A DNA stretch of 64,000 nt, from the NCBI RefSeq assembly GCF_020360975.1, contig NW_025408673.1, forward strand, positions 1 to 64,000, in the 5' to 3' direction. Position numbers and translations under genes: made by a program. The stretch comes from Hirsutella rhossiliensis. Its lineage: Eukaryota; Ascomycota; Sordariomycetes; Hypocreales; Ophiocordycipitaceae. The notes under the pieces were generated by a model. It ran no database searches and was not told the origin of the DNA. It saw nothing but the letters and a program-made list of their open reading frames with translations. Positions 1-64,000 of the stretch are shown here, piece after piece. How positions within the stretch are numbered: position 1 is the stretch's first letter; every line of letters starts with the position of its first letter.

Positions 1-39
1 AGGTTAATTGCGTCCTGTTACGAGAACTCATCAGCACCT
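1..39. other. Nanopore native-barcode adapter remnant (non-genomic)
   Basis: The first 7 bases (AGGTTAA) and bases 32-39 (CAGCACCT) are the constant flanks used around Oxford Nanopore native barcodes, and exactly 24 bases lie between them, the length of a barcode. From memory the 24-mer is native barcode 20; this was not searched. The telomere array starts at base 40, as expected if an adapter was ligated to the natural chromosome end and never trimmed. Confidence 0.88.
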
Positions 40-197
40 CCCTAACCCTAACCCTAACCCTAACCCTAACCCTAACCCTAAAACCCTAACCCTAACCCTA
101 AAACCCTAACCCTAACCCTAACCCTAAAACCCTAAACCCTAACCCTAACCCTAACCCTAACCCTAAAACCCTAACCCTAACCCTAACCCTAACCCTA
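40..197. repeat. Telomere array, (CCCTAA)n with variants
   Basis: About 26 units of CCCTAA read toward the chromosome interior, the orientation expected for a left chromosome end with TTAGGG telomeres. Several units are longer: CCCTAAAA at about 79-84, 103-108, 125-130 and 165-170, and one CCCTAAA near 133. These may be true variant repeats or homopolymer errors in long-read data. The array runs directly into retroelement sequence at about 198, with no subtelomeric spacer gene or telomere-linked helicase between. Confidence 0.97.
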
Positions 198-900
198 GTT
201 CGCGAACCTAAGGAAGCTCTATACGCCCGTTTATATAGTTAGGGCCGCTTAGTCCTAGATCGCTTAGATTTTTATAAGATCCGCTTATATACCTATACTT
301 ACGTAGATAATAAAGCCTAGGTACTTAACCCTCTTAACCCTAAATTTATACTTATTTAGGTCGAGGTAAAGCCTATAAAGTTAGAGGCGCTCTAAGACCC
401 TTTATACTTTCTATATATAGTCCTTATAAGAGCCGCTTATATAAATAAGGATATTATCTATATATATAAAGGCGAACTTATTAAGGAAGTCTTAAAGTAT
501 ATTATTAATATAACGCTAGAAAGTAGCGGGCGCTCTTAAGAGGCCGAAGGGCGTTATAAGCTACTTAAATAAGCTATAGCGTATATAGAACGCTGTCTTT
601 TACTTATTACCCTTTAAGATCTATACCTTATAGAACGCCTATTTTATATCTAGCTTTATAAACTACTTAGCCTTTAAAAGGTTATAGAGCGTATCTAAGA
701 TTAAAGGTAAGGGGTAGCGGTCTATCCTTATAATTATATTTAGAGCCCTATAGTTATAATAGAACTATATCCCGCCCCTTAGTTTATATATAAATAGGAC
801 CGGCGCTCCTACTTTAAAGCTACTTATTTAAATAAAACCCTTATCTAAGAGGTCCCTTAGCGTCTTCTTTAGTACTAGTAGCTCTACGTATAATATACTA
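198..900 (-). pseudogene. Ty3/gypsy reverse transcriptase fragment (G3)
   Basis: Read on the minus strand from about 880 down, the translation follows the gypsy RT order: a LKKTLRDLLDKGF-type start, GAP.LF, a Y.ALN block, DRYPL, a KTAF.TRYGLF-like stretch, TPFGLLRAPATFQRYIN-like residues, and the active site F-I-Y-I-D-N-I-L-I-Y at 432-470. It then continues through KYLGFI to the start of the SFLGFAN block, where the telomere begins. The second active-site Asp is Asn, the change expected when GATGAC loses TpG to TpA. The frame contains several stops. It is not functional. Confidence 0.82.
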
Positions 901-2877
901 TATAGCGGTCCGAATAGTATAGGTAGTTCTTACCCTTTTTTATTAGTATAAAGTACGATCCTATAGTCTACCCCTAGCTTATATAGGTTAAGCTTATCCG
1001 CTTCTTAGGACTTAAATAGTAGTAGGAGGTTATAAAAGCGCTTTAGTATGTACTACTATAGCTTAAAGGGCTACTTTAGCTTCTTTATTTAAAGGGCCTT
1101 ATTAATATCTACTAAGCTAACTATATAAACCGCTATATTAGCCGCTGCCTAGCCTTACCCCCGCTCTACTTATTATATAGTTCCTATAAAGATAGAGGTA
1201 AGGACTTTTTATACTAAGTATAAAGCTCGTACGCTTAGTCCTATACTTATAAAACTATTATTATAGCGGACCTACTATTATATAGGCTTAAACTATAGCT
1301 TCCTTTAGTATAGAACTAAGTATAACTCTATATATAATAACTAAGGTTTCCTAAGGATTAAGGGAAATTCTAGTTAAGGGATTATATAAGCTACGATAAG
1401 CTTATAGTAACCGTTAACCTTTATAGCTAGCTATATAATACCCTTAATTACTATACCCTCTATTACGCCTAAGGCGCCCTTTACTCGCCTTAGGGCGATC
1501 TTTTCTACTAATACTTATATCTCTCGTATAAGCGCCTCGTTAACTATAGCGTAGTACTAGTAGCCCTTGTCTATAAGGGTAGTAATAGGTAAAGAGTTAT
1601 TAATTATAACCTATATTAAAGTAGGCTCCTCTTTTATATAGGCGGATAATTCCTCCTTCTCCCTTACTAATACTAGTAATTAAGTCTTTAGAGCCTATCT
1701 TTACTTTAGAGCTACTCTTTTTCCTTTAGGCCTAAGGGGGCGGAGTCCTCCTTATCGTCTAAGGTAAGGAGCGGTCCTTTCTTCGCTACTTAAACCGCTA
1801 TAGGCCGCTTAGCTAAAAAGAAGGGGTATTTTAATATAAAGTATATAGATACTCTATAATATAGGTAGCGGCTATTAGCCTTCCTTTTCTTAATTTCCTT
1901 GCTCGTTACCTACTTCGCCTGCTACTTAGAGTATAGGGCGGTATAAGGGGTAGTCGACGGCGTCTTCTTACCGCGTTTAGCTTAGTCCGTATAGGTAGCC
2001 GATATTAAGGTATCCCCGTCTATATTAATAGCCGGTTATTTATCTTATAGAGGGGCGGTAATCCTATCGCCGCTATATAGCGTGCGCTTATAGAGCTTCT
2101 AGAAATATAGCGTTTATTTATAGCTCTAAGCTACTTTTATTAACCGGCTTATATACTCGCCGTAGTTAATAGGTATAATTACTGGGATAAGTAGCTCCTA
2201 TAAGGCTAGCGTAATTAAATTCTATAGCTATATAAGCTTCGCGCTATCTTCCTATATTATAGTCCCCGCTACTTATAAGACCGTCTCTTTAAAATCGGGA
2301 AGGAATTCGCTAAAGGTTTATCTATCTCTTTACTTAAGGGTCTATAGCCTATCTTATGCCTTCTCCCGCTCCTATATATTACCGAACGTATATATAAGGT
2401 ATTAAAAGAAGTCTTATAGGTCGCGTTTGCCCCTAGGGCCGCCCTTATCCTAGAATCTAAAGATCCGCTATATCTAAGGCTCCGGTAGCGTATAAAGGAG
2501 CGAATACTACGCTATATCGCGATAGCTATTTAGGCCCTATTTCTTATTAGTTATAAACTTCGTTTATAGCCGGCTAAGGAAGAAGTAAAAGGACTCTAGC
2601 TTATTATCCTAAGTTAGCTAAGGGAGCGGCTTCTACGTTAATAGGATCGCTGCCGTAACTAGCGTTACGGAGGTCGTAGGGGTTAAAGCTAGTCTTATAG
2701 ACGGCTCCCTTAGTATAGCGAGAACCTCGTCCTTCTCGCTAGCCGTCGCGCTTTTAATCGCTTCTAAGATAGCTACGATACTTCCTATCCGTCTAAGGAG
2801 GGGCGGAGTACTTCCTTAAGGGGGAGGCGCCCTTTTTAGAGAGATATCTATTAGATCTATTAGTTAATAGCTTATAC

Positions 2878-3047
2878 TATTACGGAGTAGGTAGAGGCGT
2901 AGGCGTAGGTGCCGTCTATAGGATAATATTAATAAGCTATATAAAGCTCTCTTATATATAGCTAGCCTATATATATATATATAGGATCCGGCCCTTTATA
3001 CGTAACTATATAGCTTAGGCTATAGCCTAAGCCTATAACCTATAATA
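2878..3047 (-). repeat. G3 LTR (170 bp)
   Basis: The termini are TATTATAGG...CCGTAATA on the minus strand, that is TGTTATAGG...CCGTAACA before RIP. The end of the LTR (2,878 side), with its GTAGGTAGAGGCGTAGG stretch read on the plus strand, is shared with the LTRs of T1 and T2. The bases just inside (GTATAAGC on the minus strand) would be the primer-binding site. The gypsy coding remnants lie to the left on the minus strand, so this is the 5' LTR. Confidence 0.7.
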
Positions 3048-3851
3048 GTTAAAGACTCTTATAAATATAGCTCTTTTATAACGATTTATTAATAAGATAC
3101 TTTAGCTCTTAATATACTAGCGAACTACTAATAAGGAACTTTTATTAAAATAAAATAATAAAAGATATAAATAAATATATCTAGTTATACTTAGTATATT
3201 AAGGTATAGTATCTAAGAGGTATCGCCTTTATAATACTATATAATCGTTATTATATCTTATATAACTATAAGAAGAATTATTAATAGACTTTACTTTAGG
3301 TTTACCTAAAGTATAGTATAATAAATAAGACGTTAATATAATCTTAGTAATTATAGACCGATATACTAAGTATTACTTCTTCTTTCCTATCTCTAAGATA
3401 ATAATAGCTTTAGAGCTAGTAAAATTATTCTATTACTAAGTTAAATTAGTATATAGACCTTTAAAAAGTATTATCTTAAATAAAGGGTCCTTATTTATAA
3501 GTAAGTTTTAGTTAGATCTCTATTTTATCTTATAAGTAAAATATAGGCTATAAATAGTATTTTACTTATAAATTAATAAGTAAATAAAATAAATAAACTA
3601 AGCTATATAGTACTACTTAAGATACTTTACTAACTTAAAATAAACTAACTAAGCGTTACTCTTATATATTACTTAATTTATATATAATAATATAAAGAAT
3701 ATAATAACTAAGTTATTACTTAATAAAGCGTTAATAGGTTACTAACTAAACTTCTATATTAATATTATAGACGATATTATTTAAAGGGGGGTACCTAAAC
3801 TAAGAGTAAGAGTTATTAGGCTATAAGAGCTATAAAAGAGGCTTAAGGAAT
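3048..3851 (+). pseudogene. G2: Ty3/gypsy chromovirus integrase core (left part)
   Basis: The plus-strand translation of about 3,280-3,660 follows the gypsy integrase core. There is a MDF-type first catalytic segment near 3,285, then a R.TKY block with an aromatic run, a G-x-x-F-x-S-K-F-W region near 3,490, and the YPQ-x-N-x-Q-T-E-x-x-N-Q segment near 3,570 with the third acidic residue. The 5' part of G2 is replaced by G3 and the chromosome end. The frame is interrupted at 3,851 by G1 (TSD GGAAT at 3,847-3,851) and resumes in the same frame at 16,232. Stops are at former Gln/Trp codons. Confidence 0.8.
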
Positions 3852-4557
3852 TATTATATACTAGTCCCTTAGTATAGGGCTAGTACTTTAACCTAGCCGT
3901 CTACCTAGATCTAGTATAAGTTTAATAGGTAACTAAATAGACTAGCTATTATATATAATTAAACGTATTATATAGACTAGCTACTATATATTATTACGCG
4001 TATTAAATATAGACTAGCTACTAGTCTTATAAGTTAAAGTAAGAGTAGTAATAACTATTTATATTTCTCTTTACTTACTTAAGATTTAATAGGTTCTCTA
4101 TTTTCTATATATACTATAGCGAGTATAAGACTTTATTTAGGGCTTTAACTAAGTAATATCTTAACCTTAAAATCGTATAACGGTAGTATAGCGTATTAGC
4201 GGTATTTCTTAGTATTTTCCCTAAGTAAGTATAGGTATTTCTTTATAATTTCCTAGCTATATTCTTATAGTAACTTCTTAAGGAAATATTAATATAATCC
4301 TTAAGGAGCTATTATTACTTAGGAAATTATAGTATATTCCTTATATAATATATCCTTAAGGGAAATCTCTATAAAATATTTATATAATCCGCTTATTTAT
4401 TATTTCTAGGATTTCTAAGTAATTTCCTAGAGTTTACTTAGTAGCTTCTAAGTTCCTTTTTTTATAAGGAGCCTTAAAGAGTTAAGGGTAACTTCCTTAA
4501 AGGAAGTAGGTATTATTATAGGTACCTAGACTATCGACTATAAGGTATCTTATAATA
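3852..4557 (-). repeat. G1 3' LTR (706 bp)
   Basis: Nearly colinear with 15,556-16,226 over its whole length, sharing the ACTAGTCCCTTAGTATAGGG start and the CGACTATAAGGTATC end. Being left of a minus-strand element, it is the 3' LTR. Confidence 0.85.
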
Positions 4558-4999
4558 AATACCTAAGGTAAAAGAATTAACTAACGTTCCTATTTATCTC
4601 CTATAGTATTTAAGCGGAAGTCGCGCTAATAGGGAATTATAGTAAAGTTATATAGATTTCTAAGGTTAATATAGGGGATAACTTATATCTTATCTAAAAT
4701 ATAACCTAGTATAATTAATACTAAGGGCGCGAGGCGGCTAAGCTAGGAGTAAAATACTACTAGAACTAAGGGCGCTAGGTAGCTAAACCGGGGTAATAAA
4801 TAAGTAAGGCTAAGGGCATAGTATAACTAAGCTAGAGAAAACTAATTATAACTAAGGGCGCTTTATAGCTAAGCTAGTAAAAAAATAAATAGGACTAGGG
4901 ATATAATAAGGCTAAACTAGTAACTAACTATCTTACGCTATAAGGGTTAGGGTAGGGTAAGGAATCTCCTCCTTAGCTTCCTCCTTTATTAGTTTCTTA

Positions 5000-6300
5000 G
5001 GGCCTACTAGTATATTATCTAAGGTATCTTATATATTAAAGGCTTTATAAATAGGTATACTATAAGTATTATTTAGGGCTAGTTTTACTAGGAGTATTAT
5101 AGCTAGTTTATTATAAGAGGCTAGAATTTAGTTATAGGTTACTACTATTAATACCTATATAGTTAAGCTTAGGTTTTAGAACCTACCTAAGTATATATTA
5201 GTAAACTTCTAGTTTAATAAGTTAAAATAAGCTATTATATTAGCCGTATAAAGGCGGGCCGCTATTAGTATATATAGGGGGCTAACGTAAGCGGCTCTTT
5301 AATATACCGCGGTAAGCTTAGGTAAGTTATTTAAGAAGTAAGCGGCGAAAGCAAACTAATTAATAAAGCTAGCGGGTACTTTAGCGAGGGCAGCGTACTA
5401 GCTAAGCGAGAGGTTAGTATTAGCCTCCTTATAAATAGCGGCGAATAAATTTACTTAAATTATAGCCGCGTTTAAGGCTTTATAAACTAGTACTTTTAAC
5501 TTAAAGTAAACGATACCTATATAGCTATCTATATTAGCTAGGTTATTATAATATACTATAAAAGGTATAATAAGGAATAGTCTAGGTTCTCTATAGCTTA
5601 GAACTTAAAAGGGGTTAAGCTTTTATTAGACTAGTATTAAGGCCTATTCTTTAGCGAATAAGTTAGCCCGCTTAAAGGGAGTAAAGGGTAGGGCCGCGGC
5701 GGCGGTAAGTAAGCGTTTAGCGAATAGGTTCCTTAATAGCTTATTAAAAGTAAGGTCTACTATACTAGATCCTCCGGTCTTAGCTAGGGTATACTTAAGG
5801 CTCTCTCTAAACTTATAGGTTCCTAGTATATTAGTAGCCTCGCGCTCCTCCGCGGCAGCGGCCTTAAATATCTTTAGATAGGTAGGGAGGTACTTTACGC
5901 TAGTAATAGTAGCGATAATCTTAAGTATCTCGGCGTTTATAGAGGCAACCTTTCTAGATAAGAGCTTATTAATAACGTTAGCTAAGATAGTAGCGATCTA
6001 CGCGGTTCTAAGAGCGCTAGTTATTATCTTAGTTTTATTAGGGAAGATAGCCCTATCTAGGTCGTATAGCGATAAAGGGAGAAGCTTATCTTTATTAAAC
6101 GATAAGGTAAACTACCTATAAGCGTTATAAGGGGTACTAGGGGTTTTCCTTATAATACTTAAAACTAAAGGTAGTAAGTCGCTAAATAAATTACTAAAGC
6201 TCGATAGCGATAAGGTATAGTTATTAAAGTAAATATATAAAGGAGTACTAGGATTAAGGTAATAGGAAGCGCCGACCTACTATAGTTAAATAGTTAATAT
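5000..6300 (-). pseudogene. Unidentified long frame downstream of G1 pol
   Basis: Between the integrase tail and the 3' LTR one minus-strand frame stays open for roughly 430 codons apart from scattered TAG/TAA codons of the kind RIP makes from Gln and Trp. Its translation is rich in Ala and Leu and includes stretches such as KLLPLSLYDLDRAIFPNKTK and ANLFAKE. I do not recognise the family. Its position is that of a third ORF in some gypsy lineages (where env lies in retroviruses), but nothing seen here (signal peptide, transmembrane anchor, cysteines) supports an envelope protein. It could also be an independently inserted or captured gene. Confidence 0.45.
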
Positions 6301-7229
6301 TATATCCTTATTAGTTTAGGTAGTTATAGGAGTTATAGTAGTAATATAATAAGTAGCGGCGCTATAAGGTATAGAAAAGTATAGCTAGTTACGTTTATAT
6401 AAGTCGCGGGCTTTAAATAAGGAAAGAGATAAAGGGGCGTAGTATATACTATTTTTTACTAAGCCTATATTAAGATCGTATCCTTTTTTAATAAGGAGGT
6501 CGCGGTAGTTAGTATATATACTATAATTATCTTATTTTTACTTAGTAAATATAGCTATATTAAACTTAAGGTTATAAAGGAGCTTTACCTTATTCCTATA
6601 TAATTAGACTACTTAGCGGAATCCTTTAAGGCTTAAGCGTAGTAGTTAGCGGTAGATTTAGTTAGAGAAATACTAGTAAAATACTAGGTCCTTACTATAA
6701 TACTTATAGCCTTAGATAGTAAGAACCTTAAATATAAGTATAAGAGGGGTAAGGTTTAGTATAGAAAAGGGAGCATAAAAGGATAAGGAAATTAAGTTCT
6801 TAAAATAAAAATAAATATAAGGACTAAAATATAGAATTAAATTACTATTTACTATAAGCAGCCTATTAATACTTATTAGCTAGTTAACCTATCCCTAGAC
6901 TTTTAAGAGAATAAATAGTAAAGGTATATACTATATACTATTATTTCTCTCTTAGCTATAGCGGCTTATACTATTATACGGCGCGTATATATAGCTTTTA
7001 AGTATAGGTAATATAACCTTATAACGCTTCTTACTATACGTTAAATTCTTTAATAAGGTCTTTAATAACGATATCCTTAGCGGCTACCTAGGAATTATAG
7101 CTACTTAGCTAGCCTTTCTAGTTAAGGTATTTTATATAAGCGGTCCCTTAGCTATATTTATAAGTTCTAAAGTTAAGGATTCTTTTAACTTCTTAGGAGT
7201 TAGTATTAAGTTCTAGGCTAGGTTAAGCG

Positions 7230-7500
7230 TTTAATTATTTAGCTAGCTATAGCTACGCGATAGAAATAATATTATAGATATTTAGGGATCTAGCTAGGTT
7301 AAGGTAGTAGGCTAAATAGCCGATCCGTTTAAGGACTTTAAACGGTCTTATATAGCGTTCCTTTAACTTCGCTACCTATCTATTAGCTACGCTATATCCT
7401 TTCCCTAGCTAGAGCTATACTTAGTCTCTAAGCTTAAACTCTAGCGCTTAGTACTTTACGTTATATTACTTTTTTATTCCCGCTTAAGCTAGAGCGATTA
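7230..7500 (-). pseudogene. Integrase C-terminal tail of G1
   Basis: The minus-strand translation gives the typical gypsy integrase tail: a KY.ALEFK.RD segment, a run ending in VAKLKERYIRPFKVLKRIG, then LAYYLNLARSLNIYNIISIAQL-like residues, separated by RIP stops. This matches the GPFKVLERIG...YRLDLP...IHNVFHVS consensus of the family. The integrase core should lie to the right (7,500-8,245), where T1 then interrupts the element. Confidence 0.72.
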
Positions 7501-8250
7501 AGATCCTAGCCTAGTCTTAGAGTATCTCCCTATCTATCTATAAGGGGCCTTCTTTAAGGTATCGCCTACTATCGTCTATCTATATCTTAGTTAGTAGCTT
7601 ACTTAAAGAGGTACTAATTACTAAGGAGTAAGAGTTATTAAGGGTAAATTAAAGTAATAGTAACGCGTTAACCTATTAATAAGATAGGAAGTTAGTTATA
7701 AAGAACTAAAGTATAGTTTTAACTACTTAGTTATATCGTTTTAATAAGCTATTAGTTTAGGGATACTAAGCTATAGATACTAATAACTTAGACTTATACG
7801 CTATCTATAGTCCTTTTTAAAACGCTAAAAGGAACTTAGGGTCTTAGTTAGAGATAATCTAAGTAAGAATCCCTTAGTTATAGTATATTAACTTAATAAA
7901 TAGTGCCTTAGCTTAGTCCTCTATAGTAAACTAGTTATAGCTTAAGATAAGGAGCTTTATTTTTAAGAACTTATTAGTTACTATTAGTAGGATATTATAG
8001 TAGACCTTAATAAGTAGTATTTATAAAGTTCGGTTTATAGGGATATTTAAGAGCCTTATAATAAAATCTATAGTAATCGTATAAAAAGGTAAGGCTAAGA
8101 AAGTAATTAAAACTAACTTACTAAGGGCTTTTAACTAGTTAGTTTAGTTCTTATAGTAAGCGTTATACTTATTAATAAAGCTATTAATAAGTTTCTTAAG
8201 GCTAGTAATAGTAAATATAAAGGATAACTCCTTTTATATCCTTTACTATC

Positions 8251-8427
8251 TATTACGGAGTAGGTAGAGGCGTAGGCTTAGGTGCGGTCCGTTAGAAGAA
8301 GGTTAATAATCTATAAGGGAGAAAAGGAAGAGAAGTATAGGCCTAGCCTATATAGGCGCGGAGGCCGCTTATATATAGACTTAGCCTAGACCCTAGTCTA
8401 GGCCTATATAGGGCAAAAGCCCTTATA
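8251..8427 (-). repeat. T1 LTR, left (177 bp)
   Basis: Starts TATTACGGAGTAGG and ends GCCCTTATA on the plus strand. Nearly identical to 9,947-10,123. Confidence 0.88.
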
Positions 8428-9946
8428 TTATACCCCTACCTAGCTTTTAAAGAGGCGCGCCTCTAAATAATACCTAATGCCACGCTTAGAGGGACAGAAC
8501 CCTCCCGCGGACTACGTACGCCTAGTCGCGGAAAAAACGTTAGCAAATAACGTATAATACCCTCCTAAGCGAGCTTCTCGGATAAACTATATTATTAGTA
8601 GGGGCCACGCCCTAGGAGTCGGGCTTTAGCACTTCTAGCTAAGGAGCGGAGGCACGTAGAACGGCGCGTAGCTAGCTTCGGTAAGCTTATAGCATCCCGC
8701 CCCCCTTATATCGGCGCACGGTAGTAGCTCCTAGTGCCGCAACGTAGGGAACGGTACTCTAGCATATAAGGCTCTGCTCCCTCCCGTACGGGGCTATGCG
8801 GGCACTCCCTTTCGCTATAGTTATATTGCATTAGCGGCCTTCCTATATCTTAGCCGCCCTTTCGGTCGCTGCGGGCATACGTCCTATCCGTATAGTAGCT
8901 GCTGCCGCACGCGAGGGGACGCCGACGAAGCCCGTAGAGGCGTTACTAAGATCACTTATCGCTAGAGTCGCTGTCGTCGAACCTAACCTCCTTTCCGTCC
9001 TAGCGCGTGCGCCCCTCTACTACTTAGAGTACGTTTACCCGCGCCTCCCGGCGCGGGCACTTTAAAACCTAGTAGGATTTGCTGCCGTAGCCTATATAGC
9101 GACCCTCCTATCGCTACCTCTTTCTATCCTCGGTCCTCGAGGCGGAGATAGAGATATCTATAGCATTACTAGCGTTGTCCTCTTCTTATACTATAGAAGA
9201 AGACGAAAAAAGAAACTTATTGCTACTAAGCTCGCGAAGAAGGTAGACGAGATCGGTATACGCATCTAGTAGTGCGGACCTTTCGCTTAGACGGGTACGC
9301 TAATCCGAATTTAAGCTCGTAACGAGGTAATTGCACTTTGCCGCGTCGGGCTAGCTATATACGTCTACTCGATAAAGCACCTCTTCGAACTATACGAGGT
9401 AGGCCGGAATAGCTTTACTCCGCTTCTAACGGAGCGTTATAAGCTCCTAGCCTACCGACTTAGCTACGTTAGGTTCGCTATAATTAGTATAGAGCTTTGC
9501 GAGGAGGTCGGCTAGTCCGTTTATACTAGTACGCGTAAACGGTAAGAGATGCCTTTATAGGCGTAGGGATAGGCTCGCGTAAAGATAGTCGAATTAGGCG
9601 CGGATATCCCCTATTACGGCGCTATCGGTATAGAGCTTCGCTTCTATATAAAGTAGCTACGGCTCGAGCTCTACGGAGGAGCCGTCGAACTTACTAAGGT
9701 ACGGCAGTACCGCTCTTAGTCGTATAGAGCCCTACTATTATAAGAGGCTCTCGATTACCTAGGCGAACTAAGTATTACGTTCGCCTTAATTTTACGACTA
9801 TAGGAGTATAGATATTTCGCGTGCGTATATACCGGCGCGGGCGGTTTAACTAGACTAGGTAATTAAACGTCGGCTTTAAAGGCAGCTAAAAATAGCTATT
9901 CTATATATAGGGATACGGAGAGGGTAAAATAAAGGGTAGATTATAC

Positions 9947-10123
9947 TATTATAGAGTAGGTAGAGGCGTAGGCTTAGGTGCGGTCTATTAGAAGAAGGTT
10001 AATAATCTATAAGGGGGAAAAGGAAGAGAAGTATAGGCCTAGCCTATATAGGCGCGGAGGCCGCTTATATATAGACTTAGCCTAGACCCTAGTCTAGGCC
10101 TATATAGGGCAAAAGCCCTTATA
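9947..10123 (-). repeat. T1 LTR, right (177 bp)
   Basis: Same length and sequence as the left copy apart from a few C/T and G/A differences of RIP type. TSD CTATC follows at 10,124. Confidence 0.88.
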
Positions 10124-11289
10124 CTATCTAAGGTAAAATTTATATATATAGTTATTAGCGATAATCTCCTTAGTATAGGTAGTAAGGATATAGAGCTAAT
10201 AATAACCTTTAGACTTAACTAAGTAGAGTAACCCGTTCTATTAAATAAATAAGAGACCGACCTAGGACTTATCGCTTTTAAGCTACTTTAGTATACTAGC
10301 CTACTTAGGTTCTTCTATATATACTTCTTAGATCTTTTAGTATAGGTTAGGTTAGATAAAGGATTCTATAACTATATATATATATTTAACTAGCGCTTTA
10401 TTTTCCTAAACGTAGTTTAATTCCCTAGGTTTATATTTCCTAGGTATTATAGATAGTAGTTAAGATAGTATCTTAATAAGGATATTTATAGTTCTAGGAA
10501 TATAATAGACCTTTAAGGGAAACTAGCTAAGGTATTATAAAGTAAGTATAAGCTAATTATTTATCTTTATATTAATAGTAAATAGCGATATTTACTTTAC
10601 GATTACGCTTATAGTAGTATAGTTAGTTAATATAATAACCTTTAATAGTAAGGTAGAGATAATATATAACTAAAGCTTTTAATATACTTAGGAAAGATAA
10701 GTAACTTTAAGTTTAGTAGGCTAGTATTTAAGCTCTTTACTAGTTAAGCGTTTACTAAAGTAAAGGATTAGCTAGATACTTATTTAAGGTAGGGTTCTTC
10801 TTAGGTTCTAGTCTACCCTTAGTACTAGGTAGAAGGCTACTACTATAAAGCCTAGCTCGCGGCTAGCGTCGATTTATAAGAATAATAGCTATTATAGGTC
10901 GAAATAGTATAGCTATATTAGTTTTATAAGAGCGTTTATAATATCTTAAAAGGCTTATTCCTCCGCTAAGGACGCTTAATACGTTGCCTTAAAGGTATAT
11001 TTATTCCTTACTAATCCTTTAATTAGCGCTTAACTATCCTACGCTTCTTTAAGTATTACTATTTTCTAAACTTAAAGCGCCTCTACCCTTTAAAAAAGTA
11101 AGTTACTAAGTACTATAGCTAGTTAACTAAGCCGAGCTACTTTTCTAGTACCTATAAAGTATTTAAAAACTCTATATCTTATAATACTTATACTTATTTC
11201 TTAGTATTTATTAAGCTAATACTATTAACTTAAAATCTTAATAGTTTTATAAATAAGTAGCCTAAGAATAATTTCGATCTAGCTAAAGC

Positions 11290-11920
11290 TAGGTTATAGT
11301 CTATAAAGAGTTAGAAGATAGCTTAGAGGTAGTAAATATAGTTATCTTTTATATTTAAGTATATTATAATATTATCGATATACTTAAAGGAATATTCTAT
11401 GTATTTTTAAAGGATTTAGTTTATAAATTATTAAATATATATAAGTAAGTTTTTATATCTTATTAGGGCTACTATTAGTCGTTCTAAGCTTTTATAGATA
11501 ATTACTATAAACCTTTCTTAATACTCTTTATAGATAAGGAACTAATAAAAGAAAGATTAAGCGTCTATAGCCGAAATAAAGCGTTTCCCTTATAGCTTTT
11601 AAATTATATCTCCTTAAAGTAATATTAAGTAAGCGTTTAAGATAGCTATACTATTAAGAGCGTATAGGTCTATTACTATTTAGCCCTTTTCGTTACTATA
11701 TATAGTTTTCTAAACTATAAATATAAAGTAAGTAAACGGGGTTACCTTTATAGCTTATTTTATACGCCCCTTTTAATATAGGTTCTTATAGGTCTAGTTA
11801 ATTAGCGCCTTATCCTTATAGCTAAGTAGGTAAGCCTTAAAAGCTAGTTTTTATAAGTACTAATTTTCTACTATCGGAATATATATATAGTAGTTTAAGT
11901 AGACCTTAATAGTACCTTAG
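11290..11920 (-). pseudogene. Ty3/gypsy reverse transcriptase of G1
   Basis: The minus-strand translation shows VIDLYALN (RT block A), a SAIDA block followed by FFYQFL, a VAL..YKN block, and the active site K-Y-I-D-N-I-I-I at about 11,362-11,384. The order and spacing are those of gypsy RTs of the SAID-type, distinct from G3. As in G3, the second Asp of YIDD is Asn, the change predicted from RIP of GATGAC. Stops are frequent. Confidence 0.75.
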
Positions 11921-13501
11921 TCCTTTTATAAGGTTAGGAAGGAGGCGACTATATATTAGATCTTTTCTATAAATATAAGGTCTTAATTATAGATTTTAAT
12001 ATCCTTTAAAGTAGTTATTTCTAAGAGGCTATAGTCTTATAAAATCCTAATCTTATAGTTTAAAGTCTATCTATATATCTATAAAAAGAGTTTCCTTTTA
12101 GCGGACTTAGGGCTCTCTTCTTCTAGGGTTTTTACTAATAGGTTAGTATCTTAGTATAGTTCGCTATATTCTATAGTTTTTTATATAGCTAGCTCTTTAG
12201 TTAGAGTTACCTTAGCTAGGGTTTCCTTAGGTAAGTCGATCTATAAAAACTATATTTTATCGCTAAGGTCTATTAGTATTCCTAAGTACTATCCTTTCTT
12301 AAATTTAATATAGTAAGCGGTAGTATTAACCGCTATAACTAAAGTTATACCTTAAATTAGGTTATAAGCTAATAATAGGTCTCTTAGAAAAAATACTAGG
12401 TTACGATCTTTTAGTACGTTCTTAATCTATACTAGTAGGCGTTTTATCCTATATATAAGGACGTTAACGTTAGCTTAGTATATAACCTAATAATAGATCG
12501 CGTAGCCTTATTAGGTCGAGCGAGCTATAACTATTAAGTTACTATATAAGCTAATAGATATTATTCTCTTAGAGTTTAAGATATTAACTTTATTTAGTAC
12601 TAAGAAATCTTATCTAAGTAATAATCCTATAAATAAGGTCTAGACTACCTAGGCGCTAATAGTAAATTACCTAACCTTAAATCCTGTTTTTTATTTCCCT
12701 AAGATATTAATTATTAAGGTCGCTTAACCCTTAGTTTAGCTTTTCCCTATACTAAATAGTAAGACCTACTAGGTTATATTAAGGGTTATATCGTTAAAGT
12801 AGTTAAGCTAGTCTTCCTTAATTATAAAGCAAGCTATATTAAAGTCTATATATACGTTTAATAGTTAGTCTAGGCCTTTAGTTTTAAAGATAGATATCTA
12901 GGTATATATAAACTAAGACGGCTTTATTAGATCTAATATTTCGGTTTATAGCGCCGCTCTTATAATTAGCTAGTTCCTTAGTATTCTAAGTAAACTACTT
13001 AGTCTTATAGGTTCCGCTTCTATTATATTAAGAGTAAATAAGATCTTATTTTCTATTTCTTTAGTTTCTTCTCCTACGTTAGCGGTAGTATCTTTATCTT
13101 CTAGCCCTTTATCTTAAGTAAATAGGATCTAGTTTTATATTTCCTAGGAAAGATATATCCCGCCTTAGTTATTAGTTAGTACCGCTTAAAGCTAATAAGC
13201 GAGGTTAATAATAATTAGGTTTTCTAAAGAGTCTTTTTTTAGTTTTAAATCCTAAGGCTATAGTTTAGTTTAAGGACTAGTTAACTAGTTTAATACTAAG
13301 CCTACGTTTACCTAGTATAGATTATTCTATCTTAACGTAGTTATTATATTTCCTTTTTATTAAAATTATCCTTAATCCTAGGGTTTTTAACCGGTTAGTT
13401 TAGCTATAAATAAAGTAGAGTTTACTATAGTCTCGTTCTTAGTTTTACGTAACCCGCTTTATATACGTCCTTTTACTATATTACTTATCTTCCCTTATAA
13501 C

Positions 13502-14197
13502 TATAAGAAGGTATAAGCAATAAGCGTAGAATCGGGTAATTAATAGCGTAAGCGAAAAGATCGGTCGAAGGAGTATAAGGTAGGATTTCGTCCGGAATTT
13601 ATAACGAGTATATAAGGGGCTAAATAATATATTAAAAGAATAGCGTTATAAAGGATACTTATAAACTTACTTCTTCTATCTACTACTCCTAGGGAAATCC
13701 TTTGTCTTTTATAGACTATTGCTCGCCTACTAGTAGACTAATTAGTTAGCTTTCTAGCACATTCTATAGTGCGTAAAAAGCTCTATCTATAGTATGTCTT
13801 CCTAACTTAGTAGGTGGTCTAATTATAGCGTGATAGTTAACGTAAGACTATAGGTTCTAGTATAAGCAGTGGATTTAACTAGAATATTCTATGCCATACC
13901 TATTCTCGTATCGCGGATATCTTCGGAACTACTAGGCTAAAATAAGTAATAGGGTATCCGTTCTACTCGTAATTAACTTATATATTTTATATAAATTTTT
14001 ATTTATAAGGATAGGCTTATCCTAACCTACTTTTCCTAGAGGAAGGTATAGATATTTAGTAGAGGCCTTTATCTTTAAGGGTTATTCCCTTAGACTATAT
14101 TATAGAGCCTCTTTTTACTAGCTTATTCTATAAGGCTTCCTTATACCTATTATTTCTTTATAATAGTAAAATAGGAATATAAGGGTATATTCTAATA
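13502..14197 (-). repeat. S1: solo LTR of family S (696 bp)
   Basis: Ends TATTAGAA...TTCTTATA on the minus strand, flanked by TSD ATAAC (13,497-13,501 and 14,198-14,202). It is inserted into G1 between its gag-like frame and the rest of pol. Colinear, inverted, with S2 at 16,322-17,017 and of identical length. No internal retroelement sequence accompanies it, so it is a solo LTR left by LTR-LTR recombination. Confidence 0.87.
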
Positions 14198-14209
14198 ATA
14201 ACCTAACCG

Positions 14210-14780
14210 TTAACTTAGTTTTTAACTATAAGATAAGTTACTTATAGTTATTAATCTAGGTATTAAATAATTTTAAACTAATAGGTTAGCGGAATAATTC
14301 TTATAGTAATATATTTAGTTATTAATAAACTAATATAATAAGGTACTCTTTTAAGTATAACGCTACTTTTACTTTTTAGTAGAGCTTTAATCTTTATCTA
14401 TAAAAGTTAGCTTTATTTATAATATCTAAGGTAGTAAATCGTTTTATTTATAAAGATCTTAAAGCTACTTTTAGCTAGATAGCGAAGCGTTTTTATAGTT
14501 TAGTATATTAGGCGGTATATCCTTAGTCTAGGGTATAAAGTATAGCTTAGTTAGATTCTCTAAGATCGCTAAAATACTATTTAATAGCGGTTCCGCGGAG
14601 TAAGCTAGGGATTAATATCGCTAGTTCGTTAGCGTATTTTAGTCTATAAATAGCTACCCGCTTTAAGGAATCGATAAATCGATCGATACTTTTATATATA
14701 ATCGTTTTCTTAGTTTCTTTAAGGATATTAAACGTTATATTAAAGGGGCTAATAAGGTTAAACTTCCTTATATCTTCTAG
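14210..14780 (-). pseudogene. Gag-like frame of G1
   Basis: The minus-strand translation reads coherently: KKTIIYKSIDRFIDSLKRVA, YRLKYANELAILIPSLLRGT, then a segment ending in a KRFAI..KVALRSL-type stretch, with stops where Gln and Trp are expected. The composition and the position between the 5' LTR (15,556-16,226) and pol fit gag. No CCHC knuckle was identified with certainty. Confidence 0.55.
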
Positions 14781-15555
14781 TTTAATATATACTAAGGGTG
14801 CTTAAGGAGGGTTTATAGTAATATTATCCTTAGGTTTTCTTACTATAGCTTTTATTAATAGTCTTATAAGAGCTTCTTTTATAATTAAGCTTACTAGCTA
14901 GTTCGCTAGGGTTATTATTATAAACGTACTACTAAGGGTAGTATTATTTAAAGGTTCTTTTTTATTTTAGTCGTTATAGTTTAGTAAACTTCTAGGGCTT
15001 TATCCTTTTAATAAAGGTAGTTAAGGTAGGGCGGGGGAAGCTATACTATATTAATTTCTATACGGCTTTATTACTTATAGCTAATATTGCCTTATTACTA
15101 AAACGTATTCTTAGTTATTAATTTATTCTTATAGGCCTTAACGATCGGCTAAGTAAGCTAGTAAGTTATATTATAGAAGTTCCGCTCTTAATTCTTCTAA
15201 GCGTTATTCTTACTACTAAGGTAAGCGATCTAGCTATCTTCCGTTTCTATAGGAACTTAATAGGAAATATCTTAGAAATAAGTATCTTTTTAACTACTAA
15301 TAAAAGCTCTATATTACTTAAGCTTTAATACGTTAAAGTTCTACCTTTATCTAAAGTTTCCTAAGTATTTCTTTTATAAAAAGAGATTAAGAAGCTAGTA
15401 TTTATTAATACGCGAGTAAGAGCTTTCTTCTTAAGAAGATATTAAGGTTTATAGGTCGAGGTTAACTTATCCCTTTCCTTATTCTTTATCTTTCGTTTTA
15501 TTAAATATAGACTTTAGGAGAATAAATAGTTAAGGGAATTAGAATTACTACTATT

Positions 15556-16226
15556 TATTATATACTAGTCCCTTAGTATAGGGCTAGTACTTTAACCTAG
15601 CTATATACCTAGATCTAGTATAGGTCTAATAGGTAACTAAATAAACTAGCTACTATACGTTATTACGTATATTAAGTATAAACGAGCTACCGGTTTTATA
15701 AGTTAAAGTAAGAGTAGTAATAACTATTTATATTCTTCTCTACCTACTTAAGATTTAGTAGGTTCTCTATCTTCTATATATATTATAGCAAGCGTAAGAC
15801 CTTACTTAGGGCTTTAACTAAGTAATATCTTAACCTTATAATCGTATAATAATAGTATAGCGTATTAATAGTATTTCTTAGTATTTTCCTTAAGTAAGTA
15901 TAGGTATTTCTTTATAATTTCTCTACTATATTTTTATAGTAACTTCTTAGGGAAATATTAGTATAATCCTTAAGGAGCTATTATTACTTGGGAAATTATA
16001 GTATATTCCCTATATAATATATCCTTAGGGGAAATCTCTATAAAATATCTATATAATCCGCTTAATTATTATTTCTAGGATTTCTAAGTAATTTCCTAGA
16101 GTTTACCTAGTAGCTTCTAGGTTCCTTCTTCTATAATGAGCCTTAAGGAGTTAAGGGTAACTTCCTTAAGGGAAGTAGGTATCGTTATAAGTACCTAGAT
16201 TATCGACTATAAGGTATCCTATAATA
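15556..16226 (-). repeat. G1 5' LTR (671 bp)
   Basis: Colinear with 3,852-4,557; about 35 bp shorter because of internal deletions near its start. TSD GGAAT follows at 16,227-16,231. Confidence 0.85.
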
Positions 16227-16231
16227 GGAAT

Positions 16232-17560
16232 ACTAAGGAAATACTATTAAATCGTAAGTAAAATACTATAATTTAAAGCACTAACTGCTTATATTAAAAG
16301 TAAGAGACCTTATAGTATTATTATAAGAATATACCCTTATATTCCTATTTTACTATTATAAAGAAGTAATAGGCATAGGGAGGCCTTATAGAATAAGCTA
16401 GTAAAAAGAGGCTCTATAATATAGTCTAAGGGAATAACCCTTAAAGATAAAGGCCTCTACTAGATATCTATACCTTCCTCTAGGAAAAGTAGGTTAGGAT
16501 AAGCCTATCCTTATAAATAAAAATTTGCATGAAATGTATAAGTTAATTACGAGTAGAGCGGATACCCTATTGCCTATTTTAGCCTAGTGGTTCCGATGAT
16601 ATCCGCGATACGAGAATAGGTAGGGCATAGAACATTCTAGTTAAATCTACTACTTATACTAGAACCTATAGTCTTACGTTAACAATCACGCTATAATTAG
16701 ACCACCTACTAAGTTAGGAAGACATACTATAGATAGAGCTTTTTAAGCACTATAGAATGTGCTAGAAAGCTAACTAATTAGTCTACTAGTAGGCGAGCAA
16801 TAGTCTATAAAAGACAAAGGATTTCCCTAGGAGTAGTAGATAGAAGAAGTAAGTTTATAAGTATCCTTTGCAACGCTATTCTTTTAATATATTATTCAGC
16901 CCCTTATATACTCGTTATAAATTCCGGACGAAATCCTACCCTATACTCCTTCGACCGATCTTTCCGCTTACGTTATTAATTACCCGATTCTACGCTTATT
17001 GCTTATACCTTCTTACAATTATTAATAAAGAACTTACGCTTTAAGGATAAAAAAAGAAAACTCTTACCTAAGTATATTAGACCGTTTTAGGTCCTATAAG
17101 CTATTAAAAAGTAAGTATATTATCTTATACTCCTTAAGAAGTACTTATGCCTTTAGAACGTTTTCTATATTAGTCTCTTAGAGCTATAGAAGGAGCGTAA
17201 AAGTACCTATAAAGATAGCGAAACCTTATTAATACTAAACTTAAAGGATAACGAAAGTAAATAAGAAGTCTAAGAGATTAAAGACTAAAAGAGATCTAAG
17301 GGTAATACCCTTTTCCTTATTAAATAAAAAGGATAGCTACCTAAGTATAACTAATAAGTTAATACTAAAGATATAGCGAATAGCTAAGACCTTATTAAAG
17401 AATATACTACTTACTTAACTAGGAAAAAGAGGTATAAGACTAAGTAAGGTAAGGAAACTTACTAGTATAGGGAGGCGCTACTAAATTAGTAACGAATCCC
17501 TATTAAATCGCTACTAACTTATTAATATATTAGTATGCCTAAACGTCCTATAACTATATA
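16232..17560 (+). pseudogene. G2 integrase tail and chromodomain (right part)
   Basis: This continues the frame broken at 3,851: R-G-L-R-N joins to T-K-E-I-L-L-N-R-K. After solo LTR S2 (16,322-17,017) it continues with an integrase tail (PKYIRPFRVL near 17,080, YYLTLPKKYLC and NVFYISLLEL near 17,150-17,190). A chromodomain-like segment follows at about 17,270-17,420 (EVQEIKDQKRSKGNTLFLIK, a KG..PKYN block, then DLIKEYTTYL). The order integrase tail then chromodomain identifies G2 as a chromovirus. No LTR could be assigned to it on the right. RIP stops are present. Confidence 0.8.
16322..17017 (+). repeat. S2: solo LTR of family S (696 bp)
   Basis: Ends TATAAGAA...TTCTTACA, an 8-bp terminal inverted repeat once the leading TG is inferred. 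Flanked by TSD ATTAT (16,317-16,321 and 17,018-17,022). Inserted in the integrase tail of G2. Confidence 0.9.
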
Positions 17561-17715
17561 TAAAATAGTAAAATAAGAGAATAAAAGAAAAATATTTATA
17601 TTACCTATTAAATATTATTAAGGAAAATAAAACTAAACTATAACTTTATTAAGACCTTAATAATAAAAGAGAGAAAGATAGTTATAACTAAATAAAAGAA
17701 AGATAAGACTTATTT

Positions 17716-18769
17716 ATTACTTCTAACTACCCTTTTTCTTTGCTAGCGTAGTAGGAGCTAACTAAGGCGCCCCCTCCGCTATATTAAATACCTCTAGAAA
17801 TACTAATACTACCTTATCCTTTACTCTTTCCTTATCTTTTATATTAAGACCTATTTTTATTAGTATAGTACTTACCTCGGCCTTAGTAAATAATAAGGCG
17901 TATTATTAAGAAGTATAGCTTATATTAATATTAATAAAGCGGAGTTTTAACTAGGATTCCTAGGCCTAGTATTCTAGGCTTATATAGGCGATATTAAATA
18001 AGGGTATAGGGTTAAAGCAAATAATAAGCTTATAGCGCTTATTAATTAGTATATAGTAGTTAGTATACTTAACTTAGTATATTATTAGGCGGTCGCTAAT
18101 AAAAGGGTTAGATAAAACTTATAACTATAGACTTCTATATACCTATAGACTTAAAGGACTTATAATAGGCTATCTTAGTAGCGTTAAAAGCCTTAGCTAA
18201 ATACTATACTATAATAGCGAGATAGTACTAATTACCTTCCTTAAAAATAAGTATGCCTATATTTAAGCTATTATCCTTAATATCCTCGTTATTAGTCTTT
18301 AGCTTATTAAGCTTACGTAGGTACTTTATAATAGTAACTATATTAGCTTAGTTATTAAATATAAGAGTAGCGGCCTTAAGAAAGATTAGCTTATTAATCG
18401 TAATATTTAAAGTTAAAGGGAAACTTACTTAGTTATAGGTCGTAGTATATCTATAGTACTACTTATAGCGTATTAAGGAAACCCTTAAGAAAATATAGCT
18501 AATTAAGAGTACCTTATTAAGCTTAAGCTTAGTTATATTATATTCTTTAACGACTATCTTAAAATAATATATATACTAAAGCTTATAAGGGATAACCCCT
18601 TAAGCCTTAACTAAGTAAGCTTTAGCCTTAGATTAAGTATACTTCTTTATAAGAACGCGACCGCTTTATACCGCCGCTTAAGTACCCTTATTTCTAGCGC
18701 TACTATTCTTAGGTTTATTAGTAAAAATAGTTAGATCGCGGCTATCTCCGTTATTACTATTATTATTAT
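17716..18769 (-). pseudogene. Unidentified RIP-degraded frame, 3' part
   Basis: One minus-strand frame from T2's edge to about 17,716 translates into a long, mostly continuous protein with RIP-type stops. It starts in an Asn/Ser-rich stretch, passes through KYLRKLNKLKTNNEDIKDNS and ends in a lysine-rich KEKG tail. The 5' part lies on the other side of T2 at 27,675-28,200. The TSD CTTAC at 18,770-18,774 and 27,670-27,674 shows the two parts were contiguous. I do not recognise the family; a gag-like or host-derived multicopy gene are both possible. Confidence 0.4.
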
Positions 18770-18774
18770 CTTAC

Positions 18775-18951
18775 TATTATAGAGTAAGTAAAGGTATAGG
18801 CTAAGGTATAGTCTATTAAAAGAAGGTTAATAATCTATAAAAGGGAAAAGAAAGAGAAGTATAAGCCTAGCCTATATAAGCGCAGAGGCCGCTTATATAT
18901 AGACTTAGCCTAGACCTTAGTCTAGGCCTATATAAAGTAAAAGCCCTTATA
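18775..18951 (-). repeat. T2 LTR, left (177 bp)
   Basis: Colinear with the T1 LTRs, with additional C-to-T and G-to-A changes. Followed by 41 bp of element interior before S3. Confidence 0.85.
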
Positions 18952-19569
18952 TTATACCCCTACCTAGCTTTTAAAGAGGCGCGCTTTTAAATTATAAGAA
19001 TATACCCTTATATTCCTATTTTACTGTTATAAAGAAATAATAGGCATAGGGAGGCTTTATAGAATAAGCTAGTAAAAAGAGGCTCTATAATATAGTCTAA
19101 GGGAATAACCCTTAAAAGACAAAAACCTCTACTAGACATCTATATCTTCCTCTAGGAAAAGCGGGTCAGGATAAGCCTATCCCTACAAACAGAAATATGC
19201 ATAAAATGCATAAGTCAATTACGAGCAGAACGGATACCCTATTGCCTATTTTAGCCTAGCGGTTCCGAAGATATCCGCGATACGAGAATAGGTAGGGCAT
19301 AGAACATTCTAGTTAAATCCACTACTTATGCCAGAACCCATAGTCTTACGTCAACCATCACGCCACAATCAGACCACCTACTAAGTTAGGAAGATATACT
19401 ATAGATAGAGCTTTTTAAGCACTATAGAATATGCTAGAAAGCTAACTAATTGGTCTACTAGTGGGCGAGCAATGGTCTATAAAAGACGAAGGATTTCCCT
19501 AGGAGTAGTAGATAGAACAAGCAAATTCGCAAGCATCTTTTACAACGCTATTCTTTCAATATATTATTC

Positions 19570-20045
19570 TGTCGCGAAGCGTGGCCTGATTTCGTAGTTC
19601 TCGGAGATATCCCTTAGCACGAGGGACCTAGGAAGCTAAAAAACAGGTTTTAAGGAAGGAGCTAAAAGGAGGTGCAGAGAGGAGGGTAGGGGCAAGAGGG
19701 GAAGTAGAAGTGGCGATGGCTTCCTATAGAGGTGGCGAGAGATAAGACGGATGTGCCGGCAACGGCTAGAAAAGAGGGGAAAAACCGGCAAAAAGCTCGG
19801 TAGTCGAAAGGATATTAGTGGCTTCTTTAAGCAGGATCTTCTATGTTAATTGAGATACTAGACGGGTATAAAGAAGGGCGTTGGATAGAGGAAAGAAGAA
19901 GAATTAAGGCAATATAATAATCACTCCCCTGCCGCAATTGCTGCTCCCGTAAGAATTAAATCTCTCTGCCCTGCCTATCTGACCCCTTACTTCTAATTTT
20001 ACCTTCGTGCATTTTCATGCACTTCTCGCATCTCTCTTCGCGAGA
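19570..20045 (+). repeat. Copia 5' LTR (476 bp)
   Basis: Differs from the 3' LTR at about 15 positions, almost all C/T or G/A in CpA or TpG context, plus one small indel near 19,640. Confidence 0.92.
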
Positions 20046-20056
20046 GTTATAAGCCC
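20046..20056 (+). other. Copia primer-binding site (initiator tRNA-Met half type)
   Basis: GTTATAAGCCC directly follows the 5' LTR. It equals the complement of the initiator tRNA-Met anticodon stem-loop (GTTATGAGCCC) except for one G-to-A change in a TpG, a RIP-type change. Priming from an internal tRNA-Met half is known for Drosophila copia and Ty5. Confidence 0.65.
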
Positions 20057-20199
20057 GGGAGGAATAGTATTCCTATACCTTCCGGCTGCTGCAAAAGGCA
20101 CCTTTCTTGCATCCCTCGTGGCTTCCTTTTACCCCTCTTACTAGAAAAGCCGATTTTTAACCGACTTTTCTGCCCCCCTCTTCTTTCGCAACGATAACG

Positions 20200-21330
20200 A
20201 AAATCGACTCCTCTGCTATCCCGACGGTCCGTAGGACGATTCTTGCAGAGCCCTAAGATTAGGATAAGTGGGTAAAGGAGCTACGGGCTCGTGTAGACAG
20301 AACCATCTATAATTTAGTCTTTTCTGATAAGCAGGACCCTCTCGAGCCCCCTCTTCGTCCTAGGGCAACGGACTTTGCAGAGGGAGCTACCCTCTTCTCT
20401 AAGCTAACCTCTGCACAACAGAGAGCTTTTTCTGCTACCTTAGGTGACTACGAGAGTCACCGTAAGGAATACCTTTACGAGACGAAGTTGCTAACTGCTG
20501 CACGCACGGCGATAACGGAATCCGTTAGTGCCGCAAAGCTAATCACTCTTCGAGAAGAAGAGACTCCTAGGCAGTGGCTTTTAAAGCTCGAGACCTCGAC
20601 AGCTCCCTCGAGGGGCTATATAACTGACCGTATTAGGAAGACCTATACGGCCCACCTAGGAGCCTTTTCTGCTAGGAACCTACTAGCTTCTTCGTAGCTA
20701 GCTAAGTGGGAAGAAATCCTTAAGGAAGCTAACTAATACTTCCTCATAGAAGCTCTTTCCGGCCAGTGGCTACGGGATATATCTCTGCTAATAAAGCCTA
20801 TTAGTAACGGTTACTCGACTATCTTTCGAGAGGCTAGCCGGGAACTAGACGAAGAGGCTGCTAGAGTACAACAGCAAGCAGTCTTATTCCTTCGTGGCCA
20901 GCACTCGACCTAGACGGCTCGACCTGCTGCCCCTGCAGCTGCTGCAGCCCCTATTGCTGCGGCTCCCGCTGCTGCTGCTACGGCTGTTGCTCCTTCGGCT
21001 CCTCCTCCCTCGAGAGCATCAACACCGTCATCAACGGCTGCCCTAGGCCCGGCCCCGGCTCCGCCTCTTGCTCCGGGCCCGGCCCCGGTCCCGTTAGTCA
21101 GACCGGCCCGACTAGTCCCCCAATAGACCTTTCAGTCCGTTAGTCGAAAAATCAGGGAACTAGTCGAAATCGAACCTCTTCGTCAAAATCAGCAATAAGG
21201 GGTAAAAAGGGGGGGTTTTTAAGCAGACCTTCCGGATCGGGACGAGGATTCCTCGAAGAAACGAAAGACCAGACGAAACGGCTGCCTAGCCTGCAAATCC
21301 CTAGGCCATCGATTATCACAATGCTAGCAG
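20200..21330 (+). pseudogene. Copia gag remnant
   Basis: The longest ungapped piece (20,488-20,697) reads ...PRQWLLKLETSTAPS..., ending in a stop. Downstream is an Ala/Pro-rich low-complexity stretch (about 20,925-21,110), then a zinc knuckle C-L-A-C-(x4)-H-(x4)-C at 21,283-21,324, the C-x2-C-x4-H-x4-C pattern of retrotransposon nucleocapsids. Stops and frame changes interrupt it. It would form the particle and bind element RNA if intact. Confidence 0.75.
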
Positions 21331-21539
21331 GTCTTCGAGGAAAACCGACCCAAAGGATTCAACCCTTTAAAGAGGCTATAAGAAACGATATAATAGTCTC
21401 TTAAGGAGGACCCCTCGTTGTAGAAGAAGATAGACGAGATTCGGGTTGCTAAGAAATAGCAACTAACGCCGCTGCCCTTATTCGAGCCGCAAATTCGAGG
21501 AAAAATCGTTAGTATAGCAAATCCGGCATTCGTCTTCCC

Positions 21540-24500
21540 CACGGATCAGCAAGACCAACCGTTAGGACCCTCCGACTATCCCCTACGAAAATCAGCTATC
21601 CTTGACTCCGGTGCTTCCCTCGACATCTGCAATACACTCTCACGATTCCGGTCCTTTAAGAAGGCACGGAGGAATACCTTATTGCCGGGGAATTAACCGT
21701 ACGGATAGAGGGATACGGAAGGGTAAATTTCACGATAAAATTACCTAACGGATCTATACGAGTTCTTCGAAGAAAAAGGGTAGCTTTTTGCCCTCGATTT
21801 TTAACGAGCCTGATTTCCTTCCGCCTTCTTCGAAAGGAAGGAATCTTCTAGGATACGACGTCTAAGCCTACGAGGCTAGTCTAGAAGAATCAGACTATTG
21901 GGCTTATCGAGGAGAAATTCGGTCAATTTATTCTCGAATTCCGACCTATCCTTAGGAAGGAATCTCTCGAGAAGTCAGCTTTCCCTGCTCGAAGGAGGGT
22001 AGGTTTAAAGGACCCTCTTCCGGTAGCCTAAGGAGACGGTCTTCTTTGGCACGCACGACTTGGTCACCCGGGCCCCTTAGCTTTATATAAGCTAGGACAA
22101 TAATAGGGCGTACGAATAAGGGGACCAAAGACCGTCGAATGCGAACACTGCGGCCAAGGAAAGACTAGGAGACGAATTTCTAGACGAACGCCTTTACGGC
22201 CGGACCAGCCGTGTAAGGAAATTTAGGTCGATTAGACCGACGTCTCTAGGGATCAGGAAAGCTTCGTTAGGGTAATGTTTTTCATAGACGCCTTTTTAGG
22301 GATAGTTTTCCCCTATTTCTTACGGACCTACCTAAGCAAGCATAACTAGTCTGCCCTCCGGGACTTCGTTAACTAGATGAAATCCTACTTTAGCTACGAG
22401 GTAAAGAAGATACGGTCTAACGGAGAGCTATTTACGAAGGATATCTTAAATTAGCTTCGAAAAAGGGGCATTTTACCCCTCCCGTCAGCACCGAATACCC
22501 AGGCCTAGAACGGAGGGGCAGAAAGATCAGGGGGTGCTGTGATAGAAAGGGCCCGTACGATGAGACTTGCTATAAGGCTTCTACACGACCTTTAGAGGGA
22601 AGTCGTTGAGACCGCCTGTTACCTTCGGAACCGGACCCCTAGAGGGACTACCCAAGGAACAGACTGGAAATCCCCCCTCGAGCTCTTTACGAAGAAGAGG
22701 GCCTCGCTAGCCCACCTTCGTGCCTACGGCTATAAGGCATACGCAATGACTGCCGATGCACAGCTAAAAAGGAAGAAGAAAAGAAAGCTTAATCCTAGAG
22801 CCTTTATTGGTTACCTCGTTGGTTATAATTCTACGAATATCTTCCGGATCTAGATTCCTCTTCTACGGAAGGTTATTTTAACTAGGGATATGATTTTCGA
22901 CGAATCTAGCTTCTTCGACGGAAAGAGGGATTAATAGCCCCTCTTACTCTCTTAACGTTAGCTAATTTAGAAGATTTAAATCCCCCCTTCCTAATAGTCT
23001 CAAGAAGAAGTCCTAGACGAGGAAACGGAAGAAGAAACCGACATCGAAGCAGTCGAGGATAACGCCGACTTCGAAGAGGAAGCTGTTAGATCAGATAATC
23101 TAGACGAAGAAGGAGACTATAGGAAAGCGGTAGAGCTGGAATACGCCTACCTCCCTACGCCTCCTCTTACGGAATAAGAAGAAGATCTAGAAGCAGCTTT
23201 TTTAGTTAGTCTTCCCGTCTCGGCCCCTAAGGGGGTAGGAAAGGCACCTCTCTCGAAGGATTACCCGGCTGCCTTTTTATCCCTACTTCGAGAAGCAAAG
23301 GAAGGTATAGGGCCCGATACGGATACTAAAGAAGACCAATCTCTCCCCTATTTCGATCGTTTTTCCGACTTCTACCCAACGCTAATAGAAGACGGTTCCC
23401 ACGGAGCGTTTACAGCAGGCCGGCTTTTCAAGCCACTATCAGCAAGGAAGGTACACAAAAGAGACCTCCCGGACCTACCAGCAAACCAGAAGCAGCTAGA
23501 AAAACACCCCTTAAGAGACTAGTTTTTCTAGGCCTAGAAAGACCACCTAGCCTCACACGAAGAAATAGGGTCTTTCGAAGAGGTCCTTAAGGAAAAGGCA
23601 AGAGGAAAACAGGTCCTTGGCTATAAGTAGGTCTTTATCTATAAGACTAATAAACACGGCTTCCTTTAAAAGTGCAAAGCCCGGCTAGTTATCTACGGGA
23701 ACTAGCAGGAAAAAGGGGATCTTCCTACTAGGGCAACTACCCTAGCAAGGATGTCTTTTCGGACCCTTATAGCTATAGCAGCAGAATTCGACCTCGAGCT
23801 CGATTAGATAGATGCAGTCAACGCCTTTATTAACTGCCTACTCGAGGAAGAAGAAGTTGTCTACATGCGCCTTCTACCAGGCTTCCAACAGCCAGGAAAG
23901 GTTCTACGGCTTAGGAAAGCTCTATACGGACTACGAAGATCACCCCTTCTTTAGCAACAGCATTTAATAGGTTCCCTCGAAGCCCTAGGCTTCACGAAAG
24001 TCCCTTAGGAACCGTGTATAATGCAGAAGGGTAAAATCACGGTCTTCTTCTACGTCGACGACATTATCTAGGCCTACCCGAAAGAGGAAGAAGCTGCTGC
24101 TAGGGAGGCTATACGAGGCCTGCAATAAAGGTATAAGATAACTAGGCTAAGGGAGCTAAAGTGGTTCCTAGGGATACGAATCCTTAGGAATAGGTCCTAA
24201 CGGATAATCTAGCTTACCTAAGACGCCTATATCGATAAGGTCGCTTATAAATTCCTCCCTAATTCCCTCGATAAGAAGCTTCCCTCTACGCCTATATTAG
24301 ACGAAGAGCTTTTGCCTAATCCGTCCTTTTAAGCCAGGGAGCAAGAGAAACACCAATATTAATAGAAGGTAGGCTCCCTGCTTTTTTCAGCTATTTCTAC
24401 TAGACCGGATATCTCTTTTACGGTCTCCCGGCTAGCTAGGCACAACTAGAATCCTAGCCCTAGGCATTAAGAAGCAGCAGACAGAGCTATCCTTTATCTC

Positions 24501-25120
24501 TATTCAACGAGATCATATAGTCTGCGCCTAGGAGGGCAGGGAAGGAAACAAGCTAGCGAAATCTTCCTTTATTCGAGCGATTCGTCCTTTACGGACAATT
24601 CCTTAGACAGAAAGAGCTCACAGGGGTACATTATATCCCTTTTTAGAGGAACCATTGCTTAGAGAGCTTCGAAATAAGCTACCGTCACTATATCAAGCAC
24701 GGAGGCAGAGCTACTAGCTCTTTTAGAAGCGTTAAAAGAAGCGATTTTCCTTAGCCGGCTACTAATATCGTTACGACTGCAAATTCCGACCCTATTAGCT
24801 ATAGAATGCGATAACACGCAGACTATACGAATTCTTACGGAAAACAGCAAGTTATCGACCCGGCTACGGTATATCGATATCTACTAGCATTGGTTACGCT
24901 AAGAGGTCTAAAGGGGACTTATTTCCGTCCGTTAGGTTCTAACGGCATCGATGAAAGCCGACGGTCTTACGAAGCCCCTGCCGAAGCAGAAGCTAGCTGT
25001 CTTTTTATAGCAAATTAGGCTAGAAGACGTTCGAGAGAAGCTGTCCTTAGAAGCCCGCCTTAAGAGTCTACGAGAGGAGCTAATAGCACGCAGGAGGAAG
25101 GAGACGTCTATAGCCAAAGA
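21540..25120 (+). pseudogene. Copia pol remnant (protease, integrase, RT, RNase H)
   Basis: The domains lie in order: aspartic protease AILDSGASLDIC (21,595-21,630), pre-integrase LWHARLGHPG (about 22,044), an integrase zinc segment with C-E-H-C-G (about 22,140), and integrase core sequence to about 23,000. An acidic spacer (23,000-23,200) precedes RT with DAVNAF (about 23,815), KALYGLR (about 23,920) and F-Y-V-D-D-I-I (24,048-24,068). RNase H follows with SDSSF (about 24,580) and ISSTEAELLAL (about 24,690), and the frame ends with ADGLTKPLPKQKL (about 24,957-25,000), typical of Ty1/copia. The YVDD site survives because its codons (GTC GAC GAC) contain no TpG. Many TAG stops make it non-functional. 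Confidence 0.9.
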
Positions 25121-25407
25121 GAGGAATTAGGACTTATCCTAGAGGAGGGCCCCTAGCTTAATTAGGACTTATTCTTCTTAAAGGCCCCCTTTTTAGGGAC
25201 TTGTCCTTAGAGAAGCCCCCCTTTCTTGCAGGACTTGATTTCCTCCTTAAGGCCCCTTTTCCTAAAGTAGGTCTAAAAGAGCCCGGGGCTAAAACCCGGA
25301 TTTCTCGAGTAGGGGATAAGTATAGACTAAGACCTCCTCTATACGCTCACCGGCCTAGGTATTTAGCTTTACCCTTTCTATAAGGGCAGGCTATAGCTAA
25401 GGGGGTA

Positions 25408-25884
25408 TGTCGCGAAGCGTGGCCTGATTTCGCAGTTCTCGGAGATATCCCTTAGCACGAGGGACCTAGGAAGCTAAAAAAACAGTTTTTAAGGAAGGAG
25501 CTAAAAGGAGGTGCAGAGAGGAGGGTAGGGGCAAGAGGGGAAGCAGAAGTAGCGATAGCTTCCTATAGAGGTGGCGAGAGATAAGACGGATATGCCGGCA
25601 ACGGCTAGAAAAGAGGGGAAAAACCGGCAAAAAGCTCGGTAGTCGAAAGGACATTAGTAGCTTCTTTAAGCAGGATCTTCTATGTTAATTGAGATGCTAG
25701 ACGGGTATAAAGAAGGGCGTTGGATAGAGGAAAGAAGAAGAATCAAGGCAATACAACAATTACTCCCCTGCCGCAATTGCTGCTCCCGTAAGAATCAAAT
25801 CTCTCTGCCCTGCCTATCTGACCCCTTACTTCTAATTTTACCTTCGTGCATTTTTATGCACTTCTCGCATCTCTCTTCGCGAGA
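25408..25884 (+). repeat. Copia 3' LTR (477 bp)
   Basis: Preceded by a short purine-rich tract (CTAAGGGGGTA, 25,397-25,407), the likely plus-strand primer. TSD TATTC follows at 25,885. Confidence 0.92.
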
Positions 25885-27492
25885 TATTCAGCCCCTTATA
25901 TGCTCGTTATAAATTCCGGACGAAATCCTACCCTATACTCCTTCGACCGATCTTTCCGCTTACGTTATCGATTACCCGATTCTGCGCTTATTGCTCATAC
26001 CTTCCTATATAAATAATACTTAATACCGCGCCTAAGGGGACGGAACCCTTACGCGGACTACGCACGCCTAGTCGCGGAAAAAAAATTAGTAAATAACGTA
26101 TAGAACCCTCCTAAGTAAGCTTCTCGGATAGACTATATTATTAATAGGGGCCGCGCCCTAAGAGTCGGGCTTTAGCACTTTTAGCTAGGAAGTAAAAGTA
26201 TATAGAATAGCGCGTAGCTAGCTTTAGTAAGCTTATAGTATCCCGCCCCCCCTATATCGGCGCATAGTAGTAGCTCCTAGTACTATAACGTAGAGGACGG
26301 TACTCTAGTATATAAGGCTCCGCTCCCTCCTATATAGGGCTATATAGGCACTCCCTTTTACTATAGTTATATTATATTAGCGGCCTTCCTATATCTTAGC
26401 CGCCCTTTTAGTCGCTATAGGTATATATCCCGTCTATATAGTAGCTACTACTATATATAAGGCCACGCCGACGAAGCTTATAAAAGCGTTACTAAGATTA
26501 CTCGTTACTAAAGTCGCTATCGTTAAACCTAACCTCCTTTCTATCCTAGCGCGTACGCCCCTCTACTACTTAGAGTACGTTTACCCGCGCCTCCTAGCGC
26601 GGGCACTTTAAAAACTAGTAGGATTTACTACCGTAGCTTATATAGCGACCTTCCTATCGCTACCTCTTTTTATCCTTAGTCCTTAAGGTAGAGATAAAGA
26701 TATCTATAATATTACTAGCGTTATCTTTTTCTTATATTATAGAAGAAGATAAAAAAAGAAACTTATTACTACTAAGCTCGCGAAAAAGGTAAATAAGATT
26801 AGTATATATATTTAGTAGTATAAACCTTTTACTTAAATAGGTATACTAATCTATATTTAAGCTTATAATAAGGTAATTATACTTTACTATATTAGGCTAG
26901 CTATATACGTTTACTTAATAAAGTACCTCTTCGAACTATATAAGGTAGGCCGGAATAGCTTTACTTTACTTTTAATAAAGCGTTATAAGCTCTTAGCCTA
27001 CTAACTTAGCTACGTTAGGTTCGCTATAATTAGTATAGAGCTTTAGGAGGAGGTCGGCTAGTTTATTTATATTAGTACGTATAAACGGTAAGAGATACCT
27101 TTATAGGTATAGGGATAGGCTCGCGTAAAGATAGTCGAATTAGGCGCGGATATCCCCTATTACGGCGCTATTAGTATAGAGCTTCGCTTTTATATAAAGT
27201 AGCTATAGCTTAAGCTCCGCGGAGGAGCCATCGAACTTACTAAGGTATAGTAGTACCGCTCTTAGTCGTATGGAGCCCTACTATTATAAGAGGCTCTTAA
27301 TTGCCTAGGCGAACTAAGTATTACGTTCGCCTTAATTTTATAACTATAGGAGTATAGATATTTCGCGTATATATATACTAGCGCGGGCGGTTTAACTAAA
27401 CTAGGTAATTAAACGTTAGCTTTAAAGGCAGCTAAAAATAGCTATTCTATATATAGGGATATAGAGAGGGTAAAATAAAGGGTAGATTATAC

Positions 27493-27669
27493 TATTATAG
27501 AGTAGGTAGAGGTATAGGCTTAGGTATAGTCTATTAAAAGAAGGTTAATAATCTATAAAGGGGAAAAGGAAGAGAAGTATAAGCCTAGCCTATATAGGCG
27601 CGGAGGCCGCTTATATATAGACTTAGCCTAGACCTTAGTCTAGGCCTATATAGGGCAAAAGCCCTTATA
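27493..27669 (-). repeat. T2 LTR, right (177 bp)
   Basis: Matches the left T2 LTR and both T1 LTRs in length and sequence. TSD CTTAC follows. Confidence 0.85.
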
Positions 27670-27674
27670 CTTAC

Positions 27675-28200
27675 CTCTTATTTAGCTAAGTATTAAGATC
27701 GTTTTAGCCTATATTCGGCTAAGCCTTATCGTTAATATTAACCTACTTATTTTAAGGAGCAACCAAAGTAATAATCTCCTATTAGCTAGAGCCACCCTAT
27801 CGAGATAAAGTAGCTAGGTTATTAGTACTTACCTAGGAGCGCTTAGGTACGGTCTCCTTATTAGTATTAGTATCGCTAATAAGGGTAATAAACTTATAAG
27901 TTTCCTAGCCTATAGAGGTAGGCTTATTAGTAGTTAAAGTTAAGGTATTTAGTAGGGTAATAGGGGTATAACCCTCGCTAATATTAGGTCTTAGACTAAG
28001 AGTCTCCTAGGACTAAGATTCCCTTATACCTTTCTTAGCTTTCTTACTAAAAGGGAACTAGCGTCGCCGTAAGACTTTTAGGCCGATCGCTTATACTTTA
28101 AGGGCAAACCCGCCGCTACCTACTCCTATATATAGCGTAGGAAATCGGCGTTATAGTTCTTTATCTTCTTTAGCGTAAAAGGTATTATTATTAATAAATC
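27675..28200 (-). pseudogene. Unidentified RIP-degraded frame, 5' part
   Basis: This is the upstream half of the frame that continues at 18,769-17,716 once T2 is removed. Its translation is Ser/Thr/Asn-rich (for example ESQSQETLSLRPNISEGYTP), with few stops in that frame. The true start is lost because ATG has been eliminated by RIP. Family unknown. Confidence 0.35.
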
Positions 28201-29555
28201 GTTAATAGAAAGTAAGGTAAAAAGGTATAAGGGATTAATAAAAAAAGGTATAAAACTCTATAGTAATTATAAGCGGAAGAGTTAAAGAAGAAAAGAAAAT
28301 AAAAGAAGTAAGAGATATATATATACGCTCTTTATATTATAGTTACGCGGCCGATATATAAGCGATACTATAATAGTTACTTAGCGGTAACTACTAATAT
28401 AATAACTATTAATATTATAGAGTATAAACTAACGTATACTTATATAGCCGTATACGCGCGATATATAACTAAAACTACCTCTTTTCTTAACCGAATATAT
28501 ATAGTATAGTAAAAGTAATATATATTAAAGATATAGCTAAGACGTTTATATAGGAGGGGAGATAATTATAAAAGCGCTATTAGGAGGTATAAGCCAATAA
28601 AGCACTTAGGTATATAGTACTAATATATTACTAGGGTATTAGTAGGGAATCGTGCCTACCCCGCTTATAAGTTATAGACTACTTACTACTTTAACTAAAG
28701 AAGAGAAATCCCTCTTCTTATAAGCTATAGTCTTACGATAAAGAGAATATAGTATATAAAGCGTAGTACCTCTAGCTATCTCTACTACCTAACTAATCGT
28801 ACTATAATATATATTCCTTTATATATACTTTGCGATAGAACTCGATTAATATTTATATAAATTAGGCTCTTAACCTTTCTATATAGACTTATAAGCGCTT
28901 TAGGCTATTCGATAAATTACGCCGCTAGCTTAAAAAAAGGTAGATATTTTTTTAAATATACCTTAGAGAAAAGTAATACTTAAAAAGAGCTAGTACGCTT
29001 TAAGCTCGTCGGATAAGGTAGTTTTTTATTAACCTTATTTAATTTAAAAAAAAAGCCCTATATAGTAAATAGCTCTAGCTAAGTAGTAAGTAAAAAAGCA
29101 AGGAAGTATAGCTAGTTAAGTTATAGCGCTAATACTATAAATTTATATATATATATATATTCTCTATACCTACGCTACGCCTTATTATAAAGCTAATAAT
29201 ATATATATATAGAAGTAAGGTTATTATAGTATATATAAGTTAATAATATAGGCGCCCTAGTAGCGTTATAATATATATCTCTTTAAAGGAGGCCCTCCTT
29301 ATATAGTTCTTATTATACTTATCCTTTCTTTTAGGCTTTTATATTTACCTCGTCTTATTATATACCCTCCTCTTATAAGAGCTATTATAAGAGCATTATA
29401 ACGATTATTTTATCTTATATAAAGTTAATAGGTTAGTATTATAATCCCTTATTAGCCCTATTAGCTTTATTATATAACGAGCCGGTCTAGGGGTCTCTAG
29501 TAAACTTATCGTTAGAGAGTAGCATATAGTATATAGCTCGCTAATATTCCTATAG
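28201..29555. other. AT-rich RIP-type tract without recognisable gene
   Basis: Continues the CpA/TpG-depleted composition of the nest, with short AT microsatellite runs (for example about 29,140-29,160). I found no LTR ends, TSD or coding motif. It ends abruptly near 29,556, where normal CpA/TpG use resumes. Confidence 0.6.
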
Positions 29556-29639
29556 CATGTATATACCAGGCCCATATATGTCGCCCCGTTGTTAAAGGTG
29601 GCATGATGCCTCTCTTGCTACTATATAGTGAGGACGGGA

Positions 29640-30009
29640 CTTCAGCTTCAATAGCGTGGAGCTTAGTTTCGAGCTTGTCGGCGATGCGCTCAACCTGCTT
29701 TACTTCCCTGGTCAGGGTTTCGTAGTCTTGAGGCTCCTTCTTTTCGCATTGGAGCCCTTGAATCCGGCTTTCTATATCTCAGGACGCGGGCGCCGAGGGC
29801 GGCAGGGATGGATGTCCAGGCAAGAACCTCAAGACAAAGACCGGAAGAATGCTAATCCACTCGCCGGTAGACACGTGTCTATCGCATTGTATAACGTCGA
29901 CTAGGTCTAGGGAGGCATTTACAGGTGGTATCTTATATAATGTCCGCAGCACTCGTCTGGGAAGATTTCGTTTCGCTCGTGTCCTCTTCATGCTGTTTCG
30001 TGTCTGCAT
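29640..30009 (-). pseudogene. Possible gene remnant with coiled-coil-like segment
   Basis: On the minus strand a start at 30,009 opens a 76-codon basic frame (MQTRNSMKRTRAKRNLPRR...). A second stretch, about 29,780-29,640, translates into a charged heptad-like sequence (KQVERIADKLETKLHAIEAE). A short intron could join the two, but the splice sites are not convincing. I do not recognise the family. It may be a truncated gene at the edge of the retroelement block. Confidence 0.25.
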
Positions 30010-31125
30010 GCTCGAAGTGTGATGTCAACCGCGGCGAAGGAGTTTTATGCGGATATAGAGGGAGGAACAGGGCCCGGATTGTCACAACTTATGTTACTTG
30101 GACGCAAGATTTTATTAAAAATGACCTGATGTGTGACCTGTGGCCTGTGTCACCTTGGTGCGAGTAACTCACCGGCTCTTTAAGTGCTCTGCAAGTTGTT
30201 TGACAAAGCCTGCACCAGCTACCGCACGGCTGGAACGTATGCCAGAGCTTGTCAATCGGGGTCCATCGCAGGAACCAACTTGTCGGGCAGGGCAGGAAGA
30301 AGATCCGTATGTTTTCAGATCTATTGAGAAACCTTCTCCTGCCTCAGCAATGTCGTGTGGTGCGGCCGTGCCTTTTACACAGCGGATGGACTAGACGTGC
30401 ATGCCCCTGACTTTCGCGAGTAGCTCCGCGCCGACATTGGCGCCCCACGTTGTGGCCAACCCCCCTAACAAATGATCTTTCGCCAGGGAGAGAAGTGGTT
30501 GTGAAGGAAGATAGAGTCAAGAATGCCATGAATGCGATATTCTAGGGGGAAGAGTCTCGTAAACGTCAGTCAAACATTTGCTCGGTCCTACTGTTGATAG
30601 ACAATGCTCACAAATTAAACGGTTCAATCACGCATGAAACAAGCTCAAAATGACCTAGTGCATGTAGAGAGAGAGCAGCTACTACAACTACAATGTTGCA
30701 GACGTCACTAAGCTCGTATTCAAAGCCCTCGCCATGCACTTAGGACCACTGTACGAAGGAGGGCACCGTCAACGCCCTCTAGAGAAAGACATGCTGGCCG
30801 TACGCCTGTCATCGTGTTCTTGGTAAACGAGTGCTATATGCTCGCGTTGCGGCAAAAGAAGAACTTGAGATCGAGAACCATGCCCGGACTTTCAGCCATA
30901 TCGGCGAAGTAGACATGAGATGGTGTCTAAGCTTCCAGTAACGTCTCCTTCAGGTGAAGAAATGATACTGATGACACCCTTTTGCAGGGGTCGTGGTCGC
31001 CGATGTCTTTCAGTCCCTTGGAGTTAAATAAGCTTATTGCTGCATGATGATCGGCTAAATTGGGAAACGGGGGTTGCAACGGCAACTTACTTCTTTCAGG
31101 TCGTAATCTGGGGCGCCGCAAGTAG
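30010..31125. other. Intergenic, no supported gene
   Basis: Only short overlapping frames on both strands; no motif, intron pattern or repeat seen. Normal base composition. Confidence 0.5.
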
Positions 31126-31134
31126 GTCATAAAC

Positions 31135-31240
31135 GAGTAATCAAACATACACTCCAGATTTTCAAACATACACTCCCGACCTAAGCCCCATTTGGAAGAA
31201 GACCCCGCCACCAAAATTTGGCGCGCGCTTTCCCAACGCC
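31135..31240. repeat. MULE left terminal inverted repeat (106 bp)
   Basis: Outer end GAGTAATCAAACATACACTC; inner end CCCAACGCC. Inverted copy at 34,548-34,653. Confidence 0.95.
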
Positions 31241-31629
31241 GCTGCCGCGGCTGCCTGCCTAGATATATTGTCGCATATCACGCCCGTGTCAGTTCCTGAA
31301 ACCTTATGCTCGATCACTGCCACTGCTGCGCCAGGCTTCGCCGCAATGATCGGGGTATATATTGTTGCACGAATGTGTGCATCCAATTCTTTTCCTTTCC
31401 TTTGTTCTTTAGATAATTCTCATCAATTGACTGATGCCACAAAGATCAACCGCTGTCACGTGCGAGGTGTGGGACACTATTGTCTGACATATATGGATTC
31501 TATCTGCAATTATTACCAACGCCGGAAGATGCATCCCTTAGAGTCATTCAATTGAAGCTATCAATAAGCCCGGCCCGATCGATCTTCCGATATATATACA
31601 ATATGCATATAATGGCGGAAGGTCTTTGC

Positions 31630-34379
31630 CTACCTCTGTGACTGTGACTGTGACTGTGAGGAAGGATCCGTCCGACGCGGCGGAGGGCGAGGCACGTAAG
31701 GAACGAATTTGTGACCGGCCTGCCTGCTAGTTTTGTATGGTGCCGTGTCCCTCTGATCCCCTAGCTGCTGGAAATGCTCCGTAGCCGTCTCGTGAGACTG
31801 TGCCGGCGGCTGTGCCCACATGAAGCCGTCGTGATGTGCCTGTGACGAGGGAGGCGGTTCTTGCCACTGTGACGGCGCCGGCGCCTGTACGTATACAGGC
31901 ACAATTGGTGTAGGCGGTGGCATCACATAGTATCCCTGTGACGGCGGCGCCGGCTGTGGAAGTGAGGGCATCGTCGTTTGGTATCCCTGTGACACCAGCG
32001 GCACCTGTGGAAGTGAGGGCACCTGTGATAACAGCACCGGCGTTGCTGCTGCTTGTGACTTGATGAAATCACCGATCTGCTGGGCAAGATCGTCAACCCG
32101 GCTGCTCACGGAAGCAAGTGTATTCGACCTCTTGTTCATGATAGTGGTGCCTGTGCCCTTCCTCTTCTTCTTTGCGTCTCTGGTGGCCGTGATACGAGCT
32201 CTGGGTTGGCTCTATGCTCCTCTTGCTCCCAAGCACTAAGGATCCGGCCCGTAGATGCCTCTAGTGGAGGATACCTCGCGTCTACTGTTTCCACGCCGGC
32301 GAGGCTGGACAACGTCAGGATCGGCTTCGTGGTCTGCATCGATATATTGCTGTTGTTCAGGCTGCTAGTAAATTAGTATAGTACTTATGGCTGGAGCAAG
32401 ATACTTACAGTCACGCCGTAAACCCGCCAGTGGTTATCAATAAGATGCAATGGTATAAGGGCGGCCGCGTCAGCCTGGATCAAATCGCGGATTGTATGCC
32501 GGCAGGGCAGCCCCCATTGCATCGTGAAAGCACCCGTACAAATCGTAGGCATGCCTCGATTATCGGCAAGCTCAGCCCGGCTAGCCTAACTTGCCTGAAG
32601 ATCTGTTTCATCGGCTGCCAGCCAATTTTTCGGTGCAGTGACTTCATAATCGTCTGCTTGGCCCATTCAACTCTAGCTCTTGCAAACTCGGATTGAAGCT
32701 TCTCGCGATGCTTCTTTTGCCGATGGGTAACGAGCCCTCTGATGTGCTCTTGTAGCTGATGGAGGTCAATGAAGCGGTTGCGTAATCGTGACTTCAACTC
32801 GTGATGTGCTCTCCACACGGGAAGTTACCGTAATGTTATAATTTCGGTACTGTTGGATAGCGTAGGTGGAAAACTGGGCACGCCATGGCCAGTAGGTTGT
32901 ACGGAGGTAATTAACGAGAGCTATAAGAGGAGCTATTTAGTAAAAGGTTAGAGTAGGAGGGTAGTTAGGGCTAGGTTACCTGGCTGATCCGAAGACTCTA
33001 TACAGAGTAGATCCCACTGATCTCTGCACTCCTCAGCCGTGCGAGCCCTAAAGACTGAAACCCAGGCATCACGGATACCGTCAGCTGTGTGCTCAAAAGT
33101 CCGCCTTGGAGCCGGGGTAGTATTGGGTTTCCATCGTCATCTTCACGATCATCTTGTTGCTCAACGCACTGATCTGCCAGTTGTGAGGCATGTTGAATCT
33201 GGTAATCAGTGGCACGGTCGATAGGTCGGTCCTCGTCAATGGCATTATCTGCCTGTATAGGGTCGTCGAGAGCGGCTGCTGCAGCGAGGCGAGTCTCCTG
33301 TTCTGGCCTATCTCCGCCAATCTCGGTGCCATCGAGGGATCCTTCCCACTTCTTCTTGATGTGAAGGATCACGTTCTTCATCATATGCCAAACGCACACT
33401 TGTTGTTGCGTTGATGGGAAGATAGAGTCAAGGGCGTTCTTCAGGGCGGTATCAAAGTCGGTAATCACAACGCCCGGGTCCGGAATATCAGCCTGCCGAC
33501 CAGCCTCACGCAACTGTGAGAGGATCCATTGGAACGCGCCTTCGTCTTCCTTGGCAGTGAGGCCAAAGCCTACACTGAAGCTCTTGTGTAGCCCTGTTGT
33601 GCCAATGATCTGTAGAAGCGGCATGTTAAAGCGGTTGACCTTATACGTATTATCCATGATAAGGAGCTCGGGGTTACGCTTCCAGTCAGCAATACAGTCA
33701 TCGTATGTCCAGAAAACCTCCAAACCTTCCCATTAGGGCCACGGTCAACTGCATAGTAGCTGATTTCCCTTTGCTTTAGCATCTTTGAGTACATCGAGGA
33801 AGGCTTGTGTAGATGTAGAGGCGCCGTAACGGAAGGCACGAAGTTGCAGCTGGATGAAGTGTATATCAGAATCGGTAATAAGGAGCTCAGGATATTCCTG
33901 TCGGATAGCATCCACGATATCCCTGCTCTTGTTATTGACGTTCTTGCTAAGCCCTCGACGAGGCTATGAAGACGCTCGATGCCGAATTTGCGTTGGCTTC
34001 GTTGACGGACGATGGGGTTAGCAATTGGCTCAAATAGAGGTTCGTGGTTATGAGAGCCGTGCTTGATGGTGACTTTGAATGCATTGCAACGTCGGTAGAA
34101 GCGGATGTAACAGCGAAAGTCACATCCCGACTTCTTGGATGACGTCTTGTATATACCCTCTGCCTCGTCCCAGGGTTTATACTGACCACTGTATTCACAG
34201 CGGATATTGGCTTCCTTGCGCCTAGGCTTGCCGGTATTCTTGCTATTTGCAACGACTACGACGTAGCCAAGGAGCTCTTGCGTAGCTTTGAGTGTTTCAA
34301 GCGCCTCATCATACGTATCGAAAGACATCTCCGTGATAGCCTCGGTGCTACTGTTGGTATTGCTTTCGGTCGAATTCAT
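31630..34379 (-). pseudogene. MULE transposase (FAR1/MuDR type), frameshifted
   Basis: From the start at 34,379 the first about 140 residues form a FAR1/WRKY-like DNA-binding region (GCDFRCYIRFYRR, then KHGSHNHEP). Next comes the DDE core (33,723-32,998) with LLIMDNTYK, GVVITDFDTALKNAL and CVWHMMKN. A C-terminal region follows: HHELKSRLRNRFIDLHQLQE, a CTGAFTMQWGLPCRHT zinc/SWIM-like segment in another frame near 32,520, and a Gln/Pro-rich tail ending at 31,630. Breaks near 33,950, 33,722, 33,130 and 32,560 behave like one-base losses. A 47-bp intron (32,933-32,979, GTAACC...TAG) and a second short one near 32,365-32,410 are likely. Either a decayed gene or one damaged by consensus errors. Confidence 0.85.
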
Positions 34380-34547
34380 CGGGACGATTGACTAGACGTG
34401 ACTATTGCGGTAGGCGGCGGCGGCGTTGCTGTTGTGTTGAGTCAAGTGGTGATAGCTTCAATTGTTGATGATTGCGAAAATGCAGATGGCGGCCAAAAAG
34501 GCAGGTGGCTGGGCGGGTGGGCGGCGGCGATGGTCACGGCAAGCCAG

Positions 34548-34653
34548 GGCGTTGGGAAAGCGCGCGCCAAATTTTGGTGGCGGGGTCTTCTTCCAAATGG
34601 GGCTTAGGTCGGGAGTGTATGTTTGAAAATCAGGAGTGTATGTTTGATTACTC
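34548..34653. repeat. MULE right terminal inverted repeat (106 bp)
   Basis: Inverted copy of 31,135-31,240, followed by the duplicated GTCATAAAC. Confidence 0.95.
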
Positions 34654-34662
34654 GTCATAAAC

Positions 34663-35641
34663 GGAAAGTGAAGAGACTGCCTGCCTATCCAGGCTAGCGT
34701 GACGAGACTTGGGGCCGGGCCGCAAGCAATGGGAGAATAGTCAGCTGAGCACGGTCAGCTTTGCTGCGTCTCTCGATGGCTTATATCCCGGTAGATTCGA
34801 TTCAGGGCCTGCTTCTGGAGTAGATGAGCATCATGGCCTTGGCCTGTATTACGTTGATCTTGCTGCACGTCCATGTCTGACGCTTAGGAGAAAAGCCAGA
34901 GGCAAAATGAAACCGGCTTCGAGGCATTATAGAAGCAAGGCTCCCTCACTCAAGAGGCATGTTTCAAGATGTAAGCTCATGGTATTCGTTCCCCACTCCA
35001 CTCATACTCAAAGGTTCTAGAATAGGCTCTGAGGGCGCTTGTCCACGTCTGTGGGATGACTTACATGTTTGTATCTAGTCCCCTATGCTAGCTGGTGCAA
35101 CCCAGCATCGGGACTGGTCTTGTATTCCATGCAGTCAGCTCCCATAAAGGATGTCCATCCTGCCAACTAGGTCAATAGCGGCCTTCTCAGGCTACGTGGG
35201 CATGGCTAGGAGCTGTCCGGCGCGCGCAATCGCGGTCTGGACCCGGGCGAGAAGATCTAGGCACCAATCAACCTAATCTGTATAGACGTGGGGTTGGATC
35301 TAGATCTGCCCACGGTCAGCACGGTTCCTTCATGTCTGGGTTTGCCGTGATAACCGGACCAGGCTACCATGCATAAATTGTGTCAAGGTGCGCAGTGAGT
35401 CTCGGCCCTTCTTGCATGTTGGGACATCAGCTGCAGAGAACATCGACCTCGACTTGAGGTGTTTACGACTTGCTGTCCGCGGAGGTGTCGTTTATAAAAG
35501 CTCAATGGTTTCTCCCCGGCCTTGCTCGAATTCGGGTACAGCGTCATCCAGCTCCTCAGTAATCTTTCAAGAGTTCACGATACAGCCAACCTGTCAAGCC
35601 GCACCGACCTCCTGGCCAAAACGCTCCCACCCGACGCAAAC
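34663..35641. other. Intergenic, no supported gene
   Basis: Short frames only. The last few hundred bases are the upstream region of the DUF4360 gene. A CT-rich stretch precedes its start codon (about 35,610-35,640), common in fungal promoters. Confidence 0.5.
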
Positions 35642-36387
35642 ATGCAGTTCCCAATCCTCTTAGCCCTCTTCTTTGGCTTCGTCGCAGCCGCCCCTCGAGC
35701 CAGCGACCTAGCTGCCCCAGAGAAGGTCAAGATCAGGGGAGTCAGCCTCCTGGGAACCGGATGCCCGGCTGGCACCGCCGACGTTCAGGTCGACGCCACT
35801 GGCTCTCTCTTTGAAGCCACCTTTTCGGCGTACGAAGTCGAGACTGGCCCACACACCTTTCCTTCCGACTGGCGCAAAAACTGCAAGTTGACCCTGAATA
35901 TGGAGTTCAGCTCTGGGTTCCAGTATGTCGCATGTCCGGCTTTCTAGCTCAATTACACATTTATCCTAACTCGAGTTTAGATTCTCCATTGTAGAAACCG
36001 ACATGATCGGCTTCGCGGAGATTCCCGCCGGCGTCAGGGGCCAGTGTATAAACACCTTCTCCTTTACTGGTAACGGCGCAGAGCACGTCGACTACGCCAT
36101 CAAATTGGCTGGAAAATACAGCGGTCGTTTTGATTTACAATCGCGCCCTGGTCTCTATTCTTGGTCGCCATGCGGCGGCAGCACGGCAATTTTAAACATG
36201 AACACGGCTTGCAACATTAGCCCGACGGATCTGCCTGCCCTCATTGCTGTAAGCTCCGATGTCCCTTGCCCCATTTCCCACAATTTGACACAATGGGACA
36301 ATGCTAAGGGCTTCTTAGGTTGACCACATCAGCGGCAAGCTGACCGTCAAGTTCGCCGTTGAGTGGAGACGCTGCCCCAAGGTATAA
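35642..36387 (+). CDS. Secreted DUF4360-family protein (three exons)
   Basis: The start at 35,642 gives a clear signal peptide (MQFPILLALFFGFVAAAPRA). Exons are 35,642-35,922, 35,981-36,248 and 36,319-36,387. Intron 1 has GTATGT...CTAAC...TTTAG, intron 2 has GTAAGC...GCTAAG...CTTAG; splicing restores one frame of 205 residues, the usual size of the family. DUF4360 hallmarks are visible: GTGCPAGTADV soon after the signal peptide, SDWRKNCKLTLNMEFSSGFQ across the middle, and a C-terminal DHISGKLTVKFAVEWRRCPK. The function of DUF4360 is unknown; members are small secreted, cysteine-containing fungal and bacterial proteins. Reading through without splicing gives false stops, so the intron model matters. 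An upstream ATG at 35,522 would bury the signal peptide and is rejected. Confidence 0.9.
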
Positions 36388-36859
36388 GTGGCATCATCTT
36401 GCATTGCCCCTCTTGCTACGTTCCCGCCAGGGCTGAAAGCTTCAGGGCGGCCCCAGTACGTCCTAAATCGAAATTTCGGTTTTGAGCTTTTAGTTTGGGA
36501 CGAGGTCTGTTCCAGTCTCTATGTTTACCTCGGTGATTGCACATTTACATATCACGTTCTTTTATGCACTGCCATGTCGTCGTTTACTTTGCCGTCATTT
36601 TGCTCTTGTTCACCACTCCTACTAACAAAGCGCCATGCGCATTTGATCATCAAAAAGTTGCGCCTCTAGTCCCCGCCGTGCGTCATAATCATTGTTTTCA
36701 GGCCCTTCCTTCAGCCACCTAGAAATCTATGAGTAATAACATGTCTAACATTGGCCCCGCCGCCTGTCAATTATGAAAATCGAGCGTCATAACAAGATAG
36801 AGAGCCGCGGCGCCAGCCAGGCCCAGCCCCACGCCGAATAGACAATACGACACTGCCTA
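36388..36859. other. Convergent 3' intergenic region
   Basis: Lies between the 3' ends of the DUF4360 gene (plus) and the helicase gene (minus) and should hold both polyadenylation regions. No gene seen. Confidence 0.5.
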
Positions 36860-38794
36860 TTACTCTTGCCCGCCCCCGTGCCTGACACGCCCGCCACCGC
36901 CCTGAGTCCGTCCCGGCTTGGGCCGGTCGGGCACAGTGTTCAAGCCCTTGGTGCCCCTGAGGCCCATTTTGCCCACCGTGCTCTTGGCAATAGGCGGAAT
37001 GTCGGGAGTCCCAAGCCCGTCGCGCGCAAACACGTTGCCTTGGCTGACCAGCTCCTCTTTGTCCCATTTGAGGGCCTTGAGGTGGTTCTTGTAGTAGCCA
37101 AGCCAAGCCTTGTAAATGTTTGCCTGGTCGTCCTCATCCATGGCCTCGACGACGCTGTACACATCGGCGGCGGAAGAGAGATCGGCGTTGTGTGGAACAA
37201 GGGTGATTTTCTTCAAGGTCCACTTTGGGAACCACGCCTCGGCTTCGCAGACGATGAAAATGCCGCGACCTTCGGCGTCAGCGCGAGCCGTGCGGCCGAG
37301 GCGATGGATGTAGCTTTGCTCATCCGAGGGGATTCCGACCTGGAAGACGGTGGTGACGCCGGGAAAGTCCATGCCCCGAGCGACAACGTCGGTGGCGACA
37401 AGAATGGCAGCTTTGGCCTCGCGGTAGTCGTTAGTGACCTTTGTGCGCTTGGTCTGGGAGATGCGACTATGGAGGGTGGAGACGGGAGGCAGGCTGGGCA
37501 GCATCGACAGAATGTGGCCGTAGAGCCCGGCCTGGGCAGCTGTTGGGGCAAAGACGATGGCTTTGAAATCCTGGTGCCTGGCAGCCTCTTCACGGATGCT
37601 GCCGACCATGGCCGGGGCGAGGGAGGAGAAGGTGGGGACCGTGACGAGAAACTGTGGGACGCGTTCGTGGGTGTTGACCTCGCCGGCAGGAATGGTCGAG
37701 ATGAACTTGTAGCCCAGGGACAAGACGAGGCCGGCAACTTGATTGACGTGGGGTGCGATGGTGGCGGAGAAGAGCATACTTTGCCTGTTGACGTGATTCC
37801 TGTCGGGCAAATGGCGGACGATATCTCTCAGGGCCGGCATGAAGCCCATGTCGAGCAGGCGATCAGCCTCGTCGAGGACCAGTGTCTCCAAGTGGCGGAA
37901 GGCATAGAGGATGTTTGGGTTGGACATGTGGTCGATGAGCCGGCCGGGGGTGGCGATGAGGACATCGCAGCCACCGAGAATCTGCTTCTCCTCCTTGTCC
38001 TTATTGGTGCCCCCGATTGCGATGCGGACGCGATATCTAGGCAGTCTTTGGAGCAGATTGGTAGCCTCCTGGGCGATCTGCATGGCGAGCTCGCGCGTGG
38101 GCGAGATGACGAGTAGTGAGATGCCGGCGTCGCGTCCGCGGTTCTGGGAGATGATGGTCTGCAGGGCGGGGAGCAGGAAGGCGAGCGTCTTGCCGGTTCC
38201 CGTCTTAGCCTGAACAAGACAGTCGATCCGGTTGGGCGGCAGTAGTTCCCACAGAGTGGCGGCCTGGACGGGCATCATGTGGTCAAACTTGAGATCGTCG
38301 GTGATGGTGCTGACAATCATGGGGTGGACGAGGTTCTGGCCGGCAAGCTCGGCGAACCGGGGAGTATCGAGCGGGACAGCCTCAGTGCGAGGCGGGCGCG
38401 AGTCGGCTGGCGGACGCGCGCGGGCTTCGTGCGGCGGCGTGTCGAAGCCGCGGCTCGGCGGCGACGCCTCATTCGGATTCTTGGGTCCTCGATGGCGTCG
38501 CTGGCCGCCGCCACGACGACGGTCGGACCGTCGGCCTTGGGGCTTGTCGCTCATGGGAGCGAAGGGCTGAGGAAGAGCTGCAACGTCGATTTCTCTCGGG
38601 CGTGAGGTGGCCGAGATGAGGTGGCGAGTGAGGCTTTTTGGGTGACGCGAGACGAAACTTGGGCAGGAGGTCGCGTGGTGAAATTTTCCCAATTTGGGAA
38701 TGTCATCTGGCCAATCAGGTGGCCTTTGGCGCTGTGGGGCCACTGGAGCTGGAGACTGCAGGCCAGGCTCCACCAACAAAAGCGCATTAGACAA
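36860..38794 (-). CDS. MSS116: DEAD-box ATP-dependent RNA helicase, Mss116 type
   Basis: One uninterrupted frame of 644 residues. Helicase motifs in order: Q-motif region MMPVQAATLWELL (about 173-185), Walker A AKTGTGKT (196-203), PTRELA (232-237), TPGR (282-285), DEAD (308-311), SAT (343-345), VATDVVARGMD (466-476) and HRLGRTAR (497-504). The tail is Gly/Arg-rich. Close resemblance of the Q-motif and Walker A context to yeast Mss116 and Neurospora CYT-19 suggests a mitochondrial group I/II intron splicing and RNA-remodelling helicase; this assignment is by recall. The N-terminus is uncertain: Met-81 (MSDKPQGRRSDRR) is an alternative start, but the longer form, basic in residues 50-66, is more compatible with mitochondrial import. 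It is the first intact housekeeping-type gene from the telomere. Confidence 0.92.
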   Translation of the reverse strand: MSNALLLVEPGLQSPAPVAPQRQRPPDWPDDIPKLGKFHHATSCPSFVSRHPKSLTRHLISATSRPREIDVAALPQPFAPMSDKPQGRRSDRRRGGGQRRHRGPKNPNEASPPSRGFDTPPHEARARPPADSRPPRTEAVPLDTPRFAELAGQNLVHPMIVSTITDDLKFDHMMPVQAATLWELLPPNRIDCLVQAKTGTGKTLAFLLPALQTIISQNRGRDAGISLLVISPTRELAMQIAQEATNLLQRLPRYRVRIAIGGTNKDKEEKQILGGCDVLIATPGRLIDHMSNPNILYAFRHLETLVLDEADRLLDMGFMPALRDIVRHLPDRNHVNRQSMLFSATIAPHVNQVAGLVLSLGYKFISTIPAGEVNTHERVPQFLVTVPTFSSLAPAMVGSIREEAARHQDFKAIVFAPTAAQAGLYGHILSMLPSLPPVSTLHSRISQTKRTKVTNDYREAKAAILVATDVVARGMDFPGVTTVFQVGIPSDEQSYIHRLGRTARADAEGRGIFIVCEAEAWFPKWTLKKITLVPHNADLSSAADVYSVVEAMDEDDQANIYKAWLGYYKNHLKALKWDKEELVSQGNVFARDGLGTPDIPPIAKSTVGKMGLRGTKGLNTVPDRPKPGRTQGGGGRVRHGGGQE

Positions 38795-38985
38795 CAGGAA
38801 TCATCGTCGAGTCAAAGTCGGGCGGGTCCATCTACGCAAAGAACACGCAGCTTACTTTTCTCTTGCTCTTCAACTTTATGTCTGACGGCGCAGCTGTGCC
38901 GTGCTCATTCATCCACGCCTGTCTTTTGCATTACGCCGCTAGTTTACAGCTGTAGTAGAACAAGCCCCCCTCGATTGAGTGAAAC

Positions 38986-39884
38986 GAGTATTACTATTTG
39001 TACAAAAACATATCGCTATTCGTACAAAGGCTCCATTTATAAGATACGTACCAGCACCAGCCCGCCCCGCCTATTTATACCGCCCGCATGGCAGGTAGCG
39101 GTACCGCCCAAACGCCCGCGCCACCGCCCGCCCACACTACACACATAAGACCCTACCTACATTCCACACACACGCATATATATATTAGAGTATTGCTATT
39201 TACACACTAGCATATTGCTGTTTGCACACTTTCCCCATTTTTAAGATACGTACTAACGCCAGTCCGCCCCGCCTATTTATGCCGCGCGCGCCTGGCAAGT
39301 ACCCGTACCGCCCAAATGCCCGCGCCCGCGCCCGCCTATATAAACACACATACTAAATTTGAAGCTATCACCAACGCCGCAATCGATAAACTTAGCCGCA
39401 GCCCGCGGTCTCTTATAGCGTTATAATAAGGATCGTTAGCCCGAGGAAATATAAGGGGAAGTGGATTAAGAGGAGGACGCGGCAGGAGGGGCGCGCCGCC
39501 GGCTTCGTCAGGACAGCCGGCTTCTTCAGGCGTTAGAGGGATCGTTGAGTGGGATGCAATTGAGGCGCCGCCGCCGCCGCCGCCCACACAGCCGTAAGGG
39601 CAAGGAGGAGCCGGATCAATTAACGGGCCGATTATTGCAACTTCTAGCTCAAGGCCCGGAAATGCGTTATTTGAGCGAATTGAGAGGCATGCGTTATATG
39701 GCCTTTATTGCCTCTTGTGTGTGTATGTGTGTGTGGGCGGGCGGGGGCGCGGGCGTTTGGGCGGTACCGCTACCTGCCATGCGGGCGCGGTACAAATAGG
39801 CGGGGCAGGCTGCTGTTAGTACGTATCTTAAGAATGGGGCCTTTGTACGAATAGCGATGTGTCTTTGTATAAATAGTAATACTC
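38986..39884. mobile_element. Foldback/MITE-like element with about 165-bp inverted ends
   Basis: About 165 bp at the left (38,986-39,150) recur inverted at the right (about 39,720-39,884): both have the outer AGTATTACTATTTRTAC, then CGCTATTCGTACAAAGG, AAGATACGTACY, CCGCCCAAACGCCCGCGC. A third, more diverged copy lies in direct orientation at 39,188-39,353. The interior (39,360-39,720) holds only a small minus-strand frame (39,336-39,587) with no recognised domain. No clear TSD: GAAAC precedes the left end and occurs 4 bp past the right end. Non-autonomous DNA element is the best reading. Confidence 0.65.
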
Positions 39885-39918
39885 TATTGAAACCCCCACT
39901 ATGGAAGAAAAAAAATTA

Positions 39919-39963
39919 CACAAGGCATCTTGGCACAAGGCATCTTGGCACAAGGCATCTTGG
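39919..39963. repeat. Tandem repeat, 3 x 15 bp
   Basis: CACAAGGCATCTTGG three times without mismatch. Confidence 0.95.
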
Positions 39964-40271
39964 CCGGCTTGCAGCCTGTGACTTTTAGTTAGGATATCTC
40001 GCTAGCCCCGGGACTGTTTCATACGGCTTCATGATCAGGAATGCCGTGTAACTGAACGAACAGTTTTTGTTACTACTCAATGAACAGTACCCGCTACCGT
40101 GTTTTTTTTTTTCAATTGTCCTGCTTGATCCACTTACACAACGTCAAATAAACACATAATCTTGTTTCATCCCTGAACCCACGGAGAGAGCCGGCAATGC
40201 CGTCTCTAGTTGCTAAGGTCATCGGGAAACATCATCGTTTACCGGAGGATAGCCGCAGCGGAAATTTCAAC
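39964..40271. other. Intergenic, no supported gene
   Basis: No coding or repeat signal beyond a short poly-T run near 40,103. Ends at the TSD of the transposon that starts at 40,278. Confidence 0.5.
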
Positions 40272-40277
40272 CAGTAG

Positions 40278-40310
40278 TACGGTGGGCGATAGGGGTCACT
40301 GTTGCAAAAC
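40278..40310. repeat. Left terminal inverted repeat (33 bp)
   Basis: Starts TACGGTGGGC; preceded by TSD CAGTAG. Three mismatches to the right end. Confidence 0.88.
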
Positions 40311-40601
40311 TCCCTGTCATTTTCTTTTGGGTTTAGGCGCCCAGCCCCCTGGTCATCCGTATACTTCAGGTCAGCATGAGAGTATGTACTGCGGACTAGC
40401 AGCGGGCCCGCACGGTCATCCTTCTGCCAGTCTAATTGCCAGTTTGCCGCACCAGTCGTAAAATGGTATCCGGCTCGCAAACCACTTACACACGTATGGA
40501 TGCGCATGATGCTATACCCAAAATTCGTTCCTGAAAAGCTGATCGATATTTTTCCAAGTGAAATCGAGCGAGCGGCGCGGTGTTTTCGCCAAACAACTTT
40601 A

Positions 40602-40643
40602 CTTTGGTATTGTCGCGGCCCGAAGACAGCGACAATACCAAAG
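40602..40643. repeat. Perfect 15-bp inverted repeat (hairpin)
   Basis: Arms CTTTGGTATTGTCGC (40,602-40,616) and its exact complement (40,629-40,643) around a 12-base loop, in the subterminal region of the 40,278-45,894 element. It could be a transposase-binding palindrome or an RNA structure. Confidence 0.85.
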
Positions 40644-41078
40644 ACAAAGACGGCGAATATCGCCAAGTCCCTCCCTGGATGGCGCTGGGAACTTGTGAAA
40701 GCCGGGCCCTACAGACAAAGAATGCAAATACACACGAGAGTTTGAGGTCTTCTGCTATACGGTGCCGAGTTGAAACTTTGGACTTTAATGTTTCCACTTC
40801 CTCCTGGCCACCACAGCTGTGTTCAGTTTTCATCCTAACGTTCATAGGAGTAACTGGGACGAGGAGCGGCGCCATGAGGCAGCAGAGGATTACCGCAGTA
40901 ATCCCGCTACTGGTCAGCACCGGACTAGCGTTGAAGTCTTTGCTAAGCCTGGCGATCTTCATTCGCCATGGCAAGGGATATTGTTCTGTAACTATTCTGC
41001 TTATATTAAAATCCCGTTTCCGAGTCCGATCCTATTTGTCCTCCTTTCCCTGGTTCTACCTCTTCTCCTCAACCGAAA

Positions 41079-41888
41079 TGGGCCCTCCACAGATTCCCCC
41101 TGGGCATGTCTACTGCGTCCAAGCCGGACAGAAGCACTATGACCTCTTCACTACCATATACGTTGGCGCGAACTATTGCGGCCGTTGCGGCTTGGCCAAC
41201 CCCTTTCGGCCGCAGCGTCGGGCCAGGTCTAAAACTCCGGCACTTCCTGGCCCATATGATGAGGTGGTCGAGGTCGAGGACTCTCCGCCACGGCCAGTCA
41301 GTCCAGCAAGTCAGCTGCTGCGTGACAGACTGAAACCAGTGTCATCCATCGGCGTTGGACACGCCGCCCAACTACTCCCCAATGAAGTTGCTGGTACCGG
41401 TGCGATGAATACACGGGCACGCATACCTCCCTTCGAGGCGTCAAGCAATCCCCAGTTCATGACCGTCGCATCAACGGCCAGTCGAGCCATTCAAAACTCC
41501 AAAGGCAGCACCAGGAAGCCTGCGAGGCAACGAACTGGCTACCAGTGGGTCCATGTAAGCCTGCTGCTTGTGAGTTTGGAGACCAGGTACTTCAACGGGC
41601 TTGCAGTGGAGGTTCCAGAGACGGTGCTGCCTCTGAAGGATACGGTGATCAAGTTTCTCGGCAGATCTACTGACTTGGCCTCGTTCACCGAGACTTTATT
41701 CGATCACCTCCGTCCGCTTCCGCCCACGATCGATCCTGCCAATAAAGATCTATCGCACAGGGTGTAGAGCAGCAGCAAGCATGAAGATCAGGAAGTGGAA
41801 GAACTCTTGATTTAGCTATCTAGAGGGGAAAAGGAGCAACATCTTTATAGATGACATAAAGGAGTGGCTGGGAGATGCTAGAAGCATC
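41079..41888 (+). pseudogene. Accessory gene A of the transposon, unknown function
   Basis: The likely start is 41,079 (MGPPQIPPGHVYCVQAGQ), although the frame is open further upstream. The N-terminus has a small cysteine cluster (VYC, then NYCGRCG) suggestive of a zinc-binding knuckle. A Pro-rich middle follows (VEVEDSPPRPVSPASQLLRD), then a conserved-looking C-terminal part (VPETVLPLKDTVIKFLGR). A TAG stop at 41,765-41,767 is followed, after a frame change, by NIFIDDIKEWLGDARSI and a stop near 41,888, which reads like the original C-terminus. The TAG could derive from CAG. No known family recognised. Its place between the inverted ends makes it cargo or a transposition accessory factor. Confidence 0.5.
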
Positions 41889-42097
41889 TGATCATATAGT
41901 GTAGGTGCCTATAACGTGTGCATAATGTTGATGGTTGGTGTGGCTGTTTGGCATAGTGTAGATGGTAGGGGTTAGCCTGTTGGAGGCTGATATCCTGTGT
42001 GTGACAAGATCTCTGGAACATTTCTTACGCTTCGACCTTCTCTGGCAAGAAAATCGTTACCGTTCCAAACACCGACAAGTACACGACACCGTCAAGC

Positions 42098-42697
42098 ATG
42101 CTCGCATCGGGGCACTTTTCGAACAACCAAGCAGGGCAGTTGAAGGTGCTAGTCGTTCTGACATCCACGGATGTGGTTGATAAGCAGGAGCCGGTCACAC
42201 CGTTGAGGCCAGATCAATGCTCGACGCCAGTCAAGGAAGACAAGAAACGGAGGGTCAAGCAAGAAGACATAAGCCCAGCCTCTAGACGCAAGAAGCGCGT
42301 CAAGCAAGAGGAGCAAGTCAAGGAAGAGATACGCGTCAAGATTAAGCACGAAGAGCCCGTTTCAACTTCATCCTGCCAGAGCCCGACACGCGACGAGCTT
42401 GGATATACTGCCAAAGAAATTGTTGGACATGGGGATGCGGTAGGCCTTGGTGAGCTGGAAGATCCACTATGCGATTTAGTGTTTGGCAGTGACCCTAGTG
42501 GAAAGGTGTATAAAGGCGTGGTGGCCGAAGGAGTCGAAGTGGACGAAGAAGATAGAGAGGAGGAGACAAGTTTTGTTCCGGAGTTCGTAAGAAACCGAAC
42601 CAACTCATCAACGAGCCGAGCGCTAACTTCAACAGGTAAACCCGGAGTCAATTTCCCAAGCCTTCAGGGAAACTCAAACTCGACTGTCCGACACTAA
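42098..42697 (+). CDS. Accessory gene B, basic/acidic protein with repeated VKxE motifs
   Basis: A frame of 199 residues. After an unremarkable start it contains KEDKKRRVKQEDISPASRRK, KRVKQEEQVKEEIRVKIKHE and an acidic C-terminal half (VDEEDREEETSF). The repeated V/I-K-x-E/D tetrapeptides (VKED, VKQE twice, VKEE, IKHE) fit the SUMO-acceptor consensus, and the Lys/Arg runs resemble nuclear localisation signals, so a nuclear role is plausible. No domain recognised. The start is uncertain, and it may be the 3' portion of a longer, intron-containing gene. Confidence 0.4.
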   Translation: MLASGHFSNNQAGQLKVLVVLTSTDVVDKQEPVTPLRPDQCSTPVKEDKKRRVKQEDISPASRRKKRVKQEEQVKEEIRVKIKHEEPVSTSSCQSPTRDELGYTAKEIVGHGDAVGLGELEDPLCDLVFGSDPSGKVYKGVVAEGVEVDEEDREEETSFVPEFVRNRTNSSTSRALTSTGKPGVNFPSLQGNSNSTVRH

Positions 42698-42969
42698 CGC
42701 TGCTAAAGCGCTTCCTCCAGCTCACTCTACACGCTTCAAGGGTGCAAAGATCCCTACAACGTTTGCTATTCGATATAGGAAAAGGAAGGATTGACTACTC
42801 AGGCTCCCCATTCGAACCATCGCTATCCTCCCGTCATCACTTACCGGTATTTTCTCCATGTCGCTTCCTGCACGTCCTCAAACCCAAGCTCAACAAGTGG
42901 CTGCTCTGCTGGTTCCCCATCTCCAAATTCACCTTCTCGGGCTTGATTTGCTTGCTCAAGTAATGCTTG

Positions 42970-44564
42970 CTATACGCGCTTAGATTGGTCAACTCGCAAA
43001 TAAATAGTATGTCTTACATATTCAGCAACGCCTCCAGTTGGCGCTTTACGGTATGCCAGCGTAGGCTGTCGGCCACTTTCGATATGTTGAATTATCTTAT
43101 CTCGAAGACCAAGGTAAAAACGCTTGAAAGGTCGCAACTTGTCCGGCTCCTGGTGAGTTCCAAGGACTACGTGATCGTAGCCCATTTCAAGGAGAACTTG
43201 GCGGCACCAGTTCTTTGTCTCCGGCTCCAAACTCGTGCTAATGTCAATATCAGCCAACGGCCGCTCCATTTCGTCTAGAATGGAGCGGTCAATCGGGATA
43301 CCCCAATTGCATGCCTTGTCTGGGTCGGGGTAATGGTAGTTCATCCAGGGCTGGCCGTGGACCACATGGGGACGGTTCTTTTGGAGGCGTATCCGATGAA
43401 GATTCCACGCCTCCACGAAGTCGAAGAGTTCTCGGCGTAGTAAGTCTTCGAAGACGGCGTAGATGGAAATCTGATCTTCCAGCATATCGCCGTCGAAGTC
43501 CCCGTCCCTGGCGAGTTCTCCAAAGTAGTCTACCTACTGCCGGGACGAGACATGCAGCATGCGCTCCCACCAACTCTCGATCTTAACGTTCTTCGTACTT
43601 GGAGCCGCCTTGTACGAATCCTTTAGTCGATTTCCTTGTTGGAAAACTTGCCCATGCCATTCCACTCGCCCGTCTGTTGCCAAGACAAAGTTCCAGTGTG
43701 CTGCTGCGACCAATGGCGTTTCGCTCCCTGTCTGCTTGCAAATACCATGGCCGAAAGCCGTAGGCGCCACACGCGGCCAAGTACTGCTTCAATACGCTCA
43801 AAGCGGTTGTAGCGGAGTGGCCAATATAAAACCAGATAATGTTGCGCGAGTATGCATCGATTGCTGCATATATCTCGAATCCATACGCCTTGAGCTTGTC
43901 GTGACCGTCAATGCACCACTGGTAGTTTGGTCCTGGGACAAGAAACTGTCCCTTCTTCCTCCGAAACATCCTTTTCGGAGTTCGACCTCATTTGGGAACA
44001 TGATTTTGTACATCGCAAAGAGGGGTCTCGGGACCCAGAGCTGCTTTTGCTGACGAAGATAAGGCTGAGAAGGCTTTTGCCATATCCCGAAATGGCATTG
44101 GACCGTCGCGTCATCTCGATGATAACCTGTTCTGTCTTTTCCAGCAACACAAGGCGCTCCTCGTCACTATTGAGCCTGCGTACCCAGCGGCGGTCCGGGT
44201 GAAGTCTGATGCGCTTTAGACCTCGTTTCGTGATCGGCCAGCCTTGTCTTTGTAGCACGCTCAGCGTCTGCTTCTCGGTAAGCCCAACGCGAAAGATCAG
44301 GTCACGGATGGTTTCTATCAGCTCTGGAGTTTCTTTGGTACGGGCTTGCTGGCGCGGGAGACCCCAGTTTGCGATTCGGCGAGAGAGTGTACTGAGATTG
44401 ACGGCGACATGGTAATGCTTCCGAAGCTTATACTTAATCTTGCTTCGCGAGACACCGTTGAGGTATAGATGAGTGATATAGTTACGGTATTGATCGATTG
44501 GATTGGGCGGACGTGCCATTGTTGCCGGTAACGTCGAAGGGATGGTGATTTTCTTGGTCCTCAT
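42970..44564 (-). pseudogene. DDE integrase-type transposase, frameshifted
   Basis: From the start at 44,564 (or 44,516, MARPPNPIDQYRNYI) the N-terminus is helix-turn-helix-like (VSRSKIKYKLRKHYHVAVNL, then LIETIRDLIFRVGLTEKQTL). The catalytic core has WCIDGH (Asp codon 43,907-43,909), a strand ending LQAD (Asp codon 43,730-43,732) and VKIESWWERM (Glu codon 43,576-43,578), a D-D-E set like eukaryotic integrase-core proteins. The C-terminal half (43,485-42,970) is intact (FVEAWNLHRIRLQKNRP). Breaks: apparent single-base losses in A runs near 44,075-44,078 and 43,972-43,975, a frame change near 43,728, and a TAG at 43,534-43,536. The integrase fold inside inverted repeats with a 6-bp TSD supports a cut-and-paste transposase. 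Confidence 0.8.
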
Positions 44565-44787
44565 GCCAGGAAAAAGGGGGACAGCGATATAAATTGACTT
44601 ACCGCGTTTTCCCGCAGCGGTGGTGCCGCTGGCCCGCAGCGGCTTAGTGCCAGGGGGCTGTTCGTGGAACGGTTACCAAACCAGGAACAGATCGACGCTG
44701 CTCACCCGCAAATATTTACAGAACCCAGATCCCTTCCAACCCTAGTTCCTACCTTTCCTTCTGTATCATCATTGCCGTGGAAAGCCA

Positions 44788-45548
44788 ATGGTCAGCAGCG
44801 TTGTCATGTCCACAGCAGATCCCGCTATCGTAAGTGAAACTGCAGTCGCTGGCCCGATGGATGGGGACTCGCCCAGCAGGAATAAAATAGTCAAGGGTAG
44901 AGGATTGGTCCGACTCAACGCCCGCAAATCCACGGCCAAGATTACCGTACAATCCAATAAGTTCTTCTATGAAGAAGAGGCGGCTGCTAACTTGCTCGCC
45001 CGAGCAGAAGAAGAAGCAGACAAAAAGGCCCTCCCGTCGGCTCGGTGCGAGACTTCCCATGCCGTCCTTGCGTCACACGCGCCACCAAGACTCCCGGCCA
45101 TGAATGTGCCTCCCAGGACAGTACGTTGATTGTCCCCTGTAGTATATGTCTGCCTCACTAATTTGCCGGGATAGATACCGGTGCTGCGTGCTGGGACTGC
45201 GCAAAGAACGCTCACACGTGCAGGCCAGTATGAGACCTTTGTTTGCTCCAAAGAAGCGAGAAATTAATCGAGTTGAATGTTCTAGGTCCCTGCTGGGGCT
45301 GTTGCTGCCGTGCGTGCCTTTGGGACGTGAATCGGCATCTCAAGCTTGCAGATGCCGAACCCGATGACACCTGGCGCATCGCTGCGCAGCGAGCAGCACA
45401 ACAGCTACGTGCTTGCGGTGGTAGTGCGGCTCCTTCTACCGCTTCAGGACCAGCTCCCGCTTTGGCCCCCGAAGAGCGGAAGCTTATGGCGTTAGAAACC
45501 ATCGCTGAGGCTGCTCGGCTCTGGATTGTGAGCGAACTGAAGTTGTGA
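44788..45548 (+). pseudogene. Accessory gene D, cysteine-pair protein with introns
   Basis: From ATG 44,788 (or 44,806) an N-terminal region with KFFYEEEAAANLLARAEEEA leads into a cysteine-rich part in a shifted frame: FPCRPCVTRATKTPGHEC. The frame change coincides with an A5 run at 45,022-45,026. A 54-bp intron (45,121-45,174, GTACGT...CTCACTAAT...ATAG) then joins to GAACWDCAKNAHTC, a second C-x2-C-x6-C cluster. A further intron near 45,219-45,284 and a frame change near 45,325 precede LADAEPDDTWRIAAQRAAQQ and the end at 45,548. The two cysteine clusters suggest zinc binding; the family is not recognised. It lies between the transposase and the right inverted repeat. Confidence 0.45.
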
Positions 45549-45861
45549 GTTGCATTTTGGCTGCTAACTGGATATATAGCAGCTTAACAAGCCGGAGGAT
45601 GAGGACGAGGAGAATGTATAGATAGAATAAGGGAACACATTAAAGCGTTGGAATTACCGTGCGGTATTTTCGCCATAGGCGACTGATATGTTTGTGACGA
45701 GAGACGCGCTGCTGGTCCGCAGCGGCCCCGTAGCTGTGACTACACCTGCCGTAACGCCAAATTTTCCAACGAAGTTGGGCCGAGATACATAGACCAATGT
45801 ACCGTGGGGCGGGCCGTTCATGCCGCTAACCCATTTTGACTCTCGCGCGGTGACTTTTTGG

Positions 45862-45894
45862 GTTTTGCAACAGTGACCCCTATAGCCTGCCGTA
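45862..45894. repeat. Right terminal inverted repeat (33 bp)
   Basis: Ends GCCTGCCGTA; followed by TSD CAGTAG (45,895-45,900). Confidence 0.88.
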
Positions 45895-45900
45895 CAGTAG

Positions 45901-46603
45901 CGCTGATCTAAGACTCTATAGTCAATTCAGGCTCTAGATACCGCATTCCGACATGCTCTACGTCCAGATTCGTTCTGTATCCAGTTGTACTTTTGCTAGG
46001 CAGATCGTTGGCAATTTTCGAATGCTTGTCGAAGCCTCACAGGTTAAGCTTAAAGCCTTACGTAGTGTCCATGAAATGCCTTAAACGCTCAAACTCATCG
46101 CAAGACCTTCTACCTGGCATAGCAATCTGGATTTTCGCGTCATTTCCAAGTTCCACCCTACATGCTAAGTCGAGACTTGTCTTGGGGCCGGCTTAGCTGA
46201 TTCGTGGGATTGCCAAATCGGAGACGCCTGCAGGGGTGTTTTCGACTCCTACTTGGGTTTTCAGCTTCCAACGATGTTGTTCTGGGCTTGAAAGCTCCTA
46301 CCATGCGTTACAGTCCGAGTGAAATTTCATTAGTCAAGTCCAAGGGCTATATCCTCTTCGGGCTAGGGCAAGTGCATCTACGACACGCGTTATGCACCTC
46401 TTCCTGTTGTTGATTGCCAATCCTTCGAAACTGAGTAAGTCTGAGTAAGACAGTGCCCAAGGCCTACGGCTTGGAATAAAAGCAACCTGGATCCCTCTTT
46501 GCAATCACCTCTCGTGTTGATCCTTACACTCTTTCGTCTCTACCAATGCACGCGCAGACGTCGACTCGGAAGCAGACTTGAAAACACCTTATCCCAATGC
46601 GAG
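45901..46603. other. Intergenic; upstream region of the methyltransferase gene
   Basis: No supported gene. Continues the flank interrupted at 40,271 by the transposon. Confidence 0.45.
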
Positions 46604-47281
46604 ATGGCATCTCCACGGAATGAATGGGAGAAACGCATCTCGGAGCTCATCGTTGAGTCTAAGAAGCACGAGACCGCATACCTCGAGCGCATTGGGAGCT
46701 TCGCCGTATACATCCATCCCACCGTATACTCCCCAAAGTACTTCCCCGAAACTCTTTGGTACGGTGAGAGTCTCCCCTCAATCGTCCAGGGAAAATCGTT
46801 TCTTGAAGTCGGCGTTGGCTCGGGGCTCGTGTCCCTCCACCTCGCCGCATCCGGCTCCACCGTCGTAGGTGTCGACATCAACCCTTACGCCGTCGAGACG
46901 ACTCGAATGAATTTTAAGGCCAACAGCCAAGCCGGCTCATTCTTCGTGAGCGACATTTTTGGAAACGTCTCTGGAACGTTTGACTTTATCTTCTGGAATC
47001 ACCCATGGCAGATTGACGCGAGTATTCCGCAGGAGTTAAAGTCTGAAAAGACATTTGACGAGGACTACCGGCTCCTAAAGCGATTCATAGCTCAGGCCAA
47101 AAATTATCTCACCGAAGACGGATCAATTCTGCTAGGAACGAGTTCCTACGCTGACTTGGAGGCCATGGTGGCCATCTACGCCGCCAATGGATACGCTCAC
47201 GAGATTGTTCGCCAAGGCCAGCGATCCATCGGAAAGGGCGTGATAGAAGAGTATTACATCGTTCAAGTCCGACAGTGCTAG
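46604..47281 (+). CDS. Class I SAM-dependent methyltransferase
   Basis: A 225-residue intronless frame from Met at 46,604 (MASPRNEWEKRISEL). An in-frame ATG at 46,499 would add 35 basic, unconserved-looking residues and is less likely. Motif I FLEVGVGSGLVSLHLA (about 66-81) binds S-adenosylmethionine, VVGVDINPYAV (about 87-97) carries the acidic residue contacting ribose, and DFIFWNHPWQ (about 127-136) occupies the place of the NPPY motif found in methyltransferases acting on planar nitrogens (HemK/PrmC, N6-adenine types), here with His in place of the first Pro. The substrate cannot be told from sequence; a glutamine-N5 or small-molecule methyltransferase are both possible. It reads cleanly next to decayed neighbours. 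Confidence 0.85.
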   Translation: MASPRNEWEKRISELIVESKKHETAYLERIGSFAVYIHPTVYSPKYFPETLWYGESLPSIVQGKSFLEVGVGSGLVSLHLAASGSTVVGVDINPYAVETTRMNFKANSQAGSFFVSDIFGNVSGTFDFIFWNHPWQIDASIPQELKSEKTFDEDYRLLKRFIAQAKNYLTEDGSILLGTSSYADLEAMVAIYAANGYAHEIVRQGQRSIGKGVIEEYYIVQVRQC

Positions 47282-47900
47282 TTCACAGAAGAGCACCTTG
47301 TCCGTTTCCGTGTAGTGTCGTTGATTTAAGTTGTTGAAAGCTACAAGTGCAGAGCGCGGCTCCTAGCAGCTGCGCAGGGACTGTGCGTGGAACCTAGCAG
47401 AGCGAACAGGCAAGGCACAATAGAAGAAACCAAACGGACACATACATTGCCCGTTTTCTCGTCCGCTGTGGGGGTATTCGTTTCATCTTAACGTAAGTTC
47501 TTACGCTTCATCGACGCTTTCTCCAGGCAACTTAACGGTGGCCCTCGTCCGACAAAACACAAGCCTGACCATACTGTCCCATTTTCCAAGGCCCCTTCAG
47601 CCGCCCTTTGGCTTGGGAGCATATTCTAGGTCTCTATACAGAATTGGGCTGGGAGATTGCTTGCAATACCTGAGGGCAGTCCCCTTGTACTTTGCGCTGC
47701 AGTTACTTGGGTCTGTACATCCCACTATATAATAAGAAATAGTTTATAGCCCTCGAGGGCCTGGACTACATGCACTCACAAGGCCATGTTATACACACAG
47801 GTGTGTAGAGGTCCCTTTTATGAAGTCGGGAGAAAAGAAAATGTGCCTAGCAGCAGATGGGTATCTGTGGGTACTTATCAAAACAGGCCACGCTCGAGAT
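47282..47900. other. Intergenic, no supported gene
   Basis: Only short frames. It lies between the 3' ends of the methyltransferase (plus) and the P450 relic (minus). Confidence 0.5.
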
Positions 47901-49064
47901 TCAATGCACAATGGCAATCATCGTCGTGTCGTGGAAATATTTCTGCATCACCTGCTGAAAAGCCGCGTCGGGCTGCGTCACACATGCCTTCACATCTCGA
48001 CCCGGTGACACGACACCGCCACCGACGAATATTGCCAGTGGCCGAGCAAAGGTCAATGAAGGGTTCCCCTTCTCGTCCAAAAACCTAGAAAATCGATCTC
48101 AAATACCAACAGTGTTCACGCCACTGCAATGAGAATTTCCTGCTTAGCAAATACTCTCCCGGGACACAGCCCCTTGCCACACCCATACGAAAATGATTGG
48201 TCTGCGACACTTGAGGCAAAAGCAGGCTTCCCCGTTTCTGGATCCTCGCGCACATGTCTTGCTTCACAGAATTCGTTAGCAGGCGGGTGAAAGGTTTCGC
48301 CATCACGGTGGATCGGCCAGGCTGGGTACATGAGGATAACCTTGACCGGAACCACTTGTTCTGTCTCGCTGATGGGCGCTGTCACTTCTTCGTCTTGCTG
48401 CCTCAGAAGAATAATGTCGGTGTAAAGGCATAATACCTCGAGGTAAATACTTTGAAACAGTGACAAAGTCATCAATCTGGGAGCATTTATCTTCCCATCG
48501 TCCGATTGCACCAAAGTAAGTTCTTCATGACGCTGGGAGAGAGAGCCCCGCCGTCGTAAGGAGCCAATATGTGCATGAGCATCCATAAAAGTGCTGGTAT
48601 CGCATTTGTAAAAAGTGCGAAGAGGAGACCAAACTCCATGGCCACCACTCCACGAGGCGAAAGGTCATGCTTCTGGCTCTAGAAGCGTTGTACTCGCACG
48701 ATGCTGCTGCCTAGAAGTGCATCCCAACATGCTATACCAAAGATTAGTGGCTCCTTGTCAGGACGAGAAGCGAATTGAGAATACCAGCGGCCCAACCCAT
48801 CTAGATCATTTTTCTGAGCTTGGTAGGCCTCAGTGATCATGATTCGCAGCACCCCGGCGTAAAGAAGAGTGAGCCCACTTTCGACGGCGGCCAATTCGTC
48901 CGATTCTGGACATGTTTCTACCAGAATTTCGCCGAAGAGCGCTGTCGTGAAAGCGTTGAAAACGCGATCGCGAGTCCACCTGCTTAAGCCGACTTCACCG
49001 GATTGGGTTCCTTGCTCCTCGAACTCATTTTGTATTCAATGCAAAATCGTCTAGCCAGTTCGTC
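47901..49064 (-). pseudogene. Cytochrome P450 relic, N-terminus missing
   Basis: The minus strand carries the P450 C-terminal part. An I-helix-like segment (MEFGLLFALFTNAIPALLWM) near 48,640-48,580 is preceded by a TAG stop and upstream sequence reaching about 49,064. The heme loop F-S-Y-G-C-G-K-G-L-C-P-G-R lies at 48,155-48,193 (axial Cys codon 48,164-48,166), then a tail FLDEKGNPSLTFARPLAIFV and an end at 47,901. The heme frame is cut by TGA soon after AKQEILIAVA, and the tail requires a frame change at the A5 run 48,079-48,083. The membrane anchor and first half are absent. Fold resemblance is to fungal P450s of the CYP7/CYP8-like group (recall only). It abuts the cyclase relic head to head. 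Confidence 0.8.
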
Positions 49065-49076
49065 AGCGCACTCTGG

Positions 49077-50314
49077 GTGGAGGATATAGCTCCGTTCCGA
49101 GCGCTTGAATTCCCGAAAAGCAGGGTTGAAGCTCGCGCTGTCTCTGGAATCAAGACCAAATATTCTTTGCGGGCATTGTATCCAGATGTCGACGATACGG
49201 CCGCCGCCATTCTCGCGCTGATCAGACATGATCCCGAAGCGACCAGGTCCACTGAAGACCCCCGGGCCGGCATATGGATCTGCGGAACGCAAAATAAGGA
49301 CGGCGGATGGGGGCATATGACCGAGACAACGGCAAGCTGTGGTTGAACAAGATACCATTCAGCGACGTGAATGCGCTGTGCGATCCTTCTGTAGCCGACA
49401 TGAGCGGGCGAGTCGTTGAGGCATTTGAACTCATGCTGAGGGCATCCAGAATGCTCCCATTGACGTGCTACTCTCAGAGCGCATCTCAACAGCGAGCGAG
49501 TGGAGCCGCTACGCACTACTTGGCAAACACTGATGGTTCGGTCGGTGGGGCTCCAATTACATCTATGGGACTCTCAAACGGGTGTTTTGAGAGCGCATGG
49601 GGAAGTGATCAGGGGCAATAAATTGATATGACAAATGTGCATACCCTCCTTCGAGCTATGTAAGACCCAAGGGGGTATTTATACGTATAGATACCCCTTC
49701 CAGACCCTGATATAGCTGCTAATATAGCCCTACCCCGATGATCTAGATGTCCTGATACCAGATTGCAACTTCCCTTGGCTTCAATGCGTAGTGATGGGCT
49801 ATCCTTGTGTTGATGTGTGTGTGTGGCTTCTTGGGCCCTGCTTACACAGGCATCCCTTACCTAATTGACGGTTGTTGCCCAACAGGGACATTGGGACGAG
49901 TAATGTCTTGTGCGGTCTCCAGTACTTTGCAGACGGAAATGACCGAGTCCTCGAGATGATAGCATCTGCCACGAGCTGGCTGAAACAGGTTCAGAGCGCA
50001 GACGGCGGCCGGGGTGAGGACCTTGAATCTTCTCGGCATATATCCGTGGCTGGACATGGGCCATCCAAGCCTTCGCAGACTGCGTGGGGTCCCATGGGAA
50101 TCTTGACCATTTGCGTTCCCGGGGACAAAGTGGTGACGTCTGCTGTGCTGCATTTGACTAGGACCCAGATGACGGACACTGGAAGCACTGGAAGCGGTGG
50201 TTGGAAGGAGACAAGGCCACCGCAGCTCGGTTTCCAAACGTCCTCTACCTCAGGTATTCACTTTACCACCATTATTTTCCCTTGATGACTCTGGGCAGAT
50301 ACCTCGACCATTAA
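49077..50314 (+). pseudogene. Squalene-hopene-cyclase-type triterpene cyclase relic (C-terminal half)
   Basis: The class II cyclase acid motif D-V-D-D (codons 49,185-49,196, in YPDVDDTAAAILAL) is followed by a QW-type repeat (QNKDGGWG, about 49,290-49,312) and, after a frame change at the G5 run 49,309-49,313, by KLWLNKIPFSDVNALCDPS. Next come WFGRWGSNYIYGT in a third frame (about 49,534-49,571), a 326-bp insertion, then SNVLCGLQYFADGNDRV (from 49,898), AGHGPSKPSQTAWG and a C-terminal FPNVLYLRYSLYHHYFPL ending at 50,314. This order matches squalene-hopene cyclases, about 700 residues long, of which the first half is missing. When intact the family cyclises squalene to hopene-type triterpenes. 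The gene is dead. Confidence 0.85.
49572..49897. mobile_element. 326-bp insertion in the cyclase relic
   Basis: Conserved cyclase residues N-Y-I-Y-G-T and G-T-S-N-V-L, adjacent in the family, are separated by 326 bp. TGGGAC stands on both sides (49,566-49,571 and 49,892-49,897), like a 6-bp TSD. Inside is a 31-nt near-palindrome around TATACGTATA (about 49,668-49,698). No terminal inverted repeats were found; a degraded MITE or SINE is possible. Confidence 0.45.
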
Positions 50315-53300
50315 GAACAACCAATTTTAGAAAGTTTTAAAATTTACGACTTCCATCTTGGGTCTGATTGCGTTTGAAGCACAAAAACTACATTGTCCAT
50401 TCAACATGATTGCATGACGCATAAGATAGGAACACGCATTGAGACCCCATCACCTGCGAACCCATCCTACGTCCCGCTGTCAACGAATGCACTAAAAATT
50501 TTCAATGAAAGGCTATGCGGGCATTGCGCCACCCTTGTTTACGTGGATTGCGACAGCTAGATCCCAGTGTGAATGCCACATCACAACTTGCTTCATAATT
50601 GGTCAAGGAAACGGCTTGATATGCACCGATACTCACGCTCGACTCCCACTCAAACTGGCCACTTTTTTCAGAGGTTCTTGAGCGAGTTGAAAACAGTCTC
50701 AATTCCCGACTGGGCCGCGGCGTTGCCGTCGATTTCACTTCTCGCGCCTTGGACGAGGTTAACCACATCCCGCGTGATGAGGATGTTGAAATTAAAGTTA
50801 TGTACGATCGACTTGGCTGCACCGGCGACGATGGTTCCAAAGGGCATGTCCTTGGAGGCATCAGGAACAGGAACGACGCGCACGACTTCTTTCGAGACGT
50901 ATAGCGATCTCTTTGTTCTGCTCAATAGGGTTGTTGATGTTGAGAAGAAAGACATGTACGTCAATTGCCGCGCGCATCTCGGAGCACGTTCCACCTTTGC
51001 CTGCGTGATGCAGCGGTCTTCGCGACTGTTGAAGCCTCGAGGAATGGCCTTTTTGAATCGATGGTGTTACTTTATTTCTCAGGCTTTTCGTGGCCCTCCT
51101 GAACGGATGTTCAAGTCGATCTTGCACTGCACGGACAGTTAGGACGTTGGCGTAGGATATGTAGAGCCGGGGCCCTACGTGCCGATTTGACGACGTCCGG
51201 CACGCCGTTGAGGACATCGATGAGAATGCCGAGTTTAACCAACTCGTCTCTTTAGTTGAGAGTGGTCATCTCTAAGATACTGGAAGCAATGTTTCTGTAT
51301 TCCACCTCACCCTACAGACTGAGTATCAGCACCGAAGAAGAGACTTGACTCATTGGAACAACTTGCCGAGCGAGCCACGTGCCGGCCATTATGGCCACTT
51401 TTGGAGGCCGTCGTATCGCGGAGACCAAGTTCCGAGTAGCAGTCGAAAACTTCATGTCGGAATCAGAAGGTGCGCAGCGTCGCCATAAGACAATGCGAAG
51501 TAGTGCCTTGAAAGGGTGTAAGAAGAGAAATGCCAGGAGCTTATTCCGGAGTGTAAGAGTTTCAATTGCATGAATCATGGCAGATGTCATGGATCGACGG
51601 GCGAGATGCTAGGATAATGAATGAGGGGCGTACCTTCGTTTCAGAATGCCAAAACTGCGTGGTGGTGTTCGCGCACTGTCTCAGAAATGGATATAGTTGG
51701 CATCTTGCCCCTACCCTGGTTTTACTACTGTTGTTGTCTTGGCTATGACAGGATCTCCCCGCCGAATCCCACGAGGCGATGATACTGCACCTTACTTGAT
51801 TCGTTCAATTTATTTGGCTCTAACTTTGGGTCAAGCCATTAGCCAAATAAGCAACTTTGAAGATCAATCCCTTTACCAAGACTATCCATGCACAATCTCT
51901 CCAATGCCTCGGCCGAGAATGTCCAAGCATGTCCGAGCAAAGGATACCACGCATCCAGACGCTTTAGATGACGTCTACGAGTAAAGGACCCCTGCTGTAT
52001 AAAGAGTCCAGGTCGCGCCAGAGGTGTCGTAGTGCATTTTCAGGGTCTCGCTCTGGGCCGAAGAGCTTAACGGGGGGCGGCTGTAACAGCACCGTTCTCT
52101 CCCGCTGTCGGGCCCAGCTCCGCCTGCCCCTTTGCTCGGACATGCTCAACGATTGGCTCTCACGCTTGCAAAGTCCAGTGATATTCTTCCACGCATAAAA
52201 GAACACATCCACGTGCTATAAAAATGCTGTTGGAATCACTGCAAGTGGACCGTTCTTTCGCCACCCCCTCAAGGGCCACTTTCGCCTCCACCACTTAGAA
52301 CGGCATCAAGCAAGCTTTTCAACCGCTCTGGAGCTTTGAAGGGGTTTTTTCCTGGGAAGAACGAGATAAGCTAAGAAAGGTAGTGTACACTGTACCAGGC
52401 TGGTCCAGCATGCATGTCTCTGCGCCCGGGCGCCGGGCCTGTGATATAAATGACGGCATACGCGCGTCCGAATCATGCCAATTGTCCTGGAAAGAAGCAA
52501 ACCCGAGCATCAAAGATCCATTTGCCTTGCCTGGGGGATTCAACTCCTTTAGCGGGATTTCTCGTAGGAAGCCTCTCTTGGGATTGAACCGTAGAGCTAT
52601 TAAAACGCGGAGCGAGACACGCGGGCGGCATGTAAACACAGGCCAGAACATTAAGCAGCAGTCTGGTTTCCTCTCACTGCCCCAAGCTATCTCACTTTGC
52701 AAGCTTTCATAATCTACTACGACCCCTTAGATCACTGATCACTCACTACCTGGCGTATGGGCAACAGTCTTGCTAAGACTCATTAGACGTCAAGTCTGAC
52801 ACCATCCGGGGTTACAAACTAGCATAGGGCCGTAGCGGGCATGAATAGCGCAAGTCTCCTCTGTTAAGATAACAGGGCGCTTCATTGCCCATGGAGCAGG
52901 TTTTGGTACTCGTGCGCTCGTTGCCACTAACATGAGTCGCTCCCTGCCACGACGCTTGGGCTCAGCTCTCTCGCGTTTGAACGTCTTAACGAATTATTGA
53001 ACTTCCCTTCCATGCGTCACTAGGGATCTGTCTATCCGGACACTGGTACAGCCACCCACTGCGACAGGGGATCTTCCAGGATTCCTGTTTTTAAGCCGTG
53101 CCTCGGTCCTTCAAGGTGTGCACAATGTCATGTTACTGGCCCGTCAATGTCCGGCATTCTCAGTCCTATACTAACAGCTCCTGTCTTTTCTTCCTCTTTT
53201 ACATCAACTCAGTTCTGTTTCGTTGATGAATGTCATTTTGGTCCTTCTTTTCGCCTTGTGATTTTCTTGTTCACAGGGCTTACCCTGCGATGTGTCTCTC

Positions 53301-54229
53301 GCAACGAAGCTCATCCTGCCCAATAGTTAACTACCCCGCGACTTACCACTTCCGCCTCCACCGGCCCATCATGCCATAAGTCTACGCCCCATGCTACAGT
53401 ACGTTTTCGGACGCATCAGGCTGATGACCCGTTTTTCTCGCCACTCAGAAGTGGCCTTGTCCAAAATTCGGAAAGACTTTGAGTGTCCGCACTCTATTAA
53501 ACGCCTCATCCTGGGCATTTTGACAGCAGGAGTACGCACGATGTCTTATCCCTCGTTCCATAGATTGGAACCGCCCACTTTTTGCCGTCCACCTACAAGT
53601 TCTTTCTACCGACCCCGAATTTGGAGGTGCACTCATCGTGGTTGCTGGCGATCTAACGTTAGCATATGAACTCAGTAATCTTTAAGGCACCATCTATCAA
53701 GGGACGCCAAGCTACAGTGAAATGACCTGAAGACTTTGACCTCTCACTAACCATGCAAGATGTATTCAAACTTCATTGACAACAAGTCTCTCGCACGCTT
53801 TCTTTCCATGGAATCATTTTCCGCTTGCAGAGCTATGAGGATCTCGACCGGCACTCGTTGCCGCTGGGAGATACAATGCTGCAACCAAACATGGCTGACG
53901 AGCAATGCCAAGTGCTCGCTGCGCTTGATCATGGCAGCCTCGTATTCTATCCACACCAGGCAGCAAGTGTAGGCTCAGGCACGATTGCTTATGTGTACGC
54001 CTCGCCCAGCTTCGAGAAGATTCTCTTCGCCGCTGTTCCTGTTCCGGGCACCTCTGGGTTTTCTGCTGCATGGGCACGGAGCCCTTCATGAACTCTTCCC
54101 AGGTTCAATTTACTTAAAGACTATAGCATAGAGGAAGATCGTTGTTTTTGTAAGACTGCACGTACCATTTGGACGATATGGAAAATCACGTAACATCCAG
54201 ACCATTGGCAAATTTGAAGGCATGGAGCT
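50315..54229. other. Gene-poor region, possible decayed coding fragments
   Basis: No recognisable gene in 3.9 kb. Around 50,660-51,240 the plus strand has short coherent pieces in different frames (for example EVNHIPRDEDVEIKVMYDRL near 50,750 and DDVRHAVEDIDENAEFNQLV near 51,190), which look like remnants of one broken gene of unknown family. The remainder (51,600-54,229) holds only short frames without motifs. Confidence 0.4.
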
Positions 54230-54237
54230 GCGCGGGC

Positions 54238-54259
54238 CAGGGTGGCAAACCACTCAATC
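54238..54259. repeat. hAT left terminal inverted repeat
   Basis: Perfect inverted copy of 57,102-57,123. Confidence 0.97.
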
Positions 54260-54296
54260 AACTCAACCAAAGAGTCAAATTGAGTAGATTGACGGC

Positions 54297-56703
54297 TTAC
54301 ATCAGCGAACCTCTCGTTGAGTTGAGCAATCCAAGCCCTCGTTGAATTGATTGCGTTGATTGATGGAGTTGATGCCCTACCCTACCTATTAGTAAGCTAC
54401 TTAAGGTCCTCAACACCATCAACTTCTCGTCCTTCGTGGGGCACCTCTTCGGGAAGACATCGTCATCGACTGAAGCATCAATAATCCCCTGGTAGTCGGG
54501 TATTAGCCCTGCCTTCAGCCAAGACCGAATTGCCTGGCCTGCATTGATCGTGTTAGCCTGAAGCCGGCTGCGTAGTCGTGTGACCATTAGCCCAGCAAAT
54601 GAGAACGCCCTCTCGCACTCTGCTGACATTGGCGGTATAGATAGCATATCAAAGGCCATTCGAGCAAGTCTGGGATACGTTGACTCTTTGAGTTGCCAGT
54701 ATTGGAACGGATCCGTGATGTCTCCGTCATCTGCGCCGATATCAACAGTCCAGCGATCGAATTCATCGGCAGTAGGTGGCCCACGACGGGTTGTGGCCGT
54801 CTGACCAGCTTGTAGCCGGTGCCTCAGTCGGAACTGTTGGAACTCGTTCAAGTCGTCAACCTTTCGACGTTTAACCATCGGAATAGCCTCGTCATCGCTG
54901 AGAATTAATGACTTATAGTCGCGTTCCCAGATGCCCCGAACAATCCGTCGTGCCTCAAGGACCCATTCAGGTCGATGAGCCCAAGCCTCCTCAAACCATT
55001 GCAGTCGCAAGGCGGGATGGAGAGCGACTGCAGCATAATATACCGGGCACTCAACCAACTTGATATAGTATTTCTCCAACTTCTTCCACCCCAATTCGAC
55101 GTTTATCGCGAAATGCTCGGAATCAGGCACATCCTTGGCGAATTCCTTTGCCTCTTCCAATCGTTCAAGGAGATATTCGAATGCTTGGATAATATCCCAT
55201 GCTGTTCCGTATGCCACGAGGTTGCCGCCCTTACGCACCCGAATCTGGGCATCTCCTCGAGGGCCTTGATGGCATTTTCGAAGTGCTTAAGAATATTCCG
55301 AAAGTGGCTGATCACTGTCCAGTCGTTACCGGTCAGCAGGTCAGAATCTCGGAGGCATGCAGGCATGTCTTTCTTCTTTGACCTGCTTCGGGTATATTCG
55401 AACTGTTCCAATGCGACGAGGTCGTCAAGAAAGTCGTGCAGTAGAAGGGCTCGATCCATCATCTTATAATGGGACAACCATCGTGTCATGTTATCCGTTA
55501 GAACGTCAACTGGTTTCTTCGTACTGTCCCTCTTGCGTTGTAGATCCCGAAGCATGTACGTTAACCTATCCGATTGATGAATCCAGTGGACAAGGTTGTG
55601 GAGCTTGCCAATAGGCCCCCTCTTCCGCCAGAGATCATGTCGAGCAAGGTCCAGGTCGAGTCGCTCTTCTGATTTGAAGACTTCATTATCTTTGCCAAAG
55701 AGCAGCGCTTTGGCCACGAGATTGATGATATGCCCAAAGCAGCGGACCCGTCTCTGCTCCCCTAAAAATTAAAAACGTGTCCCAGTGCTGCTACCGCCGT
55801 ATCGTTATTCTTCGCATTGTCAAGCGTGAAATACCCGATCTTGTCTTGAATCTCGAATGATTCGATCACTTCCGCCACCTGCGACGCTATATTCTCGCCA
55901 GTATGAGACTCTCGGAGTTCAGGAGCCCAAGGATGATCTTCTGTGGCCGCTTTTCCTTAGAGATAGAACGCAGCAATCCCATTAAGCGCATAGCGATTGG
56001 GCGATCTCCAGCCGTCAAACGCAAGGTGTATCTGCCCGGGGCGCTCCCTCAGTTCCTTTATCACAATATGCTTGTACTGGTGGTATTCTTGGAAAAGCTT
56101 CGTTCGAATAGTCGAGTGTGTCATGTGGGCTTGAGTCAGGGCGATCGAGGGATTGAGGTATTCGAGAAGACGCCGGAATCGAGGGCTTCAACTGCGCGGA
56201 AGGCAACATTCGACTCGGTGATCCAAGCAAGCAAGAGAGATTGGAAGACATCTTTATCGAATTGGTTTTTTAGCTTGTTAATGAATGCTTGCTCCTTCTG
56301 GTCATTGGCATCGAGGTTGAAGAATTGGGCAATAGAACGCTTGTTGGTTGTAGAACCCTTCGGTAACCGTCTACCTGATGGGTCAATAACATTGTGAGCA
56401 TCATGTAGATGGCGCTCAATGTTTAGGGTCCCTTTGCCGCGAAGCTCACGGGTCCCTTCGGCGATTTCTTCGGTAAACACCGCTCACAGACCCAGAGGCG
56501 ATTATCTACGTTAGCTTGATGTTCAATGTCGAACCCAAAGCTCCAGATCCACGATTTGAGCTTGCCGGCGCGTTGAGACTTGGTATAGCCGCGGAAGTGA
56601 TGCCAGGGAAGGCATCCCACTCGAGATGGGGAACGGGGCCTGAGTCGCCTGAATCGCCTGATGGCGGCAAGGGAGTAGAAGAAGGCTCAGGAGATTCGCT
56701 CAT
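54297..56703 (-). pseudogene. hAT transposase, frameshifted
   Basis: The start is at 56,703 (MSESPEPSSTPLPPSGDSGD). A BED-type zinc-finger region follows: VCERC (about 56,480), then, in another frame, GKGTLNIERHLHDAHNV. The catalytic region has IHLAFDGWRSPN (about 56,030), GYFTLDNAKNND (about 55,820) and RCFGHIINLVAKAL (about 55,740). The C-terminal part, intact from 55,238 to 54,297, ends in the hAT dimerisation domain (FDMLSIPPMSAECERAFSFA, about 54,650-54,590). Breaks near 56,593, 56,475, 55,764-55,768 (an A5 run) and 55,255 all behave as single-base losses; a TAA near 55,953 is a true stop. Non-functional as assembled. Confidence 0.9.
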
Positions 56704-57066
56704 TGCATATAGGAATGTTTAGATCAGCCAAGGCGTTGTGGAAGAATCGAGAAGTGTAAGTGGAACTGAGGCGAGAGATTGAACTTTGTTGTGAAGCGCG
56801 TCGATGCGCGCAGCGCGTCGACTCTTCCAACGGAACAGGGGGCCCTGTTCCCCGAAGAGGAGAGCAGGCTTACCTACAACGGGCCTGAGTAACCTGTAAG
56901 GTTAGTGGTAGCTATATACCCAATCCGTACCTACATTTCGCCTTGGCCACCTACCCTACAGGATCCCTGACCGTCAACGGCAATCTCATCAATCCATCAA
57001 TCAACGGGAGCATGAATTGAATTGACAAGCTTATTCAGCAGACACTCGATTGAGTTGATTGAGTTG

Positions 57067-57095
57067 ACGGTTGCTCAACTATATTGAGCAACCGT
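57067..57095. repeat. hAT subterminal hairpin, 12-bp perfect arms
   Basis: ACGGTTGCTCAA and its complement around the 5-base loop CTATA, 28 bp inside the right end. Candidate transposase-binding or hairpin-forming site. Confidence 0.88.
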
Positions 57096-57101
57096 TGCTG
57101 G

Positions 57102-57123
57102 GATTGAGTGGTTTGCCACCCTG
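57102..57123. repeat. hAT right terminal inverted repeat
   Basis: Ends GTTTGCCACCCTG; followed by TSD GCGCGGGC. Confidence 0.97.
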
Positions 57124-57131
57124 GCGCGGGC

Positions 57132-59790
57132 ATCACAAGGCAGAGAAAAGGGTCGAATATGCCAAGTCCTTCCAATGCGAACCGACTAAGCACGCGCCCG
57201 CGTTTGAGGTCATAGTGCCAGACGTTAAATAAACCGCGTGTAAGGGGGACTGCGCCCTCTCTAGGTCGAAACAAGATACGCTGCAAACTTGAGAATAACT
57301 TTAAACTAATCTTGCCGCAACTTGCTTTCGCGTTGTAGGAAACGCAGTCCGGTGAAGTTTTTGATATGAGATTTTTTTCAGACTCACGACAGCTACCAAG
57401 TATCTTTTGGGATTACTCGTCTAGAAGGAAAGGCTCGGTCGATAATGTCGAATTGCGAGAGCGCCTACGAAATGCAGCCTGCCGCCTATGGCCACTGTAG
57501 ATGCAACTGAGTCCGAGTTGTGAACGGTAATTGCCGGTCAATTAGACCTTTTTGGCGATTTATACATCCAGGTCAGTAAAGTTATAAAAAGCACGGCTTC
57601 AGAATACCCCTGCTCCCACTCGTGTCTAGTCTCTCTCCGCCTTAATGAGGTCACAACGAAATGTAAGACGAGTCAAGTCCGAATGATGTCGGGCCGCCTA
57701 AGTTACATATATAGAATGACTAGTCAGTCGGTGACACCTAGCTGCACCTAATACACCGATGTTACCCTGCCGGCGTTCAGCCAACCTGGCTGCGAATTAC
57801 AGCGTGGCGTGCCGGCAGACGCCTAAAATCGCAGGCAGCAAGACTTTGGATAGATTGAAGCTTTCTGGCCGATGTGCTTGTACCTGGTCCCCTGTGGGAC
57901 TGAGCCCCATTCCTCTGTCCGATGTTTCAAAGCTGATTCCGGTTACAAGATTTTTCCAAGATGATTGCGCTGGACAGGATGGGGTCTACGAGCAATGTTA
58001 AACTCTGCATTGAGTAATTGGCGGCAGAGTCAACCTTGGAATCATCACAAAAATGCTACTGGTGGCGGTCGCGGTGATACACTGCGTATTGCTTCTTTTG
58101 AGAGATCATTTCTCGTCCAGGAACGATTGGGGCAGTGTTCAACCGTAATGCTCTGTCAAGGATGCGGGCCTGATATGGAGTAAGTCTCTGTGTATCGAGT
58201 TGGTTTCGCGTCGATCTAAGCCCCTTGCCTGCAGAAACTCCGAAAAGACACCACTCTTAACGGCTAGATAGCCCACACACTCAGCTCTGCGAGGCGGCTG
58301 GGCAGTTAAAGTTTTCAACACACGCTCTCTTACTGTGCCGTCATTACTTTGGTCTATAGAGGACGACCATCTGAGCAAATTCGCAGATGTCTTTGTCAAA
58401 GCTACTTAGGCGTGTCTGAGTTGGAGCTCTTCGATCCGCCACTCTACCTGGAGTTCTGAATAAATCAACCGCGTTTAAGAGCCTTGCCACACCAAACCTG
58501 GGGTGCCCAAAGGTTATTGAACAAAGGAGCGAATTTGAACTTCGTTGCGTCAACCAAAAGGACTGAAAATATCTCTACGATGAGAATGGAATTATTAGAG
58601 AACAATTTACCTTTTATGGTAATACAGCAACATTAAGCCACGAAGATACGATATTGGATGCGTTGAAAGAATGAGCAACACATCTGATATACCGGCAATT
58701 CTAATGCTAACCTGGCTCGGCGAATGATGCACACACTTGGAACGATGAGGATGGTTCTTACATGAAATTCGTGGAAAGCTCTACGCTAAACCACCCGTAG
58801 TACTACCAAGCCCCTTCCCGGCTGCTGGCCCCCTCGTCCTGGCGGCCTGAATCCCAAAGGGGGGCACTATTCGTACGTTCCAGTTTCCAAGCCGCCCCAG
58901 TGCAGTGCTTGCCGGTTGACGAACTTACTGGTCAAGCTGTCAGGCTGTTATCTACCCAAATATAGGCGACTCCTGCCCCGCACCCTCTCACGATCATGTT
59001 AAAGAACCCCAAGCTTATCATCAGCGTGTTCTCCGCTCGAGGGCTGCGTAAATTCACGTACTCGTTCAAAGAGGCAACCGAGTTCAAGCGAGTTACAAAG
59101 CTAGACGAGGCATTTGGAGAAGGGTTGAGGCGATGACTGAAAGGATGATGTCGCCGGACTTGTTCTGTCGCGCATTTGATTCATTCTTGCTCCCGTCTCA
59201 AGATACGAGTCGATGCATGAACTGACTTCCATCTTCCAGCCGTTGGCCCCACTCGACTACCACATATTGAACCAAGTAATGCGGGGACGTCGTTCCCTAG
59301 CCGACTTCTGGAACATGCCATCTCCGGATGACAGGCTTCTCAACGTCACATCATTGCGGCGGTTCGCCGGCGTGTCGTTGAGGATCCACCTACCGGGCTT
59401 CAGCTATAGTTCGTCGCGACTCATCGTCGTTCAATTCTCTCAAAACTGCCAGGAGAAGAAAGCACGTTACAGCTAATATCTGGATCCAGCGTAAGGGGCC
59501 TCGTGTTGAAACGAGTGAATGGCCACAAATAGGAGCCCGACTCAACAGGACTTCTTTTCATTCCACGAGCATAAGAGGAAAGCCTCAGCCATTTTTGCTG
59601 GAGTTTGTTCTCTCTTTCCGCTTACGCACGTTTTTTCCACTTTTGGTTCTCTATTAACTCCGTGGCTTGTACTTGGCAGTTGAGAGCTGCGCTCACTACG
59701 CCATTATTATTTTCTTGAATCTAAGCATTTTCAAGTCTTTTCAGCCTATTCGAACCAGTCTCAATACCACATTGGCTCGAACTTGTCAAC
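57132..59790. other. Gene-poor region, no supported gene
   Basis: Short frames only. One 46-residue basic frame (58,996-59,136, MLKNPKLIISVFSARGLRKF) and one of 87 residues (59,213-59,476) show no recognised motif. The last 200 bases, with CT-rich runs, form the upstream region of the secreted-protein gene at 59,791. Confidence 0.45.
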
Positions 59791-60518
59791 ATGAAGCTCG
59801 TCGAAGTTCTTGGATTGGTTATGGCTGCCTCGGCCCCTCTCATCTCTGCCGCCCCATTACAGGCAGTAAGCGAGGGTATTGCGAAACGATGTAAGCCACA
59901 ACCATTTTAAGAGGTCATGTCATCTCGGGATAGCGAACTCAAAAGCTAATGCCGACCGCAGCTATCGGCACTGAGCCTGCGTCCTTGGCCAGCGGCGGAT
60001 CGGAGCTCGCGGGAAGGGACACTCAGAGGCGTAGAGCCATTGCCGAAACAGTGAAGAACCTCAGGGAAGACAGAAAAGAGAGAAAGAAGGAAAAAAAGGC
60101 TGCCGCCAAAGAAAGAAAAGCCGAACGAAAGACAAAGGAGAAGGATGAGAAGAAGAGCAAAAAAAGTGGTAATGTACAGAAAGAGAAGGGGCAAACAGGC
60201 GAACAGAAGGGAGAGGAAGCCCAGAAGAGTGCTCAGAAGAGTGAGAAAGTGGACCAGAATGGAACACAAAAAGGCGAGCAAAAGGATGCTCAGAAGGTTG
60301 AGCAAAAGGGAGAGGGCGAGCAGCGAGAGGGAGAGGCGAAGACCAAGACAGGTACTCAACCACCGGAGGCAGATTCCGGACAGTCCGGAGCCGAGAAGCC
60401 GGCGACTAAAGCCGGCAAGCCTGCAACCGAGACCAAAAAGCCTGCAACCAAGACCGGGAAGCCAGCAGCGGAGGCGGAGAAGTCGGAGCCAGTGGCTCCT
60501 GGCAAAGGCGCTGTATAA
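59791..60518 (+). CDS. Secreted Lys/Glu-rich low-complexity protein, two exons
   Basis: Exon 1 is 59,791-59,890, exon 2 is 59,962-60,518; the intron has GTAAGC...GCTAAT...CGCAG. The product has 218 residues. The N-terminus is a signal peptide (MKLVEVLGLVMAASAPLISA) followed after about ten residues by AKR, a Kex2-type dibasic site at the exon junction. The rest is almost entirely charged: runs such as RKERKKEKKAAAKERKAERK, then EQK/GQK-type spacers, and a C-terminal KPATKAGKPATETKKPATKT repeat. No cysteines are seen after the leader. No family recognised; secreted, disordered, subtelomeric proteins of this kind include cell-wall proteins and candidate effectors, which is inference only. A long minus-strand frame across it is a codon shadow. 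Confidence 0.8.
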
Positions 60519-61201
60519 GCCTCCGATGCTTTTCTAGACGCCTCGAGCTGCACCATGAATGTCATGTCATTGGTATTTCACAACGTATAGTAGTCCAAAT
60601 ATTTTTTGATATGTTGGCATTGACCTTGCGTACTTCAATTCTCATTGTCCTTGAAATTCTTTCTCGAGCGATGTGTTTATACTAGTCTTGTGACTACAAA
60701 GCCCCCTTTGGTCCGCTCGATATGACGGCAGGGTGAATTGTATGCAGCGAGGAGCATCCTGGAAAGATTCAAATAAGATCAAGAACACATGGCTCGGACC
60801 TAACTATACATTGATATACCCTTTATCACAGCCTCTATCATGTCCAATGATGCGCTAAAGTCTGGAGGCATTATGTTTATAAAAGCTGCTCTTTCTAATT
60901 TGCTGCGTCTTCTCCTAGCGTTTGATGCAGTTACGGAGTCGTCTTAGAAAAACTCTATTCGCAGGTAGTCGTGAAAGCAAGGTCGGATTCAAAATTAGTA
61001 AATCGAATGGGTCGGGGGAGGTGGAAGAGCGCTTTATAGCATCACTCGGGAGAAGGAAAGGTAAAGGCATTTATGTTGCCCCTACGTAGATGCCCGAAAA
61101 GGTCGAAACCGTTATATACAGAGGCAGGGTATAGAAAATCAATCATAGCAATATAAAGAACCAAGTCTAAACGATTTAGATTAAGTGCGGTCTAGTTAAC
61201 C
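60519..61201. other. Convergent 3' intergenic region
   Basis: Lies between two convergent genes (59,791 plus, 61,202 minus). No gene seen. Confidence 0.5.
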
Positions 61202-62173
61202 CTAAACCCGATCAAAATCCAACGGCGGGGCCTGAGATCCAGCACCGCAACCAACGATAAACTGTTTATCAGATAACTCTTTTTCCCGGGAGACGATTTG
61301 ATACCCCTCCGGATCATTAACAATAAGGGAAAATCCGCTACAACCCTCCGCGTTTACCCAGAGCATTCTAAATGGAATATAGTCTCCAGCATTCTTTACA
61401 TAATATTGAAGAGGAGCTGTCAAAGTCTGTCCCCAATTTCGGGCTATGTCCACGTTATTCTTCGTAAATCCGGACTTAGCTTTTTCACCAAGCCAAATAT
61501 AAACAGCTTCATCCGTCTCGTATGGGTTAAAGGTATAGGTGCCTTTTTTGCTGGGATGGAAGTAGCCAACATGCTGGACCACAGAATACTCCCGGGAGCC
61601 GACGTTATGTCCATAGACTATAGCAGGGTTGTTACATCTCGAGTCAGATTTAATCAACCCAAATGACCTCGTCGTGCCTGTAATAGCTGGTGTCTGCCCC
61701 TGGAGGAATACATTGACGTTAAAGGTCGTATACCAGGATGTGCTTTTAGGGTTAAATGGAACCTTTCCAGGTGCAGTTGCCGGAGTAGGTGCCAGCGAGC
61801 CTTTATAGAAGGCCCACTGCAAGCCAGGTTGACAGGTGTCCCTATGGCAGGAGCCATAAGGACAGCATCTTGCTTTTTTGGGAATACATTTTTTATGGCA
61901 CGGATTCTCGCCTCGGCGGCAGCATACTGCTTTCTTCGAGATACACCGCCCGTGACATAGCTTTTCCCAATCAGGACATGGCCGCGAAGTCTGAATTGTC
62001 GTATCATCAGACTGGGTGGGATAAAAATCGGGAGGCGGGTTTTGGTCATAACCCCAAGAGGATACGTCTTCGTCACGGGCGTGCCTAATACCGTCCTCGC
62101 TGATAGAGTTGGTAACGGCAACTGCAAGCCCGTTCCTGAAAAGGAAGGTCGCGGCGATAATAATGAGCTTCAT
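61202..62173 (-). CDS. Secreted GLEYA-domain (adhesin-like) protein
   Basis: An intact intronless frame of 323 residues. Signal peptide MKLIIIAATFLFRNGLAVAV, then a cysteine-rich segment (residues about 66-114: CPDW..LCHGRC, AVCCRRGENPCHKKC, ARCCPYGSCHRDTC). The GLEYA domain (about 117-290) follows, with GLQWAFYKG as the family's GLEYAYY-like start, YTFNPYETDEAVYIWLGEKA in the centre and YIPFRMLWVNAEGCSGFSL toward its end. GLEYA domains are PA14-related lectin-like modules of fungal cell-surface proteins, as in yeast flocculins and Epa adhesins. There is no Ser/Thr stalk or GPI signal after the domain, so it is probably soluble or wall-trapped rather than a classical anchored adhesin. Ligand unknown. 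Confidence 0.9.
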   Translation of the reverse strand: MKLIIIAATFLFRNGLAVAVTNSISEDGIRHARDEDVSSWGYDQNPPPDFYPTQSDDTTIQTSRPCPDWEKLCHGRCISKKAVCCRRGENPCHKKCIPKKARCCPYGSCHRDTCQPGLQWAFYKGSLAPTPATAPGKVPFNPKSTSWYTTFNVNVFLQGQTPAITGTTRSFGLIKSDSRCNNPAIVYGHNVGSREYSVVQHVGYFHPSKKGTYTFNPYETDEAVYIWLGEKAKSGFTKNNVDIARNWGQTLTAPLQYYVKNAGDYIPFRMLWVNAEGCSGFSLIVNDPEGYQIVSREKELSDKQFIVGCGAGSQAPPLDFDRV

Positions 62174-62718
62174 CTCTCTAAGAGAAATCCAGAGACAAAG
62201 TATAGTTAAACGATGAGATCGACTATAGAAGGTATCAATTATCGTGTTGATGCTTAATAAAAGGAACTAGGTCTAGTAGTAAGCGGACCTTGGGTCTTTT
62301 AAGGTTAACGGTAGGATAGTATACTGCCGCTTTACTTAACATATATGATTGACTTTCTTCGGAATTCTTAGGAGTGATATGTTCCTGGAATGACTCTGCC
62401 AGTATTGGTATGCTGGCGTAGTCTCGATCTCTCGCCGCAGTTTCGTCTACGTATTAAGTTGGTATAGTAGATTGCAACATTAAGTCTCCAGATGTCCTTT
62501 AAAGCGGTGAAAAAATCAAGTGTAAGTACCGAGGAAGTTGTCATACTGGATATCCCCACCTAGTCTTACTATCGTGACCTAAAACATGGTGTTAGATTGG
62601 ATCGAAGTCTTACTATAGTTGTGTAGCAGCCTGCGGAGAGGTACCAAAAGATCCGTCAGTCTTCGCACTTCGTGCCAGACTACCCCTCACACTTGCTTAT
62701 AAGAACCCACGCGCACGG

Positions 62719-62735
62719 GCGACCGGTCCGGTCGC
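62719..62735. repeat. 17-bp GC palindrome
   Basis: GCGACCGG-T-CCGGTCGC: perfect 8-bp arms around one base, about 550 bp upstream of the GLEYA start codon. A dimeric (zinc-cluster type) factor site is conceivable, not shown. Confidence 0.6.
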
Positions 62736-63257
62736 GGCGCACCTTTGACACATGACTTTAGATGGGATAGACAGTCCAGAAAGATTCCAGAGCATACAGA
62801 TATTGCAACAAAAAGGCAAAGGGGAACATATATGGTCAAGGCTGTTGGAAAGACTTTCTAATACGGTATACTAGACTATATTTTTCTACTATTAACGAGT
62901 ATACGGCGTGAAGCCCTTAGCTATTCACTATTTAATCTAGACTGCATGCCGACAGGGCTTTAAATCTAACAGAGCGGTTACTGGTACTGTCGATACGATA
63001 TCAATGTCGATATATGCGGACTATCTACCTGAGACCCTAAGAACTTCGTGACTAAATTAAATAATTGTGTTTTTATGGTCAAACTCGATTTAGAATCTTA
63101 GCCGTAAGTTGAGAAGGTCCGTTCGTACGCATCTAACTCTGAAATTACATTCAGCGACGTACCAGGCATAACGACCCCAACGTCGCTCACTGCCACGGCA
63201 CTGTAATCATTGATTGCTAGTAAGATACTCCATTAATCGAGCATGTCCCCTTCGGAC

Positions 63258-63311
63258 TTTTGTCGCAACATCTACTTTGTCGCAACACCCTACTTTGTCG
63301 CAACACGCAAT
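63258..63311. repeat. Degenerate tandem repeat, 18-bp period, 3 copies
   Basis: TGTCGCAACA recurs at 63,261, 63,279 and 63,297; a partial fourth TGTCGCACA follows at 63,311. Confidence 0.85.
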
Positions 63312-64000
63312 GTCGCACACATAGGGAAGACACTCCTTAGAGCACAGCTAACTAGGCAAGATGATGCAAAACACTCTATCTAATTACCTAGACGGGGGAG
63401 GCCTGATTTCTGACATACTAGTGACTGTAGGGGAGGGACTTCCTCCTTGTTTTACCTGACGGAGATTTAGAGCAACAAGCATCTCAAGCAGACACATTTT
63501 TTCACCAGTGGCAATTAGACGAGAGAGAGAGGTTCTGCGGTAGGTCTAAGAGATAGTAGAGAGTAATCATACTTCTCGACTTATGTAACGAGTTCTACGA
63601 GTCTAGTGCTTATATCTCCTTCATAACAGAATAACAAAAGTCCTCCTTCTGCCTTTGAAAGTATGTTAATAAATAGTGGGTCCCCGCGTAGGTCAGTCGC
63701 CCTTGAAGTCGATGTCGCCGTCAAAGTACATCTAATAGAAGATCTCCATGGGGTTCTAGTATTATAGCTATAATTATCGCGGACGCCGCTTCCTGCGCCC
63801 TATCGTACCAAAAGACTGGTCCCCGGACGAGACCGTTAATGCCTCGGGGAACCGACAATGCCTTCAGGGACCGACCAGAGTTGGGATATAAGTTATTAGA
63901 GTGCAGTTGGCATTAGCGCGCGCCCGCTAGCACTAAGATCCCGTACCTAGCCCCCGCTGTTGCATAAATACACATATAAGCGGTCTAGGGCGGAGATCGG

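Follow-up and report, generated by a model that had tools for sequence, protein, structure and literature searches.

A young IS3EU-type DNA transposon family in Hirsutella rhossiliensis carries two accessory genes that probably encode trans-acting helpers

A 64,000-nucleotide stretch of the Hirsutella rhossiliensis genome (the window) contains a transposon of 5,617 bp (positions 40278-45894) that encodes a transposase and two further genes, AB and D. The unit is a genuine, recently active cut-and-paste DNA transposon of a young family. We consider it likely, at a probability of roughly 0.6, that AB and D are trans-acting helpers of this IS3EU-type family. Both are probably helpers and not random passengers, because relatives carry both genes and selection has kept both. 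A sequence-only reading of the window had recognized the transposon, its ends, its target-site duplication (TSD), its transposase and its protein motifs, all of which stood; it had also counted three extra genes, A, B and D, and here only two were found.

The element lies within a 6-bp TSD, CAGTAG, with identical copies at 40272-40277 and 45895-45900. Its 33-bp terminal inverted repeats (TACGG.., 40278-40310, plus strand; ..CCGTA, 45862-45894, minus strand) match at 30 of 33 positions, with mismatches at positions 6, 7 and 11. The inverted ends and TSD described earlier are thereby confirmed. The 81.8-Mb genome holds nine complete copies, the window copy and eight more. Perfect and mutually different 6-bp TSDs, which the sequence-only reading had proposed to look for, flank nine of the 10 two-ended close copies; a 6-bp TSD is also present in L022 and L024 and is lacking in L017. 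In L012, the left end is retained but the match on the right ends 12 bp short, and this copy was therefore excluded from the two-ended copies; L020 and L021 have the left end only. Over ungapped columns, the nine complete copies form two subfamilies with 99.8 to 99.9% internal identity, separated by 21 fixed substitutions, while L017 stands apart from both at 99.2 to 99.3% identity. No second full copy of the left flank (39500-40277) was detected in the genome among the 40 of 162 candidates scored, and the initial ~385 bp of this flank belong to a different repeat, so a paralogous empty site was not found.

The transposase gene (42871-44519, minus strand) combines a Clr5-like N terminus with an rva_4/rve core, is frameshifted in the assembly and possibly has a short C-terminal exon. 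The Pfam scan of the window-copy pieces recovered rva_4 (1e-12) and Clr5 (2.5e-6), which bears out the D-D-E integrase-fold transposase proposed earlier. The rva_4 score was 48.6 in the window copy and 78.9 to 84.7 in four homologs, against a cut-off of 26. Clr5 exceeded its cut-off in the window piece and in two of the four homologs, fell below it in P0052 and was absent from P0061. An open relative at L022:5417-6967 (517 amino acids [aa]) has D206, D265 and, as the likely glutamate judged by motif, E317 as its catalytic residues; a gap of 51 residues separates the second D from the E. The first Cys of this protein is residue 204, beside the catalytic D, and the protein is thus without an upstream HHCC zinc motif.

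The ends, TSD and integrase core fit IS3EU, a provisional assignment made by these features. The available text of one IS3EU description (PMC10045372) gives TA..TA termini, a 6-bp TSD, a DDD/E transposase and no HHCC before the core, all of which are matched here; compared with IS3EU in general, AB and D are extras of the H. rhossiliensis element. The earlier suggestion of IS3EU-like ends (TACGG..CCGTA) and a 6-bp TSD is thereby supported. Fungal IS3EU elements bearing TET/JBP genes have, in the part of the source available, TAYGG..CCRTA ends, terminal inverted repeats of more than 30 bp and a 6-bp TSD (PMC12730594). The element described here likewise has ends of this type, long inverted repeats, a 6-bp TSD, extra genes and a transposase opposite in orientation to another gene. 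Alpha-kinase-bearing fungal IS3EU elements are described in the same text (PMC12730594). Pfam detected neither a TET/JBP dioxygenase nor an alpha-kinase in the seven window open reading frames (ORFs) or in the AB and D alignment members.

Styx of Zymoseptoria, as far as the accessible description goes, is a 7.9-kb element with four ORFs (GATA, CCHC, DUF3577) (PMC10853768). Like our element, it has an IS3EU-like integrase and a 6-bp TSD, its accessory ORFs contain putative DNA-binding motifs, and it has been active recently and includes a subfamily defined by an insert; it differs by description in length (7.9 kb versus 5,617 bp) and in its other ORFs. The name Zymoseptoria does not occur among the named rows of the 51 AB and 76 D homologs listed. 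In Colletotrichum lupini, IS3EU was reported, in the text available, as the most abundant DNA transposon (PMC11645255). Fungal IS3EU elements with extra genes have thus already been published (Styx and the TET/JBP carriers), and the element described here is a variant of that kind. The strong form of the earlier statement that such elements are poorly described in fungi is not supported, given the available texts on Styx (PMC10853768) and on the TET/JBP and alpha-kinase elements (PMC12730594). No descriptions of AB or D were found in the literature searched on IS3EU, Fusarium and H. rhossiliensis, with Repbase and most subscription journals lying outside the search. A Fusarium oxysporum match in that literature, judging from the portion available, concerns an integrase core domain that belongs to a Copia element.

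As judged from their reading frames, A and B belong to a single gene, AB, interrupted in the window copy by a 254-bp insert; we merged the two because one frame spans both in several insert-free copies (453 aa in L014, an open frame of 502 codons in L012 and 448 codons in L022). Exon 1 (41078-42586, plus strand), which the insert splits, comprises the former A and most of B, and its ATG was placed by homolog alignment. A predicted 49-bp intron (GTAAG..GCTAAC..CAG, 42587-42635) and a predicted exon 2 with a basic C terminus, ..RYRKRKD (42636-42794), follow on the same strand, and homolog P0002 matches this C-terminal exon at 42618-42791. An earlier start of A, whether the GTG at 40580 or the ATG at element position 402, is not supported, as homologs begin at the M of 41078.

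The insert (41752-42005) is flanked by AAGATCT (41745-41751 and 42006-42012) and belongs to a repeat with 46 matches in the genome, 14 of them nearly full length, including those in the window copy, L009 and L010. These three are its only carriers among the nine complete copies, the other six being without it. That the insert is an intron was rejected, as its ends lack GT..AG and it has many genomic copies. The window copy as assembled is also frameshifted in the transposase and D. Much of the frameshifting looks like assembly error, since 44 of the 71 short indels among copies fall strictly inside, and not merely near, homopolymer runs of at least three, and such runs make up 15.6% of bases.

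The N terminus of AB carries a C-H-C-C pattern of zinc type, confirming the cysteine knuckle noted earlier in A. Residues 152 to 279 align with many solved beta-grasp domains, and the ubiquitin-like prediction is weak. The tail is rich in psi-K-x-E/D motifs (98 observed versus 17.3 expected in 23 of 28 aligned proteins, the other five being omitted for a missing anchor or a tail of <80 aa), in agreement with the repeated SUMO-like motifs described for B; in one of the 23 counted, P0041, the motifs were not above its own shuffles. The alignments comprised 27 of the 51 AB homologs plus L014 and 37 of the 76 D homologs. No Pfam family was matched by AB or by D among the window ORFs and all alignment members.

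Gene D (44788-45621, plus strand) has five exons (44788-44946, 45008-45120, 45175-45227, 45286-45527 and 45580-45621) separated by four likely, predicted introns. The L009 copy, when spliced, gives a single open frame of 203 aa; spliced in the same way, L010 and L018 break later. The gene models of D homologs splice at the first intron. As the sequence-only reading had noted, D combines introns with two C-x2-C clusters; the conserved cysteines follow a lysine-rich stretch, and the tail is acidic. In homolog P0157, the cysteines (C84, C87, C99, C109, C112 and C119) have what we take to be a wider spacing than the classic Zn2Cys6 (PF00172-type binuclear cluster) pattern, and a zinc-cluster model matched none of the 37 D alignment members at an E value of 1. 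A resemblance of D to nucleocapsid proteins in the PDB sequence search (E values of 1.6 and above) was dismissed as chance. PDB sequence searches and Foldseek with the D model yielded nothing usable for function.

AB and D are linked to the transposase. In protein matches across this genome, 14 of the 24 close-class transposase loci (identity of 56% and up, with loci of 30 to 51% identity left out) have AB within 8 kb, 16 have D and 18 have at least one. Seen from the two genes, a close transposase is found no more than 8 kb away from 14 of the 23 AB loci and from 15 of the 21 D loci, and most of the remaining loci are short fragments; the genes thus occur in many places, mostly beside a transposase, and not at a single syntenic host locus. 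The extra genes travel with the transposase, a point the sequence-only reading had proposed to check; a sister family of four loci has neither gene. Outside this genome, the longest contig of 13 of the 51 AB clusters was exactly equal in size to that of a transposase or D match, a comparison made by eye that includes a 12.5-Mb Hirsutella contig, scarcely informative on neighborhood; several of these 13 have neighboring locus tags with a transposase or D match. Relatives of AB and D occur in other Sordariomycetes and several fungal genera, presumably, from genus names, in Hypocreales and Glomerellales for AB and also Xylariales for D.

Comparison with the 77%-identical L022 element revealed purifying selection, with omega values of 0.20 for AB, 0.07 for the transposase and 0.04, 0.08 and 0.29 for three D exons. 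AB and D distances were correlated (Mantel r of 0.69, 0 of 5,000 permutations, 10 pairs), with AB from L014 and D from L009 representing the window family and nine of the 10 pairs sharing a contig or locus. Linkage, constraint and suggestive protein features favor the earlier idea of nuclear or nucleic-acid-binding helpers, now as two genes instead of three.

Near the ends, the motif GCTGCTRGTCCGC (minus-strand reading, 40391-40403) has an inverted partner, GCTGCTGGTCCGC, on the right side (45708-45720, plus strand), and a weak third copy with two mismatches lies between the transposase and D starts (44625-44637, plus strand). L022 has both subterminal motifs, and L028 and L029 have the left one. 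One-arm shuffles were equally good in 1 of 500 cases for the window element and 9 of 500 for L022. The inverted GCTGCTRGTCCGC motifs and the transposase-D intergenic start region would be the best candidate D sites.

In the mechanism we propose, the DDE transposase would use its N-terminal Clr5/HTH part to bind the ends, excise the element and join it to a 6-bp staggered target, a step seen solely as TSDs. AB and D, given their constraint and linkage, would act in trans as helper proteins. D probably binds DNA, considering its lysine-rich stretch, cysteine cluster and acidic tail, and AB is probably a nuclear assembly or regulatory scaffold with a zinc-type N terminus, a predicted ubiquitin-like middle and a SUMO-consensus-rich tail. 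Intact copies may serve AB-broken ones. In En/Spm (TnpA-TnpD), Mutator (MURB) and VANDAL (VANC) elements, a transposase is accompanied by an element-encoded noncatalytic helper or anti-silencing protein. This division of labor is similar, but these are other transposase superfamilies, and we draw an analogy only and claim no homology. A far more specific proposal, which we regard as unlikely, is that AB represents a new helper class, a ubiquitin-like scaffold with a SUMO-acceptor tail that, with subterminally bound D, would assemble or license the transpososome and tie it to the SUMO/ubiquitin-linked chromatin machinery of the host; AB/D-less relatives throughout the Sordariomycete fungi would draw on this helper in trans.

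A possible but less favored explanation is that AB and D are not reaction partners and instead shield the element against silencing by the host (heterochromatin, methylation or RIP-linked defense), for example, by binding element DNA and recruiting or decoying SUMO/ubiquitin-linked regulators. The psi-K-x-E/D-rich tail and weak ubiquitin-like prediction of AB are in line with this, as are the TET/JBP genes of other fungal IS3EU elements, proposed in the available text to aid against methylation-based silencing (PMC12730594). Beside the 99.8 to 99.9%-identical copies, the genome also contains relics in which TAG/TAA stops occur by the dozen, as expected after repeat-induced point mutation (RIP), and trans action would account for the spread of AB-broken and AB/D-less copies. 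However, no enzyme domain was found in AB or D, the fold prediction is weak, and clean young copies would be expected just as much after a recent burst or if the lineage were asexual.

The three-copy, insert-bearing subfamily multiplied despite its broken AB and, together with the AB/D-less sister family, speaks against AB and D being strictly required. The same two observations would suit passive passengers, captured once and then carried, but purifying selection on both genes, their correlated divergence over 10 pairs and relatives with the same neighbors in several fungal genera make this quite improbable. Constraint alone cannot separate benefit to the host from benefit to the element, and AB and D could in principle be adaptive cargo maintained by host selection. 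The proximity of most AB and D loci to a close transposase and the lack of any matched enzyme or transport family argue against such cargo, which we consider very improbable. Helpers acting in trans thus remain our preferred reading.

Eukaryotic integrase-type transposons are often pictured as a transposase plus ends, and here two uncharacterized proteins have been retained beside a transposase of one kind in what we take to be at least two fungal orders. As intact, AB-broken and AB/D-less relatives coexist in one genome, the need for helpers and their sharing in trans are directly testable. The annotation is also corrected, in that a considerable number of fungal entries labeled "hypothetical protein" represent AB or D of this transposon.

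The element at window positions 40278-45894 (5617 bp) is flanked on both sides by a CAGTAG duplication. The sequence-only reading had described 33-bp inverted ends with this target site duplication (TSD); both are present, with 30 of the 33 terminal positions identical between the two ends. Nine complete copies (the window copy, L009, L010, L011 and L014 to L018), 99.2 to 99.9% identical to one another over ungapped columns, were found in the same genome (40 contigs, 81.8 Mb). As anticipated, other copies carry different 6-bp TSDs: perfect duplications flank eight of the nine and the interrupted copy L013/L030, each with its own sequence (CAGTAG, CGCGGG, CTGCCT, GATACA, CCCAAC, CCAAAC, CACAGC, TCCCAG, CACTTT). 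Among the complete copies, only L017 has unequal flanks, and it is perhaps a recombinant. A 6-bp TSD was also observed at L022, a related element of 77% identity, and at L024, a 1.3-kb deletion derivative; L023 was not counted as an independent insertion, as its flanks equal those of L024 over the 30 bp compared per side. The element is real, recently active and IS3EU-like. Its ends, TSD, integrase core and absent upstream HHCC motif fit the published descriptions of IS3EU (PMC10045372, PMC12730594). A repeat of about 385 bp (39500-39884), with at least 44 genome matches (best 40 of 162 candidates scored), adjoins the element's left side.

Alignment of the nine complete copies shows 67 columns with substitutions and 73 indel events; long inserts of 282 and 261 columns account for two of the latter. 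Of the 71 short indels, 44 lie in homopolymer runs of at least 3, which make up 15.6% of bases. Within both subfamilies, 25 of the 71 are variable, compared with 2 of the 67 substitution columns. Therefore, frame breaks in single copies, including the window copy, are largely untrustworthy. Short homopolymer indels among copies that are nearly identical are suggestive of a long-read assembly that was not polished, and the same caution applies to frameshifts elsewhere in the window. Open frames were taken from other copies: AB from L014, spliced D from L009 and the transposase from L022.

The sequence-only reading had counted three extra genes, with A and B separate. However, A and B form one uninterrupted frame in several copies lacking a 254-bp insert, which lies in the window at 41752-42005 between AAGATCT repeats. 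Homologs in other fungi are likewise single proteins covering both parts (e.g., P0002, 478 aa, 81% identity). A and B are one gene, AB, and the extra genes number two, AB and D. The insert is carried by the window copy, L009 and L010 and is absent from the remaining six complete copies and L022. Its sequence has 46 genome matches; 14, among them the three in AB, cover almost its full length at 93-100% identity. The insert is thus a short repeat that has inserted into AB; more distant relatives occur at 68-69% identity. AB probably ends with a 49-bp intron and a short basic last exon. It matches the Hirsutella rhossiliensis protein P0023 at 99% identity across 55% of its length.

Removal of four introns (52-61 bp) from D of L009 leaves one open frame of 203 aa; with the same splicing, the L010 and L018 frames break later, at runs. 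Several homolog gene models join ..AK[IV]T to KKKQTKK.. over the first intron. An alignment of 37 homologs shows a conserved C-x2-C-x11-C-x9-C-x2-C-x6-C pattern (spacing counted from homolog P0157), five of the six cysteines being present in at least 90% of rows and the third in just under 90% by our count. A lysine-rich stretch N-terminal to the cysteines and an acidic tail are also kept.

The proposed integrase-fold transposase was borne out by a Pfam scan, in which pieces of the window copy matched rva_4/rve and, at the N terminus (44019-44519), Clr5. The L022 transposase is an open frame of 517 aa, with presumed catalytic residues D206, D265 and E317 (motif assignment) and at least 100 relatives among the matches listed (E value of 1.4e-26 or better; best-ranked candidates scored). 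The named relatives are, as far as we recognise them, ascomycetes. About 25 of 100 listed relatives contain Clr5, a domain that takes its name from a silencing protein of fission yeast; Clr5-domain host proteins might have descended from such transposases. Three old transposase copies (G000:C17:1165156-1166673, C5:2149298-2151016 and C4:2765337-2766533) hold 43 to 58 TAG/TAA stops each, much as repeat-induced point mutation would leave them, and share the genome with the near-identical young copies. Several more distant IS3EU-like transposase lineages (30-51% identity), some with open frames, are present too.

The sequence-only reading had asked whether A, B and D travel with every copy. In protein matches against the same genome, AB lies within 8 kb of 14 of the 24 transposase loci of at least 56% identity and D lies near 16, so that one or both accompany 18. 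The six loci with neither comprise the four loci of a sister family, a relic full of stop codons and a short fragment. In other genomes, 13 of 51 listed AB clusters are on a contig exactly equal in size to that of a transposase or D match. Locus tags of AB and D are close in Fusarium oxysporum (LZL87_014324 and 014322), F. solani (FSOLCH5_015380 and 015382), Ilyonectria robusta (AUP68_11165 and 11167, on a contig also bearing a transposase) and Stachybotrys (S40285_10795 and 10797); a second F. solani pair joins a transposase (FSOLCH5_015189) to D (015190). The one-tag gap between AB and D would fit the window order AB-transposase-D. AB and D distances are correlated over ten pairs (r = 0.69; 0 of 5000 permutations), nine being same-contig or same-locus and the tenth two copies of the window family; AB and transposase distances give r = 0.58 over six pairs (95 of 5000).

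Selection was estimated against L022 with a Nei-Gojobori script. Omega was 0.20 for AB (415 codons) and 0.07 for each of two transposase segments (330 and 327 codons). The three internal D exons (38, 18 and 81 codons) gave 0.04, 0.08 and 0.29. These low values argue against passive passengers and favor the earlier suggestion of helpers over random cargo. Nevertheless, an AB-broken subfamily occupies three sites with three copies, each with its own TSD, and so spread after the break. AB is also broken in L017, by a different, 282-bp insert with ends TGTCAGAACG..CGTTCTGACA. Furthermore, the sister family, whose transposase DNA is 85% identical, lacks matches to either gene at all four of its loci (L026, L028, L029 and G000:C6:3748641-3750159). 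Left flanks differ among L026, L028 and L029, and no matching TSD was found at L028, the only sister-family locus with both ends seen. At L026, L028 and L029, the transposase runs in the opposite direction with respect to the ends of the element. The AB-broken copies and the sister family fit action in trans, but also AB and D being dispensable. Overall, AB and D, both conserved, probably help the element.

The sequence-only reading held integrase-core transposons with intron-bearing, possibly regulatory cargo to be poorly described in fungi. However, published examples include Styx, an IS3EU element with GATA, CCHC and DUF3577 genes (PMC10853768), and families bearing TET/JBP and alpha-kinase genes (PMC12730594), whereas the AB and D module was not found described in the literature searched on IS3EU and integrase-core transposons. 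Extra genes in IS3EU elements of fungi are thus already known; what is new here is a conserved two-gene AB/D module.
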